Source: Owenweeksia hongkongensis DSM 17368
GTDB taxonomy: Bacteria > Bacteroidota > Bacteroidia > Flavobacteriales > Schleiferiaceae
Assembly (NCBI RefSeq): GCF_000236705.1
Contig: NC_016599.1
Span: 1,054,001 to 1,118,000 of the forward strand
Direction: 5' to 3'
DNA: 64,000 nucleotides
Shown: positions 1-64,000 of the stretch, one piece after another
Numbering within the stretch: the stretch's first letter is position 1
Layout of the letters: each line of letters begins with the position of its first letter
Made by a program: the position numbers and the translations under genes
Notes under the pieces: model-generated
Told to the model about the DNA's origin: nothing
The model's database searches: none
The model's input: the letters and a program-made list of their open reading frames with translations, nothing else

Positions 1-10
1 AGTATAACTT

Positions 11-42
11 AAAAGCTCACGTTTGCAAACGTGAGCTTTTTT
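11..42 (+). terminator. Intrinsic terminator of an upstream gene
   Basis: A perfect 15-bp inverted repeat (positions 11-25 and 26-40) ends in a run of T on the + strand. It probably ends a gene lying left of the window. The arms start with AAAA, so it could also work on the other strand. Confidence 0.75.
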
Positions 43-354
43 AATTTACAGACACTTCAAACTTTCAATTTAGGTCAAAGGAAAGTCATCCAACTACTTC
101 ATCGATTCTATCTTTATCACTCCAGAATTATTTCGAGAACACAAGTTCATTTTGATACATTTTCTCATTTTAAGAAAAAAATCCCATTGTAAGTTTACTA
201 TTCTGTCAGAGCTAGATTACACCAAGGAATAATTCTGAAATATTAGGACTACAAATCTTTCTAAACAAACCCCAACCACCTAAATAACAAGTCCATTACC
301 CCCTGTTTTGCGCCCATCCACCGAATGTTGAATTAAGTATACTATGCATGCATA
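43..354. other. AT-rich intergenic region without a visible gene
   Basis: About 310 bases between the upstream terminator and the promoter of the LruC gene. I see no open frame with protein-like composition, no RNA gene and no strong repeat. Confidence 0.5.
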
Positions 355-362
355 TAAATTTG
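355..362 (+). promoter_or_regulatory. Putative -7 element for the LruC gene
   Basis: The sequence TAAATTTG fits the Bacteroidota -7 consensus TAnnTTTG exactly and lies 53 bases before the ATG at 416. The nearest upstream TTG (328-330) is 24 bases away, a little farther than usual, so the -33 part is weak. Confidence 0.45.
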
Positions 363-415
363 ATTTCAGAAATCAGACAAAGTATTTCGCCCCTTTAATT
401 TAAAAATCAAAACAG

Positions 416-2143
416 ATGAAAACTACATTATTCAACTTCAAAAAAGCCTTCATTGCCACTGCAGTAATTGCGCTGATAAGCTGTCAAAAAGAAAAGGATA
501 CTCAAGACATTTATTCCAATACCCCTGGAGCCACTTCTTTAAGCCAATTGAACATTGATCCAGATTTTAACTGGTCTTCTTCTATGAAAGGAAATCTAAA
601 AGTTTCTCTTATCTCTGAAGATAACTTACACATGGAAGGAGAACCTGTACATGTTGTTAATAGTGCCGGAAAAGTATTGGAAAGAGTAAATGTTAAAAAC
701 GGCATGGCCAACTTTTACATTCATCTTCCTCAACCCGCTGAGGCCTTTATATACTATCCTAACACAGGTGATAGCAAAAAAATAACTGGCACAGGAAATA
801 TGAATATGCGCTTGACTTCTATAAGTGAGATTCTTTCAGGATCAAAGAAAACCAGTTTTGTCAGCAAAAAATCGACCGCAACAGTTGGGTTAAACCTCTT
901 ATCAAACAGTGCTTTCAATCTTCCAGGCGGAGTAATCACAGATCTAAGCTTCGGGTATCAGAGCCCAACCGCAATTGATGGTAAATGGTACGTAAGTACT
1001 AATTCTTATGAGTTAAATACCACCACTGTACTAAATGACACAGTATTAAAAATGTCTTTGGATGGTACATCTACTTTTTGGGGACAGACGGTGAATGTTG
1101 TTTCTGGTAGCTCTTTTACCATTAGCTCACTGTGGCAAAATGCAAGCCGTAGAATTGTAGTTAGCTTCTTCGACTCTAGTGATCAATTTATTGGATATTC
1201 TTATCCAAGTAATTTTGGTGTAACTGTTGGTGGGCAACATACAGGTACCATTCCTGCTAATGCAGTAAAAGCTCTGATCTGGTCATCTGCCTCTACCAAT
1301 TCCTACGTTGATGATATTAAATTTATCAGCACTCCTGCAATAAGTGATGCTGACGGTGATGGTGTAGCCGATAATTTGGATATGTTTCCAAATGATCCAA
1401 ATCGTGCCTACCAATCAACTTTTCCTACTGTGGGTAATCAATATTTAGCTTTCGAAGATTTATGGCCTTCAAAAGGAGACTTTGATTTCAATGATATGGT
1501 TTTAAGAAATCAGGTAGTATTTACAAAGGATGCTAACAACTACTTGGTTGACGCAACATTTACCATAGACCTGAATGCAGTAGGAGCCGGAATAAGAAAT
1601 GGACTGGGTATTGTTTTGCTAAACACAAATAAGCAGGCTTTTGGAAGTAATATAGTTGCCGGTATTAGCGGATACGGTTCTGAAAATAGTAATATTGAAA
1701 ATGGAATCGTTGTGTTTGATGATGCTTTTGCTGCACAAAGCACCTATTACACAAACACTGGTTCAGGCCCAAGTGCATCACCAGATCAGTTTCAATTTAC
1801 TGTAACATTTGTTCCAAACACGGTGAATAGCATTCTTCCTGATTTTTATATTTTCCGTAGAGATGATGTATCACATGAAATTCACTTAGATGGTTTTGCA
1901 GCAACTTCCGCGGCAAACACCAACCTTATGAATACTGGTGATGATTTTAATGGAACTTATAATACAGAAGATGGCTTGCCTTGGGCTATCGAAATTATAA
2001 CTCCCGCAGGCTTCAGTTTTAGACATCCATTAGAGAAAACCGATATTTTAGAATCTTACCCACAATTTCAACTTTGGGCCACCACAAAGGGAGCTTCCAA
2101 CCTATTATGGTTTGAAAATCCTATAAGCTCAAAGGTTTACTAA
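416..2143 (+). CDS. LruC domain-containing lipoprotein
   Basis: A 575-aa secreted protein, probably a surface lipoprotein. The N-terminus is a lipoprotein signal with Cys23 after Ala-Leu-Ile-Ser. A short acidic calcium-binding-like repeat (DADGDGVADNLD, about residues 312-323) precedes a C-terminal LruC domain recognisable by the FEDLWPSKGDFDFNDMV stretch and by the closing FQLW...NPIS segment. LruC domains are common in Bacteroidota and marine bacteria and have no firmly established function. The C-terminus matches the usual family end, so the IS element that begins 25 bases downstream has not truncated it. It stands alone; the next + strand gene is far away. Confidence 0.85.
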   Translation: MKTTLFNFKKAFIATAVIALISCQKEKDTQDIYSNTPGATSLSQLNIDPDFNWSSSMKGNLKVSLISEDNLHMEGEPVHVVNSAGKVLERVNVKNGMANFYIHLPQPAEAFIYYPNTGDSKKITGTGNMNMRLTSISEILSGSKKTSFVSKKSTATVGLNLLSNSAFNLPGGVITDLSFGYQSPTAIDGKWYVSTNSYELNTTTVLNDTVLKMSLDGTSTFWGQTVNVVSGSSFTISSLWQNASRRIVVSFFDSSDQFIGYSYPSNFGVTVGGQHTGTIPANAVKALIWSSASTNSYVDDIKFISTPAISDADGDGVADNLDMFPNDPNRAYQSTFPTVGNQYLAFEDLWPSKGDFDFNDMVLRNQVVFTKDANNYLVDATFTIDLNAVGAGIRNGLGIVLLNTNKQAFGSNIVAGISGYGSENSNIENGIVVFDDAFAAQSTYYTNTGSGPSASPDQFQFTVTFVPNTVNSILPDFYIFRRDDVSHEIHLDGFAATSAANTNLMNTGDDFNGTYNTEDGLPWAIEIITPAGFSFRHPLEKTDILESYPQFQLWATTKGASNLLWFENPISSKVY

Positions 2144-2220
2144 GAAGAATTTGCTTTTAAGTTAGATTTGTCCCGTCCTAAATAACCGATACAGGTTTTT
2201 ATATAGATTAAACATAGTAA

Positions 2221-3072
2221 TTAAACCTTGGTGAAGCTAGCTTCACCAAGGTTTTGTTTTTTATAGGATTTTATTTTGACCTGATCTTGTTTATGCATTT
2301 GTTCTGGAGTGTTCATTTGGCAGGAGAGGTGTGGCCTTTGTTTATTATAAATGCTTACACTGTCTTCCACCAAAGGCTTCATGATGTCTAGTTTATCGGC
2401 CTTTACTACTTCAATAAATTCTTGCTTTAAAATACCGTTTATACGTTCCGCTATGGCGTTGGCATATGGGTCATAAGACTCTGTCATGCTACAGGTTATT
2501 TTGGCTTTAGCCAGTTGTTTTTGGTAATCGGTGCTACAATATTGTAGGCCTCTGTCTGAGTGATGGATCAGAGGTTGGCTAGGGTATTTTCGATTTTTGA
2601 TAGCTTGCTTTAAGGCAGATAGCGCACCATCCACACTCAAACTGTTTGATACATTGTAGCCTACTATCTTTTTTGAGTAGGCATCGGTAACTAGAGCCAG
2701 GTACATGGGGTTTTCTCGGGTACCCACATAAGTTATATCGGCCACCCAAAGCTGCTCTGGCCGGGTAATGGGTAAGTCTGCAATCACGTTTTTGTGTTTG
2801 CGGAACCTATGGTGTGAGTTGGTGGTAATATGGTATGATTTCTTGGGTTGTATTAACATGTGATTTGCTTTTAGAATGTGGAACAATTTATCGCGACCCA
2901 CGCCCAGTGCTTGCAGCTCTGGCTGTAGCAAGTGGTAAAGTTTACGTGTGCCTAGCCGAGGCATGGACATGCGCTTTTCCTGCACGAGTGATACTACTTT
3001 TTGCGCACGTTGCTTTTTGGCTTCTTCGGCTTTAATGGCGCGATAATAAACTTGACGGCTATACCCGAACAA
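2221..3072 (-). CDS. IS3-family transposase OrfB (DDE integrase domain)
   Basis: This is the catalytic part of the transposase. It has an HTH_21-like N-terminal region and an rve integrase core with the triad Asp112, Asp173 and Glu209. The spacing D-x60-D-x35-E is typical of IS3. The only start codon in this frame is a TTG at 3072. The frame is open upstream of it into orfA, so the working product is more likely an OrfAB fusion of about 430 aa made by a -1 frameshift at 3138-3144. The last codons lie in a perfect palindrome (2223-2254). Confidence 0.92.
   Translation of the reverse strand: MFGYSRQVYYRAIKAEEAKKQRAQKVVSLVQEKRMSMPRLGTRKLYHLLQPELQALGVGRDKLFHILKANHMLIQPKKSYHITTNSHHRFRKHKNVIADLPITRPEQLWVADITYVGTRENPMYLALVTDAYSKKIVGYNVSNSLSVDGALSALKQAIKNRKYPSQPLIHHSDRGLQYCSTDYQKQLAKAKITCSMTESYDPYANAIAERINGILKQEFIEVVKADKLDIMKPLVEDSVSIYNKQRPHLSCQMNTPEQMHKQDQVKIKSYKKQNLGEASFTKV
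2223..2262 (+). terminator. Perfect 32-bp palindrome with T-run at the IS end
   Basis: Positions 2223-2254 form a perfect palindrome centred on AGCT, followed on the + strand by TGTTTTTT. It overlaps the orfB stop. On the + strand it would stop transcription arriving from the LruC gene. Such structures can shield a transposase gene from outside read-through. Confidence 0.7.
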
Positions 3073-3086
3073 TCTACAGGTAGCCG

Positions 3087-3512
3087 TTAGGCTTTCTTGG
3101 TAGTGTTCTTTGTATTGGTTGACTGTTCGGGTAAGGAGTTTTTTCTGATTGGAATATTGTACTCTTTCTCGGCTATATCTATCATCATATCAAAGATGAT
3201 CGCCTTTTTGTCGGCTCGTTCTATTTGATGTTCCAGCTGCTTTTTCTGCTTTTCTAATAGCCGAACTTTTTGCTCTAGTTCCATCAGTTTTTGTTCTGGA
3301 GTTTTGGGCATTTGTATTGGAGTTTGATTTTCCCAATCAAAGTTACCATACTTTCTTAACCAACTCAGCACAGTACTGCGAGCCTGAATGCCATATTTTC
3401 GGACTGCTCCATGCTGACTTAACTCGCCCCGTTCTATTTCTTGGACAACTTGCAGCTTGAAGTTTAAGCTGTAATCTTTTTGTGTACGCTTTACGTAGCC
3501 ATTGTCTTTCAT
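3087..3512 (-). CDS. IS3-family transposase OrfA (HTH and coiled-coil)
   Basis: A 141-aa protein with an N-terminal helix-turn-helix of the IS3/HTH_Tnp_1 type (about residues 10-55) that binds the element ends. A Leu/Gln/Lys-rich heptad region (about residues 72-105) resembles the leucine zipper used for oligomerisation. An A AAA AAC heptamer lies in frame at codons 123-125, and a -1 shift there fuses OrfA to OrfB. The unshifted product ends in an Asn/Thr/Lys-rich tail. Confidence 0.92.
   Translation of the reverse strand: MKDNGYVKRTQKDYSLNFKLQVVQEIERGELSQHGAVRKYGIQARSTVLSWLRKYGNFDWENQTPIQMPKTPEQKLMELEQKVRLLEKQKKQLEHQIERADKKAIIFDMMIDIAEKEYNIPIRKNSLPEQSTNTKNTTKKA
3138..3144 (-). other. Programmed -1 frameshift heptamer A AAA AAC
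   Basis: On the minus strand the orfA codons read AGA AAA AAC, which is the classical slippery heptamer in the correct phase. After a -1 slip the frame stays open through the orfA stop into orfB and gives a fusion of about 430 aa. This is the usual expression mode of IS3-family transposases. Shift efficiency cannot be judged from sequence. Confidence 0.85.
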
Positions 3513-3571
3513 AAGGTTACAAATTTGTGTAACGCTATTTCAGGACGTGACAATTGGTTATTATAACGAAG

Positions 3572-3596
3572 CCCCTTGTTAGCGCAAGGGGTTTTT
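3572..3596 (+). terminator. Terminator of the LruC gene, displaced by the IS
   Basis: CCCCTTG and CAAGGGG flank a 6-base loop and are followed by TTTTT on the + strand. The only + gene it can serve is the LruC gene. Without the IS (2169-3552 plus one target copy) it would lie about 45 bases after that stop. On the minus strand there is no T-run. Confidence 0.7.
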
Positions 3597-4399
3597 CATT
3601 TATACCCATTTGTTTTGGGCTCAACTAGCATCCCCTCTAACATATGCTTCAGTATTGGCCTGCACTTAAGCTCACAAGCGGGGTAAAAATGCTTGTGCTC
3701 CCAAAAATAGGATTTTGGTGATAAGCCCCACCAAAATTCAGCGAAAGCTAAAGGCTTTAATTTATGCTGAAAGGCATACTGTAAAAGCTTTGGTGCCGCA
3801 CAATCCCCTGCTCCACTTGGAGGATTTTTATGTTTTGTTTCTTTAAAAATAGCACGCAAGCTTTTCTCTTGTCCCTTTTGGTTTAGAAATGAATAAGCGT
3901 CAAAAAGCTGCTCTTGTAATGAAACTGAAAAATCTCTCCGTTCTGTTTTCAGTTCGTTTATTCTCTGCTGATTATTCTTTGACTTCTCCGATTGCAGCTC
4001 TTTTATTACCGTGCTCATATGATTCAATCGAAGCATACCTTCATTCAAAAAACTTCCTTCAGTAAGTGCATCAAATACCGGAGGCACAAAACCTTTATGG
4101 TGATTCCCTCCAGCGAGTTTACCAGAAAAGGCAGATAAATATCCCAATTCTCCAGACTCGTTTTTCACCACCAAAACACCAAACATTTTCCCGATTACAG
4201 TTCCTTCCTTTCCTTGCTCAAGGCCAAAGTTGTGATCCCATTGCCTTTGGGTTTCAAGATGCTTTTGCAGTTCGGTAGCAGCCAGCATACTAAGCGGATG
4301 GGGCGTGTATTCAAACGGATAAGTAAATCGTTCAGGAAGTGAATAACCCTCTATAGATTTTGAAAAACGAGTAAAACACGGGTCTTCCAAATTCGTCAT
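3596..4399 (-). CDS. RluA-associated N-terminal domain protein without catalytic domain
   Basis: A 267-aa protein that resembles the N-terminal half of the long RluA-type pseudouridine synthases known from Vibrio and Shewanella. Recognisable segments are KMFGVLVVKN, GYLSAFSGKLAG, NHHKGFVPPVFD, SGAGDCAAPKLLQYAF and AEFWWG, followed by a Cys pair near PACELKC. In the long proteins the pseudouridine synthase domain follows the segment HMLEGM; here the protein stops 11 residues later. Function without that domain is unknown. The ATG at 4399 overlaps the rlmF stop (TGATG), which implies coupling; a GTG lies one codon earlier. Truncation and a genuine stand-alone form are both possible. Confidence 0.7.
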   Translation of the reverse strand: MTNLEDPCFTRFSKSIEGYSLPERFTYPFEYTPHPLSMLAATELQKHLETQRQWDHNFGLEQGKEGTVIGKMFGVLVVKNESGELGYLSAFSGKLAGGNHHKGFVPPVFDALTEGSFLNEGMLRLNHMSTVIKELQSEKSKNNQQRINELKTERRDFSVSLQEQLFDAYSFLNQKGQEKSLRAIFKETKHKNPPSGAGDCAAPKLLQYAFQHKLKPLAFAEFWWGLSPKSYFWEHKHFYPACELKCRPILKHMLEGMLVEPKTNGYK

Positions 4400-5385
4400 C
4401 ACTCCATTGGTTTCTTATTCCACCTTCGGGTCTTCCACTCCTTTTGCTGAGCTGGCGTAAGAAATGTCCAGGCTACGATGCGACTCACCTTATTTCCTTG
4501 CCCCATGGGGATAGTTTTCACACTAATAGCCCCAACCTTTTTCAGGGTTTTGTACACACTCTTCAGATTTGCTTCTTTTGAGATAAGACTGGAAAACCAA
4601 AAACAGGAATTACTAAATCTCCGGCTTTCAAAAATCATATCTTTTACAAACTTTTGCTCCCCTCCTTCACACCAAAGCTCATTGTTGTTTCCACCAAAGT
4701 TCAAAACAGGTTTCACATCTTTCTTATGCTTCAGGTTTCTCAACTTTCGTACTGTTCCGGCTTGCGCTTCTGCTTTTGAAGAATGAAACGGTGGATTACA
4801 AATTGCTAAATCTACCTGCTCACCCGGCTTTAAAACTCCTTCAAAAATGAATCTAGGATTAGATTGTAATCTTAGCTCTATTTCTTCGCTTATAAGCGGA
4901 TTGGCTTCTACAATTTTCCTTGCCGACTTTATCGCCACAGGATCAATATCACTGCCTACAAAGCGCCAGCCGTACTCTACATTTCCTATTATGGGGTAAA
5001 TGCAGTTAGCCCCCACTCCTACATCTAGGCATTTAATATGCTCACCGATAAGTAAATTTCCGCCATTGCTTTGCGCCAATAAATCTGCAATGTGGTGTAA
5101 ATAATCTGCCCTGCCAGGAATTGGCGGACACAAATAGCTTTCGGGAATATCCCAATGATCGACACCATAATGATGTTTTAGCAAAGCCTTGTTTAGCGCC
5201 TTTACAGCTTCAGGATTAAAAAAGTCGATAGACTCATCACCGTAGTTATTGGGCTTTACAAAAGCCGCCAAATCAGGGCTGCTCTCAGTCAGCGCTTTAA
5301 AATCGTAACGCTGGCGATGCCTGTTTCTAGCGTGCAAACTCGACTTTACCTTGGGATGCTCTTTCTTTTTATCGGACATATTCAT
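4399..5385 (-). CDS. rlmF: 23S rRNA (adenine-1618-N6)-methyltransferase RlmF
   Basis: A 328-aa SAM-dependent methyltransferase that modifies A1618 of 23S rRNA. The N-terminal part carries the RlmF signature (HARNRHRQRYDF; CPPIPGRADYLHHIADLL), followed by the SAM-binding strand CLDVGVGANCIYP and the adenine-N6 motif NPPFHSS. Length agrees with the family (about 300-330 aa). It is the middle gene of a three-gene minus-strand run, 38 bases after the SDR-like gene and overlapping the next gene at its stop, so two neighbouring genes look linked to rRNA modification. An in-frame ATG two codons in is an alternative start. Confidence 0.93.
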   Translation of the reverse strand: MNMSDKKKEHPKVKSSLHARNRHRQRYDFKALTESSPDLAAFVKPNNYGDESIDFFNPEAVKALNKALLKHHYGVDHWDIPESYLCPPIPGRADYLHHIADLLAQSNGGNLLIGEHIKCLDVGVGANCIYPIIGNVEYGWRFVGSDIDPVAIKSARKIVEANPLISEEIELRLQSNPRFIFEGVLKPGEQVDLAICNPPFHSSKAEAQAGTVRKLRNLKHKKDVKPVLNFGGNNNELWCEGGEQKFVKDMIFESRRFSNSCFWFSSLISKEANLKSVYKTLKKVGAISVKTIPMGQGNKVSRIVAWTFLTPAQQKEWKTRRWNKKPME

Positions 5386-5423
5386 GTATTCATGACTCCT
5401 TCAATATGGAAGGAAATCTTCTT

Positions 5424-6986
5424 TTACCAATCAATTGGTTTATAGTCTTTCAAAAACTTACCACACCAATGTTTACCTGTGTTTATTCCATCAAATAACG
5501 GATCCATCACACGAGCCGCACCATCCACTATATCAAGTGGTGGTTGAAAATCATGTATCTCTTCTTTTTTCCTTGCTAGTTCAGCAGGATCCTCATCAGT
5601 TACCCAGCCTGTATCTACAGCATTCATATAAATGCCATACCTGGCAAAATCAGATGCGGCAGTGTGCGTCATCATATTGAGGGCCGCCTTGGCCATATTG
5701 GTATGCGGATGGCGATCTTCCTTGTGCCAACGGTGAAACTTACCTTCCATAGCTGACACATTTATAATGTGCTTAATGCCTGTGTTTTCTTTCTTCATCA
5801 AATCAGCTAATCGATTGCACAATACAAATGGAGCAACAGAATTCACCAATTGTACTTCCAGCATTTCGGTGGTGTTTATCTCACCAAGCTTCAATCTCCA
5901 ACTGTTGGTTTTTCGCAAATCTACCTGTTGCAAATCTGCGTCAAGCTTTCCTTGCGGGAATACCTCCTCAGGTGTCAATGAATTATCGATACTGTATGGA
6001 ATTTGAGACAATTTAGCCGAAGAGCTAAGCCCCACGCCCAATTGCTTTCCGTGCCAACTTACCGGGAGGTTTTTGCTTTGCCCTTCTTCAAAACCAGAGC
6101 TCAAGGCACGAAGCTCTTTTAAACAAACATCGTGATCCTTTAATAGATCTTTTGCATACTTTGGAAGCTCTGCAAAGTCACGCTCCTCATTTGGCATAAG
6201 GTGAGCATAAAACCCAGCTGGACGCCTCACCGTTTGAGCAGCATTATTTATAAGTATATCTAAGCGATCATATTGCTGCTCTATAAAGTTGCAGAAGATT
6301 TCCACACTTGGAATATGTCTCAAATCCAGACCATGAATTTTAAGTCGATGCCCCCATTTGGTAAAATCAGCTTCTTGTGAAAATCGCAAAGCTGAATCTA
6401 CAGGAAAACGCGTGGTGGCAATTACCGTAGCACCAGCCCTGAGCATCATCAAAGTGATGTGGTAACCAATCTTAAGTCGTGAACCAGTAACCAAGGCTAC
6501 TTGCCCAGTTAAGTCTGCCGTTTGGAAACGTTTGGCATAATTAAAATCGCCACACTCCTTACACATGGTGTCATAAAAGTGGTGTAACCTCTTGTACTCG
6601 GCCTTACATACATAGCAGTTTCGTGGTGATTCCAAGTCCACCTCTTTCTCGGCAATATGCTCTGCTGTAAGATCAATCATTGTAGGCGCTGTAAACACTA
6701 CAGCCTCACGTGCACTTCTTATACCAGTGGCATTTCTAGCGTGCTTATCTTTTTCCCTAAGCTTGCGCTTTTCGGCTTTCTTAGCTTCTTTTTTACGTCT
6801 TGCAAACTCCTCACGACTAGGCCTTGAAAGTAAACCTGCAGCCATCAGTAAAGCCAATCGCTTGTCTTTGGGAATTTCAAAAATCTGATTGGTATCTGCA
6901 TTCAAAGTTTCCAATACAGATATACATTGAAGTATTTGCTCCTCAGTGAGTTTCTCCAACTCACCCTCCTTCCTATTATTCGTCAT
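5424..6986 (-). CDS. SDR-like protein with Cys4 motif, lacking the catalytic Tyr
   Basis: A 520-aa protein. It has a charged, Lys/Arg-rich N-terminal region, then a CxxC-x14-CxxC motif that may bind zinc (about residues 124-145), then a Rossmann-fold short-chain dehydrogenase domain with [14 protein letters not shown] and the conserved Ser of INVSAMEG. Where SDRs have YxxxK this protein reads TNMAK, so the catalytic Tyr is Thr while Lys is kept. The start at 6986 is preferred over a TTG at 7010 because a -7 promoter element at 7008-7015 would overlap the TTG. Substrate unknown; it may bind NAD(P) without ordinary SDR chemistry. Confidence 0.8.
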
Positions 6987-7007
6987 TCTTCTACTAGAAT
7001 TGAGCGG

Positions 7008-7015
7008 CAAAAGTA
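7008..7015 (-). promoter_or_regulatory. Putative -7 element for the SDR/rlmF unit
   Basis: On the minus strand this reads TACTTTTG, an exact TAnnTTTG match. A transcript starting a few bases downstream gives a leader of about 15 bases to the ATG at 6986. No clear -33 TTG is present. Confidence 0.5.
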
Positions 7016-7168
7016 GGGATATAAAACATGCTTTCTTTTAGAGATTTATGCCACCTGAAAATTGATTTCTTTCATAGATGGATACCAGAATTTAAAAATT
7101 TTGCGCAAGCAATAAAGTTTTATCTTCAACCTTTAGCCCTGTTTTGAGTTATCACATAAACACTTCAC

Positions 7169-8728
7169 TTGAAAATACTTGTACGCGTTTCACTTATTAT
7201 CGTTGGCATCTTTCTTCTGCTATGGTTGGCCTTTGCCATTTTTGCGGAGCCTTTTATAAAAAAGACTATTGAAGAAAAACTTACCTACTACCAAGAGGAT
7301 TCCGTAAGTATTGGCGCGGTAAATATTCAATTCTTTCCCATTGGTTTAAAGTTAAAAGACGCCCATTTCAAGCTACACATCTCAAAAGATAGTCTCTTAA
7401 TAAATTGGGCAGGAGCCATCAGTTATGCCCAAGTAGGTGGTATAGATTGGATGAAAGCCTGGAAGGAAAATATTTGGGATGTAAAATCAATAAAAATTGG
7501 TGAGGGTGCGGTACATTGGAAAGTGCAAAAGTACATCGCCCAAGACTCTGAGAGGTTTTCTAGCTCGGGAAAAGCTGAAAGCCCCGACATCATTCTTCGA
7601 AACACAAATGTGGAGCTACTCGATTTAAAATTTGAGAAGGATTCCCTAGTTATAAACCTTGAAACATCTCTTAACCTTGATAGTCTTAGTATTTCCCGTA
7701 AGGATAGTATGCAATGGCATTTAGCGCGTGTACAACTTCATTCAGAAGATGCCCTTTTTGAAAATGTGGTTCCCGATTTTGATTTAGCTTATGATGCGTT
7801 GAATTATGATTCAAAGAGCAATCAATTAAAGATTGATGCTTTTATAATGAAGCCACGAATCACGGCAGAAGAGTTTTCTAAAAAGTATCCTTTCAGAAAA
7901 GTACAGCCCGATATTTACATGTCATCTATAACGGTCAGTGACCTTAATATCAATGAGCTTCATAATGGTATTTTTGCTTCCAAAGTAGTGTTGGATAGCT
8001 GTGACTTTTCTATTTACCAAGACCTTCGCAAGGAGCGTGAAAACGTTCGTAAACCCTTGCCTTCAGAGCTTGTCGCAAATATTCCTATTCCTGTAAATAT
8101 AGACTCGCTTATTTTACAAAGAGCATTTTTACATTATCATCATACCTCAAAGAAACCTGAGCTCGGGCAAGCCGCACTAGAGGTAGATGAACTTACGCTA
8201 AAGGTTTTTCCCATCAACAATATTGGTCACCCCAATAGTGCTGAAGTAAACATTGAGGGAACTGCTCGTCTGCAAAAAGAGGCTGCCGTAAGTATTGACG
8301 CCATTTTATTTGCCGATAAAACCCATCACGATTTTGAGGTGAAACTCTCTATGAAACCCACATCAATTGCGGCATTCAATAGCATCCTCTACCCTACTAC
8401 AGGAGTAAAAGTAGAAGAAGGACAATGCACAGGTGCTCGGGTTCACATGAGCGGCAATGACTTTAGCATACGCGGAGATTTAGATATTGCTTATACTGAT
8501 TTAAAGGTAAGCTTAGCACCTGGCAATAAGGATAGCTGGAAATTTATGAACAAAGTAAAATCAGGATTGGGAAATTGGGCTTTAGTTAATACCAACTCTA
8601 CCTATGCATCGGATGGGGGGAAGATATATTTCGAACGTCCGGCAAAAGAACCCTTCGTCAACTTTTGGTGGAAAGGCATACAAAGCGGGCTGCTTGACGC
8701 CATCGTAAAAGTAGATTTGCCACTATAA
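7169..8728 (+). CDS. AsmA/DUF748-like membrane-anchored protein
   Basis: A 519-aa protein with one N-terminal membrane segment (about residues 5-27) and a long, beta-rich periplasmic part. Features typical of the AsmA/DUF748 group are the early FIKKTIEEKL turn, repeated short beta strands, and repeated phrases of the type SIKIGEGAVHW and LILQRAFLHYHH. Members of this group are thought to work in envelope lipid or outer-membrane homeostasis; a role here is inference. The start is a TTG, and an in-frame TAA lies four codons upstream, so no ATG alternative exists. It is divergent from the SDR gene across 182 bases. Confidence 0.65.
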   Translation: MKILVRVSLIIVGIFLLLWLAFAIFAEPFIKKTIEEKLTYYQEDSVSIGAVNIQFFPIGLKLKDAHFKLHISKDSLLINWAGAISYAQVGGIDWMKAWKENIWDVKSIKIGEGAVHWKVQKYIAQDSERFSSSGKAESPDIILRNTNVELLDLKFEKDSLVINLETSLNLDSLSISRKDSMQWHLARVQLHSEDALFENVVPDFDLAYDALNYDSKSNQLKIDAFIMKPRITAEEFSKKYPFRKVQPDIYMSSITVSDLNINELHNGIFASKVVLDSCDFSIYQDLRKERENVRKPLPSELVANIPIPVNIDSLILQRAFLHYHHTSKKPELGQAALEVDELTLKVFPINNIGHPNSAEVNIEGTARLQKEAAVSIDAILFADKTHHDFEVKLSMKPTSIAAFNSILYPTTGVKVEEGQCTGARVHMSGNDFSIRGDLDIAYTDLKVSLAPGNKDSWKFMNKVKSGLGNWALVNTNSTYASDGGKIYFERPAKEPFVNFWWKGIQSGLLDAIVKVDLPL

Positions 8729-8758
8729 AAAAAACCCACAAAACCTAAGTCTTGCGGG
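8727..8758 (-). terminator. Terminator of the alcohol dehydrogenase gene
   Basis: On the minus strand a 10-bp stem (CCCGCAAGAC paired with GTTTTGTGGG, two G-U pairs) with a TTAG loop is followed by eight T. It sits 25 bases after the stop of the iron alcohol dehydrogenase gene. Confidence 0.8.
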
Positions 8759-8783
8759 CCTGATTTATGTAAAAACAGATTTT

Positions 8784-9944
8784 CTAATAGCTCATCTCCA
8801 CAATTTTGGCTACATCGTCCGGAGCTAAATTTTTGTTCTCGCCAATTCCTGTCATTCCGCGCTCGGTAAAACGCTCAGCAATAAACTCTGCAGTTCCTCT
8901 GTAATCTTCAGTATATTCCGAAAGCTTGGTTTTAATACCCAAAGACTGGTAGAAATCTTCAATGTGATTGATTGCGGCACGGGCTTTTTCCTGAGTATCT
9001 CCTTCTGTAACTCCCCATACGCGCTCTGCCATTTGAGCCAGCTTCTCCTTTTTCGTTTCTAAATTATAGGTGTACAAACTTTTAGTAATAATGGCCAAAG
9101 TACGTGCGTGGTCAATATTGTACAAAGCCGTAAGCTCATGGCCTATGGCGTGAATACTCCAATCAGTAGGCACTCCTTTTTGAATAAGACCATTTAAAGC
9201 CATTGTACAACTCCACATAAAATTAGCCGCAGCATCATAATCATTATTGTCCTTCATTATGGCCGGAGCAATCTCCACAAGTGTTTGCAAAATACCTTCT
9301 GCAAAGCGATCCTGAAGCAAAGCCTGTGCAGGATATGTTGTGTATTGTTCAAGCACATGAGTAAAGGCATCGGCCAATCCGTTGGCAATTTGCCTTTGCG
9401 GAATAGAATACACCACCTGTGGATCTAAAATGGAAAACTTTGGAAAGAGGCCTGGACCACCAATCGGAAGTTTAAGCTTCATTTCTCTACGGGTAATCAC
9501 AGATCCAGAGTTCATTTCTGAACCCGTAGCTGGCAATGTAAGCACAGTACCAAAAGGCATTCCGTCTGTAACCGGTTTTTGGCGGGTTATCAAATCCCAA
9601 GGTGAATCGCCATCATATACCGCTGCTGCGGAAATAAATTTTGTACCGTCAATCACCGAACCACCACCAACAGCAAGCAGGTAAGTGATATTCTTCTCTT
9701 TTATAATGTCCAAAGCTTTTATCAAAACCTCATACTCCGGGTTTGGAGGAATACCGCCCATCTCATGCACTTCAAACTTTGAAAGTGCCTCTGTTACCTG
9801 ATTATATATTCCGTTGGACTTTATACTTCCCCCTCCATACAGCATCAATACTTTAGCATTAGCGGGAATTTCATCTGCCAGCTTTTTGATCTGGTCTTTT
9901 CCGAAAATTATCTTGGTAGGATTCTGAAACTGAAAATCGTTCAT
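8784..9944 (-). CDS. Iron-containing alcohol dehydrogenase, YqhD/BDH-like
   Basis: A 386-aa group III metal-dependent alcohol dehydrogenase, a cytosolic enzyme that interconverts aldehydes or ketones with alcohols using NAD(P)H. The N-terminal half has the nucleotide-binding GGGSVIDGTKF motif. The C-terminal half carries the metal-ligand segments GLADAFTHVLEQY and HAIGHELTALYNIDHA. Length and the opening NPTKIIFGK are typical of YqhD/butanol dehydrogenase relatives, which often protect against reactive aldehydes. Substrate cannot be told from sequence. It is a single-gene unit with its own terminator. Confidence 0.9.
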   Translation of the reverse strand: MNDFQFQNPTKIIFGKDQIKKLADEIPANAKVLMLYGGGSIKSNGIYNQVTEALSKFEVHEMGGIPPNPEYEVLIKALDIIKEKNITYLLAVGGGSVIDGTKFISAAAVYDGDSPWDLITRQKPVTDGMPFGTVLTLPATGSEMNSGSVITRREMKLKLPIGGPGLFPKFSILDPQVVYSIPQRQIANGLADAFTHVLEQYTTYPAQALLQDRFAEGILQTLVEIAPAIMKDNNDYDAAANFMWSCTMALNGLIQKGVPTDWSIHAIGHELTALYNIDHARTLAIITKSLYTYNLETKKEKLAQMAERVWGVTEGDTQEKARAAINHIEDFYQSLGIKTKLSEYTEDYRGTAEFIAERFTERGMTGIGENKNLAPDDVAKIVEMSY

Positions 9945-10004
9945 ATCTTATTTTTAGAATAGTTTGAAATGTTGGGAATGCCTAATTGCAAAACACAAAA
10001 ACAG

Positions 10005-10040
10005 AACAAGCAAAGAGCGTGCTTGTTTTCCATATTTCGC
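10005..10040 (-). terminator. Possible terminator after the small membrane protein gene
   Basis: AACAAGCA and TGCTTGTT form an 8-bp stem with a 7-base loop (10005-10027). On the minus strand it is followed by CTGTTTTTGTG, a T-rich tail, and it lies 54 bases after the stop at 10081. Confidence 0.45.
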
Positions 10041-10080
10041 ATTATATAAAACTATGAAGGATTAGGAAAAAGAGATGACT

Positions 10081-10308
10081 CTAACGCTGATAATTGCTTC
10101 GGTTACGAGAATTTCCGCGAAGAATAAGATAAACTGCCGAACCTATTATTGGCAATAAAATAATAAGGACTATCCAAAGAAGTCGATTATTAGGTTCATG
10201 CTCATTTTTTAGCATTACTACAATTGCCCATACCGGTAATAATAGTAGAGATAAAAAGAATGCCAGGAGAATAATTTGCCAAATACCAATAATTCCGAGT
10301 AATGTCAT
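10081..10308 (-). CDS. PLDc_N-domain small membrane protein
   Basis: A 75-aa protein with two hydrophobic segments (about residues 4-32 and 43-64) separated by a short charged loop with NEHEPNNRLLW. The second segment, IVLIILLPIIGSAVYLIL, matches the short PLDc_N domain found alone in many Bacteroidota membrane proteins and at the N-terminus of cardiolipin synthases. It has no catalytic residues. It has about 100 bases of spacing to its neighbours and is read on its own. Function unknown. Confidence 0.75.
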   Translation of the reverse strand: MTLLGIIGIWQIILLAFFLSLLLLPVWAIVVMLKNEHEPNNRLLWIVLIILLPIIGSAVYLILRGNSRNRSNYQR

Positions 10309-10345
10309 GAGCTTAATTTATTTGAGATGTGGAAGATATAAAAAC

Positions 10346-10381
10346 CAAAAAACCGCCTTGAATTTCTTCAAAACGGTTTTT
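10346..10381 (-). terminator. Terminator of the guaA/LysM unit
   Basis: On the minus strand a stem of about 15 bp (two G-U pairs) with a GAAA loop ends in CGGTTTTTT. It lies 28 bases after the LysM gene stop at 10409. Confidence 0.8.
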
Positions 10382-10408
10382 CACAATCATGTCAATTAAA
10401 GCTTTTAC

Positions 10409-12700
10409 TTACTTTTTCTCCAGTTTCACCAATGTGAGGTCTCGCACTCCGGTGAGGTACATAAAGTCGTTTTGATAGCCCCCTTTTGCGTCTTTGGTGA
10501 TTTTGAAACCTGTGCCCAGCATCGGCTGCTCATCATCCAAATGGTACATCATGTATTTTCCGTTTTTCCATAGCTTTTGCAAAAAGTACATACCTACATC
10601 ATATCCCTGAAAAGCGAATTGCGAAGGCTCAGCCTTATATTTCTCTCGGTAATCTTTTATAAAACTAATTGTCTTGGGATCATTGTAATCAATGTAGTTG
10701 GCATCAGGCATGCTAAGGTTTAGCTTATTCAAATAGTCCATCTCCAATGTCTGTATTTTCAGCAACTTAGAAGGCCCAATCACAGCGATGTCATAAGAGC
10801 GCATCAAGCGAAGATTGCTAATAAGATCGCTTAGAAACACCTGATCTTCTGAAAAGATAATCACCACATTCTGCTTACCCGGTGCCATCATATCCTTCAG
10901 TACGTTGCGCTCTATCAACTCTTTAGTAAAAGTAATATCGTCAATTCTATTACTATCCGCTCTTGGTAAAAGTCTTGCCCTTACTTGCTGCACGCTTTCT
11001 GCTTCCGAGCTACTGTAAGCAAATATTACACGTGCCTTAGCGTATTCAGTATTTAGCATATCCGCTATTACCTGCCCGGCTGCCGCATTTCCCGGGTTAC
11101 ACTTTATAAGGTTTGGTCTGCCAGCTACATCCACAGATTTACTCAATGGACTAATTACCGGTACATTTTGCTTACGCAAATCATCAGCTATGTATTCCAC
11201 GTTTTTGTGAAATAATGGCCCAATCACCATATCAAAATTCTTCTGGCGATATTCCTTGCTCTTTTCCTGTAAATGGAACAAACTGTTCTTAGTGTCATAC
11301 ACATTCAAATCCAAATTCATTCCCTGCTTGGCCAAAGTATCGGCCGCCATCAGCAATCCATTGTAAAAATCAAGAGACACTTTTTGAGTACCTTCAATAG
11401 CAGATGAATTTTGAACAACTGTATCACTCACCACATTAAATGGAAGCATCAATCCCACCTTATAAGTTTTACTGGTATTCACCATAAGTGTATCCTCAAA
11501 CTTCACTTCAGGCACTTGCGTAATCACCTCTCCACCCGTATTCAGGCTGTCTTTTCTGAATTTCTTATTATCGCTTGGTGCTTCAATAGGTGTAGTTTTT
11601 GTCTCTTTTGCAAAAAGTTTGTCCAGCCATTTTACATCTTCTGCCTTTCCATTTTGTGGAATAATAATGTACTTATCTACTTCAAGCCCGCGCTTAATTT
11701 CTGGATTTAATTTCTCCAGTTCCTCCTGACTTACATTGTAACGGCTTTTTAGGGAGTAAAAAGAATCTCCACTTTTTACTTTGTACAAGAAGTAGTTTTC
11801 ATCTTCACCCTTTTGTGACGAACTATCGTTTACTGAGGCTATTTCTTTTCCTTCATCAGAGTTTAACCTTTCTGCTGGTTTTTCAACAATCGTTTCTTTT
11901 GGTGCCCTGTTTCCAGGAATATTAAGCTCCTGCCCTATTTGCAAACCTTCCTTTGCAGTAGGGTTTATTAGGTATAAACTATCTAAAGAAAGCTCATACT
12001 GACGACTGATGGAATAAGCCGTTTCAGTTTTCTTAACTACATGAATGTAGTACGCTTTCTGAGCTTGTTGTTGGGCTATCTCATCCTTTACTTCTTCGCG
12101 AGGTTCCGGAATTTTGATAACCATACCTACTTTCAATCCATCTTGCTCCAGTTCAGGGTTTAGCTTTTTAATATCGGCAATGCCTACATGGTACTGAATA
12201 GCCAAAGAGTATAAAGTTTCTCCAGGCTGTACAGTATGGGTTTTATCACCTGTATCTTTCTTTTGAGTTGTTTCCTTTGGTGTAGCAGCCTTTGGGGGAA
12301 TATTGAGTATCATTCCAGCTTTAAGGCCATCTGCCAATTGGGGATTATTCTTGCGAATATCGGCCACACTCACTCCGTATTCTTTAGCTATCGAATACAA
12401 GGTTTGCCCGGCTTTTACGGTATACGAGGTAAAGCCCGGACCAACGGTTTTTGTCGGTGCGGGCTCTTCGTTCTTCTTCATCAGCTCCTTTGGAATAAGA
12501 AGCTTGGTATTTAGGCGTAAGCCACTTTTTATTTCGGGATTGAATTTTTCGAGATCTTCTATGCTAATGTGATACTCCTTACTGATGCTGTACTTGGTAT
12601 CCCCTTCTACTACATCGTGAAAAATATACTTATCCGATTGAGCAAAGCTGCCAATACTTATTAGCGATAAAAAAACTATAAACAAAAAACTTCTGATCAT
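10409..12700 (-). CDS. Five-LysM protein with periplasmic-binding-protein domain
   Basis: A 763-aa exported protein. A signal peptide (about residues 1-20, ending SIGSFAQ) is followed by five LysM peptidoglycan-binding repeats of about 45 aa each with recurring YSI and INP-type cores, spread over about residues 22-350. The C-terminal 350 residues resemble a type I periplasmic binding protein (branched-chain amino-acid or LpoA-like fold; [26 protein letters not shown]). The plan fits a cell-wall-bound protein sensing a ligand or regulating wall synthesis, which is inference. The ATG at 12700 overlaps the guaA stop by 4 bases; an ATG two codons earlier is possible. Confidence 0.85.
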
Positions 12701-14229
12701 TCCCATTCTATTGTAGCTGGTGGCTTAGAGCTAATGTCATACACCACTCTGTTTACACCTTTAACGCGGTTTATTATTTTATTGGATATCTCTGCCAAAA
12801 ATTCATACGGTAAATGTACCCAATCAGCTGTCATACCATCGGTAGACTCTACTGCGCGTAACGCTACTACATTCTCATAAGTTCGTTCATCTCCCATCAC
12901 CCCAACTGATTGCACGGGTAGCAACATTGCTCCTGCCTGCCATACATCATCATATAACCCGTGGTCTTTTAGGCCTTGTATAAAAATATGATCTACCTCC
13001 TGGAGCACTCGTACTTTCTCCTTGGTAATTTCTCCAATAATACGAATGGCCAATCCCGGGCCCGGGAAAGGGTGTCGGCCCAAAAGCTCATCATCAATGC
13101 CTAATGCTTTACCTACACGTCTTACCTCATCCTTAAATAAGGATTTCATAGGCTCCACTACCTGTAATTTCATAAAGTCAGGAAGTCCGCCCACATTGTG
13201 GTGTGACTTAATAGTAGCAGAAGGTCCACCGTTTACAGAAACAGATTCTATCACATCAGGATAAATAGTTCCTTGTGCCAACCACTCTACATTGGTGATC
13301 AATGAAGCCTCATCATCAAATACCTCAATGAATTTTCGGCCAATAGTTTTTCTCTTTATTTCAGGGTCTGCTATTCCTTCAAGTGCATTCAAGAAACGAT
13401 CAGAAGAATCAACACCTTTAATATTAAGGCCCATCTCCTTATACTGCTCCAATACATTTTCAAATTCGTCTTTGCGAAGCACACCATTATTTACAAAGAT
13501 GCAATGCAACCTATCACCAATAGCTTCTGAAAGCAATACAGCGGTAACGGTGCTATCTACACCACCACTAAGCCCAAGCACTACATGATCTTTACCTAGC
13601 TTTTTGCGCATCTTCTCAATTGTATCTTCTACAAAAGAAATAGGTGTCCAATCCTGTACACACCCGCAAATGCCAACGGTAAAGTTTTCTAATAGTTTAA
13701 GACCATCCTTACTGTGGTATACCTCCGGGTGAAACTGAATACCATAAGTAGTTTCGCCTTCAATTTTATATGCTGCCGCTTCCACATCTGCAGTGCTGGC
13801 AATAAGCTTATAACCTTCCGGCATTTGCTTAATGGTATCTCCGTGGCTCATCCAAACCTGTGAGCCCATTGGCATACCCGTCATCAATGGCGATTGCTCA
13901 TCAATAAACTTCAAATTGGCACGACCATACTCACGCGAATCAGAAGCTTCCACTTTTCCACCAAAAGCCTGCACCATGTACTGTGCACCATAGCACACAC
14001 CAAGTAGTGGCAGTTTACCTTTGATTTCTTCAAGCTCCAATTTTGGAGAATCATCATCACGCACCGAAGCAGGGCTTCCGCTAATGATTACCCCTTTCAT
14101 AGCAGGGGTAAGTTTTGGTGCATTGTTATACGGATGGATTTCGCAGTATATATTCAACTCACGAACTCTGCGCGCAATAAGCTGCGTGTATTGCGATCCG
14201 CAGTCTAAAATCAGGATCATTTCTTGCAT
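12697..14229 (-). CDS. guaA: GMP synthase (glutamine-hydrolysing)
   Basis: A 510-aa enzyme that converts XMP, ATP and glutamine to GMP, the last step of guanine nucleotide synthesis. The class I glutamine amidotransferase domain has the nucleophile Cys79 (GVCYGAQYM) and the His/Glu pair in FHPEV. The ATP pyrophosphatase domain has the P-loop GLSGGVDST. The C-terminal dimerisation domain ends with the usual PPATIEWE. It is full length. The LysM gene overlaps its end, so the two are co-transcribed. An ATG three codons later is a weaker alternative start. Confidence 0.97.
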
Positions 14230-14234
14230 GGGCG

Positions 14235-14242
14235 CAAAGGTA
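14235..14242 (-). promoter_or_regulatory. Putative -7 element for guaA
   Basis: The minus strand reads TACCTTTG, an exact TAnnTTTG match, only 6 bases before the ATG at 14229. The mRNA leader would be very short or absent. No -33 TTG is evident. Confidence 0.45.
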
Positions 14243-14351
14243 AATCGTTTTTTGAAGCTACCGATTACTCAGGCTACTTTGATTTTTAACATTTTATTAA
14301 AATTCCTAACCAACGGAAAACCTTTTATAATCAAGCATTCAGGAATATTAT

Positions 14352-14359
14352 TACTTTTG
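14352..14359 (+). promoter_or_regulatory. Putative -7 element for the SRPBCC gene
   Basis: TACTTTTG matches TAnnTTTG and lies 32 bases before the ATG at 14392, in the region divergent from guaA. Confidence 0.45.
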
Positions 14360-14391
14360 AGACAATCTAAACATCAAAAATCGCTATTAAA

Positions 14392-15432
14392 ATGAAAGCA
14401 CTAAAAGTTATTCTAATCATCATTGCTGTCCTCTTTGGGGGGTACTGCATCTGGATGGCAACACTACCCACTGAATACGACATGGAAAGAACAGCAGTAA
14501 TTGATGCTGAACCCGAAGTAGTATTTACAGAAGTAAACACCCTTACTGAATGGCCAAAATGGAGCCCTTGGTATAAAATTGATACTACTGCCGAATACGA
14601 ATATTCTGATGTAGTAACCGGTGAAGGTGCATATTACACATGGAGCAGCACTGATGGAAACATGGGATCAGGAAAATACACTAACACCACGGTGGTGCCC
14701 AACGAAGAAATCGTTTACACGATGGAATTTGAAGGAATGGGTGGTTCTGAAGGTTACTGGAACTTTGAACCTGTGGAGGATTCAAGAACAAAAGTTACCT
14801 GGGGTTTTCATACCGAGTTTGACTTCTTCAGTAGAGTATGGGGCGTATTTATGGACGATATGCTTGGAGCACAATTTGAAGAGGGGCTTGATAACCTTAA
14901 ATCCGTTTCTGAAAACATGCCCAAGAAAGAGGCTTCCCCTGCAGCCGATATTTCAGTTACTCAGGTAGAATCTATGCCGTACTACGGAATTACTGACGAA
15001 GTAAGCTGGGCTGATATGGGTTCAGACTTTTTTGCTGAGCGCTATGGTGCTTTAGCTACCTATTTGGGAGAAGACATGAAGAATACTCTTAGCGCTCCAT
15101 TTGCTATTTACCATGTATGGGACGAAGAAAACAAAATGGCAAAAGTGGAAGTAGCTATTGCTACAACCTCTACCAAACCAGGAAACGACCGCATCAAAAA
15201 AGGAAATACTTACGCTGGTACTGTTGTAAAAGGTGTTCACCTTGGTGCATATGACAAAACCGGAGATTTACACATGGCTCTGTATGAATATGTTGGCAAC
15301 AACAATTATGAAATGGCAGGTTCTCCATGGGAATCTTACGTAACTGATCCAGGCACCGAGCCTGATACCGCTAAGTGGGTTACTGAAATTTACTATCCGG
15401 TAATGCAAAGCAGCACAGCTACTGCTGAATAA
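14392..15432 (+). CDS. SRPBCC domain protein with GyrI-like C-terminal domain
   Basis: A 346-aa protein. An N-terminal membrane segment (about residues 4-24) is followed by a START/polyketide-cyclase-like SRPBCC domain (about 35-180; EYDMERTAVIDAEPEVVF, WPKWSPWYK) and then a GyrI/effector-binding-like domain (about 190-340; ending WVTEIYYPV). Both folds bind hydrophobic or small ligands. The combination is common in Bacteroidota, but the ligand is unknown. It is divergent from guaA and has its own terminator. Confidence 0.8.
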   Translation: MKALKVILIIIAVLFGGYCIWMATLPTEYDMERTAVIDAEPEVVFTEVNTLTEWPKWSPWYKIDTTAEYEYSDVVTGEGAYYTWSSTDGNMGSGKYTNTTVVPNEEIVYTMEFEGMGGSEGYWNFEPVEDSRTKVTWGFHTEFDFFSRVWGVFMDDMLGAQFEEGLDNLKSVSENMPKKEASPAADISVTQVESMPYYGITDEVSWADMGSDFFAERYGALATYLGEDMKNTLSAPFAIYHVWDEENKMAKVEVAIATTSTKPGNDRIKKGNTYAGTVVKGVHLGAYDKTGDLHMALYEYVGNNNYEMAGSPWESYVTDPGTEPDTAKWVTEIYYPVMQSSTATAE

Positions 15433-15453
15433 ATAAAGGAATTGTTAAATCTT

Positions 15454-15488
15454 ACAAAAGCCCTCTGTTTTCAGAGGGCTTTTGTTGT
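15454..15488 (+). terminator. Terminator after the SRPBCC gene
   Basis: A perfect 14-bp stem (ACAAAAGCCCTCTG and its complement) with a TTTT loop ends in a T-rich tail, 21 bases after the stop. Confidence 0.85.
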
Positions 15489-15593
15489 TTATGGACATAG
15501 GTAATCTTACCTTTTTCGCCTCTTAGCGTAAACCTTCAAATCTCTTTTGGCGTTTATCCTTTTCAAAATTCAACAATCAACAAGAATCCTATT

Positions 15594-16739
15594 TTGACAC
15601 TTTTCGAAAGATTTAATAATATAAGGCAGCATACCGAAAAGCTTATGAGTCCCCTTTCGGTAGAAGACCACCTTTCGCAACCCATTACAGATGTAAGCCC
15701 ACCCAAGTGGCATTTGGGGCATACCACCTGGTTTTTTGAAACATTTATACTCGCTAAGTTTAAGCAGAACTATGAGGTATTCGACCCTAATTTCAATTTC
15801 CTCTTTAACTCTTATTACGAATCTGTAGGTAAGCGATTGCTGCGAGATATGCGTGGCACTATGACACGCCCTCCGCTGGAGCGTGTATATGAATACCGAA
15901 AATATGTAGATGTTCAGATGGAGCAATTCTTTGATGAGAACCCTCCTGCTGAAGCTTTGAAACTTTTAGAGCTTGGGCTAAATCATGAGCAACAGCATCA
16001 AGAATTATTTCTTACCGACTTCAAATATATTTTGGGAGTTCAGCCCTTTCATCCTGTTTACGATTCACATTTTAGCGAAAGCGAAACTGAACCGCACCAA
16101 ACCTGGTTGGAGGTAGAGCCCGGGCTATATAAAATTGGTCATGACAGCGAACACTTTTGTTTTGACAATGAATTGAATGCTCATCGGGTTTACCTCAACC
16201 ACTTTGAGATTTCGAGTAAGCTGGTGACCAATGGTGACTGGCTGAAATTCATAGAAGAAGGAGGCTATCAAAATTTTAAATACTGGCACTCCGAAGGCTG
16301 GGGCTGGGTAAATGATGAGCACATTGAAGCTCCATTATATTGGGAAAATATTGATGGTAAATGGCATCGCTTTTCTTTGGCAGGATTGGAAGAAGTAAAC
16401 CCTGACGAGCCTGTTGCTCACATTTCATACTACGAAGCTTACGCTTACGCGGAATGGGCTGGAATGCGATTACCCACTGAAGCCGAATGGGAAATTGCTT
16501 CTGACCAATTTGATTGGGGACAGCGCTGGGAATGGACGGATTCGGCCTATCTACCCTACCCAGGTTTTAGCAAAGCTGAAGGTGCCGTGGGCGAATACAA
16601 TGGTAAGTTTATGGTAGGCCAAATGGTATTGCGCGGAAGTTCAGTAGCCACCTCGCCACATCATAGCCGAAAAACGTACCGTAACTTTTTTCACCCGCAC
16701 CTGCGCTGGCAATTTACAGGCCTAAGATTGGTAAAGTAA
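15594..16739 (+). CDS. egtB: Hercynine sulfoxide synthase EgtB
   Basis: A 381-aa non-haem iron enzyme that joins hercynine and a thiol (cysteine or gamma-glutamylcysteine) with oxygen in ergothioneine synthesis. The N-terminal DinB_2 domain holds the metal ligands in KWHLGHTTWFFE and NHEQQHQE. The C-terminal FGE-sulfatase domain shows RLPTEAEWE, WEWTDSAYLPYPGF, VLRGSS and NFFHPHLRWQFTGLR. The start is a TTG; the opening FERFNNIRQHTEKL lines up with other EgtB N-termini. The next gene is egtD. No egtA, egtC or egtE is nearby, so a short pathway using cysteine is possible but not shown. Confidence 0.92.
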   Translation: MTLFERFNNIRQHTEKLMSPLSVEDHLSQPITDVSPPKWHLGHTTWFFETFILAKFKQNYEVFDPNFNFLFNSYYESVGKRLLRDMRGTMTRPPLERVYEYRKYVDVQMEQFFDENPPAEALKLLELGLNHEQQHQELFLTDFKYILGVQPFHPVYDSHFSESETEPHQTWLEVEPGLYKIGHDSEHFCFDNELNAHRVYLNHFEISSKLVTNGDWLKFIEEGGYQNFKYWHSEGWGWVNDEHIEAPLYWENIDGKWHRFSLAGLEEVNPDEPVAHISYYEAYAYAEWAGMRLPTEAEWEIASDQFDWGQRWEWTDSAYLPYPGFSKAEGAVGEYNGKFMVGQMVLRGSSVATSPHHSRKTYRNFFHPHLRWQFTGLRLVK

Positions 16740-16852
16740 ACGAGCTTATTTATGAAAACTAATATGTCATCTACCTTACCTAGCCATCACTATTTTATTG
16801 ACTCCTTTACCAAAAATCAAAAACAACATTAACCTGTCTACCACTCAGCGAT

Positions 16853-17818
16853 ATGGATACCACCAAACATAAAATGACCAGTCAATTTGCCAAAGATGTG
16901 CACGAAGGATTGTCTGCTCCGCAAAAGTTTTTGTCATCACGATACTTTTATGATGCTACGGGCGACAAAATTTTTCAGCAGATAATGGCCATGCCCGAAT
17001 ACTATCTTACCAAATGCGAGTTTGAGATTTTCAATCAACAGAAAGATCAAATACTTTCAGCTATTAATCCGGGTTCTAAATTTAACTTGGTAGAACTTGG
17101 CGCTGGAGATGGATATAAAACCAAAATCCTACTTGAGCATTTTTTAAAACAAGAAGCCAACTTTGAATACTTTCCTGTTGACATTTCTGGAGATGTGTTG
17201 ATGACCCTAAAAACTGACCTCAACGATCGTTTTCCACAACTAAAAGTTACCAACCTCAACTATGAGTATTTTGAAGCTCTTGAAAGGCTAAACGAATTGG
17301 ACGATTCACCTAAGGTGATTTTATTTTTGGGAAGTAACATTGGCAACTTCACACCAGAAAGAGCACAATCGTTTTTTGAGAAACTAAATAAAGTGATGCG
17401 CCCGGGTGACAAACTTTTGAGTGGCATAGATTTAAAAAAAGACCCACACACCATTCTTGAAGCATACAATGACCCCACTGGTATTACACGCTCATTCAAC
17501 CTAAATCTACTAAAGAGAATGAACCGCGAATTGGGGGCAAACTTTGTAATTGAAGATTGGGACCACTTCCCTACTTATGATCCTTTTACGGGCGAATGCA
17601 GGAGTTATTTGATGAGTTGTAAAAAACAAGATGTAACCATTGAAGCTACTGGTCACACCTACTCTTTTAGAGATTCTGAGCCGGTACACATGGAGATTTC
17701 ACGGAAGTACAGATTAGATGAAATTGAAGACCTGGCCGGCAAAACAGGATTTGAAGTGAGCCAACATTTTACCGATAGTCGCGATTATTTTGTAGATAGC
17801 TTGTGGAATAAGGTGTAA
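16853..17818 (+). CDS. egtD: L-histidine N-alpha-methyltransferase EgtD
   Basis: A 321-aa SAM-dependent enzyme that trimethylates histidine to hercynine, the first step of ergothioneine synthesis. Family markers include SSRYFYDATGDKIF, MPEYYLTKCE, the SAM-binding LVELGAGDGYKT, FLGSNIGNF and GIDLKKDP. Length is typical (about 320 aa). It lies 113 bases after egtB in the same direction, and the two probably form one unit with the order B then D. Confidence 0.95.
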   Translation: MDTTKHKMTSQFAKDVHEGLSAPQKFLSSRYFYDATGDKIFQQIMAMPEYYLTKCEFEIFNQQKDQILSAINPGSKFNLVELGAGDGYKTKILLEHFLKQEANFEYFPVDISGDVLMTLKTDLNDRFPQLKVTNLNYEYFEALERLNELDDSPKVILFLGSNIGNFTPERAQSFFEKLNKVMRPGDKLLSGIDLKKDPHTILEAYNDPTGITRSFNLNLLKRMNRELGANFVIEDWDHFPTYDPFTGECRSYLMSCKKQDVTIEATGHTYSFRDSEPVHMEISRKYRLDEIEDLAGKTGFEVSQHFTDSRDYFVDSLWNKV

Positions 17819-17855
17819 CAAGGTACCCCTACCTTTTATTTATCATTGCAAAAAG

Positions 17856-17863
17856 TATATTTG
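17856..17863 (+). promoter_or_regulatory. Putative -7 element for the MBOAT unit
   Basis: TATATTTG fits TAnnTTTG and is 38 bases after the egtD stop and 131 bases before the MBOAT start. The -33 element is not clear. It suggests the polysaccharide cassette has its own promoter. Confidence 0.4.
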
Positions 17864-17994
17864 CCCGTAGCTCTATAGATTATCTAAAAGCACGAGCAAG
17901 TATGTCTCCATTTTTTCTTATCAGTAATATTCACGCTTATACCACTAGAGTAACACAGGATGTAGCTAGGGCTTGTAACTTATGCTTTTAGAGA

Positions 17995-19407
17995 ATGGTA
18001 TTTAGCAGTCCTATTTTCCTATTTCTCTTTTTACCACTGGTTTTTGCGGTGTATTTTTTGGCGCCTAAAAAACTTCGGAATGTTGTACTTCTAGTTTTTA
18101 GCTTAATATTTTACAGCTGGGGAGAAGGCAGATTGGTAATACTACTTTTACTTTCAGCACTTACAGACTTTTATTGTGGCCGCATCATACATTATGGTTA
18201 CCGAAAGATAGGACTTACCATATCCTTGATTTTCAACCTTGCTATACTTGGCTATTTCAAATACCTCGATTTCACCTTTGATAACCTTTCTCGTATTGCT
18301 CAGTTCTTAGGGTTTGCTGAAGGGGTAATCCCTGATGTTGCCGGAGTAGCATTGCCCATTGGAATTAGTTTTTTCACTTTTCAAACTATGTCTTATACCA
18401 TAGACGTATATCGTGGAAATGTAAAAGCTGACAACAACCTACTAAACTTTGCCACTTATGTGTGCCTGTTTCCGCAACTTGTAGCTGGGCCCATTGTAAG
18501 ATATTCTGATATTAGCCATCAGCTCAATTTGCGAATTATTAGTAGTGACAAATTTGCCGATGGCTGCGAACGATTTATTATTGGCTTAGCCAAAAAGGTG
18601 CTTATCGCAAATTCATTTGCAGCCATTGCTGATGATATTTTTAAGCAAAACCTACAGGATCTTTCTACTCCTTATGCCTGGCTAGGAATTTTGGCGTATA
18701 CCTTTCAAATTTATTTTGACTTTTCTGGATATTCTGATATGGCTATTGGTCTGGGTAAAATGCTTGGTTTTGATTTTCCTGAAAACTTTAATTACCCCTA
18801 TATCTCAAAAAGCATTAGGGAATTTTGGCGCAGATGGCATATATCACTTTCCACATGGTTTAGAGATTACGTTTACATTTCATTAGGTGGAAACCGAAAA
18901 GGAAATGTGCATACTTACATTAATCTGCTTATTGTGTTTTTTGTAACGGGGCTATGGCATGGTGCCAGCTGGAACTTTGTGATTTGGGGATTATTCCATG
19001 GCTTTTTTATGATAATAGAACGAATGGGGTTTGGGAAAAGCTTATCCAAAATTCCTGTTATTTTACAAAGATTATACACTCTTGTGATAGTAATTGTAGG
19101 TTGGGTATTTTTTAGAGCCGAAACACTTTCTGAAGCTTTGACATATGTTAAAACCATGTTTATATATACTTCAGGAAATTCTGCTTTAAGTAGCTATTTA
19201 AGCTTCTTTCACATAAATCTACATACCCTCTTTGCGGTGTTTTTTGCAGTGCTTTTCTCCACACCATTTTATCCTAAAGCTGAAAAATTCTTTACTCGAA
19301 AAAAGCTCTCATGGTTTAGACCAATCGCATTACTTCTTTTGTTCATAACCACCATTATCTACTTAGGTGCGGGCACTTACAATCCATTTATCTACTTTAA
19401 ATTTTAG
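17995..19407 (+). CDS. MBOAT family O-acyltransferase (AlgI-like)
   Basis: A 470-aa polytopic membrane protein of the membrane-bound O-acyltransferase family. AlgI-type members pass acetyl groups across the inner membrane for O-acetylation of exported polysaccharides. Seen here are the opening VFSSPIFLFLFLPLVF, the conserved SIREFWRRWHISLSTWFRDY segment and the likely catalytic His322 in TGLWHGASWNF. Hydrophobic segments fill most of the length. The next gene begins directly after the stop codon, so the two are co-translated. Confidence 0.92.
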   Translation: MVFSSPIFLFLFLPLVFAVYFLAPKKLRNVVLLVFSLIFYSWGEGRLVILLLLSALTDFYCGRIIHYGYRKIGLTISLIFNLAILGYFKYLDFTFDNLSRIAQFLGFAEGVIPDVAGVALPIGISFFTFQTMSYTIDVYRGNVKADNNLLNFATYVCLFPQLVAGPIVRYSDISHQLNLRIISSDKFADGCERFIIGLAKKVLIANSFAAIADDIFKQNLQDLSTPYAWLGILAYTFQIYFDFSGYSDMAIGLGKMLGFDFPENFNYPYISKSIREFWRRWHISLSTWFRDYVYISLGGNRKGNVHTYINLLIVFFVTGLWHGASWNFVIWGLFHGFFMIIERMGFGKSLSKIPVILQRLYTLVIVIVGWVFFRAETLSEALTYVKTMFIYTSGNSALSSYLSFFHINLHTLFAVFFAVLFSTPFYPKAEKFFTRKKLSWFRPIALLLLFITTIIYLGAGTYNPFIYFKF

Positions 19408-20547
19408 ATGGAAAAAAAACTTGTCATATTAGGCTTCATTGCCATCTTAACTATTCCATTTATACTTTTCATATTTGGAATAAGGCCTGAATTTGAAAAT
19501 ACTGAAAACCGAAGACTAACCCCCAAACCACAATTTGGGTGGACTTCCAAAGAATCTAAAGGCACTTTACAAAACGCTCAAAACTTATCTGCAGAATTAG
19601 GTAAGTATTTTGAAGATTTTGACGCTTATTATAATGATCACTTTGCGTTCAAACCAATATTGTTCACAACCTACTACCAGCTACAGACTAAAGTTTTTCA
19701 TACCAACCCCATTCCTCAAAAAGTAGTTAAAGGAAATGAAGGGTGGTACTTTTTAGGGAATCTATATTCCAATGTGATAGCAGAATCAAAAGGTATTTCC
19801 AACTTTAGCCAAAAAGAACTCAGCCGCATAAAAGAAAATATGGAAAATAATGCTCGCTGGCTTAAGCAGTATAACATAGAATATTATGTAGCCGTTGCGC
19901 CAAATAAACACACTATTTATGGTCAGTTTCTTCCCATAGCACAAGGCAATTTGCAAACTAAGTTAAGCCAAGTCAAAGAGATGCTTTCCAAAACGAAAAT
20001 CAATTTTGTTGATTTATCTGAGAATTTAAAAGATCATCTTAATCAAAAATTATATGATAAAACTGGCTCTCACTGGAATGATCTTGGCGGTTATTATGGC
20101 TATACAGCCCTTATGGATAAGATAAGTACCCAATTCCCTACAGTAGAACCAATTGGCCCAAAGGACTTTACCATAGTGGACGATACAGTTAATCAAGAAG
20201 ACCTGACCAGAATGCTTGCTATAGAGACTATAGAGCATCAACCTTTCTTGAAAATGAATAACCCTTGTGCCATACAAATTGACAACAAGCTGCCTATCCC
20301 TGCAAAGCACAAAGGTCCGGCAGAAAAGTATGAGCATCGATATTCTTGTCCTGATAAGTCATTTAAGGTTCTTGTTTTTAGAGATTCATTTGCAAAAGCC
20401 CTAATACAACCAATTGCAGAAACCTTTGGGGAATCTTTATTTATTCGATTTCATGATTTTGACAAAGATTTAATACTAGAAGAAAAGCCAGACCTTGTGA
20501 TTTATGAAATTGTAGAAAGAGATATTGACGTTCTTTTGCGTCAATAA
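19408..20547 (+). CDS. AlgJ/AlgX-like SGNH acetyltransferase
   Basis: A 379-aa protein with one N-terminal membrane segment and a periplasmic SGNH-like domain. Markers of the AlgJ/AlgX group are ENRRLTPKP near the start, a YNDHFAFK segment, GNEGWYFLG, the Asp/His motif YDKTGSHWND (His222) and FRDSF with probable nucleophile Ser327. In alginate and similar systems these proteins take acetyl from the MBOAT partner and place it on the polymer. Its start abuts the MBOAT stop with no gap, which supports a paired function. Confidence 0.85.
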   Translation: MEKKLVILGFIAILTIPFILFIFGIRPEFENTENRRLTPKPQFGWTSKESKGTLQNAQNLSAELGKYFEDFDAYYNDHFAFKPILFTTYYQLQTKVFHTNPIPQKVVKGNEGWYFLGNLYSNVIAESKGISNFSQKELSRIKENMENNARWLKQYNIEYYVAVAPNKHTIYGQFLPIAQGNLQTKLSQVKEMLSKTKINFVDLSENLKDHLNQKLYDKTGSHWNDLGGYYGYTALMDKISTQFPTVEPIGPKDFTIVDDTVNQEDLTRMLAIETIEHQPFLKMNNPCAIQIDNKLPIPAKHKGPAEKYEHRYSCPDKSFKVLVFRDSFAKALIQPIAETFGESLFIRFHDFDKDLILEEKPDLVIYEIVERDIDVLLRQ

Positions 20548-20575
20548 ACCACCCAATGATAGTTTAAAGAGTCAC

Positions 20576-21358
20576 ATGAAAAAATCCCATTTGAACTACA
20601 TAATGCACATTCCCAAAACTGCAGGCATGAGCTTGCAGTATTTGGCACGAAGGCAACATAAAGCAATTGGTGCTCTAGAGTTGATTTATACTCTTGAAAA
20701 GCAGCAAAAGGGATTTGAAAACCGCCCAGAACTTCAAACCGTAATGGGACATTTCAGATATGGTATTCACAGGTTTTCAAATAGGCCAGCATATTACTTC
20801 ACCTATTTGCGAAACCCTATTGACCATGTGATTTCGCATTATCAATACACCAAAGATTTTCCGGAGAAGTTTGAGTTTTTACCAAAAGAATCACAAAGCA
20901 TTATTGACTTTGCAAAAGGCCCTTATGGTAATAATTTACAATCCCGCTTTATTTCAGGTATCACCAAGCACGACACAGATTTACAGGTAATTTTAGAAAC
21001 TGCAAAAGCCAACCTTAACCAATTTGAAGTAGTAGGAATTACCGAAGAGTTTGACCTTTCTTTACTAATGATGGCCAAAGCTCTAAACTGGAAAACGCTT
21101 TACTACACCCGCATGAATGATGGCAAGACCAAGAAAAAGGAACCTTATCCCAGCCCCGAAGTCATTCAGGAACTTGAAGAAATTTTGAAATACGACATCG
21201 AGCTTTATAAGCTCGGCCTTCAGATCTTTGAAAAACAAAGGCAAGCCAATCTTGATTTAGTGAAAAAGCTTCCACAGTTTCAGCGAATGAATAGCTATTT
21301 CCAGCAGCTCAACCCTACTTATATTAAGTTTAAAAAAGTGTTTGGGTTGGTTAAGTAG
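20576..21358 (+). CDS. Sulfotransferase family protein
   Basis: A 260-aa protein with the PAPS-binding signatures of membrane-type carbohydrate sulfotransferases: HIPKTAGMSLQYL near the N-terminus (5'-phosphosulfate loop) and FTYLRNPIDHVISHYQY (3'-phosphate site). Such enzymes move sulfate from PAPS to sugar hydroxyls. The ATG at 20576 is chosen because it places the PAPS loop about 12 residues from the start; an upstream GTG/ATG extension would overlap the previous gene. It follows the MBOAT and AlgJ-like genes, so sulfation of the same polymer is likely. The 3' end overlaps the convergent symporter gene by 8 bases. Confidence 0.8.
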   Translation: MKKSHLNYIMHIPKTAGMSLQYLARRQHKAIGALELIYTLEKQQKGFENRPELQTVMGHFRYGIHRFSNRPAYYFTYLRNPIDHVISHYQYTKDFPEKFEFLPKESQSIIDFAKGPYGNNLQSRFISGITKHDTDLQVILETAKANLNQFEVVGITEEFDLSLLMMAKALNWKTLYYTRMNDGKTKKKEPYPSPEVIQELEEILKYDIELYKLGLQIFEKQRQANLDLVKKLPQFQRMNSYFQQLNPTYIKFKKVFGLVK

Positions 21359-23057
21359 ATTTCTTAAAACCGGCAGCCAAGGTAAAAAGCAAACTAAGCA
21401 CCACTACCGCCACACAACCAATCACATTGTACCATAGGTATTCCACTTCATATTTTACAAAAAATGGAATCTCGTACACTCTACCAAAGTGAATGAGTAA
21501 AACAAAAGCTTCGGCAATAAGTGCACTATAAAACACCGCATTTCCTTTTACTTTTTTGATAAAGAAGGCTACCACAAAAATGCCTAGAATAGTCCCATAA
21601 AATAGCGAACCGAGCACATTCACCATTTCAATAAGGTTGTCAAACAAGGTTGCAGTTAGGGCAAATCCTATGGCTAGACAGCCCCACAGTACCGTCAGTA
21701 TTTTTGACATCCACACTTGGTGCTTTTCAGAAGCTTCTCTATTAAAAAGCCTACGGTAAAAATCTACGGAAGTAGTGGTTGCCAAGGCATTTAATTCACC
21801 AGCCGTAGAAGACATTGCCGCTGAGAAAATAAGGGCGATTATAAGTCCCACCACGCCTATTGGGAGGTAATCCATCACGAAAGTGAGGAACACATAATTG
21901 GTATCTTTTACTTTAAAATCAGGATTAGCTTCTAGCAATAAACTCTTCACTTCATCACGGATTTCTCCATCACGAGCCACCACTTCTCTAAACTGCTCTT
22001 TGGCCCGTGGGTCAGCATCGTTTTCCACAAAATTGTCACGCACCGTTTGAAGCTCTACAAAATGAGCATCGTACTTTGTTTCCAGGTCTTCCAGTTTCTC
22101 TTTGTACTCACTGCCACGTATGTTTTCAATGGCTGTTTTGTTAAAGAAAACTGGCGGCTGCACGTATAGATAAAACACAAAAACCAGCACTCCGGTGAAG
22201 AGGATAAAAAACTGCATCGGGATTTTGATGATCGCGTTGAACATCAAGCCCAATCGGCTTTCCTTAATATTTTTACCGGTAAGGTAACGCTGCACCTGGC
22301 TTTGGTCGGTGCCAAAATAGGAAAGCGCCAAAAACAAACCTCCCGTGAGGCCGCTCCATACCGTGTATCGTTCGTTTAGGTTAAAGTCAAAATCCAAAAC
22401 TTCTAGCCTACCTACCGAGCCTGCAAGGTTCATGGCGGAGCCCATTTCTACAAAACCTCCAATTTTATAAATCAAAATCCCAAAGGCAACACCCATCCCC
22501 AAAAGGATAACACCCATTTGCCATTTCTGAGTGAGGCTCACCGCTTTGGTTCCACCGCTTACGGTGTAGATGATCACCAATACTCCAACAAAAACGTTTG
22601 TGAAATTTAGGTTCCAACCTAAAAGCGTGGAGAGAATAATTGCTGGCGCAAAAATGGTGAGACCAGCCGCTAAGCCGCGCTGCACCAAGAAAAGAAAGGC
22701 CGCCAACAAGCGTGTTTTTATATCAAATCGGTTTTCTAAATATTCATAAGCTGTGTAAACCTTGAGCCTGTAATAGATAGGAATAATGAAGGCCGAAATG
22801 ATAATCAGGGCCAGTGGTAGACCAAAGTAAAATTGAACAAAGCGAAGGCCTTTTTCGTACCCAAGCCCAGGCGCACTAAGAAAAGTAATGGCACTAGCCT
22901 GTGTGGCCATCACCGAAAGCCCGATGGTAAACCAGCGCATCTCATTGCCTCCACGCAGGTAATCATCCACCGTTTGATTTTGGCGGGTTTTCCATACACC
23001 AAATCCCACTATGGCAAGCAGGGTACCAAAAAGCACTACCCAATCTAAAATACTCAT
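21351..23057 (-). CDS. Sodium:solute symporter (SSS family)
   Basis: A 568-aa membrane transporter with about 13-14 hydrophobic segments. SSS features include YLRGGNEMRWFTIGLSVMAT, SAPGLGYEKG, VQRGLAAGLTIF, SYFGTDQSQVQRYL and FSAAMSSTAGELNALATT. A hydrophilic insert (about residues 310-375, rich in Glu/Asp/Arg) sits between membrane segments. The ATG overlaps the stop of the 37-aa ORF (ATGA), so it is probably translated from one transcript with it and the PIG-L gene. That pairing suggests import of the product of an extracytoplasmic hydrolase; the substrate is unknown. Confidence 0.9.
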   Translation of the reverse strand: MSILDWVVLFGTLLAIVGFGVWKTRQNQTVDDYLRGGNEMRWFTIGLSVMATQASAITFLSAPGLGYEKGLRFVQFYFGLPLALIIISAFIIPIYYRLKVYTAYEYLENRFDIKTRLLAAFLFLVQRGLAAGLTIFAPAIILSTLLGWNLNFTNVFVGVLVIIYTVSGGTKAVSLTQKWQMGVILLGMGVAFGILIYKIGGFVEMGSAMNLAGSVGRLEVLDFDFNLNERYTVWSGLTGGLFLALSYFGTDQSQVQRYLTGKNIKESRLGLMFNAIIKIPMQFFILFTGVLVFVFYLYVQPPVFFNKTAIENIRGSEYKEKLEDLETKYDAHFVELQTVRDNFVENDADPRAKEQFREVVARDGEIRDEVKSLLLEANPDFKVKDTNYVFLTFVMDYLPIGVVGLIIALIFSAAMSSTAGELNALATTTSVDFYRRLFNREASEKHQVWMSKILTVLWGCLAIGFALTATLFDNLIEMVNVLGSLFYGTILGIFVVAFFIKKVKGNAVFYSALIAEAFVLLIHFGRVYEIPFFVKYEVEYLWYNVIGCVAVVVLSLLFTLAAGFKKST

Positions 23058-23167
23058 GCGCTATAATGTGAGGTGATGAAATAAAAGACAATGAGCTGTA
23101 ATACCAGAAAAATTAGTACAAAGGCATAGAGTTGTTTCCAACTTTTAAAGATTTTATTGCTGCTCAT
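23054..23167 (-). CDS. 37-aa single-span membrane protein between PIG-L and symporter genes
   Basis: An ATG at 23167 inside the last codons of the PIG-L gene opens a 37-codon frame. It overlaps that gene by 14 bases and overlaps the symporter ATG by 4 bases (ATGA). The peptide starts MSSNKIFKSWKQ, has one hydrophobic helix (about residues 14-31, YAFVLIFLVLQLIVFYFI) and ends TSHYSA. Positive residues precede the helix, so the N-terminus should stay in the cytosol. The double overlap and the helix make it a credible gene, perhaps a small transporter subunit. No homologue is known to me. Confidence 0.65.
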   Translation of the reverse strand: MSSNKIFKSWKQLYAFVLIFLVLQLIVFYFITSHYSA

Positions 23168-25616
23168 TATCGGCTTTATTTTGGTAACTCAATAAGTTGG
23201 CCAAAAGTCGATATGCTCCGGGAACTCCTGCCGGCAACTCTCTAAAAAAGGAAATTCCCGTGTACATAAATGCACCTTTACCGTAATTACCAATCAGCAA
23301 GCCACCTTCACGCATTGGCTCACCCTTATCATGCCAGCCAATTGGTGTTTCGTACTTATCATCCCATTTATTGGAAAAATACAAACCCCGTTCTTGTACC
23401 CAGTTTTCAAAGTCCTTGTCCGTAAGCTTGTTTGGAGAGTTCAGCACTGGGTTTTTAGCTCTTGTAAACTCCACCTTGGCATCTTCTTCAGTAACTCTAT
23501 CTCTGCTAATTTCGAATGGGTATGGGCCGATATCATCACTCAGTAAGTCGCGAGAAGAAGTGTTGTACTGCACAATGTAATTTCCTCCATTCTGCACATA
23601 ATTCATCAGTTTGTCTTTAGCCAAAGGCAACCACTCTTGCGTGTTATAAGCTCTAATTCCTGCAACAATACTTTTGTATTTTGAAAGATCATTCATCATG
23701 ATTTCATCTTTCGTCAGCGTTTCCACTTTATAACCCATTAACTCAATAGCTTCAGCTACTTTGTCTCCAGCTCCGGGAATGTATCCAATAAGATCTCCAT
23801 CCTTTTTTAGGTCAACTTTTATAAGATTTACCTGAGCTGGTTCAAATACCACGCGATCATCTATGTGGCTGTATTTTATTTCGGTAAGGTTAAGTGCCTC
23901 GCCTTCTCCATTTATCTGTATTCTCAGTGCGTCATTAGCGCTTTTATCTGTGGGTGAAACAGTAAGTACCACATTCTGAAAGTCTCCCCCTTCAGTATCC
24001 AACTTTATTTCTGATGGCTCCACATTCCATGATTGAGCAATTATTTGAAGACTCTTCACTTCTTTACCAAAAGTGCGAACCCCTAATACCAGTTGTTGCG
24101 GCTCATCATTCACAAAAATCATGTTCTCCAAATTTGGCGTTACCACAATTTGCGGCACTACAAACACAGGTTCAATAATTTCACCTTCCACTCTATCTGA
24201 ATGTTTGTTTAAAATTGGTAAGGTCAAATCATAAGAATGGCCATCAATATCTACCGTAAGTCTTGCCTGAGGCAAAGGCTTGTATTCGGCCTTACCTCTC
24301 AACTTTTGATCATTTATTGTAAATAAATTTTGCCCGGGATTATTCAGCCAGTAAGGCTGAGAGATCTCCTCTGCAACTTTTACATTAATCTCCTTGCTCC
24401 AATTTTCATTTGCTGATAAAGCTTCACTCAAATCCGTTTTTTGACCTTCATAGTCCAGCGATTTCAACCTTACTTCTTGAGCTGAACGATTGATTGCTTC
24501 CAAGGTCCAACTAACATCCTCTCCAGGTGTTAGGTATAAATCATCACTCAATAATTCCGCATGCCACCCCAGTGAGGCAACAATAATTTCATTGAGCTGC
24601 TTTTTGAAGTATTCCTTTTGGGAGGCATCGTTTATTTTGTCCGCTTCAGCTAAAAGCTCAAACAAAGCTGGAAGACTTGCGCTAGGGTTGGTTACATCAT
24701 AGTTTTCTAAAATACTTGCCAACTTTTTATCTCCAGTTTTAAAATCATAGCGCTCCCAGGTTTGGTTGATACCACTAAAAATATCTCCATCCGCCTTATC
24801 TCCTTCTAAGTATTGAAGATATTCTATAGTACTTCCGCGTGCCACCGAAACCCCAAATCCTTGACTCTTGTGCTGAGTTCGGCTATAAGAAGCTATTTCA
24901 TTATAAGAAGCGCCAAGCAACGCATTATAACCTCCCACATCTACAGTTACATAATTGTCATCAGTAGCTGCAATTTTATCCAGATCTTTATTCCACCAAT
25001 TGGAGGCATTCCAATAGATACGCTTTGGCTGCCAAGGCTCTACAAATTCTAATTGTTCAGGGAAGCTTTTAGGATCACCTGCAATTTTAAATGCTTCTAT
25101 TCCAAGCATTGCAGATGCGGTGTGATGTCCATGTCCTCCTCTGCTATCTGGTGGAAAGCGGGTGATAATCACATCCGGACGATAGGTGCGAATAACCCAC
25201 ACCACGTCTGAAAGTATTTCTTCTTCACCCCATTTCTCCATGGTTTCGTCAGCGGTTTTACTATAGCCAAAATCTATTGCTCTACTGAAAAATTGTTCGC
25301 CACCATCCGTTTTTCGAGCTTGCATTAGCTCTTGTGAGCGAAGAACTCCCAATTTATTTCCCAGTTCGGTACCAATTAAATTCTGGCCACCATCTCCGCG
25401 AGTAAGCGATAGGTAAGCTGTACGAACGCCTTTTCCATTGTCCAGCCACGATATCATTCTGGTATTTTCATCATCAGGATGAGCTGCCAGGTAAAGCACT
25501 CGTGTAGGGTTTTGCAGCTTTTTTAGCTCATGCAAAATTTCACCTCCAGAAAGATCTTTTTGCCCAAAGGCAAAACCAACACTAATAAGGAATATAAACA
25601 GGGAAAGCTTTTTCAT
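23154..25616 (-). CDS. PIG-L/LmbE family deacetylase, secreted, with large C-terminal part
   Basis: An 820-aa exported protein. A signal peptide (about residues 1-18, ending FAFGQ) precedes a PIG-L/LmbE domain with the zinc motif AHPDDENT and the second ligand region GHGHHTASAM. Members hydrolyse N-acetyl groups from amino sugars or related conjugates. The remaining 550 residues hold beta-sandwich-like sequence and a C-terminal segment with SIVAGIRAYNTQEWL and NGGNYIVQYNTSS, resembling a glutamine-amidotransferase/ThuA-like fold. It is the first gene of the unit with the 37-aa ORF and the symporter. Confidence 0.85.
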   Translation of the reverse strand: MKKLSLFIFLISVGFAFGQKDLSGGEILHELKKLQNPTRVLYLAAHPDDENTRMISWLDNGKGVRTAYLSLTRGDGGQNLIGTELGNKLGVLRSQELMQARKTDGGEQFFSRAIDFGYSKTADETMEKWGEEEILSDVVWVIRTYRPDVIITRFPPDSRGGHGHHTASAMLGIEAFKIAGDPKSFPEQLEFVEPWQPKRIYWNASNWWNKDLDKIAATDDNYVTVDVGGYNALLGASYNEIASYSRTQHKSQGFGVSVARGSTIEYLQYLEGDKADGDIFSGINQTWERYDFKTGDKKLASILENYDVTNPSASLPALFELLAEADKINDASQKEYFKKQLNEIIVASLGWHAELLSDDLYLTPGEDVSWTLEAINRSAQEVRLKSLDYEGQKTDLSEALSANENWSKEINVKVAEEISQPYWLNNPGQNLFTINDQKLRGKAEYKPLPQARLTVDIDGHSYDLTLPILNKHSDRVEGEIIEPVFVVPQIVVTPNLENMIFVNDEPQQLVLGVRTFGKEVKSLQIIAQSWNVEPSEIKLDTEGGDFQNVVLTVSPTDKSANDALRIQINGEGEALNLTEIKYSHIDDRVVFEPAQVNLIKVDLKKDGDLIGYIPGAGDKVAEAIELMGYKVETLTKDEIMMNDLSKYKSIVAGIRAYNTQEWLPLAKDKLMNYVQNGGNYIVQYNTSSRDLLSDDIGPYPFEISRDRVTEEDAKVEFTRAKNPVLNSPNKLTDKDFENWVQERGLYFSNKWDDKYETPIGWHDKGEPMREGGLLIGNYGKGAFMYTGISFFRELPAGVPGAYRLLANLLSYQNKADNEQQ

Positions 25617-25633
25617 AAAAATAATTTGAACGC

Positions 25634-25662
25634 CAAAAATAGTAATCCCGCGAAGGTCACAA
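25634..25662 (-). promoter_or_regulatory. Promoter of the PIG-L/symporter unit
   Basis: On the minus strand, TTG (25662-25660), 18 bases and then TATTTTTG (25641-25634) match the Bacteroidota -33/-7 pattern with good spacing. The -7 element is 18 bases before the ATG at 25616. Confidence 0.6.
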
Positions 25663-25714
25663 AAAGATCAAAAGCGCTCACATAGACTTTTCCTATGAGA
25701 AGAAACTTAATGGA

Positions 25715-25748
25715 TTGACAATTTTTTGATAATGTATCATTAAATTTA
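25715..25748 (+). promoter_or_regulatory. Possible promoter of the subtilase gene
   Basis: TTG (25715-25717) is followed after 23 bases by TAAATTTA (25741-25748), one mismatch from TAnnTTTG, 22 bases before the ATG. Confidence 0.35.
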
Positions 25749-25769
25749 GCCCTTTCTAAATCCCTAAAT

Positions 25770-28700
25770 ATGAAAAGATTGCTACTTGGCCTTTCACTAG
25801 GCATAACTTTATTTTGTTCTAATTCGCAGGCTCAAAGCACCGCACCAGCGCTTTACCTCAAAAATCACACAATACATATTCAGTCAGGAACGGATGATTT
25901 ACATTTCACCCCTGACGAAGTTGTGGATGGTAAAATTTACCGTATTGTTCAGGAAAGCAATCAGAAGTACTTTAAGCTTAAGATGAAAAACGAAAGTTTT
26001 GAAGTGCTTGAATATTTACCACATAATGCTTTCCTGGTAAGTATCAATGCTTCTTCAATAAATAGTTTTGAAGCTCTTTTAACTGAAAAAAAATCTCGGG
26101 TAGCCAAGTGGCAAGCTGAGTGGAAACTTTCTCCCCGCCTATTTAAAAGTGATATCCCCGATTGGGCTTGGATTGATAATAAGCAAATCAAAGTTTGGAT
26201 TCAGACTTACGCAGATATTGATCCACAAATGGCAAGTCAGCTTATTCAAAATGAAGGACTAGAAATTATTGACACCAAGCCGGAGCTTAACTTTTTTGCG
26301 ATAAGCATGAAGCCGGAAAATGCTGCACAAATTGCGGCTTTTCCTTTTGTGAGTTATCTACAAGAAATGGAGGACCCGGGACAAATTGAAAACTCTACGG
26401 CCAGGACTGATCACCGAGTAAATACTTTACAAGCATCATACAATGGAGCTCCAAATTATGATGGAACAGGTGTAACTGTAGGGCACGGTGATGATGGCGC
26501 ACTTGGCGACCATATAGACTACACAGGCCGCTTAACCCAAAACTCACCTCCCTCGACTGGTGATCATGGTGATCACGTAGCGGGAACTATTTTTGGAGCA
26601 GGAAACCTTGATCCGAAAGGACGAGGAATGGCTCCAGGAGCTGAAATTTATTATCAGGATTATCCTGATAACCTAAATAATGTAGATCAGGATTTTAATA
26701 CACATGGTGTTCGTATTACTTCATCATCCTATAGTAATGGTTGCAATGCGGGCTATACTGGCTTTACGCGCCAAATGGATTTAGATATGGATGATCACAA
26801 TACCGTCCTTCATGTCTTTTCTGCTGGAAATAGTGGAACTCAGGACTGTGGTTATGGAGCTGGCTCAGTTTGGGGAAATATTACTGGAGGGCATAAAATT
26901 GCCAAGAATGTAGTTACTGTAGCCAACCTTACTCGCACAGATGTTTTAGCGACCAGTAGCAGTCGTGGCCCTTCTGAAGATGGAAGAATAAAACCGGATA
27001 TTTCGGCCGTTGGAACTTCGGTTTACAGCACCACTGACTTACCTGCTCCAAATTCCTATACCAGCAAAACAGGAACCTCAATGTCTTGCCCTGGTGTATC
27101 AGGCACTTTAGCAACCCTCCATGAAGCTTACCGAGATAAAGTAGGTGGTGATCCTCATTCTAGCTTGCTAAAAGGTATAGCTCTAAATACGGCTGATGAT
27201 TTAGGTAATCCTGGCCCCGATTTTAAATTTGGTTTTGGCCGAATAAACGCACGCAGAGCTTATAATGTCATAGATGCTCAAACATTTATAAGCGATAGTA
27301 GTACTGGAACTACCAAGTCATTTACTATTAATATGCCATCTACGGGAACCGTAAAAGAAGTAAAGATTATGCTTATTTGGCCAGATCCTGCTGCCTCACT
27401 TACTGCGGCTAAGGTGCTGGTTAATGATTTGGACTTAAGCGCAAGCCAAGGAAGTAATAATTACCAACCATTGGTTTTGAATCCTAATCCAAATGCCACT
27501 ACGCTAAATGCCAATGCTGTAGAAGCACGTGATAGCCTGAATAATATTGAGCAGATTGTGATTTCTAATCCTAGTTCAGGAAACATTAGTGTAGATGTAG
27601 ATGCTTTCAACTTGCCATCTAATGGTCAAAAATTCTTTATTGTATATGAATTTGTAATGGATGAAGTAGAGCTTACCTACCCTCTTGGTGGCGAAGGTTT
27701 TGTTCCATTTGAAACTGAGTTTATTCGTTGGGATGCTTCAGAAGGAACCGGAAGTTTTACAGTAGAATATTCTACTGATAATGGAAACACATGGTCATTA
27801 ATAAACAACGTAAGCGCTAATGGTTCCTATTTCTTTTGGGCGGTACCAAATATCGTGACCAACGAAGCCAAGGTGAGAGTAACTCGCGGAACTCAAGTTT
27901 CTGAATCGCCAGGTACATTCAGTATTATAGGCACTCCTGCAAGCATAAACTTCCCTAAGCAATGTCCTGACTCTGCTACCATAGCATGGACTGCTGTACC
28001 AAACGCTACGGGATACATTGTATATGAGCTTGGAAGTAAATACATGGATAGCATTGGTTACACCACAACCAACTCTCTCACATTTGGCAACAACAACCCA
28101 AGTGTAAGCAATTGGTATAGTGTAGCCGCAGTACTTGACAGTGTACCAGGACGAAGAGCCTATGCTGTGGAAAAACCAACAGGCCTTATTAATTGTAATC
28201 TAAACTTTGATATTGAAGTAAGCCAAATGCTTTCTCCACCCTCAGGGGTTACTACAGATTGCTTTGATTATGACAATACTCCAATAAAGGTAAGGTTAGA
28301 AAATACTGGTGCCAGTGAGGTTTACAATTTTGATGTGAGCTATAAAATTAACAACAGCGCTGTGGTTACTGATAATATAACAGATACCATACCCGTTGGT
28401 GGAAGTCTTGATTATTCTTTTACAAGTAATGCCGGAATCGTAGGTGGATCGAACTATTACATTAGTATTTGGGTAAATTTAGCTGCCGATCAAAACAAAT
28501 TCAATGACAGCATTAGTGAAGTTGTGATTCTGCTTCCGGGAACAACCATTACAGCCCCTTATGTTCAGGATTTTGAATCATTTGGCCCCTGTGCTACTAC
28601 TTCCAATTGTTCTTTAGGAGAATGTAATTTAAGTGCTGGGTGGGAAAATGCCAAAAATATTGATGTTGATGATATAGATTGGCGAGTGGATAATGGAGGC

Positions 28701-29378
28701 ACACCATCTTCGGGTACTGGCCCCTCTATAGATGCTAATCCTGGAACCAGCACCGGAAACTACCTTTACCTAGAAGCTTCAGGAAGTTGCGATAGCAATG
28801 AAGCCCTATTACTTTCCCCTTGTATCGATCTTACATCAGCAAATATTCAGAGCGCCATGGCATCTTTTGAGTATCACATGAGTGGAGCTCAAATGGGTAA
28901 ACTTGATGTGGATATAATTTCGCAGGATGAACTTATTCTAAATGTAATTCCTACCTTCTCGGGTGATCAAGGTGTGAACTGGAATGTAGCTAACATAGAT
29001 CTTGCTCCATACCTAGGCGAAAAAGTAGTGATTCGCTTACGCGGAAAAACGGGTGATGGATTTAGATCTGACCTTGCAATTGATAATTTCTCTGTACAAG
29101 CCTCTGGAATTGGCTTAGAAGAAAGTCCACTTGGAAACCTTGCCCTTTATCCAAATCCAACAACAGGCGTATTCACTGTTTCGCTTGAAGAGAACCAAAA
29201 TGGTAAAGTAAGCTTCACTGTAAATTCTATTACAGGGAAGCAAGTTTTCACGAACAGCGCAGACGCAAACAATCAGAAAGAGTTTACACTAAACTTAAGC
29301 CACTTGCCAAAAGGAGCTTACATAGTTACTGTGACTACTGATGCAGGTTCGCAAAACCTAAGTATGATTAAGCAATAG
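25770..29378 (+). CDS. Secreted S8 subtilisin-like protease with T9SS type A tail
   Basis: A 1202-aa exported protease. After a signal peptide (to about residue 21) and a propeptide-like region comes a subtilase domain with probable catalytic Asp241 (GHGDDGAL), His269 (GDHGDHVAG) and Ser437 (TGTSMSC). Downstream are a P/CUB-like beta domain, a fibronectin-like region, a CARDB-like region and a MAM-like module (about 920-1110; YHMSGAQMGKLDVDI). The last 80 residues are a T9SS type A sorting domain (LYPNPTTGVF, ending SQNLSMIKQ), so it is exported across the outer membrane. Single-gene unit with its own terminator. Confidence 0.92.
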   Translation: MKRLLLGLSLGITLFCSNSQAQSTAPALYLKNHTIHIQSGTDDLHFTPDEVVDGKIYRIVQESNQKYFKLKMKNESFEVLEYLPHNAFLVSINASSINSFEALLTEKKSRVAKWQAEWKLSPRLFKSDIPDWAWIDNKQIKVWIQTYADIDPQMASQLIQNEGLEIIDTKPELNFFAISMKPENAAQIAAFPFVSYLQEMEDPGQIENSTARTDHRVNTLQASYNGAPNYDGTGVTVGHGDDGALGDHIDYTGRLTQNSPPSTGDHGDHVAGTIFGAGNLDPKGRGMAPGAEIYYQDYPDNLNNVDQDFNTHGVRITSSSYSNGCNAGYTGFTRQMDLDMDDHNTVLHVFSAGNSGTQDCGYGAGSVWGNITGGHKIAKNVVTVANLTRTDVLATSSSRGPSEDGRIKPDISAVGTSVYSTTDLPAPNSYTSKTGTSMSCPGVSGTLATLHEAYRDKVGGDPHSSLLKGIALNTADDLGNPGPDFKFGFGRINARRAYNVIDAQTFISDSSTGTTKSFTINMPSTGTVKEVKIMLIWPDPAASLTAAKVLVNDLDLSASQGSNNYQPLVLNPNPNATTLNANAVEARDSLNNIEQIVISNPSSGNISVDVDAFNLPSNGQKFFIVYEFVMDEVELTYPLGGEGFVPFETEFIRWDASEGTGSFTVEYSTDNGNTWSLINNVSANGSYFFWAVPNIVTNEAKVRVTRGTQVSESPGTFSIIGTPASINFPKQCPDSATIAWTAVPNATGYIVYELGSKYMDSIGYTTTNSLTFGNNNPSVSNWYSVAAVLDSVPGRRAYAVEKPTGLINCNLNFDIEVSQMLSPPSGVTTDCFDYDNTPIKVRLENTGASEVYNFDVSYKINNSAVVTDNITDTIPVGGSLDYSFTSNAGIVGGSNYYISIWVNLAADQNKFNDSISEVVILLPGTTITAPYVQDFESFGPCATTSNCSLGECNLSAGWENAKNIDVDDIDWRVDNGGTPSSGTGPSIDANPGTSTGNYLYLEASGSCDSNEALLLSPCIDLTSANIQSAMASFEYHMSGAQMGKLDVDIISQDELILNVIPTFSGDQGVNWNVANIDLAPYLGEKVVIRLRGKTGDGFRSDLAIDNFSVQASGIGLEESPLGNLALYPNPTTGVFTVSLEENQNGKVSFTVNSITGKQVFTNSADANNQKEFTLNLSHLPKGAYIVTVTTDAGSQNLSMIKQ

Positions 29379-29403
29379 CCTTTTAGCTATTTTTACAAAT
29401 AGA

Positions 29404-29438
29404 AAGCGCCCCGTAGTACTGCGGGGCGCTTTTGTTTT
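29404..29438 (+). terminator. Terminator shared by the subtilase and symporter genes
   Basis: AAGCGCCCCG and CGGGGCGCTT form a strong stem followed by TTTGTTTT on the + strand. It lies between two convergent genes and ends at the symporter stop. Confidence 0.85.
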
Positions 29439-30900
29439 AAGGACTCACTTCAATTTCGGGTTGCTCTCCAGGTTTTCTTCTCAATAACCAAAGTCCTATC
29501 AAAGTAAACAGTCCATTTACCAATAGTAGCTCAAAACCAAATTTATAACCAAACCAAGCCTCTGAATTATCCTTAAGGATGTAACTCAAAATTGGAGAGA
29601 TAATCGCAATTACCGGCACCCACCTGTCTTTTACATTCCATTTAGTAAAAAGTCCAAAAGCATACATACCAAGCAATGGTCCGTAAGTGTAACCGGCAGC
29701 TACAAAAAGCTCTTTGATCACACTTTCATCTACCGTGTATTTAAAAGCCAGAATCACCAAAAGTAAAATAACGGAGAACATGATGTGCACTTGCTTTCTA
29801 ATCCTCTTTCCTGCCTTAGCCTCTTTATTTTGAATTCCTAAAATATCTACACAAAAGGAAGTGGTAAGTGCGGTAAGTGCAGAATCGGCACTACTATATG
29901 CAGCAGCAATAAGACCAAGTATAAACAGTACGCCAACCACAACTCCCAAATCTCCGCTAAGGGCCACAGCAGAGTATAGCTTATCGCCTGTTTCAGCAAT
30001 TCCATTAGCATCAGCATAGTCGTAAAGTAAAACCCCCAGAGAAAGGAAAATCAGGTTTACAAACACCAAAATGATGCTGAGCCAAAACATGTTCTTCTGC
30101 GCATCCTTCAAGCTTCGGCAGCTTAGATTTTTCTGCATCATGTCCTGATCTAGTCCTGTCATCACAATGGTGATAAACATCCCCGAGAGGAATTGCTTCC
30201 AAAAAGCATTTTCCGTTTTCCATTCATCAAAAAAGAAAATCCGTGACATATCCGAATTGCTCACGTACTCTATCAAATTGCCATCAGGAATCAAGCTTTT
30301 CTTAATGAGAACAACAGTAATAATTACCGCCACCAGCATAAAGGTGGTTTGCAAAGTGTCTGTCCAAATGATGGTTTTTATTCCGCTCCTAAACGTGTAC
30401 ACCCAGATTAACAAAATCGTTACCATCACGGTTACCCAGAAGGGAACTTCTAAAGCATCAAACACCGCATATTGCAGAACTATTGCTACCAAGTAAAGAC
30501 GAAAGGACGCCCCGATAATTCTGGAAATCAAAAAGAAAACAGAGCCTGTTTTGTAGGATGAAGGCCCAAAACGCTGGTCGAGATAGGTATAAATTGAAGT
30601 GAGCTGCAAACGATAATAAAGCGGCAAAAGCACTTTGATAATCACCGCATAACCCAGCACATAGCCCAGCACTACTTGCATGTAGCTAAACTGGCTCCCT
30701 TCTACCCAACCAGGAACGGAGATAAAAGTAACCCCGCTCAAGGAAGCCCCCACCATACCAAAAGCCACCACATACCAAGGACTTTGGCGATTACCCAAAA
30801 AGAAGGAATCATTGTCATCCTTGCGGCCTGTGAGGTAAGAAACCCCGATGAGCAAAAGAAAATAACAAGCAACCAGCGTAATGATAAAGATGGGACTCAT
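29437..30900 (-). CDS. Sodium:solute symporter (SSS family), second copy
   Basis: A 487-aa membrane transporter with about 13 hydrophobic segments. It shows the SSS phrases FFLGNRQSPWYVVAFGMVGASLSGVTF, seen in short pieces such as SPWYVVAFGM, and AAAYSSADSALTALTTSF. It lacks the long hydrophilic insert of the copy at 21351-23057 and is clearly a different subfamily. It stands alone, convergent with the subtilase gene and divergent from recR, so its substrate cannot be guessed from neighbours. Confidence 0.9.
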   Translation of the reverse strand: MSPIFIITLVACYFLLLIGVSYLTGRKDDNDSFFLGNRQSPWYVVAFGMVGASLSGVTFISVPGWVEGSQFSYMQVVLGYVLGYAVIIKVLLPLYYRLQLTSIYTYLDQRFGPSSYKTGSVFFLISRIIGASFRLYLVAIVLQYAVFDALEVPFWVTVMVTILLIWVYTFRSGIKTIIWTDTLQTTFMLVAVIITVVLIKKSLIPDGNLIEYVSNSDMSRIFFFDEWKTENAFWKQFLSGMFITIVMTGLDQDMMQKNLSCRSLKDAQKNMFWLSIILVFVNLIFLSLGVLLYDYADANGIAETGDKLYSAVALSGDLGVVVGVLFILGLIAAAYSSADSALTALTTSFCVDILGIQNKEAKAGKRIRKQVHIMFSVILLLVILAFKYTVDESVIKELFVAAGYTYGPLLGMYAFGLFTKWNVKDRWVPVIAIISPILSYILKDNSEAWFGYKFGFELLLVNGLFTLIGLWLLRRKPGEQPEIEVSP

Positions 30901-31007
30901 GTGTTCTAATTTTTCACAAATAAGAGTAATTTTTGGAGATGCTAAACGAGTCCGCTTTCATTTTTGCTCACAGAGGAGGTTTTATAACCTTATGAAAAAT
31001 CAGTTAA

Positions 31008-31059
31008 GAGTTTCAAACTCACTCTTAGACTTTTCCAAAGTTTGAAACTTTGGAAAAGT
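31008..31059. repeat. Two tandem palindromes between symporter and recR
   Basis: GAGTTTCAAACTC (31008-31020) is a perfect short palindrome. Nine bases later a 15-bp perfect inverted repeat with a 1-base centre follows (31029-31059). No T-run fits a terminator for either divergent neighbour, so this looks like a small repeat element or a regulatory hairpin. Confidence 0.6.
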
Positions 31060-31111
31060 TCCTCCCTCAGCGGCAAAAAATAAAAAAGCTTTTCATCTCC
31101 TATTGTGTACC

Positions 31112-31119
31112 TATCTTTG
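31112..31119 (+). promoter_or_regulatory. Putative -7 element for recR
   Basis: TATCTTTG is an exact TAnnTTTG match 17 bases before the ATG at 31137. It rules out the longer reading frame that begins at 31050 as the normal start. Confidence 0.55.
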
Positions 31120-31136
31120 AACTTTATCTTGCACTC

Positions 31137-31772
31137 ATGAACTTTTCTTCTAAATATTTAGAAAAAGCGGTAGACGAAATTTCTAACCTTCCGGGGATAG
31201 GAAAGAAAACAGCCTTGCGACTGGCGCTACATTTATTACGCCAGGACAAAGAAGCTGTAGGCTCACTTTCTGAAGCATTGCTTGCCTTAAAAAGCAAGGT
31301 GAATGAATGTCAAAAATGTGGTAACCTTTCTGATCACAATATTTGTGAAATATGCGCCAACCCTACCCGAAATGATGAACTCATTTGTGTGGTAGAAGAT
31401 GTGCGCGATGTAATGGCCATTGAAAATACCGGTCAGTATCGAGGATTATATCACGTTCTTGGCGGTGTAATCAGCCCCATGGAAGGCATTGGCCCGGCTG
31501 AGCTGAATATTGGAAGTTTGATAAACCGAGTGGAACAAAGCACTCCCAAGGAAATCATCTTTGGATTGGGCACCACCATGGAAGGCGAAACCACAACTTT
31601 TTATCTATATAAAAAACTGGCAGGTTTTGACATCAAACTATCTGCCATAGCACGCGGTATTGCCGTTGGCGACCAGCTGGAATATGCTGATGAAGTAACT
31701 TTGGCACGAAGCATCACCAACCGCGTGCCCTACGAAAATTCCATTACTCAAAATCAAAATTCGCGAGCTTGA
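31137..31772 (+). CDS. recR: Recombination mediator RecR
   Basis: A 211-aa DNA repair protein that works with RecF/RecO to load RecA on gapped DNA. It has an N-terminal helix-hairpin-helix ([17 protein letters not shown]), a Cys4 zinc finger (Cys58, 61, 70 and 73), and a Toprim domain ([29 protein letters not shown]). The ATG at 31137 gives the usual length; the promoter element just upstream supports it. The next gene overlaps its stop by 4 bases (TTGA), so recR heads a unit with glycosyltransferase-like genes. Confidence 0.96.
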
Positions 31773-33175
31773 AAAGCGGTTCCCGAAGAGAAATAATACT
31801 GCTATTTGCAGCAAATGTGTTGGCACGATTGCCCTTTATAAATGCGGGGTACGGTCGTGAAGAAGACGCATGGGCGCAAGCACAAAATGCCAAACAAATT
31901 TGGGAAACAGGAATTTATGAGGTTTCCCGCCTTCCCGGGCATCCACTTTATGAATTGCTCCTTGCCGGCCTATGGCCCATCAATCATTCATATTGGCTTT
32001 TCAATTTGTTGAGTGTATTGGTGAGCAGTCTCTCGGTGGTGTATTTTTATAAAATTTGCAACAAGCTGAATCTGCTAAACACGCTGGCATTAAGCGTAGC
32101 TTTTAGCTTTATCCCTGTATTTTTTATTGCTGGCACTTACACCATAGACTACAATTTCGGCCTGCTCTTTATCCTCATTTCGCTCTATCAGCTCCTTAGG
32201 GGAAAATATTGGCTAGCCGGAATTTTTATTGGTCTTGCCACTGGCATTCGAATTTCCCACCTAGGCTTTATACTCCCGTGGGCTATTATCATCTTCACAC
32301 GTACACATAGTTTAAAGTTTGTTTTAAGGATGGGACTCACCTCCTTGTTAGTTGCTGCAATAGCTTTTTCGCCACCCTTGCTTCAATATGGGATGGGCTT
32401 TTTAGATTTTCATAAACCGCCCTACCCCAGCACCATTAAAGTATTGTACAAAATGAGCGTGGGTGTTTACGGCATTCCTCTGCTATTATTTTTCGCATAT
32501 TTCTTTTTCACAAATATCCGCAAGCCCTTTAGCTTTTGGACACTTCACAGCTACTACAGCCGTATGCCACGCGGTTTTTATATTTCGCTGTTGCTAATAT
32601 TTGCCATGCAACTGGTGGTATTTTTAAGGCTGCCTTTTAAGTCTGAGTTTTTCATACCCTTTTTGCCATTTCTATTGATGTATTTGGGAGTGCTAATGAA
32701 CCGAAAGCAAGCGATTTCTCTAGCTATAGTTTCCATCGCTTCATGCTTCTTTTTTGGCTTTGATTATTACAACCCGTACCGTGGCGCACCGCCCAGCCCG
32801 TTAGGTTTAAGGTTTGAAGGAAACGACAAGTCTCTATTTTTTGACCCTATTCAAGGGCCCGCCATTATTGATATTAGAAAGAGAAATACCAAAATTCAAT
32901 TTGTAGAAGAATTTAATGCTTGGGCAAAAAAGCAAAGCGCTCCTACCTATGTGATTGCAGGGTGGTACTGGCCACAAATCGACCTTAAGCAACAATATCC
33001 CAGCAATGTAGAAGTTGATTATTACGCTACTGAAGATGAAGTGAGAAACGCGCACAAAAGCGGAAAAGCCATTTTTTACCTTCCGGAGATAAATGAGGCC
33101 AACGCGCAAATAAACTCTCATTATCTTGCGGACTCTTTAGGAAAGCCTTGGCTACCCGAAACGAATAAGGAATAA
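31769..33175 (+). CDS. GT-C-like polytopic membrane protein (glycosyltransferase 39-like)
   Basis: A 468-aa protein with about 10 hydrophobic segments. The first luminal loop carries an acidic motif (GREEDAW, about residues 28-34) followed by a loop helix with [15 protein letters not shown], the arrangement seen in GT-C enzymes such as PMT/ArnT that use lipid-linked sugars. The C-terminal 120 residues form a soluble domain. The start is a TTG overlapping the recR stop (TTGA). The GT2 fusion gene follows 19 bases later. Enzyme class is likely; donor and acceptor are unknown. Confidence 0.65.
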
Positions 33176-33194
33176 TAGCTGCCCTCAACACTGC

Positions 33195-35153
33195 ATGAAA
33201 CTATCCATCGTAATAGTAAATTACAACGTAAAGTACTTCCTTGAGCAATGCCTGCGCTCGGTAGATATTGCCATGCAAGGTATTGATGGCGAAATCTTTA
33301 TGGTAGACAATGCCTCTGCCGACAAGAGTGTGGAGATGGTGCAGCAAAAGTTTCCACATGTAAAAGTGATTGCCAACAAAGACAATGTAGGCTTTTCCAA
33401 AGCCAACAATCAGGCGATGCGCATTTCCAAAGGCGAGTATATTCTTTTGCTGAATCCAGACACTGTTGTTGAAGAAAATACATTCCGCGAAAGCATACGC
33501 TTTATGGACGAGCATAAGGATGCAGGTGCACTTGGCGTAAAAATGATTGACGGCAAAGGAAACTTTTTGCCAGAAAGCAAACGCGGACTACCAACCCCTT
33601 GGGTAAGTTTTTATAAAATATTTGGACTTTCTTCATTGCTTCCAAAATCACCAAAGTATGCCCGCTACCACATGGGGCATTTGGACAAAGATGAAAACCA
33701 CGAAATAGAAATTTTGGCCGGAGCCTATATGTTTATGCGCAAAGAAGCGCTGGACAAATCCGGACTGCTAGACGAAGATTTCTTTATGTACGGGGAAGAT
33801 ATTGACCTCTCCTACCGCATTGTAAAAGCGGGTTACAAAAATTACTACCTGGCAGATACGAGCATTATTCACTACAAAGGTGAGAGTACCAAAAAAGGTA
33901 GCCTCAACTATGTATATGTGTTTTACAAGGCCATGGCCATTTTTGCCAAAAAGCACTTTAGCGGCACCTATGCTACCATGTTTAATTTCATGATTACGCT
34001 GGCCATTTACCTTCGTGCTGGTTTATCGGTTTTTAAAAGAATTATTTCGGCTTTAGCCCTACCTACTTTAGATGCTGGGGTATTTTTGGCGGGACTCTAT
34101 TATATAAAGGAGTACTGGGAGCACAATCACCGCTTTATTGTGGGTGGTGAATATTCTTCTGAATTGATTTGGACGGCATTCCCACTTTACGCCCTAGCGT
34201 GGATTGTTGGAATATTTGTGAGCGGTGGTTATGAAAAGCCAACTCGCATCATCAATCTCTTGAAAGGTATTTTAATAGGTAGTGTTGCAATTTTGGTAGG
34301 CTACAGCTTGGTGCCTGAAGATTATAGATTCTCCCGAGCTATCATTTTGCTAGGTTCCGTTTGGGCGGTTTTTTCTATTCCATTAATACGATTGATTTTA
34401 CAGCGAATATTTAAGTTTCCATTGATTTCTATAACGCAGGAAAATAAGCGCATTCTTATAGTTGGTACTCCTGATGAAGCTGCCAGAGTGGAACAGCTTA
34501 TAAAGCAAACCTCTGGAAGACTGGCTTACCTGGCTTTTATTTCTCCTGGTAAAGAACCTATTCAGAATGAAAAGTATGTTGGCCAATTGGTCGACTTAGC
34601 TGACATCTGCCGCATCTTTCAAATAGATGAAGTGATATTTTGCTCTAAAGACATTTCGGGTAACGACATTTTCAAAAAGATGGCTGAGCTCAATCCACTC
34701 AAAGTGGAAATAAAAATCGCACCTACCGAAAGTGAGTTTGTGATTGGAAGTAATTCTATTGACAGCCAAGGTTCGTGGTACACCATTCAGTTTAATGATA
34801 TTTCAAAGCCTGCAAATAAAAGAGCCAAGCGCATATTTGATATTACTGCTGCCCTTTTGTTACTCATCATTTCGCCATTTATAGTTTGGGCAGTGGAGCA
34901 CAAAGGAGCTTTCTTCAAAAATATATTCTCCGTACTAAGCGGTCGCAAAACTTGGGTGGGATATGATCCGCAATCTAACATCGAACATTTACCCAAGCTT
35001 AGGCATTCTGTACTAAAAACAACTTTGGGAAGTGGTTTAAACACAAATAATGATGCGGCTATAAATCACATTAATCAACTGTACGCCAAGAACTACAAGG
35101 TGTGGAATGACCTACAATTTTTGATAAGCGGCTACAGATATTTAGGAAGCTAA
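33195..35153 (+). CDS. GT2 glycosyltransferase fused to a degenerate sugar-transferase-like domain
   Basis: A 652-aa fusion. Residues 1 to about 250 are a family 2 glycosyltransferase (SIVIVNYNVKYFLEQCLRSV, MVDNASADKS, NKDNVGFSKANNQAM, LLLNPDTVVE, YGEDIDLSYR). The second half has membrane segments, a nucleotide-binding-like region (ENKRILIVGTPDEAARVEQL) and a segment like the polyprenyl-phosphate hexose-1-P transferase entry helix (RAKRIFDITAALLLLIISPF). The catalytic stretch that normally follows it (RxG...KFRSM) is absent, so this half may be inactive or regulatory. It follows the GT-C-like gene, suggesting polysaccharide or glycoprotein work at the membrane. Confidence 0.8.
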   Translation: MKLSIVIVNYNVKYFLEQCLRSVDIAMQGIDGEIFMVDNASADKSVEMVQQKFPHVKVIANKDNVGFSKANNQAMRISKGEYILLLNPDTVVEENTFRESIRFMDEHKDAGALGVKMIDGKGNFLPESKRGLPTPWVSFYKIFGLSSLLPKSPKYARYHMGHLDKDENHEIEILAGAYMFMRKEALDKSGLLDEDFFMYGEDIDLSYRIVKAGYKNYYLADTSIIHYKGESTKKGSLNYVYVFYKAMAIFAKKHFSGTYATMFNFMITLAIYLRAGLSVFKRIISALALPTLDAGVFLAGLYYIKEYWEHNHRFIVGGEYSSELIWTAFPLYALAWIVGIFVSGGYEKPTRIINLLKGILIGSVAILVGYSLVPEDYRFSRAIILLGSVWAVFSIPLIRLILQRIFKFPLISITQENKRILIVGTPDEAARVEQLIKQTSGRLAYLAFISPGKEPIQNEKYVGQLVDLADICRIFQIDEVIFCSKDISGNDIFKKMAELNPLKVEIKIAPTESEFVIGSNSIDSQGSWYTIQFNDISKPANKRAKRIFDITAALLLLIISPFIVWAVEHKGAFFKNIFSVLSGRKTWVGYDPQSNIEHLPKLRHSVLKTTLGSGLNTNNDAAINHINQLYAKNYKVWNDLQFLISGYRYLGS

Positions 35154-35418
35154 GTCAAAAGCCATAAATCCTAAGCTCTAAATACTAAACTCTAAAACCG
35201 AAAGGAGTTTGGAACTTCCAAAATCTCAAAACGTGGGTTAACTTTTATCTTATAAGACCTGTTTTTGAATTTACTTTTTTGAGCTTTCTTATTTGTTTCG
35301 AGTTTAGTTTTTAGAATTTAGAGTTTGATATTAAAGGCTTTATAAAATTTACAACCTTATCTTTTACAACGCTTTCTTTCCGGTGAGTAAAGCTCCGTCA
35401 AATAGCCCTCTATTTTTT
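35154..35418. repeat. AT-rich intergenic region with a long imperfect inverted repeat
   Basis: About 300 bases without a gene. One arm (35172-35193, with CTCTAAATACTAAACTCT) is roughly complementary to the other (35299-35326, with GAGTTTAG and AATTTAGAG), about 105 bases apart. No open frame or RNA gene is evident. It may be a small decayed repeat element; chance in AT-rich DNA is possible. Confidence 0.4.
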
Positions 35419-35426
35419 TACCTTTG
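35419..35426 (+). promoter_or_regulatory. Putative -7 element for the E2 gene
   Basis: TACCTTTG is an exact TAnnTTTG match 40 bases before the ATG at 35467. No -33 TTG is visible. Confidence 0.45.
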
Positions 35427-35466
35427 CACTCCTTTTCAGAGAAACATAATATTTTATTAAACGAAT

Positions 35467-36813
35467 ATGGCACAAGTTGAACTGATAATGCCCAAGATGG
35501 GCGAAAGTGTAGCAGAAGCTACTATCATAAAATGGCTAAAAGAAGAAGGTGACACCATTGACATGGAAGAGTCTGTTCTTGAAATCGCTACCGATAAAGT
35601 AGACAGCGAAGTGCCTTCTCCTACTGAAGGAGTCCTTTTGAAAAAACTTTTTGGTGAAGATGATGTAGTAAAGGTTGGTGATCCAATCGCTATTATCGAA
35701 ACCGAAGGTGGTGCTAGCGAAAATGGTGCTGCTCCGGCTGCCGAAACCAAAACTGAAGCTCCAAAAAGCGAGCCTGCTGTAGCTGAAGTTCAGCAAATGG
35801 TAACTGCTGCTCAAGAGCAAACAGAAGATATTCCTCGCAATTCTAACGGTCGTTTTTACTCACCACTCGTTCGCAATATTGCAAAAGAAGAAGGTGTAGC
35901 CGTTAGCGAACTTGACTCAATAGAAGGTAGCGGTGCCGAAGGTCGCGTTACTAAAAAAGATGTTCTTAGCTATATAGAAAACCGTGGTTCAGGTGCTCCA
36001 GCATCGGCTCCGGCCCCAAGTGCTGCTCCGGCTGCTAAGCCTGCTGCACAGCCACAAGCTGCTGCAAAACCAGCTCCTCAGGCCGCTCCTGTTTCTATTG
36101 GTGCTGACGATGAAATCATTGAGATGGATCGTATGCGCAAGAAGATTGCCGATCACATGGTAATGTCTAAGAGCACTTCTCCGCACGTAACTTCTTTTGT
36201 AGAAGCTGACGTAACCAACATTTGGAACTGGAGAAAGAAAGTGAAAGGCGAATTCATGAAGCGCGAAGGCGAAAACATCACCTTCACTCCTATTTTCATC
36301 GAAGCTATTGTAAAAGCTATTAAGGATTTCCCAATGATCAATGTTTCTGTAGATGGAAACAATATCATTAAGAAAAAGCATATCAATATAGGTATGGCCG
36401 CTGCTCTGCCAAGTGGAAACCTTATCGTTCCTGTTATTCACGATGCAGATCAGTTGAACCTTGTTGGCCTTACCAAAAAGGTAAATGACTTGGCTAACCG
36501 TGCACGTAACAACGCACTTAAGCCAGATGATATTCAAGGTGGAACATATACTGTAACCAACGTAGGTACTTTTGGTAATGTATTGGGTACGCCAATCATC
36601 AACCAGCCACAAGTAGCTATTATGGCCACTGGTAGTATTAATAAAAAACCAGCAGTGATTGAAACTCCAGAAGGAGACTTCATCGGTATTAGATATAAAA
36701 TGTTCTTGTCACACTCTTACGACCACCGTGTGGTTGATGGAGCCCTTGGCGGAATGTTTGTAAAAAGAGTAGCTGATTACTTAGAAGCTTTCGATCCGAA
36801 TCGCGATTTCTAA
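35467..36813 (+). CDS. 2-oxo acid dehydrogenase E2 (dihydrolipoamide acyltransferase)
   Basis: A 448-aa E2 component. It has one lipoyl domain (about 1-78) with the lipoylated Lys44 in ATDKVDSE, an Ala/Pro-rich linker, an E1/E3-binding domain (about 136-172; SPLVRNIAKEEGVAV), a second Ala/Pro linker, and a C-terminal acyltransferase domain with DHRVVDGALGG (His420, Asp424). Overall sequence is closest in style to branched-chain oxoacid or pyruvate E2; which one cannot be decided here because no E1 gene is adjacent. It has its own promoter and terminator. Confidence 0.92.
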   Translation: MAQVELIMPKMGESVAEATIIKWLKEEGDTIDMEESVLEIATDKVDSEVPSPTEGVLLKKLFGEDDVVKVGDPIAIIETEGGASENGAAPAAETKTEAPKSEPAVAEVQQMVTAAQEQTEDIPRNSNGRFYSPLVRNIAKEEGVAVSELDSIEGSGAEGRVTKKDVLSYIENRGSGAPASAPAPSAAPAAKPAAQPQAAAKPAPQAAPVSIGADDEIIEMDRMRKKIADHMVMSKSTSPHVTSFVEADVTNIWNWRKKVKGEFMKREGENITFTPIFIEAIVKAIKDFPMINVSVDGNNIIKKKHINIGMAAALPSGNLIVPVIHDADQLNLVGLTKKVNDLANRARNNALKPDDIQGGTYTVTNVGTFGNVLGTPIINQPQVAIMATGSINKKPAVIETPEGDFIGIRYKMFLSHSYDHRVVDGALGGMFVKRVADYLEAFDPNRDF

Positions 36814-36856
36814 AGAGAAGTTATTTCTTACAAAAACTTATATTGCACAACCTTAT

Positions 36857-36885
36857 TCATCCCGCCTCGAGCGGGATGATTTTTA
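36857..36885 (+). terminator. Terminator after the E2 gene
   Basis: TCATCCCGC and GCGGGATGA form a 9-bp stem with a CTCGA loop, followed by TTTTTAT, 44 bases after the stop. Confidence 0.8.
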
Positions 36886-36906
36886 TAAACCCATTACATT
36901 CCCATC

Positions 36907-37674
36907 ATGGAACTTAAATTAAAACGCCCCATCTGCTTTTTTGACCTCGAAACCACCGGAGTAAATGTGGTTACCGACAGAATTGTAGAAGTTGGTGTAC
37001 TCAAAATATTCCCAAACGGAAATAAAGAAAGTAAGACTTGGTTGGTAAACCCGGAACGTCCAATTCCGGCAGAAACATCAGCAATTCACGGTATCACTGA
37101 CGAGAAAGTAGCCAACGAACCAACCTTTAAGGAATTGGCGCATCGTGTGCACGACATGATTAAGGATTCTGATTTGGGTGGCTACAACTCCAATAAGTTT
37201 GACATCCCCATGATTGCTGAAGAGTTTCTTCGCGCAGGAATTGACTTTGACCTTAGCAAGCGCAGAGCTGTTGACGTTCAAAACATCTTTCACAAAAAAG
37301 AGCAACGTACGCTAAGTGCTGCTTATAAGTTTTACTGTGGTAAAGATTTGACTGATGCGCATACCGCTGAAGCGGATACTTTGGCAACATATGAAATCCT
37401 GAAAGCTCAGCTTGATCGTTATGACGATTTGGAAAATGACATAGAAATGCTGGCTGACTTTAGCAACCGTTTTAGAGCGGTAGACTTTGCCGGTTTTATT
37501 ATCCTTAATGAAGATGATGTGGCCTGTTTTAGTTTTGGTAAATACAGAAACCGCCCGGTGGCAGAAGTATTTGATGAAAACCCTGGCTACTACGGCTGGA
37601 TGCAAAATGCAGATTTTCCGCTTTATACTAAAAAGGTATTAACTGAAATCAAACTGAGTAAGCTGCAGTCATGA
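36907..37674 (+). CDS. DnaQ-type 3'-5' exonuclease (DEDDh)
   Basis: A 255-aa protein with a DEDDh exonuclease domain: motif I FFDLETTGVN (Asp13, Glu15), HGITDEKVANEPTF, motif II GGYNSNKFDIPM, and motif III with DAHTAEADTLAT (His, Asp). The last 85 residues carry a short segment (SFGKYRNRPVAEVFDENPGYYGWM) also found at the end of several Bacteroidota exonucleases, a probable DNA-binding module. It may act in proofreading or repair; it is not the DNA polymerase III subunit by context. The next gene overlaps its stop by 4 bases (ATGA). Confidence 0.88.
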   Translation: MELKLKRPICFFDLETTGVNVVTDRIVEVGVLKIFPNGNKESKTWLVNPERPIPAETSAIHGITDEKVANEPTFKELAHRVHDMIKDSDLGGYNSNKFDIPMIAEEFLRAGIDFDLSKRRAVDVQNIFHKKEQRTLSAAYKFYCGKDLTDAHTAEADTLATYEILKAQLDRYDDLENDIEMLADFSNRFRAVDFAGFIILNEDDVACFSFGKYRNRPVAEVFDENPGYYGWMQNADFPLYTKKVLTEIKLSKLQS

Positions 37675-38282
37675 AGATAATTTGTGTAGGCCGTAATTAC
37701 GCAGATCACGCCAAGGAACTAAAAAATGAAGTGCCCACCGAGCCCGTCATTTTTATGAAACCCGAAACGGCCATTCTGCCAAAGCGCAATCCTTTCTTTA
37801 TCCCAGACTTTACCAACGATGTGCATTATGAAGCTGAATTGGTGGTTCGCATCAATAAGATTGGTAAAAACATACAGGAAAAATTTGCTTATAAATATTA
37901 TGATGAAGTTACTCTTGGTATTGATTTTACCGCAAGGGATCTTCAGCAAAAGCTAAAGGAAAAAGGACTGCCCTGGGAAAAAGCAAAAGCCTTTGATGGA
38001 TCTGCCGCTGTTGGCAAATTTGTAAAGCTTAGCGATGTAGGTGATTTAAATCAAGCAGAATTTACGCTAGATAAGAATGAAATCCGCTGCCAAACAGGCT
38101 ATCCAAAGGACATGATTTTTCCGATAAATAAATTGATTGAATACGTGTCTCAATACTTTACACTCAAGATTGGCGACTTAATCTTTACAGGCACCCCTGC
38201 TGGTGTGGGCGCAGTTGCCAAAGATGATACTTTGCAATTGATGCTCAATAATCAAACGTTGCTAAAACTAAACGTTAAATAA
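37671..38282 (+). CDS. Fumarylacetoacetate hydrolase (FAH) family protein
   Basis: A 203-aa cytosolic metal-dependent hydrolase or decarboxylase. It opens with the family phrase IICVGRNYADHAKEL and carries FMKPETAIL, the metal-ligand segment HYEAELVVRI, GIDFTARDLQ, and the C-terminal GDLIFTGTPAGVG. Small FAH proteins act as acylpyruvate hydrolases or oxaloacetate decarboxylases; which applies cannot be told. It is translationally coupled to the exonuclease gene. Confidence 0.9.
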   Translation: MKIICVGRNYADHAKELKNEVPTEPVIFMKPETAILPKRNPFFIPDFTNDVHYEAELVVRINKIGKNIQEKFAYKYYDEVTLGIDFTARDLQQKLKEKGLPWEKAKAFDGSAAVGKFVKLSDVGDLNQAEFTLDKNEIRCQTGYPKDMIFPINKLIEYVSQYFTLKIGDLIFTGTPAGVGAVAKDDTLQLMLNNQTLLKLNVK

Positions 38283-38310
38283 CAACAACGCGCTATTAAT
38301 AAATAGTGTG

Positions 38311-38339
38311 TTGCCAATTGCTATGACTTTTTATCTTTG
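38311..38339 (+). promoter_or_regulatory. Promoter of the 1638-aa T9SS protein gene
   Basis: TTG (38311-38313), 18 bases and TATCTTTG (38332-38339) form a full Bacteroidota promoter 41 bases before the ATG at 38381. This is among the best matches in the window. Confidence 0.65.
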
Positions 38340-38380
38340 TGGGTCTAGCGTAGTTTATAATTCAATTTAATTTCACCGAT

Positions 38381-41300
38381 ATGAGGAAGTTCTTACTCCT
38401 TTTTTCCATTTCCCTTTTTGCATTTGCTGCTTCAGCGCAAAAAGATACACTGTACTTTAACTCCTTTGAAAACATACCTACGGATAGTAGTGATGCGCAA
38501 GTTACTCAGGGTGTTTCTATTGCAGGAACTCAAGGTACACCTCCCAAATGGGCTGTCATTGACACCTTTGGTTATAACAGCAATAACTCTTACCATGTAA
38601 AAGGAAAGCTTGCAGGGCACACTGTGCATATGCAAACCGATACAATTGATGCTACTGGTAAACCTTATATCAGCTTTAGCTTTTGGAATATCGCGAAACT
38701 TTATTCTACCAATCAAGCCTCTTTAGACTATACCATCGATGGTGGACAAACATGGGCTAACATTCCTCTAGCAACCACATATCAGGGTGCTTCCCCTAAC
38801 TATCAAACTCTTGGATACTTTAATCAGGTTTCATATGCTAACTTGAATGATATATGGAAAGGTGACCCCGTAAATGGAGATCCTTACGCTACTCCATTGC
38901 CAAGCTGGTGGCAAAAAGAAACCTATGACCTTTCTGATGTTTTATCAGACATTGCGAATAATATAGGCTACGATAGTATTATGATTAGGTTTAAAGTAGG
39001 CTTCCTTTTCCCTATTAATATAAACACCACAAATTATGCATCTGGTTGGTTTGTAGATGATATTCTTGTAACTGGAGCTCCATGTGAGCTCAACCCTCCT
39101 AAAATTAATTTTGCTTTTTCTCCACAAGGTGTACCTGGTGGCCCAAGCTGTTTTGCCCCCAACCCAGAAGGTGGACAAACGGAACTTGTCTCAACAAACT
39201 ATCCTGTAGCTGCTAGGGTTACTGATGCTGCTAAATCCTATGATACAGGAGTAGATAGTGTATATGTAGTTTACAAAGTAAATGGAGGAACGCTTGATAC
39301 ATTTGGTTTAGACCTGATAAACAGTACAAATGGGGAATATCGTGGCTTTTTTAACTCACTTGCTGTGGGTGACAATGTAGATTGGTATATGATGGCTTAT
39401 GATAAGAGCTGCCCACCTAACGAAACTCGTATGCCAGATATTACTTACAATGGAAATGGTTTTTACAACTTCTTTATAGAAAAAGGTCTACCTGGTAAGT
39501 GCGGTGCACCAAGTTGTAACATTGCTCCGGACGTAATTAGAACCTTCCCTTGGACTGAAAATTTTGATGGTCCAAATTGGGTAATCGGTGCTGGAGGAAA
39601 TGATAAAGGAACTACTCCTAACATTTATTGGAATAGAAACTATCAAGGAAACTCTACTCCGCCCAATGTTTTTGGATGGACAGTAGGCGCAGGAGGAACA
39701 CCTTCTCAATATACAGGCCCAAGTGCAGACCATACGACTGGTGGCCCTGCTGGTAAATATATGTATGTAGAAACAGATGGAACCATTCAAGGTGGTGCCC
39801 CTGCTCTATTCACCACTCCTTGTATTGATCTCACTAATCAAACTGGTTGCTTAGGATTTGAGTTTTACTATCACATGTTCGGTTCAGACATAGGTGAATT
39901 ATTGGTTGATATTGATACTGGTCAGGGTATTGTTTCTATACCAGCTGATAGAGTAACTGGTTATAAAATCCTCAAAGATGAACAGCAAAACTCATCTACA
40001 GCAGCATGGAAACGTGCCGTATTTTCTCTTAATGATTTTGTTGGAAAGTATATTACAGTACGATTTAGAGTAAGACCAACCGGAGGATCATACCCATTAA
40101 AAAGAGGTGATTTAGCCATCGATGATTTAAGCATCTTTACTCCAAACCCGGTAGATGTAGAAGTTCTTGCCAATCCAGAGCCTAAAAATGGATATTGTGA
40201 TTTTGCTGGTCAACCTGTAGATATCGTTATTAGAAATAATGGATGTGACTCGCTTAGTTCGGTACCTGTACGTTATAAGCTTAGCTCTAGCGCTACTGTA
40301 TACCAAGAAACCGCAACTCTTAGTCCTGCTCTACAATTAGGAGACACCGCAACATATACGTTTACTAACTTATTCCCTACCATTGCTCCCGGGTCGCATC
40401 AGGTTACAGCTTGGTCTGCTGCAGTCGGTGATGCTGATAATGATAATGATACTGCTATGGGTGATCAATTGCTGTATGAATTACCCATAACTACTTTCCC
40501 ATTCATTGAAAACTTTGAGAACGGTACCGTAGGTACTCAAAATCTAGGTAATAATAACTGGCACTTTGACGATGGCCTTAATACCAACTTTAAGTGGCAG
40601 GTGGATGAAGAAATGACTACTGAAAGAGCTACAGGTCCATATAGTGGATACCACTTTGAAGGTAAATACCTATATGCGGAATCTAATGGTACTTCTGGTG
40701 GATTAAGCACTTTTTTACGTACTCTTTGCCTTGATTTAAGCACGATGGGTACAGGCCACAATGCTGTCTTAGATTTTTATTACCACATGTATGGTGCTGA
40801 CATTGACAAACTACAAATACAGGTTTCTGAAGGAGATGAGCCTATTGACGTTTGGACCACCGTAAGTACAATTAATGGTGCTGGCCAGCAATCTAAAGAG
40901 TTAGATAATTGGAAACTACATAGAGTGGATTTGAGCAGTTACTCTGGTAGTATCAAAATTCGATTTGCCGCTATTAGAAAGGGAGCCGGAAACAAAACCA
41001 ACCTTGCCATTGATAAAATCATGATTTATGATAGAGATGCTAATGATGCTGGCGGTTTTGCTATTATTAACCCAGGGGCTAGAGGTGCAGTTGCAGGACC
41101 TTCAGGTACTTCTGATCCTCAGGTAAGTATTGCCAACTTTGGAAATACAACTCTTAACACCTGTACGGTTAATTTTAGAATTACTCCACTTTGTGGCAAT
41201 AGCGCCCCTACTACCTATCAATATTATTATAATGGGCCAAGCATTGCGCAAGGAACTGTGAAGACCGTGGATATGTCAAGCGCAGGAGTTGTATATCCAA

Positions 41301-43297
41301 TTGGAGAGTTTGAGGCGTGTGTATTTGTTACATCACCAAATGGCTCTGCTGACAACATTGCTTTTAATGACACTATCTGTCGCAATATAATTGGTGGAAA
41401 CAATAGATATGATATTGCTTGGTTTACCGACTTTGACACCTGTGATTATGACGATAAAGGTTTTTCACCTCAAAACTCAGGATTTTGGCAATGGGAAAAA
41501 GGCAAGCCCAGCCTAGCTACTTCAGGTCTTATTACTGACGACCGTACAGGTGGTGGTAATGCTTGGGTTACTAATCTAGAAGGCGACTTCTTGGTAGGAA
41601 CCAAAGAATGGTTGAGAACACCTGTTTATGAAGAGTTTGATACAGTAGTTAATGCTAAGCTAAATTTCTACATGAACTTGAATTTTGGTTCCAATGGTGG
41701 TACTGGCGGTACAAATTATAATGTAGCTGCTACCTGTTACTACTTCAACCAAGGATGGCAAATTCTTGGAGAAAACACTATTGCTGCCAACTTAGGTAAA
41801 AACTGGTATGGTGGTGCTAATGGACAGCCTTCCATTAATCTCTTGAATGGTGGCCCGGGGTGGACTGGAGGTACTGGAGATGGTACTTGGATAGAAACTG
41901 AATACCCATTGAACCAATTCAATTTGGACTCCAATGCAGCACTTACCCTTCGTTTTGAGTTTACGTCAGATCCAGGCATGCAGCAAAGTGCCGCACGTGG
42001 TGGTATGGGTATAGATGATTTTCAGATTATTATTCCTGAACAAAATAGTGTATCACCTACTAAAGTGACAACCCTAAGCCCACTGCCCCTCCCTGGTTTT
42101 GATCAACAACTACGTATTTCTGTGAAAAATACCGCGGAAAAAGTAATTGACTCTTTTCAAGTATATGTTGAAGTTGATAATGTTCCATTGGGACCAATCC
42201 ATTGGGTTCAATGTGGTAAATTAGGTAAAGATCAAACTTACAGATGGACCTATAAGTACCCTTGGCTAGGGGCTAGTGTAACTTCTGGCCCTCACAATGT
42301 ATGTGTATATACTTCTCGCCCAGACAATAAGCCAGATCAAAAGCCTTATGACGATACACTTTGTGACAATATTCCAGTAATGCTTGAACTAGACTTTACA
42401 GCTACAGGGCAAGATGAGTATTGTGAAGACTTTGAATCGGCAACTACATTCCAATGGCTACACAAGGATGCAATAGATTTGTTTGACAAGGATGAATGTT
42501 GGGAAAAAGGCCCTCCTAGCCAGATCACAGCACATAGCGGGGCTAATGCTTGGGCAGTTACTGACACATTTAAAGATTCACATACAGGAAAATTTGGATA
42601 TGATAACCTTGAACAAGCGGCACTTTTCACACCTGTGTTTGAGGTGGATAGTGGAATTCAGTACAAGTTGGAATTCTATCACTGGATGCAATCTGAGAAA
42701 TACCACGATGGTGGTAATGTAGAATACTCATTTGATGGAGGTATTTCTTGGTACCCGATTGGCTACAGACAAAAAGGAGTAAACACTTGGTATAATACAG
42801 ATTTTGTTACTGCACTTGATCAAATTCGTGGAGGATGGACTGATACTACTTCAGGGTGGCAAAATGCAATTCAAAGAATCGTTTTCCAGGATCATGGAAA
42901 AGTAATCCTTCGTTTCCGTTTTGGTTCTGATTATGATCTAACAGGCAAAGGTTGGGTAATAGATGACTTTTGCTGGACTAAGGATACATCAAGCGCTAAG
43001 CCTAATGTAATTATTGGCGAAGATGAGTATCAGTTACCCGTTGAAGCTATTGTTGGTGATATGGTTCCAAACCCAGCTACCGACTACTCAGATTTGAGTT
43101 TCATATTCCCTACTCCGCAGGATGTAGAGATTAGAGTTTACAATATTGTAGGTCAGCTGATGGAAAGTAGAAGTGCTTCGTTCGGTGAAGGTGTCAACAG
43201 AGTATCGTTTAGCACTGTTGACTGGAGCGCAGGAGTCTACTTTGTAAACTTTGAATATGGAGGTAAACTTGTAACACGAAAACTTGTGGTTAAGTAA
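38381..43297 (+). CDS. Large T9SS type A surface protein with MAM-like modules
   Basis: A 1638-aa exported protein. A signal peptide (to about residue 19, ending FAASAQ) is followed by repeated modules of about 150-200 aa that resemble MAM/choice-of-anchor beta domains: FPWTENFDG...YHMFGSDIGELLVDI and FPFIENFENG...YHMYGADIDKLQIQV are two clear copies, and at least three other copies have WVIDDF-like cores. CARDB-like stretches separate them. The last 80 residues are a T9SS type A sorting domain (PNPATDYSDL, YNIVGQLMESR, ending KLVTRKLVVK). It probably sits on the cell surface in adhesion or matrix binding, which is inference. It is a single-gene unit. Confidence 0.9.
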   Translation: MRKFLLLFSISLFAFAASAQKDTLYFNSFENIPTDSSDAQVTQGVSIAGTQGTPPKWAVIDTFGYNSNNSYHVKGKLAGHTVHMQTDTIDATGKPYISFSFWNIAKLYSTNQASLDYTIDGGQTWANIPLATTYQGASPNYQTLGYFNQVSYANLNDIWKGDPVNGDPYATPLPSWWQKETYDLSDVLSDIANNIGYDSIMIRFKVGFLFPININTTNYASGWFVDDILVTGAPCELNPPKINFAFSPQGVPGGPSCFAPNPEGGQTELVSTNYPVAARVTDAAKSYDTGVDSVYVVYKVNGGTLDTFGLDLINSTNGEYRGFFNSLAVGDNVDWYMMAYDKSCPPNETRMPDITYNGNGFYNFFIEKGLPGKCGAPSCNIAPDVIRTFPWTENFDGPNWVIGAGGNDKGTTPNIYWNRNYQGNSTPPNVFGWTVGAGGTPSQYTGPSADHTTGGPAGKYMYVETDGTIQGGAPALFTTPCIDLTNQTGCLGFEFYYHMFGSDIGELLVDIDTGQGIVSIPADRVTGYKILKDEQQNSSTAAWKRAVFSLNDFVGKYITVRFRVRPTGGSYPLKRGDLAIDDLSIFTPNPVDVEVLANPEPKNGYCDFAGQPVDIVIRNNGCDSLSSVPVRYKLSSSATVYQETATLSPALQLGDTATYTFTNLFPTIAPGSHQVTAWSAAVGDADNDNDTAMGDQLLYELPITTFPFIENFENGTVGTQNLGNNNWHFDDGLNTNFKWQVDEEMTTERATGPYSGYHFEGKYLYAESNGTSGGLSTFLRTLCLDLSTMGTGHNAVLDFYYHMYGADIDKLQIQVSEGDEPIDVWTTVSTINGAGQQSKELDNWKLHRVDLSSYSGSIKIRFAAIRKGAGNKTNLAIDKIMIYDRDANDAGGFAIINPGARGAVAGPSGTSDPQVSIANFGNTTLNTCTVNFRITPLCGNSAPTTYQYYYNGPSIAQGTVKTVDMSSAGVVYPIGEFEACVFVTSPNGSADNIAFNDTICRNIIGGNNRYDIAWFTDFDTCDYDDKGFSPQNSGFWQWEKGKPSLATSGLITDDRTGGGNAWVTNLEGDFLVGTKEWLRTPVYEEFDTVVNAKLNFYMNLNFGSNGGTGGTNYNVAATCYYFNQGWQILGENTIAANLGKNWYGGANGQPSINLLNGGPGWTGGTGDGTWIETEYPLNQFNLDSNAALTLRFEFTSDPGMQQSAARGGMGIDDFQIIIPEQNSVSPTKVTTLSPLPLPGFDQQLRISVKNTAEKVIDSFQVYVEVDNVPLGPIHWVQCGKLGKDQTYRWTYKYPWLGASVTSGPHNVCVYTSRPDNKPDQKPYDDTLCDNIPVMLELDFTATGQDEYCEDFESATTFQWLHKDAIDLFDKDECWEKGPPSQITAHSGANAWAVTDTFKDSHTGKFGYDNLEQAALFTPVFEVDSGIQYKLEFYHWMQSEKYHDGGNVEYSFDGGISWYPIGYRQKGVNTWYNTDFVTALDQIRGGWTDTTSGWQNAIQRIVFQDHGKVILRFRFGSDYDLTGKGWVIDDFCWTKDTSSAKPNVIIGEDEYQLPVEAIVGDMVPNPATDYSDLSFIFPTPQDVEIRVYNIVGQLMESRSASFGEGVNRVSFSTVDWSAGVYFVNFEYGGKLVTRKLVVK

Positions 43298-43325
43298 GCT
43301 TCTCCTCTCTTTATAATACATCAGA

Positions 43326-43366
43326 AGGCCCCGCTCGAAATTTTCGAAGCGGGGCTTTCTCTTTTT
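43326..43366 (+). terminator. Terminator of the 1638-aa protein gene
   Basis: GCCCCGC (43328-43334) and GCGGGGC (43349-43355) with an inner TCGAAATTTTCGA palindrome are followed by TTTCTCTTTTTT, 30 bases after the stop. Confidence 0.85.
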
Positions 43367-43374
43367 TAACTTCC

Positions 43375-43456
43375 GTCAAAATTTCAGTTGACTTCAAAAT
43401 ATTATGTCAAATTGACTGCGCAAGGAGCCTTATTTACAATTGGAACTAAAATTGAC
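43375..43456. promoter_or_regulatory. Repeated GTCAA/TTGAC sites upstream of clpB
   Basis: GTCAA-N8-TTGAC (43375-43392), GTCAA-A-TTGAC (43406-43416) and one more TTGAC (43452-43456) lie in the 110 bases before clpB. Two inverted pairs plus a half site suggest an operator for a dimeric regulator. No TAnnTTTG element is present here, which fits use of a different control for a heat-shock gene. Confidence 0.4.
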
Positions 43457-43479
43457 ACTAGCATTTTAAAATTGAACAA

Positions 43480-46098
43480 ATGGATCAAAATAAGTTTACA
43501 ATTAAGACGCAGGAAGCTCTACAACGAGCCCAGCAACTTACCATGGAACATGGGCAGCAGTCTGTGGAAAATGGTCATCTGCTCAAAGCTATTTTTGATG
43601 TAGATGAAAATATACTCCCCTTTATTTTAAAAAAGCTAAGTGTAAATGTTGATGTATTTCAGCAAACGCTGGATAGCATAATTACCTCCTACCCTAAAGT
43701 GGAAGGTGGCAACATTCAGTTTTCACGATATGCTGGCGATACACTCAATCGTGCAATTTCGTCTCTTAAAGAATGGAATGATGAATACGTTTCATTGGAA
43801 CACATCATCATGGCCATCTTTAAGGGTGGCGATAGTATTAGCCAAATGATGAAGGATAATGGTATCACAGAAAAAAATCTAAAAGCTACCATACAAGAAT
43901 TGCGCAAAGGACAGCGAGTAACTTCTAGTAGCGCTGAAGATTCTTATAATGCTTTAGAAAAATATGCACGAAACCTCAATCAATTGGCCGCTGACGGAAA
44001 ACTAGATCCCGTAATTGGTCGTGATGAAGAAATAAGAAGAGTGCTTCAAATCCTTTCCAGACGTACCAAAAATAACCCTATCCTTATCGGTGAACCTGGT
44101 GTAGGTAAAACTGCTATTGCAGAAGGAATGGCGCATCGTATTATAAACGGAGATGTACCTGAAAACCTAAAAGACAAATTGATTTTCAGTTTGGATATGG
44201 GTGCACTTATAGCTGGTGCTAAATACAAGGGTGAGTTTGAAGAAAGACTTAAATCTGTAGTAAAAGAAGTTACCGAATCGGAAGGACGCATTGTGATGTT
44301 TATTGATGAGATACACACATTGGTAGGTGCCGGAGGTGGTGATGGAGCTATGGATGCTGCAAATATTCTAAAACCAGCATTGGCTCGTGGAGAGTTGCGT
44401 GCCATCGGAGCCACAACTTTGAACGAGTACCAAAAATTCTTTGAGAAAGACAAAGCACTGGAAAGGCGTTTTCAAAAAGTAATAGTAGATGAACCCGATA
44501 CAGAGTCTGCTATTGCCATAATGCGAGGTATTAAAGAAAAGTATGAATCTCATCACAAAGTGAGAATTAAAGACGAAGCAATCTTAGCTTCGGTAGAGCT
44601 CTCGCAACGCTATATCACAGATCGTTTTCTTCCGGATAAGTCGATTGATCTTATTGATGAAGCTGCTTCTAAATTGAGGATGGAGATGAACTCAAAGCCT
44701 GAGGAAATTGATATTCTGGATAGGAAGATTATGCAGCTTGAAATCGAGCTGGAAGCTATTAAGCGTGAAGGTGACAAGTCGAAACAGGAAATTTTGAAGA
44801 AGGATTTGGCTGACATCAACGATCAGCGTAAAACCCTTACCGCAAAATGGGAAGAAGAGAAATCGGTGGTAGAAGGAATTCAACAAGCTAAAGATGATAT
44901 TGAGAAGCTTAAACTGGAAGCCGACCAAGCTGAACGAAGTGGCGAGTACGGCAAAGTAGCTGAAATCCGGTATGGGAAAATGAGTGAAGCTGAAGAGCGT
45001 CTTAAAAAGTTTGAAAGCCAGATTGAAGACATGCAACAGTCTTCTTCTCCCCTTATTAAAGAGGAAGTAGACGCGGAAGATGTGGCTGATGTAATTAGCC
45101 GTTGGACAGGAATTCCGGTTTCTAAAATGCTGGAAAGCGAACGTGAAAAACTGCTACGCCTGGAAGAAGAACTGCACAAGCGTGTAGTAGGTCAAAATGA
45201 AGCGATAATGGCTGTATCTGATGCCGTACGCAGAAGCAGAGCTGGATTACAAGACCAGAATAGACCAATTGGTTCTTTCATATTCTTTGGTACCACCGGA
45301 GTTGGTAAAACTGAAGTTGCAAAGGCTCTGGCTGAATATCTATTTAATGATGATAATGCCATTACACGCATAGACATGAGTGAGTACCAGGAACGTCATT
45401 CGGTGAGCCGATTGATTGGTGCGCCTCCCGGATATGTGGGATATGATGAAGGTGGACAACTTACAGAAGCTGTACGCAGAAAGCCTTACTCTGTAGTCCT
45501 TTTGGACGAAATTGAAAAGGCGCACCCCGATACGTTCAACATCTTGTTGCAAGTATTGGATGAAGGCCGATTGACGGATAACAAAGGCCGTGTGGCGAAC
45601 TTTAGGAATACGATTATTATTATGACTTCAAACCTCGGATCGCACCTGATACAAGAGAAATTTGAAGGTATGACCGATGATAATAGACATGAAGTGTATG
45701 AAGACACCCGTGATGAAGTGATACAGTTGCTAAGACAAACCATTCGTCCTGAATTTTTGAACAGGATTGATGAGATGATCATGTTCCAGCCTCTGGGTAA
45801 AGATGACGTGAAGCAAATTGTAAAACTGCAAATCAATGGCTTGAAAAAACTGCTGAAAAAGCAGGGAATCATGATTGATGCTTCAGACAGTGCACTGAGT
45901 TACCTAGCCGATGTTGGTTTTGACCCTCAGTTTGGAGCAAGGCCAATAAAGCGAGTTATTCAGAAACGTATCTTAAATCATCTTTCTAAAGAGATTTTGG
46001 CAGGCAAAGTTGACAAAGATGGATTGATACTCATTGACACCGAGAACGACAGTCTGGTATTTAGAAATGCCCCGGCCGAACTTCCTGAAATGGACTAA
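43480..46098 (+). CDS. clpB: ATP-dependent disaggregase ClpB
   Basis: An 872-aa AAA+ chaperone that pulls apart protein aggregates with DnaK. The N-terminal Clp_N repeats span about 1-150. Nucleotide-binding domain 1 has GEPGVGKT. The Leu/Glu/Lys-rich coiled-coil middle domain (about 400-530) separates it from domain 2, which has GTTGVGKT. The C-terminal D2-small domain (PEFLNRIDEMIMF, GARPIKRVIQ) completes the protein. Length and the M domain make it ClpB, not ClpA or ClpC. It is a single-gene unit with unusual repeats upstream and a terminator behind. Confidence 0.97.
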   Translation: MDQNKFTIKTQEALQRAQQLTMEHGQQSVENGHLLKAIFDVDENILPFILKKLSVNVDVFQQTLDSIITSYPKVEGGNIQFSRYAGDTLNRAISSLKEWNDEYVSLEHIIMAIFKGGDSISQMMKDNGITEKNLKATIQELRKGQRVTSSSAEDSYNALEKYARNLNQLAADGKLDPVIGRDEEIRRVLQILSRRTKNNPILIGEPGVGKTAIAEGMAHRIINGDVPENLKDKLIFSLDMGALIAGAKYKGEFEERLKSVVKEVTESEGRIVMFIDEIHTLVGAGGGDGAMDAANILKPALARGELRAIGATTLNEYQKFFEKDKALERRFQKVIVDEPDTESAIAIMRGIKEKYESHHKVRIKDEAILASVELSQRYITDRFLPDKSIDLIDEAASKLRMEMNSKPEEIDILDRKIMQLEIELEAIKREGDKSKQEILKKDLADINDQRKTLTAKWEEEKSVVEGIQQAKDDIEKLKLEADQAERSGEYGKVAEIRYGKMSEAEERLKKFESQIEDMQQSSSPLIKEEVDAEDVADVISRWTGIPVSKMLESEREKLLRLEEELHKRVVGQNEAIMAVSDAVRRSRAGLQDQNRPIGSFIFFGTTGVGKTEVAKALAEYLFNDDNAITRIDMSEYQERHSVSRLIGAPPGYVGYDEGGQLTEAVRRKPYSVVLLDEIEKAHPDTFNILLQVLDEGRLTDNKGRVANFRNTIIIMTSNLGSHLIQEKFEGMTDDNRHEVYEDTRDEVIQLLRQTIRPEFLNRIDEMIMFQPLGKDDVKQIVKLQINGLKKLLKKQGIMIDASDSALSYLADVGFDPQFGARPIKRVIQKRILNHLSKEILAGKVDKDGLILIDTENDSLVFRNAPAELPEMD

Positions 46099-46102
46099 AA
46101 AG

Positions 46103-46127
46103 AAAAGCGCCTTAGGGCGCTTTTTTA
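46103..46127 (+). terminator. Terminator of clpB
   Basis: AAAAGCGCC and GGCGCTTTT form a stem with a short TTAG loop and a TTTTTT tail, a few bases after the clpB stop. Confidence 0.85.
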
Positions 46128-46139
46128 CTTTAATATAAA

Positions 46140-46182
46140 AGTTCCCCTTTCATTCTGTCCTCATGACCGAAAAAGGGGAACT
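46140..46182 (-). terminator. Probable terminator of the beta-helix protein gene
   Basis: AGTTCCCCTTT (46140-46150) and AAAGGGGAACT (46172-46182) form an 11-bp stem with a 21-base loop. On the minus strand it is followed by TTTTATATT and lies 18 bases after the stop at 46201. Confidence 0.55.
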
Positions 46183-46200
46183 CAAAACTAGGTAAGGGGA

Positions 46201-47721
46201 TTATCTCTTTACAAACTGTACAGCTTGTGGTCCTTGCAGAGTATTGGCTTGCATCAAATAGGTTCCTGCTGGCAGATCAGCAATATCCAGTTTCATGGTT
46301 GCTCCAAAATCATTTTGCTGCGAAAGCATACGCTGGCCAAACATATTATAAATAGCTACCTCTGTAATATCTTCAGTTTGTGTTATAGTAAGATAGTTGG
46401 TAGCTGGATTTGGGTAAATAGTAAGATCAACACTAGCTCTTTCTACCAAAGAAACACCGCTAACTCTTGGCTGGTAAGCTCCGATGGCAATACTACCGGT
46501 TACAGCATCTCTGCGCTCTTCACCTGCCAAATCAACATTTGTCCATGTACTTTCGTAAGATGCTGAATCGCCTTGCGTGGCATAAGCTACAGTTGGTCTG
46601 AAATCGCCTGCAGCATAATCCTCAAAAGGTGAAGTTGAACTTACAGTACTCCCTACAAAACTGTTCAGTTGATTCCAGTCACCACCATTATTCAAGCAGT
46701 TGGCACCCACGTATTTTGTACTGGAATTACTGTTGTTGTCCATGGCGATATTATCTATATGCTCATTTTCGTAAAACAAGTTATTATCGAAGTCTATGAT
46801 AATATCTGCATTCGCAGAACCGCCACGCTCTAAAACAAATAGGCACTTATTGAAGTTGGCCGCATCATTTTTGTTCCCCACAAAAGTATTGTTGGTGTAT
46901 TGAATGTCAAATGTGCCAACGGTAAGGTTTACAAACCTTCCGCCAATGCCACCGCCACTTGTTACCGCAGAGCCAGTAGTATTGTTTTCGAAGAGGTTAT
47001 TAATGAAAGTGGCCTTCTTAGCGTTCCCTATAACACTATTTACTCTAAACTCCAGTAGATAGGCTTGATGGCTCACATTGTTTCTAAAGATGCTATTTGA
47101 CACTTCTAAAACCGGGGCCTCATGGCTGGTATAGAAATTAAATGCAGACTGATATAGCGCTGTGTTGTTTTCAAAGATGCAGCCGTTAATTCTCAGTCCT
47201 TTTTGGCGAACACCTGGATAATCTGTTCCTATTCCACCACCAGCATCTGTAGTGCTATAGGCATCCGAAATGGTAAGTCCATCCAGTACTACCACCTCTT
47301 CATCATTTAATGTACCAGTAGGGTCATATGGGATTACCCTAATAATTCTGGGTGCATTATCGGTAAATACATTATTGGCATCGTCTCCGTTAATATCTCC
47401 GCTTAAAATAGTTTTGTAGAGTTCTGGATTGCGCTGGCCCAAACTGGTTTCAGTACCGTTAAATCCACCGTAGAGTTTTTCACCCAGCCTTATATCAAAA
47501 AAGGTATAAGAATAGCTCGGAGTATAGGTTCCTTCTGCTATCCAGATTTCAGCACCAGTAACAGTATTGTCATTTAATGCCTTTTCAAGGCTGGTGTAGG
47601 CACTGGCCCAAGACACTCCGTTGTTCATTCCCGTAGCATCTTTATCTACATAAATTATTGTTTGTGCATTACCTAAAAATGCCGCAGCCGCAAGGCTAAG
47701 TGTGAGTAAAGCTTTTCTCAT
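46201..47721 (-). CDS. Right-handed beta-helix protein with T9SS type A tail
   Basis: A 506-aa exported protein. The signal peptide (MRKALLTLSLAAAAFLGNAQ) leads into the usual opening of parallel beta-helix/polymorphic-repeat proteins (IIYVDKDATGMNNGVSW, IWIAEGTYTPS, LYGGFNGTETSL). Short NNxF/NNLF-type coils recur through about residues 150-330. The end is a T9SS type A sorting domain (IYPNPATNYL, AIYNMFGQRM, AGTYLMQ). The ATG at 47721 is chosen because it starts a clean signal peptide; an ATG seven codons earlier is possible. Probable surface or secreted protein of unknown ligand. Confidence 0.87.
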   Translation of the reverse strand: MRKALLTLSLAAAAFLGNAQTIIYVDKDATGMNNGVSWASAYTSLEKALNDNTVTGAEIWIAEGTYTPSYSYTFFDIRLGEKLYGGFNGTETSLGQRNPELYKTILSGDINGDDANNVFTDNAPRIIRVIPYDPTGTLNDEEVVVLDGLTISDAYSTTDAGGGIGTDYPGVRQKGLRINGCIFENNTALYQSAFNFYTSHEAPVLEVSNSIFRNNVSHQAYLLEFRVNSVIGNAKKATFINNLFENNTTGSAVTSGGGIGGRFVNLTVGTFDIQYTNNTFVGNKNDAANFNKCLFVLERGGSANADIIIDFDNNLFYENEHIDNIAMDNNSNSSTKYVGANCLNNGGDWNQLNSFVGSTVSSTSPFEDYAAGDFRPTVAYATQGDSASYESTWTNVDLAGEERRDAVTGSIAIGAYQPRVSGVSLVERASVDLTIYPNPATNYLTITQTEDITEVAIYNMFGQRMLSQQNDFGATMKLDIADLPAGTYLMQANTLQGPQAVQFVKR

Positions 47722-47764
47722 AATCTCAATTTTTAAATACAATTATTTGCTTCAATTAATGGCG

Positions 47765-47772
47765 CAAACGTA
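47765..47772 (-). promoter_or_regulatory. Putative -7 element for the beta-helix gene
   Basis: The minus strand reads TACGTTTG, an exact TAnnTTTG match, 43 bases before the ATG at 47721. No -33 TTG is evident. Confidence 0.45.
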
Positions 47773-47836
47773 TTGGGAGAAAAATCGAGACTAAAAAAAC
47801 TTTGAGGAACTACAGGAAATATTTGAGGAAGTGCAC

Positions 47837-48568
47837 TTACAGGTTCAGGAGGCTATAAAAATCACGGGCCTTTTGGCGTGAAACGCGGGCCTCAATGCCG
47901 GATGTGAGCAAAACGGTACGCTCAGACTTATTCACCTTTTCAATACAGTTGAGATTGATCAACCATGATTTTTGTACACGGTAAAAAAATGAATCTTCGG
48001 CAAATTCCTCCTCCAACTGTGCCATGTTTTTGCTGGCCGTAAAGCTGCGTTCGGTAGTGTATATCTTGGAGTAAGCTGCTTGGCCTTCAATAGCGATGAT
48101 GTTCGTTTTTTTCACAAACACCCTCTCCCCTTTGTCCATCAGTTTTAGGGTGTTTCTAAATGAGCTGTTGATCTGACCGATCTGCTCCATACTCATGCGG
48201 TGCAGCTGGCGCTCCTGTAGTTTTTGTGCAGCTTGCTTCAGCCGATCTATTTCTACAGGCTTCAGCAAATAGTCAATAGCTGAAAGTTCGAATGCTTTAA
48301 TAGCGTACTTATCATAAGCGGTACAAAACACGATATCGAAATTGATTTCATCAAAGTAGTCCACAATTTCGTAGCCCGCATTTTCAGGCATTTCTACATC
48401 CAGAAAAACTACATCCACTTCATTTTGCTTCAAAAACTGAACAGCTTTGTGCAACAGGTTGAAACATCCTAAAACTTCTATTTGAGGACAAAACCGATTC
48501 ACCAAAAGCGAAAGGTTTTCGCGGGCGCTGGCCTCATCATCCACAATAATAGCGCGTATGGTATCCAT
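47837..48568 (-). CDS. LytTR-family response regulator
   Basis: A 243-aa two-component regulator. The receiver domain has the acidic pair in IVDDE, the phospho-acceptor Asp in VVFLDVEMP and the Lys in YLLKPV. The C-terminal LytTR DNA-binding domain covers about residues 145-243 (KTNIIAIEGQAAYSKIYT, FYRVQKSWLINLNCI). It is the partner of the TPR histidine kinase directly upstream. The ATG at 48568 is preferred because the receiver begins at once; an in-frame ATG at 48595 would add nine residues. Confidence 0.93.
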   Translation of the reverse strand: MDTIRAIIVDDEASARENLSLLVNRFCPQIEVLGCFNLLHKAVQFLKQNEVDVVFLDVEMPENAGYEIVDYFDEINFDIVFCTAYDKYAIKAFELSAIDYLLKPVEIDRLKQAAQKLQERQLHRMSMEQIGQINSSFRNTLKLMDKGERVFVKKTNIIAIEGQAAYSKIYTTERSFTASKNMAQLEEEFAEDSFFYRVQKSWLINLNCIEKVNKSERTVLLTSGIEARVSRQKARDFYSLLNL

Positions 48569-48612
48569 CCCGGCAAATGAAGAAATACGATTCATAAGGT
48601 GCAGTATTTACT

Positions 48613-50697
48613 TTAGGATTGTGCTGAAATATTTGACGAATGGTCCGCAAACGGAATGCGCAACGTCACCCGGGTTCCTGTGGCGATGCCATTTTCTTCC
48701 AGATCCTCATACTCAAGGCCGATGGTGATTTTCAGCTTTTCCTGCATCATGTTCAGTCGCTTTTTTATGGAACTAATAGCATACGACTGATGCTTGGTAT
48801 TGCGCTGCTGGTTTATTTTCTGTGCCGCCTTTCGGCCGATCCCATTGTCTTCAATCACACAAATCAGCGCATCCTCTACCTGCATGTGCACCTGTAGCTT
48901 TCTATCCGTTTCTTTATGAAAAAGGCCATGTTTCACCGCATTTTCAATAAAAGGCTGAATAAGCATAGGAGGAATTTCGCGCTCGGGTATTTCTGTGGGA
49001 TAATTGATTTCAAAATCAAAATCCTCACGAAAGCGGAGCTTCTCTAACTTGAGGTAAGTTTCCAGCGTTTCTATTTCCTTTTTCAGGGAAATATATTCCT
49101 GCTCAGATGAATTAAGCGTCTCTCTGATAAGCGTAGCAAACTTGTTAATGTAATCGTAAGAACTATCCACATTGCCCTGCAACACCAGTGTTTGTATAGA
49201 ATTAAGGGCATTAAAAATAAAGTGAGGATTCATCTGCGCCTGCAGCGCCTTCAGGTTTGAAGCCAGAATTTTGTCATTCTTACTCAGCTCCAACTCATGA
49301 TAAGCTTCATCCAACTCCTCCTTTTGCTTTCTGATAGTTTTCAGCCTTTTGTAATTGATAAGCAGGCCAATACTGATGAGCACCAAAATGGCTATACCCG
49401 CCTGTATCACTACATTTTTGCGAGCTTCCTGTTCCTGTGCTACAGCTATTTCCTTTTGAAAATCGGCTTCAGCAAGCGCTTGTTGCTTTTCATATTCATA
49501 AGAAATGGCCTGCTCCAGTGCCTGGTTTTTCAGGCTTTCATTTCTAAGGGTATCCTTCAGGTTATTGAACTCCAGTAGGTATTGATTGGCCTTTTCATAT
49601 TTTTTGGTGGTCGTATAAATTTCGCCCAGTAAACCTGCAGCTTTGCTCTGCTTATGCTTTAGCCCCAATACCTTGGAGATTTGGTATGCTTCGTTTGCAT
49701 TTTTCTCAGCTTTAGCAAAATCACCACGATTAAAGTCATTTTGTGCCAAAGAAAGTAAGCCCTGCACAGCATCCTGTGGGCGATTAGCCGCTTCGGCCAA
49801 TTGCACAATTTCTGTAAAATATATTTCAGCAGAATCCAAATGCCCACGACTAGCTGCAATCTTTCCCAAAACATCCAGACCATTAATCTTGTCAGCCCCT
49901 GCACTAGCCTCATCCAAAAGTTGCACACCCCGTAGGCTCAGCCTCTGTGCCTGTAAGTAATCCTTCTGTGAAAAATAAACGCTGGCCAGAGTGGTAGAAG
50001 CAAATCCTTCAAGACGCTTGTCTCTTATACGCTGGGCAATAAGCAATGCTCGCTGGTAATGTTTTAGTGCTTCCGCCTGATTTCCCAAACTGCTATGTAC
50101 ATCCCCCAAACTTATATCCACATTGGCCAGGCCGGAAGAATCTCCGCTGGTCTCGGCCAAACGCAAAGCTTGGTTATAAAAATCTATGGCAGCCTGCAGT
50201 CGCCCACGCTCTTCATTGATAAGGGCTATGGCGTATAGCATTTTCCCCTGCCCTTCTTCATATCCACCCTCTTCAAAAGCTTCTAAAGCCTTTTGGTAAT
50301 GAAGTTCTGCTCGTTCAAAATCACTTTGTATATCGTGCAGGTAACCTTTATTGGCGTAGGCCACACCGTGGTAGTACAAGTACTTTTTACGAAGGGTAGA
50401 TTCCTGAGTTTTGCTTAAAATTTGGTTTGTCTTCCGTAGAATTACGTCATTATACAGCGGCCAAACCTCATCATTCCAACATTCATCTATCAGGTCTTCC
50501 AAAATAGCCAACCTGCTGGTGTCTTGCTTTGCCTGGTGATAAAGTGCCATTTTAGATTGCACCAATGCACTATCTTCTGTGCTTAGTTGAATTTGATCAA
50601 GAGATTCAACCAAGAAATAATCGGGATCGGAGAAATCATTTTGAGCTACAGCGCAAAAAAAGCACAGCAGCAAAATAGCCGAAAAAGTAGCCTTCAT
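48613..50697 (-). CDS. TPR-containing sensor histidine kinase (LytS/YehU type)
   Basis: A 694-aa protein. A signal peptide (about 1-18) is followed by periplasmic TPR repeats (about 60-380; ALEAFEEGGYEEGQGKML, ALKHYQRALLIAQ and similar). Then come one membrane segment (about 428-448), a coiled coil, and a His_kinase domain with phospho-acceptor His492 in QMNPHFIFNALNSI, and an ATPase domain (LIQPFIENAVKHGL, IEDNGIGRKAAQK). It forms a pair with the LytTR regulator 17-44 bases downstream. The signal sensed is unknown; this design is frequent in Bacteroidota. Confidence 0.92.
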   Translation of the reverse strand: MKATFSAILLLCFFCAVAQNDFSDPDYFLVESLDQIQLSTEDSALVQSKMALYHQAKQDTSRLAILEDLIDECWNDEVWPLYNDVILRKTNQILSKTQESTLRKKYLYYHGVAYANKGYLHDIQSDFERAELHYQKALEAFEEGGYEEGQGKMLYAIALINEERGRLQAAIDFYNQALRLAETSGDSSGLANVDISLGDVHSSLGNQAEALKHYQRALLIAQRIRDKRLEGFASTTLASVYFSQKDYLQAQRLSLRGVQLLDEASAGADKINGLDVLGKIAASRGHLDSAEIYFTEIVQLAEAANRPQDAVQGLLSLAQNDFNRGDFAKAEKNANEAYQISKVLGLKHKQSKAAGLLGEIYTTTKKYEKANQYLLEFNNLKDTLRNESLKNQALEQAISYEYEKQQALAEADFQKEIAVAQEQEARKNVVIQAGIAILVLISIGLLINYKRLKTIRKQKEELDEAYHELELSKNDKILASNLKALQAQMNPHFIFNALNSIQTLVLQGNVDSSYDYINKFATLIRETLNSSEQEYISLKKEIETLETYLKLEKLRFREDFDFEINYPTEIPEREIPPMLIQPFIENAVKHGLFHKETDRKLQVHMQVEDALICVIEDNGIGRKAAQKINQQRNTKHQSYAISSIKKRLNMMQEKLKITIGLEYEDLEENGIATGTRVTLRIPFADHSSNISAQS

Positions 50698-50778
50698 GTA
50701 GTAGAGTTAAGCTTTCAATCGATGACAAATTTTGGACTTTTTTAAAAAAATCCAATTTGAACGGCCTAAAAATTTTCT

Positions 50779-51576
50779 CTATAGAAGTACTTTAAACCAA
50801 AAGTTAATTCCTGATGATGAGTCCATATCATCACCACCTTGCCCAGGTCGTCTTCCACCTCCTTGACCACCTTGTCCTCCACCGGGAGGTCCGCCTCCCC
50901 CCATCTGTACTCCTCCTGATGGAGGAGCACTTGGCTTTGCTCCACGCTCGAAATTAGCTTCTACCCCTACACTTACTAATCTGTTTGTGCCACCTTCTTC
51001 AGTAAAAATACTCGTGAGAGGAACCTTGACTTTATAAAGTAATTCCCCATCCTTATTCATGCTTATATCTACCTTTATCGGTCCCTTCTCCAATCTGTAG
51101 TTCAAGCGTTCAAAACTACCTTCTTCTAAAAATCCGTGAAGTTCAATGTAGCTGATTCGGCTTTGAAATTGTTGCATGAGCCTACGTGCCATTTCTTTAT
51201 TATCCCGAGAATCCTCCATCGGCTGCCTCTCCCCTCTATCCATCGGAGGTCTGCCTCCCTCGGCATGAGGATCTTTTGCAGGATAGGTAAAACCTAAATA
51301 CTCCCTTTTTCTACCAGCCTCATCAAACCACACAGAAATCCCCTGCATCAAAATTTGTCTTTGGCTAGTTGGGTCGCTTGTGGCCAATGTTAAATGCAGA
51401 TTTTTAGAATCGTGTTGTGCCCAATAAAGTATTTTGCTATCCTGATCTACAAATGGTGATGGAAGTTCCTCTGTGTTATTCGTGCTTTTTGATGTATAAA
51501 CCGGGCTGGAGGCACATCCACCAATTACGAATATTGCTATGGCCAATAACCAAACCTTTATAATATAATATTTCAT
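50779..51576 (-). CDS. Lipoprotein with Gly-rich C-terminal tail
   Basis: A 265-aa probable lipoprotein. The ATG at 51576 starts a signal with lipobox Ile-Gly-Gly-Cys near residue 20; an upstream extension would put a second hydrophobic stretch before it and is less likely. The middle (about 50-210) is a beta-rich domain (ILYWAQHDSKNLHLTLATS, ELLYKVKVPLTSIF). The tail is strongly Gly/Gln/Arg/Pro-rich (about 219-248) and the last 17 residues are again ordinary sequence. I do not recognise a named family; similar lipoproteins with Gly-rich tails occur in Bacteroidota. Confidence 0.7.
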   Translation of the reverse strand: MKYYIIKVWLLAIAIFVIGGCASSPVYTSKSTNNTEELPSPFVDQDSKILYWAQHDSKNLHLTLATSDPTSQRQILMQGISVWFDEAGRKREYLGFTYPAKDPHAEGGRPPMDRGERQPMEDSRDNKEMARRLMQQFQSRISYIELHGFLEEGSFERLNYRLEKGPIKVDISMNKDGELLYKVKVPLTSIFTEEGGTNRLVSVGVEANFERGAKPSAPPSGGVQMGGGGPPGGGQGGQGGGRRPGQGGDDMDSSSGINFWFKVLL

Positions 51577-51758
51577 GAAAACTGTTAGTGAATTAAAAAA
51601 GCTCATACCTATGAGCCATGAAAATAGGATGAAACAGAGTTCATAAGGTTTAAAGCAGTTTTTACTTTCTTTTTCCATATACAAGCTCCGCATGAATATT
51701 TTTAGATGTAATAATCCTATCAGGCGGAATCAAGCTGTTATTCGGTACTAAGATGAAA

Positions 51759-52061
51759 CTATCTGTCACCAACATACTCCAGCGCCTTCTCAGCAAAGCC
51801 TTTCCATTGCTCCTTGTAATCAAAAGGAACTTGTACCCACTCTTTCATAGCTCGCCCTTTTCCTGAAGGATCAAAAAGCTGAGAACCATCTAAACTCAAT
51901 GCCTTTTTATGTGCTTCATCAGTGAGCTTAAAAACCATGGCATTTTGAAAAAAACATGCAAAAGCCTTCTTATTCACCTTATAGCAAGGTTTTCCAAACA
52001 TTTGGCTTTTCTCGCCCAGCTTCTCTCCTATGCTATTGAATAATGATTCCTGTTCTGTCAT
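51759..52061 (-). CDS. TfoX/Sxy N-terminal domain-like protein
   Basis: A 100-aa cytosolic protein resembling the TfoX N-terminal domain or YjbR-like fold (EKLGEKSQMFGKPCYKVN, FKLTDEAHKKALSL, FDPSGKGRAMKEWVQVP). The TfoX C-terminal domain is absent. Such stand-alone proteins are widespread and of unknown role; a competence role is not implied. Single-gene unit. Confidence 0.75.
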   Translation of the reverse strand: MTEQESLFNSIGEKLGEKSQMFGKPCYKVNKKAFACFFQNAMVFKLTDEAHKKALSLDGSQLFDPSGKGRAMKEWVQVPFDYKEQWKGFAEKALEYVGDR

Positions 52062-52295
52062 TTCGTGGATTTTATCAAGCTACAAATTTGAGTACAAAGA
52101 CACTGAGTCTATCACTGATAACCACGCATTTGTGAAAAACATTAATATTATTCCTCCTTATTTACTCTTGCACTACACCTCCCTGATAAATAAAGACCAA
52201 AGCTAACAATAAGCCATTCTAACTATACCAAAATGCACTCTAGTTGGCTCTAAAAAATTATTACCTTTAAAATCAACATGGATGTATAAATAGCT

Positions 52296-54239
52296 GTGAA
52301 ACTTTCGATTATTAAATACTCACTTTTAATCCTTTTTCTTATACTTTCATTGCGAAGTGTAGGACAGCAAGTTCAAATTCAAACATTAACTTTCCCCTCA
52401 TTACCGGCTACATTTTGTACCAATACTCTTTTTACGGTAGATGTTCTAAAAACCTGTACGAACATAACTCATGTTCGTGATAGTATTCACATATTAGGCA
52501 ATACCATTCATGTGTATATATTTTACTCCAGAAATACTCCGTGTGTTAACCAAAATACTCCAGTCATTGAATATTTCAGTTTAGGTAAACTCTCTAAAGG
52601 AATCCATAATGTGACAGCCACAGGCTTGCTTAATGGATTAATAGTTTCATCAGCTAGTGCTTCAGTTCTTATTGAAGGACCGACAGCCAATTTTTCACCC
52701 TCTGCCACCAATGTATGTGTCGGTGACTCCATTTTTTATAATAACAACAGTACAGGACCTAATACGTACAGATGGTATGAAAACGGAACTCAGGTTTCTA
52801 CTCAACTTGATTATGGGAAACTTTATACACTTCCAGGAAATTATATCATTCAGAATGTTACTTCGGATTTGGGTTGTAGAGATACAATGACCCATACAAT
52901 ACACGTAAAAGATTCTGTACCGGAAATAAACTTTGGAGCGGATACTACTTTTTGTGCTGGCGCAGCACTGGTATTGGATTCCGGACCTAATCGCGACAGT
53001 GTAATATGGAGTGATTCATCCACTGCAAGAACCATTTCTGTTACCTCATCAGGCGTATATCATGTTGTGGTATATAATGATGGTTGTCAGCTTAGTGATA
53101 CTATTAATGTCATAATTAACAAACCCATAGTTAACTATTTACCTAATGATACTTCGGCTTGTGATTCCATCTTTTTTGACTTAACCAACTCCCCTCTTGT
53201 TAATTTCAGCTGGTCCAATGGTTCTCTATCTTCGGTCAATAAAATTTTATCATCTGGAAATGTCTGGTTCACGGCTATTGATACCATTACAGGATGTATC
53301 ATTTCCGACACTTCTAATGTGACCGTTAGCAATAGCTCTAGCATTCCTTCTTATTCAAAAGATACTTCGGTGTGCGGAAATATTTTTAGACATGACATAG
53401 CCGTAAATGGAGGATCTGGATACAGGTGGTTTGATGGCTCAGCTAATCCTGTAAAAGACTTTTACACCAGCGGTAGTTTTTGGTTTGAAATTGATCATCA
53501 AGGGGGGTGTAAATCTGTTGATACTTTGCACCTCACCTTTGTAAGTAAGCAGGCTAGTTTGGTAGCAGATACAAGCCACCTTTGTGAGAATGACTCTGCT
53601 TACGTTCAGTTAATCTCAAACAACTATTCCAATATACTTTGGAGTAATGGAGAGTCAGCTAATAGCTCCTACTACTCTAACCTCGGCAAAGAGTGGGTTA
53701 TTGCAACCGATAATTTAGGTTGCACCTACATAGATACCTTTCAAATAGTAGAAGCGATTCCTACTGGTGAAACCTACCTGAGTGATACCTCGGTTTGTAC
53801 AGGAGAAAACTTGGTACTAAAGGCACCCGATGGTATATCCTTTATAATCGATAATGAGCGTAGTAAATCTTTTACAATAAGGTCCGCTGGTAGTCTCCAA
53901 ATAGAGTTATCCAATGGATGTACCAGTCATAAAGAATATATCGATGTTTCAGAATACAACTGCAAATGTCCAATGGTTTTCCCAGATGCCTTCACACCAG
54001 ACAGAGATGGCCTCAACGATTATTTTGGACCAGTAACTACTTGTGATTTTACTTCATTTGAACTAGAAATTTATAACCGTTTTGGTCAGCGTATATTCCA
54101 CTCCAAAGACCCCAATTATCTATTTGATGGTACCTGGAAAGGAAGAGATTTACCACTAGCCGTATATGTTTACTTCTTCAAGTATTCTACCCCTTACACA
54201 AAAGGAAACGAGCAAGGCCATGTTACGCTTGGGCGATAG
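52296..54239 (+). CDS. T9SS type B (CHU_C) surface protein
   Basis: A 647-aa exported protein. The start must be the GTG at 52296 because an in-frame TAA lies three codons upstream. A signal peptide (to about residue 28, ending LRSVGQ) leads into PKD-like and repeated short beta domains with alternating Asp-Thr-Ser-Val-Cys motifs (YLPNDTSACDS, SKDTSVCGN, LSDTSVCTGENL). The last 90 residues are a gliding-motility-associated CHU_C domain (VFPDAFTPDRDGLNDYFGP, IYNRFGQRIFHS, WKGRDLPLAVYVY), which directs export by T9SS. It is probably a cell-surface protein. An imperfect -7 element (TACCTTTA) lies at 52262-52269. Confidence 0.9.
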   Translation: MKLSIIKYSLLILFLILSLRSVGQQVQIQTLTFPSLPATFCTNTLFTVDVLKTCTNITHVRDSIHILGNTIHVYIFYSRNTPCVNQNTPVIEYFSLGKLSKGIHNVTATGLLNGLIVSSASASVLIEGPTANFSPSATNVCVGDSIFYNNNSTGPNTYRWYENGTQVSTQLDYGKLYTLPGNYIIQNVTSDLGCRDTMTHTIHVKDSVPEINFGADTTFCAGAALVLDSGPNRDSVIWSDSSTARTISVTSSGVYHVVVYNDGCQLSDTINVIINKPIVNYLPNDTSACDSIFFDLTNSPLVNFSWSNGSLSSVNKILSSGNVWFTAIDTITGCIISDTSNVTVSNSSSIPSYSKDTSVCGNIFRHDIAVNGGSGYRWFDGSANPVKDFYTSGSFWFEIDHQGGCKSVDTLHLTFVSKQASLVADTSHLCENDSAYVQLISNNYSNILWSNGESANSSYYSNLGKEWVIATDNLGCTYIDTFQIVEAIPTGETYLSDTSVCTGENLVLKAPDGISFIIDNERSKSFTIRSAGSLQIELSNGCTSHKEYIDVSEYNCKCPMVFPDAFTPDRDGLNDYFGPVTTCDFTSFELEIYNRFGQRIFHSKDPNYLFDGTWKGRDLPLAVYVYFFKYSTPYTKGNEQGHVTLGR

Positions 54240-54372
54240 AGTATTATAAGCACTATGCGAATTTTATATTAGCATTGAGTAAGCTTAGCTCCGCAAGACT
54301 ACTTTCTTTATTAAAAGTCAAGCCTCAGGTATAAGAAAACCAACAACCACTACAATCCAAATCTTTAGGGTT

Positions 54373-54719
54373 TTGCTCATTAAAAACCAGTCAGCTGTGA
54401 CCAAAGCTGAAGCTTACTTGTGGAAATATGCTTTGAGCAAAAAACAGATTTTGGGATATACCTTCAGACGACAAAGACCGATTGAAAACTATATTGTAGA
54501 CTTCGATTGTCTGCCTTTAAAACTCATTATTGAAGTTGCGGCTATTCACATCAAATTCCTGAGAATGAAGAAAAAGAGAAGCTCCGTGAAGACCGGTTAA
54601 AGCAGCTAGGCTTTACAGTTATTCGATTTAAGGATGAAGAAGTACTTCAGCATATAAATGAGGTAAGGGAAAATATTGAGGGGTGGGTGAAGAAGTTAAG
54701 ACGAGAACTTGAGGAGTGA
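54373..54719 (+). pseudogene. Frameshifted DUF559 (Vsr-like) nuclease
   Basis: Two reading frames that together make a DUF559 protein of about 115 aa. The first (54373 to about 54540) has AEAYLWKYALSKKQILGYTF, FRRQRPIENYIVDFDC and KLIIEV, the PD-(D/E)xK core. After the family's EV/DG junction the frame breaks near 54537-54543. The second frame continues YSHQIPENEEKEKLREDRL to RFKDEEVLQ and ends with TGA at 54717. The Asp-Gly of the catalytic core is lost at the break. A sequencing error is possible, but the zone around it also looks decayed. Confidence 0.7.
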
Positions 54720-54730
54720 TTTTTCAGTGT

Positions 54731-54820
54731 CCTCCCCCGCCTTTCAGGCACCCCCTCCAGCGGGGGATACACGGCCGCTGTCCTCCGCTGGCGGAGGTGC
54801 TGAGGAACGAAGCGGAGGTG
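54731..54820. repeat. GC-rich palindromic repeat region
   Basis: CCCCCGC (54734-54740) pairs with GCGGGGG (54760-54766), and CCTCCGC/GCGGAGG (54782-54797) forms a perfect palindrome with a TG centre. GCGGAGG recurs at 54812-54818. This patch is much more GC-rich than its surroundings and lies just after the DUF559 remnant. Confidence 0.6.
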
Positions 54821-54897
54821 GACTTTCTTGCTAAAATTAAATTCATGTTGCGACCACGGTAGAATTGCATGGAACCTAAGCCTTCAACAGGTATTAA

Positions 54898-54916
54898 CAC
54901 GGATTACAAATCCGTG
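54898..54916. repeat. REP-like palindrome
   Basis: CACGGATT-ACA-AATCCGTG is a perfect 8-bp stem with a 3-base loop, resembling the short REP hairpins of Bacteroidota genomes. No transposase gene is next to it. Confidence 0.5.
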
Positions 54917-54945
54917 CTATCGGATATTCGTAAAGCTTTTTTTGA

Positions 54946-55162
54946 TTTGAAAAGGCATCTAAAAAAAACGATTCGTACAAAACCCAGATAAACATATACT
55001 ACTACCCAAACCTCCTGTTGGTCAAAAAGCACGCTGAACGGCTAAAAAAATAAAGGAGTCCATTTGCATCCAATTGATGAAGGCGGATATGAAGTGGTAA
55101 AGGTTATTCGCAACAATGGAGAGCTAAAACCTGTTATCCAATCAACTTTCGAACAGTTTTAA
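54946..55162 (+). pseudogene. Remnant of an unrecognised small gene
   Basis: One open stretch without a start (54946-55053) has INIYYYPNLLLVKKHAERL and ends after an A-run. A second, shifted by one base, reads GVHLHPIDEGGYEVVKVI and ends with TAA at 55160. Joined at the A-run they would read as one protein of about 70 aa. I do not recognise the family. It could be chance coding-like sequence. Confidence 0.35.
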
Positions 55163-55225
55163 CAAAACAGAAATTGCCGCTCAGCTTTACATACTCAGAC
55201 ATTGCTTAGCCCTTGCCAAGCCAAT

Positions 55226-55900
55226 CTACAAATTTGCCTTTAGGCCAATCATAAGGTAAAGCGCATTGTGCTTTACTACCATGTCTTCAGAGTATGTCTT
55301 ATTGTCAATAACATTGTAATGATGTAATCGCTCCTTACTGGTATTCAACAACCCACAATTATACCTAAGCTCTATAGGAATACACAAGTTTTTGGCAATC
55401 GGAATATCTATGCTGGTTCCCGTGGAAAGTCCAAAATCTATCGCCCTATGGTTGGAAGCTTGCTCCACAATAACATCATTTCTGAATTCATCATTAGCAT
55501 CTAAATCGGTTCTTAAAAGTCGAGAGAAATAAGGACCAGCGTATACATTGTACTTTATTTTTTGGCCAAAAGATAAGTTTACTAATACAGGAATACTTGC
55601 ATAGTAGTAATCAAAATGCACATTGTAAGGATTTTCAAACTCACCGGTAGCGCACCAAACTGGGTCGAATTTGGAGCCCTTTTTCTCAAATGCCAACCCT
55701 GTTCGAAGTGCCAATCTTCTAGTGAGATACCAGCTATATTCCAAATTGATAATAAAGCCTTGCTTCCAAGCCTCAGAAGAATACTCATTTCGAGTACTCG
55801 AAAACCCTGAACCAATAGAAATGCCCAACGCACTCCTTTGCCCGGTAGCACTGGCCACAATTGAAACTAAAATTAATAAGCTAAATAATGACTTTTTCAT
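55226..55900 (-). CDS. Outer-membrane beta-barrel (porin-like) protein
   Basis: A 224-aa exported protein of the PorT/OMP_b-brl family. The ATG at 55900 starts a clean signal peptide (MKKSLFSLLILVSIVASATG); a longer frame upstream contains a Cys-rich non-signal stretch and is unlikely. The mature part shows alternating aromatic strands typical of an eight-stranded barrel (ALGISIGSGFSS, GFIINLEYSWYLTRRLALRTG, VLVNLSFGQKIKYNVYAGPY) and ends ALYLMIGLKANL. Ligand and role are unknown. Confidence 0.82.
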   Translation of the reverse strand: MKKSLFSLLILVSIVASATGQRSALGISIGSGFSSTRNEYSSEAWKQGFIINLEYSWYLTRRLALRTGLAFEKKGSKFDPVWCATGEFENPYNVHFDYYYASIPVLVNLSFGQKIKYNVYAGPYFSRLLRTDLDANDEFRNDVIVEQASNHRAIDFGLSTGTSIDIPIAKNLCIPIELRYNCGLLNTSKERLHHYNVIDNKTYSEDMVVKHNALYLMIGLKANL

Positions 55901-56070
55901 CTGACGTTTTTTGCAGCCAACACACTTTGGTATTGTCACGTTCCCTTTTTAGTTATACTGAATCATTAGAGACTCACTTTAAAAATACCGTTGCTCATAG
56001 AGTAATAGTATTTTTGGGTTTCTATATCCTTCCCACTTTCATTCGGATGCTATCATTGGTAATGCACTCC

Positions 56071-57000
56071 CTAAAAATACAACCAATAATACTCCGGGCT
56101 TCCCTTCTGATTCCACTCAATGGTGGGCATGGGCACTTTGATAAAGTTGATGGTGTTGAGTACCGATTTTAGAAACTTATTCTTCACGGGTATTTTGCGG
56201 AGGTCTATATCCAGTGAGGCATAAAACTGGCGCTGCCATTTATACTCCGGGTGCTTGTTGTAATAACTGGCATTGTACTGGGCGCTTACCATTCCATCGG
56301 CTCCATAACCTGCCGCTACGTTTAGCCATTGCGGCCAGGCATCCCATTGCGTAAGGTCATGCACATTAAAAGAGAACCAATAGGTTTGGCCATTATAATC
56401 TTTAAGAATACTGGTGTTCCATGAGTTTCCAAGTAAGTCAGGGCTCTCCTCAGCATAACTGGTTCCGTGATAGGAAAACTTCATAGTGATACGCTGCTCC
56501 TGCCAAAGTAGCTCTTGCCCTATAAGCAGCGCTGCCCCAGCTCCGTTGGCGGCAATGTCTCCCCAAGAAAAACCCCATTCAGATGAAAATCCGTCCATTA
56601 CTTCTATACCTGCCAGGTAAGCAAAGCCTAAAGTACCGCCATACCACACCGACTTTTTATCAGAAACACCGCTCCACTTAAGCACTTCCATACCAGCATA
56701 CCCTACATAATAGGAAGTCATGGCATGGCCGGCTTTATCCATTTGCAGCCAACTGCTATTGTCATTATACAGATGAAAATCAGATTTCGGATAATCAGCA
56801 TACCAGAGCTGATTTAGGCCTACATAAGTTCCAGCCACTAGAGCTGCTTCGGTCCCGGCAACAGTCCACACACGTGTTTTATTCAATGAAGGAGACTTAT
56901 CAAAAAAAGAAAGGGAATCGCTCCAAAGCTGTGCAAAAGCCAAAGTGGGCAACATACAAGCCGCCAAAAAAACTACAGTTATGGCTTTTGAAAATCGCAT
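56071..57000 (-). CDS. DUF2279 family protein
   Basis: A 309-aa exported protein with a signal peptide (to about residue 23, ending TLAFAQ). The DUF2279 core is visible as QMDKAGHAMTSYYVGYAG, YLAGIEVMDGFSSEWGFS and GDIAANGAGAALLIGQELLW. The last 100 residues carry beta strands that suggest an outer-membrane or periplasmic location. It begins directly after the mltG stop and ends the four-gene unit. Function unknown. Confidence 0.82.
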   Translation of the reverse strand: MRFSKAITVVFLAACMLPTLAFAQLWSDSLSFFDKSPSLNKTRVWTVAGTEAALVAGTYVGLNQLWYADYPKSDFHLYNDNSSWLQMDKAGHAMTSYYVGYAGMEVLKWSGVSDKKSVWYGGTLGFAYLAGIEVMDGFSSEWGFSWGDIAANGAGAALLIGQELLWQEQRITMKFSYHGTSYAEESPDLLGNSWNTSILKDYNGQTYWFSFNVHDLTQWDAWPQWLNVAAGYGADGMVSAQYNASYYNKHPEYKWQRQFYASLDIDLRKIPVKNKFLKSVLNTINFIKVPMPTIEWNQKGSPEYYWLYF

Positions 57001-58041
57001 TTATATTTTGTTGCGATTGGCCCAGTCAATGTACTTTCTACGGTTGCGCTCATGCTGTGCGAGCGTTCGCGCAAAGGTGTGATAACCCGGACGTTCAGGG
57101 TCGGCCACCATAAAAATGTAATCGTGTTTCTCGCGATTGAGTACCGCATCCACCGTGCTTAATTCAGGGATTTTAATTGGCCCCGGAGGCAAACCTGGAT
57201 ACATATAAGTATTGTAAGGCGAGTCATAGCGCAGGTGCTTGTAGTACACACGCGTTATTTTCATTTTAGGATTTTCAAGCAGCAAAGCATAAATCACCGT
57301 TGGGTCGGATTGCAGTTTCATCCCTTGCTTAATTCTATTTGCATAAAGCCCGGCTACTGTTGGCTTTTCATCATTTCTATTGGTTTCCTTCTCCACAATA
57401 CTCGCCAAAGTCACCACTTCAATAGGCGTCAATCCAAGCTTTTTAGCCTTAGCCTGACGTTCTTCATTCCAAAACTTATCAAACTCCTGACGCATTCTTT
57501 TTAGCAAAGCTGATGGCGAAGTATTCCACCAAAGCTCATAAGTATTGGGCAGAAAATAAGCGCTCACAGTATTTGAGCTTACACCAAAAGCAGACAGTGA
57601 TTCATCAGATTCCAATAGATTGAGAAAAGACAAACTATCACCTTCCAGGGTTTGCGAAAGCCTTGCTGAAAGCTCATAAATCCCAGAAATATTATGAAGC
57701 GTAAGTTGTACCGCATCCTGATCGCCACTGCGCAATTTATTCACCAAAGCATTGTTGGTCATTCCCGGAACCAAAACATAGCGGCCCGGCTTCACCAAGC
57801 TTGGATAATTCTTTTTATCCGCCACCCACTCAAAGGTGTTAGTGTTCTTCAAAATGTCATTGGAAACAAGACTATCACGAACCGCTGTAAAGTCAGAACC
57901 TGTGGGGATAAACAGCTCAAAAGTTTGCCCTGGCTTTAACTTTACGTTTACCGCAAGAATACGCTTGTAATACAAGGAACCTAAAATGCTACATGCGACC
58001 AACACGGCCACAACTACTATAAGTAAGATTTTCTTCTTCAA
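57001..58041 (-). CDS. mltG: Endolytic murein transglycosylase MltG
   Basis: A 346-aa inner-membrane protein that cuts nascent peptidoglycan glycan strands. One N-terminal membrane segment (about 4-22) is followed by a LysM-like region and the YceG catalytic domain with Glu217 in ASIVEKETN, MKLQSDPTVIYAL, YNTYMYPGLPPGPI and HTFARTLAQH. Length is typical. The start is a TTG that overlaps the stop of the cytochrome gene (TTGA). No ATG alternative is near. Confidence 0.95.
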   Translation of the reverse strand: MKKKILLIVVVAVLVACSILGSLYYKRILAVNVKLKPGQTFELFIPTGSDFTAVRDSLVSNDILKNTNTFEWVADKKNYPSLVKPGRYVLVPGMTNNALVNKLRSGDQDAVQLTLHNISGIYELSARLSQTLEGDSLSFLNLLESDESLSAFGVSSNTVSAYFLPNTYELWWNTSPSALLKRMRQEFDKFWNEERQAKAKKLGLTPIEVVTLASIVEKETNRNDEKPTVAGLYANRIKQGMKLQSDPTVIYALLLENPKMKITRVYYKHLRYDSPYNTYMYPGLPPGPIKIPELSTVDAVLNREKHDYIFMVADPERPGYHTFARTLAQHERNRRKYIDWANRNKI

Positions 58042-60011
58042 GATTGTTGATTTAAATACGCCATTGCCTGCAAGGCTCGTTCATGGTTTGGATTGAGTCT
58101 CAAAACTTCCTTAAGCGCCTTTTTAGCTTCCGCAAAATTCTCCTGCATTATAAGCAACGAAGCCTTATTGAGCCAAGCTTGCAAGTAATCAGGATCCACA
58201 GCCAGCGCCTTGTCAAAATTCAATCCGGCTAAAGTAATATTCCCCATTTGTAAATACGTATAGCCCAAATTATTTAACGCCTCTGCATGCTGTGGCTGCT
58301 CTTTCAGCAATTTCTTAAACAAAGTTACCGCCTCATCCAGCTGCCCCACTCCTGCCAAAGCCGTGGCTTTTTTATTCATAAAATCAGGAACATAAGGCGC
58401 CAACTCAATCGCTTTACTGTAAAATTTCAAACTCGTTTCTTGGCCGCTTTCGCGGAATGATTCACCAATGCGGTAAGCGGTCCAGGCATCAGCATTATCA
58501 TAACTCATTGTATTCAATCTTGCCAGCATCGCATTAACGCCCACTTTGTTTACCAAATTTTGAATGTCAGAATAGTAGTTTTTCAAAAAGTAATACGTCA
58601 CCCACAGCGAAGGATTCTCTTCTTGCATTCCCATTCTGTTCAAGAAATACCGAGCACTATCCAAATAATAAGGTTTCGCATCAAAGCGCTCATATTGCTG
58701 CAAATACCCAAGGGCCTTGCTTCTATCTGTTGGCTTGGGATTATTTATGGCCACCAGACCCAAAAACTCCTTAATACCTGATGTATCTACCTTTTTCTGC
58801 GGCACTTTTATCTTATGGTCATGTACACTTACGTGAGGAATGTCCGTAGAGCCCGATTGTGGCATGTGGCAACTCACACAATTAAAGTCTGCCGCCTGCA
58901 AAGCACTTATCTCTTCGGTGCATTCATGCTTGGGAGCACCTTTATGGCAATTGGCACAAGTAGCATTAAAATTAGAAATATTGGTATGCTTCACCGAAAT
59001 GTGCGGATTGTGACAAGTGGTGCAGTTAAACTGATTGTCCGAATGAATGAAGCACTCGCTCTGTTTAAATCGGTCAATGTGCGAAGCCATGATAAACTCA
59101 TCTTCAGCGTTGGAATACCTTGGCAAATACACGTCCATCACAGTATTTAGCTTCATCCCAGGTTTAAAGTCAAAGAAACTTTTCCCCTCAGCCACCACGG
59201 CATTTCCTTGCAAATGGCAACGCTGGCAAGCTTCAAACTGCAGGTCTACCGGAAGCTTTTTGATATTTACAATAGAATAATCGATTTCATTCGCGGTGTC
59301 CACAAACTCCCCTGCCATCATTCTTTTAACATGAATTTCTCCGGGGCCATGGCAGCGCTCACAATCAATGGCACTCGGCACTTTGGCGTATTTGTTAATG
59401 GAGCCTTTCTCAAAACCAGTGGGCATTGCATTGTGGCAAGAAGTACATTCCAAACCAATCAATCGCTTGAAGCGCGTATTTCTGCCGTCTTCAAAACCAG
59501 GCGGCAAATCCAACATTCCCTTTTGGGCATACCAGGTAAATGGCGCCTGAAAAAGGTAGTTGTTCCGATAAATCATGTGACTATTAGTATGCTGGCCGCT
59601 ACCCACCACATAGTCTATGGTTTCGTTTCTTTTGTAGGTGGTGTCGCTTCCGCTTAATCTAAACTCGGTAAGCACCAAAGAATCGTTTACCCAATGCGGA
59701 TGGTAGTTTAGGTTTTTATGTAAATCTCTGAGCAGCGATTCACCATCAATATCAGCTATACTCTTGCTCGTATCGGCATGACCAAAAGAGGAACCCATCC
59801 CCGTTTGCACAAACGTTTCATAAATAGAATAATGGCACTGCTTGCAGGTTTCTATGCCTACATACTTTACGGTGTCATTGTGATTGAGGTAAGCAACCTG
59901 AGTATTTTCAGGTTCAGTTTTCACTGATGAATTATCACACCGCGAAAGTAAAAACACACTTACCGCAATGGTCATCAAAATCCCCCATCGTAAAGCGTGC
60001 TTTCCTATCAT
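58038..60011 (-). CDS. Heptaheme c-type cytochrome with C-terminal TPR repeats
   Basis: A 657-aa exported protein. A possible lipoprotein signal ends at Cys25 (LLSRC). Seven CxxCH heme sites begin at Cys56, 189, 217, 262, 330, 352 and 378. The C-terminal half (about 500-655) carries TPR repeats, for example AEALNNLGYTYLQMGNITL and NHERALQAMAYL. The heme order and the family phrase GIETCKQCHYSIYETFVQTGM fit multiheme cytochromes of the c554/NrfA-like superfamily. Electron donor and acceptor are unknown. It overlaps the acetyltransferase gene (ATGA) and mltG (TTGA). Confidence 0.9.
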   Translation of the reverse strand: MIGKHALRWGILMTIAVSVFLLSRCDNSSVKTEPENTQVAYLNHNDTVKYVGIETCKQCHYSIYETFVQTGMGSSFGHADTSKSIADIDGESLLRDLHKNLNYHPHWVNDSLVLTEFRLSGSDTTYKRNETIDYVVGSGQHTNSHMIYRNNYLFQAPFTWYAQKGMLDLPPGFEDGRNTRFKRLIGLECTSCHNAMPTGFEKGSINKYAKVPSAIDCERCHGPGEIHVKRMMAGEFVDTANEIDYSIVNIKKLPVDLQFEACQRCHLQGNAVVAEGKSFFDFKPGMKLNTVMDVYLPRYSNAEDEFIMASHIDRFKQSECFIHSDNQFNCTTCHNPHISVKHTNISNFNATCANCHKGAPKHECTEEISALQAADFNCVSCHMPQSGSTDIPHVSVHDHKIKVPQKKVDTSGIKEFLGLVAINNPKPTDRSKALGYLQQYERFDAKPYYLDSARYFLNRMGMQEENPSLWVTYYFLKNYYSDIQNLVNKVGVNAMLARLNTMSYDNADAWTAYRIGESFRESGQETSLKFYSKAIELAPYVPDFMNKKATALAGVGQLDEAVTLFKKLLKEQPQHAEALNNLGYTYLQMGNITLAGLNFDKALAVDPDYLQAWLNKASLLIMQENFAEAKKALKEVLRLNPNHERALQAMAYLNQQS

Positions 60012-60535
60012 TCTTCTCTAAACAACTGTAAAAAATGCTGGTCTTTATATTTTCCGCCTGAGCGAACCCATTGGTGGCGGGTTCCGGTAATTGCAAATCC
60101 GGCCTTTTGAAACAAGTTTAAGCTAAGCGTATTATCTACCAAAATGTTGCAATAAATCTGCTTTAAGCCCAAATGCTCAAAGCAATATTTCTTTACCAAT
60201 CGAAGAGATTCTGATGCATAACCATTTCCTCTTTTGGCTTGGTCTCCAATCAAAATACCTACTCCCGCACGGTGATGAAAAGCATCGAAATCAAAAATAT
60301 CAATGGTGCCAATGGTTTGCCCTTCTCCTTCCTGTATCATCAGCCTAAGCTGACCCACTTGATAAATATCCAAATGGGCATTGTCAATATATTGCTGCAA
60401 AAGATTGCGGCTAAAAGGCGTGATGGTGCCACTCACCTCCCAGTTTACAATGTTGTTTTCCCATTGCATCAGCAGGTCGATGTCTTCCGGCTCTATGGCC
60501 CGAAGCTTTATTTTATGTCCGTTTAAAAATGGCAT
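60008..60535 (-). CDS. GNAT family N-acetyltransferase (RimJ/RimL-like)
   Basis: A 175-aa acetyl-CoA-dependent enzyme of the Acetyltransf_3 type. It opens with GHKIKLRAIEPEDIDLLMQW, has the CoA-binding motif in IGDQAKRGNGYASESLRL and ends with LFQKAGFAITGTRHQWV. Some relatives acetylate ribosomal protein N-termini, amino acids or antibiotics; the target here is unknown. It is the first gene of the unit running on to the cytochrome, mltG and DUF2279 genes. Confidence 0.85.
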   Translation of the reverse strand: MPFLNGHKIKLRAIEPEDIDLLMQWENNIVNWEVSGTITPFSRNLLQQYIDNAHLDIYQVGQLRLMIQEGEGQTIGTIDIFDFDAFHHRAGVGILIGDQAKRGNGYASESLRLVKKYCFEHLGLKQIYCNILVDNTLSLNLFQKAGFAITGTRHQWVRSGGKYKDQHFLQLFREE

Positions 60536-60679
60536 TCAATAATTCTGTGTTCTATTTTTTACCATAAAGCAATTAAGAAGCATGAAGAAACCCTTAATGA
60601 ACCTTTACTCCTTAATGGTTCTATCATTGTCAAAAGCTTTGCGCCCAATTTACCTTTTTCTACCAAGGTGAAGCACCTC

Positions 60680-60780
60680 TGGGCTATTTACCCTTTGCGT
60701 AAGCTCTGCGCTCTTTGCGTCTCTGCGTTAAAGTAATTTCCTTGCCATTGAGTCTCAGAGCACGCTGAGTTACGCAGAAG
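60680..60780. repeat. Intergenic region with dispersed GCGT repeat words
   Basis: CTTTGCGTAAGCTCTGCGCTCTTTGCGTCTCTGCGTTAAAG contains four close GCGT copies (TTTGCGTAAG, TCTGCGCT, TTTGCGTC, TCTGCGTTAA). An inverted match, TTACGCAG, lies at 60769-60776. Such words are common in Bacteroidota intergenic DNA. No gene is visible in 60536-60783. Confidence 0.4.
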
Positions 60781-60783
60781 TTT

Positions 60784-61563
60784 TTACAACTTAACCTTCC
60801 CCTTAAACACTTTCTCAGCAGGCCCTGTTAACCAAATATCGGTATATCCTTCGCGCTGCGCCTTAAAGCTTAGCTCCAAGTTCCCTCCAGCAGTTTTTAT
60901 TTTCAGGCGGTCACCTTTTGTCTTTTTAAGGAAATCAGCACCCAATGCTGCTGCTGTAACTCCTGTTCCACAGCTGTAAGTTTCGTCCTCTACTCCACGC
61001 TCATAGGTGCGCATTTCAAGGTTATTCCCTGTCACTTTTACATAATTCACATTCACACCTTCTTCAGCATATTTGTCGCTATAGCGAATGCTTTTGGCCA
61101 CAGCCACAAAATCATCTGCGGGCAGCGAATCGGTGAAAACCACATGATGCGGAGAACCTGTATTCATGAAAAGCACATCATTACCTAAGTCGTCAATGTC
61201 TTTCAAATCCACCATTTGCAGGCTTACTACCTCATCATCCACCACTCCAAAATGAACACCATCCACAGCCATGAAGCTGTAGTTTTCACCTTCTATACCA
61301 AGGTCGCTGGCAAAACGTAAAAGACAACGGCCGCCATTTCCACACATGGTGCTGGTTCGCCCATCAGAATTGTAATACACCATTTCAAAATCATAATCAT
61401 CGGAATTTCGCAAAAAGATGAGACCATCCGCCCCAATACCGAACCTTCTGTCGCATAAATGTTTTACTTGTTGTTCAGTAATGTCCGTATATTTATTGTC
61501 GCGGTCGTCAATCATTACAAAATCGTTACCGGTACCCTGATATTTATAAAATTGTATGGTCAT
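60784..61563 (-). CDS. dapF: Diaminopimelate epimerase
   Basis: A 259-aa enzyme that converts LL- to meso-diaminopimelate for lysine and peptidoglycan. The two catalytic cysteines are Cys74 (TMCGNGGRC) and Cys198 (TYSCGTGVTA). The opening FYKYQGTGNDFVMIDD and the central YYNSDG motif are typical. Full length. Divergent from the protease gene; single-gene unit. Confidence 0.96.
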   Translation of the reverse strand: MTIQFYKYQGTGNDFVMIDDRDNKYTDITEQQVKHLCDRRFGIGADGLIFLRNSDDYDFEMVYYNSDGRTSTMCGNGGRCLLRFASDLGIEGENYSFMAVDGVHFGVVDDEVVSLQMVDLKDIDDLGNDVLFMNTGSPHHVVFTDSLPADDFVAVAKSIRYSDKYAEEGVNVNYVKVTGNNLEMRTYERGVEDETYSCGTGVTAAALGADFLKKTKGDRLKIKTAGGNLELSFKAQREGYTDIWLTGPAEKVFKGKVKL

Positions 61564-61671
61564 GTATAGATCGTTAAAATCGTGTTAAAACCAATGCCAC
61601 TGTGGCAATAAGCTCATTGATGGAATAGTTATTGAAAAAGCGAAAGTGCAAATTAAACGTTAATTAGAATT

Positions 61672-63117
61672 ATGAGAAACATAGCTAAGATTTTCCTGGT
61701 ATCAGCTTTAGGAGGAGCTCTTACTTTGGGCGCCTATAAAGTCTTTTTTGAAGAACCTCAGGTAACCACGGTTTTTGAATCGCAACCCACGCCAATTATG
61801 CGCACGGGTATGCTTCCTTCAGATGAAATTAGTTTTACCGAAGCAGCCGAAAAAACTGTGAATAGTGTGGTTCACGTAAAAACCGCAGTAGAAAGCAATG
61901 GCTACCAAGCGCAAAGTCCACTGGATTTCTTTTTTGGTGTACCAAGAGGTTACCAGCAAAATCCAAGAATGCAGATGGGCTCTGGTTCGGGAGTTATCAT
62001 TTCACAAGACGGTTATATTGTAACCAACAATCACGTGATTGACAATGCCAAGACCATTGAAGTAAGCCTGAATAATGAGGAGCAGTACACTGCCAAAGTG
62101 GTAGGTACTGACCCAACAACTGACATAGCTTTACTAAAAATAGATGCAGATGTGGATTTACCCTTTCTTACTTTCAGCAACTCTGATGAAATCCGCTTAG
62201 GCGAATGGGTTCTTGCTGTTGGTAATCCTTTTAACCTTACCAGCACGGTAACCGCTGGTATTGTGAGTGCAAAAAGCCGTAGCATTGGTATTATAAATGA
62301 ACGTACCGCCATCGAGTCTTTTATTCAAACAGATGCAGTGGTAAACCCTGGAAACAGTGGTGGGGCTTTGGTAAACACTCAGGGAAACCTTGTTGGAATC
62401 AACAGTGCCATTTCTACACACACAGGTTCATTTGAAGGATATTCATTTGCAGTGCCTTCTAATATTGTACAAAAAGTAGTGAAGGACATTTTGGAATACG
62501 GAACTGTGCAGCGTGCTTTTATTGGTGTCAATATTTCAGATATCACACCTCGCCTTAATGAAGAGCTAAAACTTGATTTGAAAAACGGAGTTTATGTAGC
62601 CGGGGTTTCTGAAAAAGGAGCGGCATACGAAGCAGGGATCGAATCAGGTGATGTAATTGTAGCTATCGATAGCCGTAAAGTAAATAAGAGCAGTGAACTT
62701 CAAGAATTGATAGGCCGCAAGAGACCAGGTGATAAAGTGATTGTTACCGTAAACCGCGATGGCTCTGAAAAGAAGTTTGACGTGGAGTTGAGAAATATGA
62801 ACGGGACCACCAACATCGTTCGTAAAGATGATACCAAGTTCAGCAATATGCTGGGTGCTAATTTTTCACCACTATCCTCTTCTGAAATGTCAAAATACGG
62901 GGTACACTTTGGCGTAAAGGTGAAAAGCTTGAGCAAAGGAATTTTGCAACAGCAAGGTATTCCCGAAGGCTTTGTAATTACCCACATCAACCGTAAGCAA
63001 ATCGAAAACGAAGATGATATTAACACTGCCGTAAAAGGATTGAGTAAAGACGATCCTGTAGTAATTCAAGGATTTACCAGAGAAGGCCGAGTTAAGTATT
63101 ATGCTTTTGGATACTAA
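61672..63117 (+). CDS. Do/HtrA family serine protease
   Basis: A 481-aa periplasmic quality-control protease. An N-terminal signal or membrane anchor (about 1-22) leads into a trypsin-like domain with His121 (VTNNHVID), Asp151 (TTDIALLKID) and Ser229 (NPGNSGGALVN). Two PDZ domains follow (about 265-365, with the family opening AFIGVNISDI, and 380-480). It resembles DegP/DegQ of Bacteroidota. Single-gene unit with its own terminator. Confidence 0.94.
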   Translation: MRNIAKIFLVSALGGALTLGAYKVFFEEPQVTTVFESQPTPIMRTGMLPSDEISFTEAAEKTVNSVVHVKTAVESNGYQAQSPLDFFFGVPRGYQQNPRMQMGSGSGVIISQDGYIVTNNHVIDNAKTIEVSLNNEEQYTAKVVGTDPTTDIALLKIDADVDLPFLTFSNSDEIRLGEWVLAVGNPFNLTSTVTAGIVSAKSRSIGIINERTAIESFIQTDAVVNPGNSGGALVNTQGNLVGINSAISTHTGSFEGYSFAVPSNIVQKVVKDILEYGTVQRAFIGVNISDITPRLNEELKLDLKNGVYVAGVSEKGAAYEAGIESGDVIVAIDSRKVNKSSELQELIGRKRPGDKVIVTVNRDGSEKKFDVELRNMNGTTNIVRKDDTKFSNMLGANFSPLSSSEMSKYGVHFGVKVKSLSKGILQQQGIPEGFVITHINRKQIENEDDINTAVKGLSKDDPVVIQGFTREGRVKYYAFGY

Positions 63118-63197
63118 CAAGTCCACAGCTTTCAGTCCGCAGACCATAGATTGAAAACCTTCATCTGTGGACTGTTCGCTATTGACTGTTGACTCAT

Positions 63198-63226
63198 AAA
63201 AAAGCCTCGCTATGAGGCTTTTTTTA
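63198..63226 (+). terminator. Terminator of the HtrA gene
   Basis: AAAAAAGCCTC and GAGGCTTTTTT form an 11-bp stem with a GCTAT loop and a T tail, 81 bases after the stop. The A-rich left arm means it could also work in the other direction. Confidence 0.85.
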
Positions 63227-63240
63227 TTTGACCATCAACA

Positions 63241-63271
63241 TTGTACAACCTTTTTAAAAGGAATATCTTTG
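63241..63271 (+). promoter_or_regulatory. Promoter of the GAPDH gene
   Basis: TTG (63241-63243), 20 bases and TATCTTTG (63264-63271) match the Bacteroidota -33/-7 pattern, 33 bases before the ATG at 63305. Confidence 0.6.
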
Positions 63272-63304
63272 CCGGAATTTAAAAATTTAACCTCTTCAAA
63301 TATC

Positions 63305-64000
63305 ATGGCTGAAGTATTAGATTATCAAAGCTCGGTTTCTCAGCGTATTGCAAAAGAGAAAGCTGCAGCAGAATTTATCAGCAAAATCAGTGACTTACAC
63401 CTTGACAAAGGGATAGAAACTGTTCTTTTTAGAAATCAATTAATCGATCAGCGCGCTAGTGAAGTATTGAATCTTCACGAATATGCTCGCAAATTTGCCG
63501 GTCAAAACATTACCATCGAAGACACTTTGGGTCTTTTGAGAGAATTGGTAGAGCTTGAAGTTGCTCCTGCACGTATGGACATCGGACGTCTTGCAAGTGA
63601 GTGGATTAAAGAGCAGGCTAACTATGACAGCAAAAAATCTTTCTTGGAAGACAAACTTGCTTCATTCATTGGTCCTGACAATTTAGAGCGCACTACCCCA
63701 AAAGACGTTGTTCTTTATGGATTTGGTCGTATTGGCCGTTTGGTAGCTCGCGAACTTTTGGCCCAAGAAGGTAAAGGTGAGCAGTTGCGTCTTCGCGCTA
63801 TTGTAACCCGTGGCGAAAGTGATCTTACTCTTGAAAAACGTGCTTCTCTTCTTCGCGAGGATTCTGTACACGGACCATTCCCAGGTACTGTAGAAGCCGA
63901 TACCGAAAACAAAACTCTTATCATCAATGGTAGAACTGTGCAAATGATTGCCGCTTCTAACCCTGAAGATATTGACTATACAGCTTATGATATCAATGAT
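63305..64000 (+). CDS. Glyceraldehyde-3-phosphate dehydrogenase, long form (partial)
   Basis: The first 232 codons of a gene cut by the window end. About 135 residues come before the NAD-binding start VVLYGFGRIGRLVARELL, so this is the long GAPDH of Bacteroidota (about 480 aa) and not the ordinary 335-aa form. The N-terminal extension (YQSSVSQRIAKEKAAAEFI onward) is helical and has no known enzyme role. After it come SVHGPFPG and the INGRTVQMI segments of the dehydrogenase. Glycolytic or gluconeogenic role is expected; the catalytic Cys lies beyond the window. Confidence 0.88.
   Translation, partial: MAEVLDYQSSVSQRIAKEKAAAEFISKISDLHLDKGIETVLFRNQLIDQRASEVLNLHEYARKFAGQNITIEDTLGLLRELVELEVAPARMDIGRLASEWIKEQANYDSKKSFLEDKLASFIGPDNLERTTPKDVVLYGFGRIGRLVARELLAQEGKGEQLRLRAIVTRGESDLTLEKRASLLREDSVHGPFPGTVEADTENKTLIINGRTVQMIAASNPEDIDYTAYDIND

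Follow-up and report, generated by a model that had tools for sequence, protein, structure and literature searches.

A short reading frame ahead of one sodium:solute symporter subfamily is conserved across Bacteroidota and may encode an accessory membrane subunit

Between a PIG-L family deacetylase gene and a sodium:solute symporter (SSS) gene in the window (the whole stretch of 64,000 nucleotides from Owenweeksia hongkongensis DSM 17368 that was analyzed) lies a 37-codon open reading frame (ORF). Across the phylum, this ORF is conserved, is under purifying selection in its own frame only, is tied to the symporter and is independent of PIG-L. We are almost certain that it is translated, and that its product is a small membrane protein under selection, found phylum-wide and linked to a single SSS subfamily, and we think it probable that the protein is a physical accessory subunit of this symporter; that it binds and stabilizes its partner is what we infer. 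In the mechanism we propose, the ORF would yield an inner-membrane protein of 37 residues, oriented with the N-terminus in the cytoplasm and the C-terminus in the periplasm and made by translational coupling just ahead of the symporter. As an accessory subunit of one SSS subfamily only, its helix would pack against the outer face of the 13-helix transporter and might aid folding, insertion or continued activity, by analogy with MAP17 and SGLT2. A widespread symporter subfamily appears to possess a second subunit, one missing from Pfam and NCBIfam, and a symporter expressed alone could therefore fail or mislead.

The Small ORF and Its Neighbors

The small ORF occupies positions 23054..23167 on the minus strand (ATG at 23167, TGA at 23056-23054) and encodes the single-span protein MSSNKIFKSWKQLYAFVLIFLVLQLIVFYFITSHYSA. 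Its start lies within the last codons of the first gene of the unit, which encodes the PIG-L family deacetylase (23154..25616, minus strand; 820 aa; Pfam PIG-L, 1.5e-15), so that 14 nt are shared (23154..23167, minus strand). Its stop shares the 4 nt of an ATGA motif (23054..23057, minus strand) with the start of the gene for the proposed partner, the SSS protein, also called SSF (21351..23057, minus strand; 568 aa). Three lysines (K5, K8 and K11) stand ahead of the hydrophobic stretch, after which the window protein has neither K nor R, and hydropathy gives one helix. The initial annotation had described a hidden 37-aa ORF overlapping both neighbors and encoding a lone hydrophobic helix behind a positively charged stretch; its coordinates, both overlaps and the form of the product proved correct. 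The ORF is present as one copy in its own genome, where three further profile matches are weak (E 0.3-0.6).

The symporter scores above the cut-off for both Pfam SSF (E 3.2e-45; 155.2 bits against a cut-off of 22.8) and NCBIfam TIGR00813 (E 4.1e-73; 246.8 bits against 184), and its relatives in the PDB are SMCT1, SiaT, NIS and SGLT2. It is one of four SSS genes in the genome, and the other three are without such a small ORF in front. A second, different SSS gene lies within the window itself at 29641-30804 (minus strand), and no small ORF precedes it. An insert of roughly 80 residues (window 21903-22130, minus strand) separates the two conserved halves of the symporter; it is missing from the SiaT and SMVT alignments, appears as two long helices in the model of a relative and is probably periplasmic, judging by helix count. 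At its 3' end the SSS gene shares 8 nt (21351-21358) with a convergent ORF (20525-21358, plus strand) that is sulfotransferase-like by a match just under the Pfam cut-off. At the other end of the unit, the N-terminus of the PIG-L protein resembles a signal peptide by eye, and the divergent gene at 25770-29378 (plus strand) encodes a secreted subtilase with a MAM domain and a type IX sorting tail; similar secreted starts adjoin PIG-L in several relatives, also by eye.

The window's small protein has no confident match in Pfam or NCBIfam (best E 0.11 and 0.51), and the 66 members compared with both collections gave scattered weak matches only (best E 0.0014 and 0.004). Nothing on the small ORF was found in the published literature, where coverage of subscription journals was mostly lacking, and the available portions of PMC8140960 and PMC7746861 contain nothing relevant to it.

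Conservation and Selection in the Reading Frame

Among 60 genomes, the window's own counted, 41 contain PIG-L, and 30 PIG-L loci were read, including that of the window. Wherever SSS follows PIG-L (26 of 26 loci, the window and 25 of 25 relatives), a one-helix ORF of 30-44 aa lies between the two and in many cases overlaps one neighbor or both, and the 14-nt overlap with the PIG-L end recurs in the relatives L004, L005, L006, L008 and L013. The initial annotation had proposed a search for the same ORF between PIG-L and SSS genes in other Bacteroidota, and a similar ORF is present at all 25 of these relatives' loci. PIG-L, small ORF and SSS are also consecutive in G008. One genome (G349) carries two such units (L067, L068), and one of its SSS copies has several internal stops.

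The ratio of nonsynonymous to synonymous change (pN/pS) was calculated for 55 disjoint pairs of relatives whose SSS genes differ by 3-25% in nucleotides; five aligned codons at the start and two at the end were cut to exclude the overlaps, and four duplicate loci were removed. The ratio is 0.249 in the frame of the small ORF (bootstrap 0.208-0.294; 0.244 in an earlier run with 56 pairs). Shifting the frame gives 1.11 and 1.55, and SSS has a ratio of 0.075 in the same 55 pairs. For the small ORF, pN is lower than pS in 55 of the 55 pairs. By parsimony on a tree of 166 SSS, positions W10 and Y14 changed only 7 and 2 times, respectively. Because the ratio is low in one frame alone, we conclude that the small protein is under selection. 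Equal synonymous and nonsynonymous rates, or stops in the frame, would each have refuted the initial annotation; pN is lower in every pair, and no class of relatives breaks the frame with stops. Frame-specific selection and the tracking of SSS described below lend sequence-level support to the initial annotation's reading of a translated product that is perhaps a subunit of the symporter.

These results bear on a rival explanation, in which the small ORF is a translational leader that merely links translation of SSS to that of the gene before it, the peptide being irrelevant. Such a leader would suit the tight ATGA/TAATG-like spacing at many loci (-4 between small ORF and SSS at 46 of 110 phylum-sample loci, and at 47 of 76 genome_contigs loci from the best 80 listed), but purifying selection confined to one frame in every pair, together with the conserved W and Y of the small protein, argues against it; the displaced copies described below add to this. 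The case also shows that families of about 37 codons are recoverable by combining adjacency with frame-specific selection.

Distribution in Bacteroidota and Beyond

The phylum sample comprised 395 Bacteroidota genomes, the window's own included. A first profile, built from 28 members and applied at E<=0.01, matched in 117 of these, and in 113 after nine chance matches were dropped. The latter (L136, L140, L145, L148, L151, L153, L155, L156 and L158) lie inside other ORFs, are broken or score poorly, and have no adjoining SSS.

An orthologous SSS, called at E<=1e-90, is present in 143 of the 395 genomes, leaving 252 without one at that cut-off. A one-helix ORF stands before SSS in 134 of the 143 (110 by profile and 24 by eye, the 24 diverged ORFs having been accepted for their position, length, hydropathy and resemblance to relatives and not on E-value, and a few, such as L190 and L197, being weak). 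In five others (G155, G094, G110, G082 and G330) the small ORF lies away from SSS. The remaining four (G217, G199, G168 and G191) gave no small ORF with a wider profile (best E=0.03), and in these the PIG-L gene leads into SSS with little or no gap. Only one of the 252 genomes without SSS has the small ORF (G083), and there it precedes a partial, seemingly frameshifted SSS. This comparison is uneven, as the first profile was all that was applied to genomes without SSS, whereas SSS genomes were also inspected by eye. Counted with that profile only, chance matches excluded, the small ORF is found in 112 of 143 SSS genomes vs. 1 of 252 without SSS.

A second sample, the best 80 SSS loci among the matches listed in genome_contigs, overlaps the first; the contigs of L281 and L027, for example, are apparently one and the same. 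The small ORF lies directly before SSS in 76 of these best 80 listed loci and about 200 nt upstream in L247; the sequence of L285 begins at SSS, and L259 and L288 have no small ORF at SSS. Outside Bacteroidota, the pair occurs in two named Myxococcus strains (L270, L283), as well as in metagenome-assembled genomes (MAGs) labeled Myxococcales (L302), Chthoniobacterales (L292) and Opitutales (L242), labels that may be wrong. A search for SSS on plasmids gave no match at E<=1e-60.

Association With the Symporter and With PIG-L

Among the 113 profile-hit loci, SSS comes next in 110, 82 have a PIG-L end no more than 700 nt upstream, and 25 have no PIG-L in the stretch examined. At the f38 locus tested (L113), a WbqC-like gene stands upstream. 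With PIG-L the less constant neighbor, it follows that the small ORF travels with SSS more than with PIG-L.

The alternative that the small protein is a membrane anchor or subunit of the PIG-L enzyme, and not of SSS, would account for those 82 loci, and also for G023 and G031, where the small ORF stays beside PIG-L and SSS is on another contig (loci L028, L029, L322 and L323; in L028 and L029 the ORF is present, with no SSS in a downstream stretch of 1.1 kb and under 0.2 kb, respectively). It is at odds with the 25 loci without PIG-L in the stretch examined and with the WbqC-like gene before the ORF at L113, as well as with three further cases: L030 and L032 have PIG-L with no SSS downstream and no small ORF beside it, G009 has pieces of PIG-L with neither SSS nor small ORF found, and in L194-L196 PIG-L abuts SSS and the small ORF is absent. 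We consider a PIG-L partner quite improbable. The arrangement in G023 and G031 is the reverse of the f38 pattern, where PIG-L is absent.

The two genes can also lie apart. In G155, G094, G110 and G082 the small ORF is about 15 kb from SSS, and in G155 and G094 it is still behind a WbqC-like gene; in G330 the distance is 108 kb, and in G023 and G031, as noted, the two are on different contigs. A pure leader ORF would not be expected to persist at a distance from SSS, and we give that explanation hardly any credence. Within genus g102, SSS has gone from the small ORF in four genomes, where the ORF (L113:3424-3544 and L143:3348-3465, both on the minus strand in coordinates of the reverse-complemented locus, and L157) sits behind a WbqC-like gene and faces a DASS-like transporter gene; these labels were assigned by eye, for DASS throughout and for WbqC outside L113.

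The symporter, in turn, can do without the small ORF, since the latter is missing in the four sampled genomes named above, in L259 and L288 and, by profile, in G004 and G016. The last two are the genomes of L030 and L032; they have SSS elsewhere, and neither the profile at E<=0.05 nor inspection by eye of the stretch before SSS revealed a small ORF.

Topology, Structural Models and Covariation

The small proteins range in length from 24 to 59 residues, with a median of 38, in a set of 231 sequences in which some genomes are present twice and some starts were guessed. Within this set, K and R are richer before the hydrophobic core than after it in 220 of 231, and because most lie before the core, the positive-inside rule leads us to expect an N-in, C-out topology.

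AlphaFold2 was run on a read-through fusion from L281 with an alignment of 40 rows, 10 of them fusions. The SSS part of the model has a mean pLDDT of 85.1 and a pTM of 0.83; the small part is one helix (residues 5-33), at a low confidence (block pLDDT only 48-69). Neither the fusion model nor covariation places the small helix on the symporter, and a fused chain would bias docking anyway. No natural fusions of small ORF and SSS were noticed in the loci read by eye. Corrected mutual information was computed for 166 pairs (effective number 104 at 80% and 29.5 at 62%) and gave a top score of 0.357, vs. maxima of 0.300-0.319 in four shuffles. The best covarying pairs, 24-480 and 24-484, follow clades; by tree-based co-change, 531 and 966 of 15411 pairs outscore them, respectively, and the best pairs by that measure are unclustered.

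That the helix is not confidently docked would suit an independent regulator or protease adaptor, similar to MgtR/MgtS, that controls the turnover of SSS, or of something else in its pathway, and is no stable subunit, and small proteins steering transporter turnover are known, as the available part of PMC10710835 indicates. A fixed partner fits better with the constant place of the ORF before SSS and its near-absence where SSS is lacking, and we regard such a regulator as unlikely.

In our reading, the SSS model of a relative has 13 membrane helices. Among the best 50 PDB entries listed from 998 chains, it aligns best with NIS, SMCT1 and SiaT, and its alignment with SGLT2 ends near residue 549. 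Seventy-seven SSS proteins were examined, of which 71 were testable for a hydrophobic stretch behind the last helix; 67 of these 71 tails, including that of the window SSS, have no further hydrophobic stretch, and the other four (L303, L311, L312 and L320) have one, which is short in two of them. Given where the alignment with SGLT2 ends and the 67 blank tails, most SSS of this subfamily seem to lack TM13. One could suppose that the symporter is of the SGLT type but split, with the small protein as its fourteenth helix, now detached, and a standing part of the scaffold: SGLT types that bear TM13 keep an in-to-out helix within the chain, and here a separate gene would supply the equivalent. We rate this version as rather unlikely, and compare the small protein below as a candidate accessory subunit.

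Comparison With Known Small Partners of Transporters

Secondary transporters can have a short membrane protein encoded next to them, as with the MetS-type small subunits of NSS transporters, and SSS proteins themselves have short membrane partners in DUF4212, DUF485/YjcH and DUF997/YhdT; some of these or of the MetS type have two helices. At E<=0.05, the 66 members together match 16 Pfam families, and MetS, DUF4212, DUF485 and DUF997 are not among them.

The NCBIfam model NF045580, named "symporter small accessory protein," has 33 positions and a cut-off of 35 bits. It resembles the small ORF in that it is very small, has one hydrophobic stretch and is tied by its NCBI name to symporters. Its members presumably adjoin an SSS symporter gene, a trait shared by the window's small ORF and by the ORFs in 134 of 143 SSS genomes; its charge pattern, as read from putative member sequences, looks reversed relative to that of the small ORF. 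None of the 66 members matches NF045580 at E<=0.05, nor does the window protein, and the model found no matches in 198 Bacteroidota genomes. When the small-ORF profile was aligned against two putative NF045580 member sequences, hhalign gave a probability of 0.8%. The same two sequences score 72.5 and 80 bits on the NF045580 model, which therefore works. The two seem to be alike in kind: the small protein may work as NF045580 proteins do, but it does not belong to that family.

MAP17 appears to be the best-studied case of one helix assisting an SSS protein. As described in the available text of PMC10803289, MAP17 (PDZK1IP1) is a single-helix auxiliary subunit of human SGLT2, an SSS-family transporter, and binds TM13 of SGLT2; its role is still debated there, with help in folding and localization favored over direct control of activity (PMC10803289). 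The small protein is like MAP17 in having a single transmembrane helix (by hydropathy, and at low confidence in the L281 model) and differs in its partner, as SGLT2 has TM13 and most members of this SSS subfamily seem to be without it. Single-span partners of SSS proteins have a precedent in MAP17 with SGLT2, as far as the available text of PMC10803289 goes, and, by name, in NF045580. The parallel points to a bacterial system in which the debated role of a single helix could be examined by clean gene removal.
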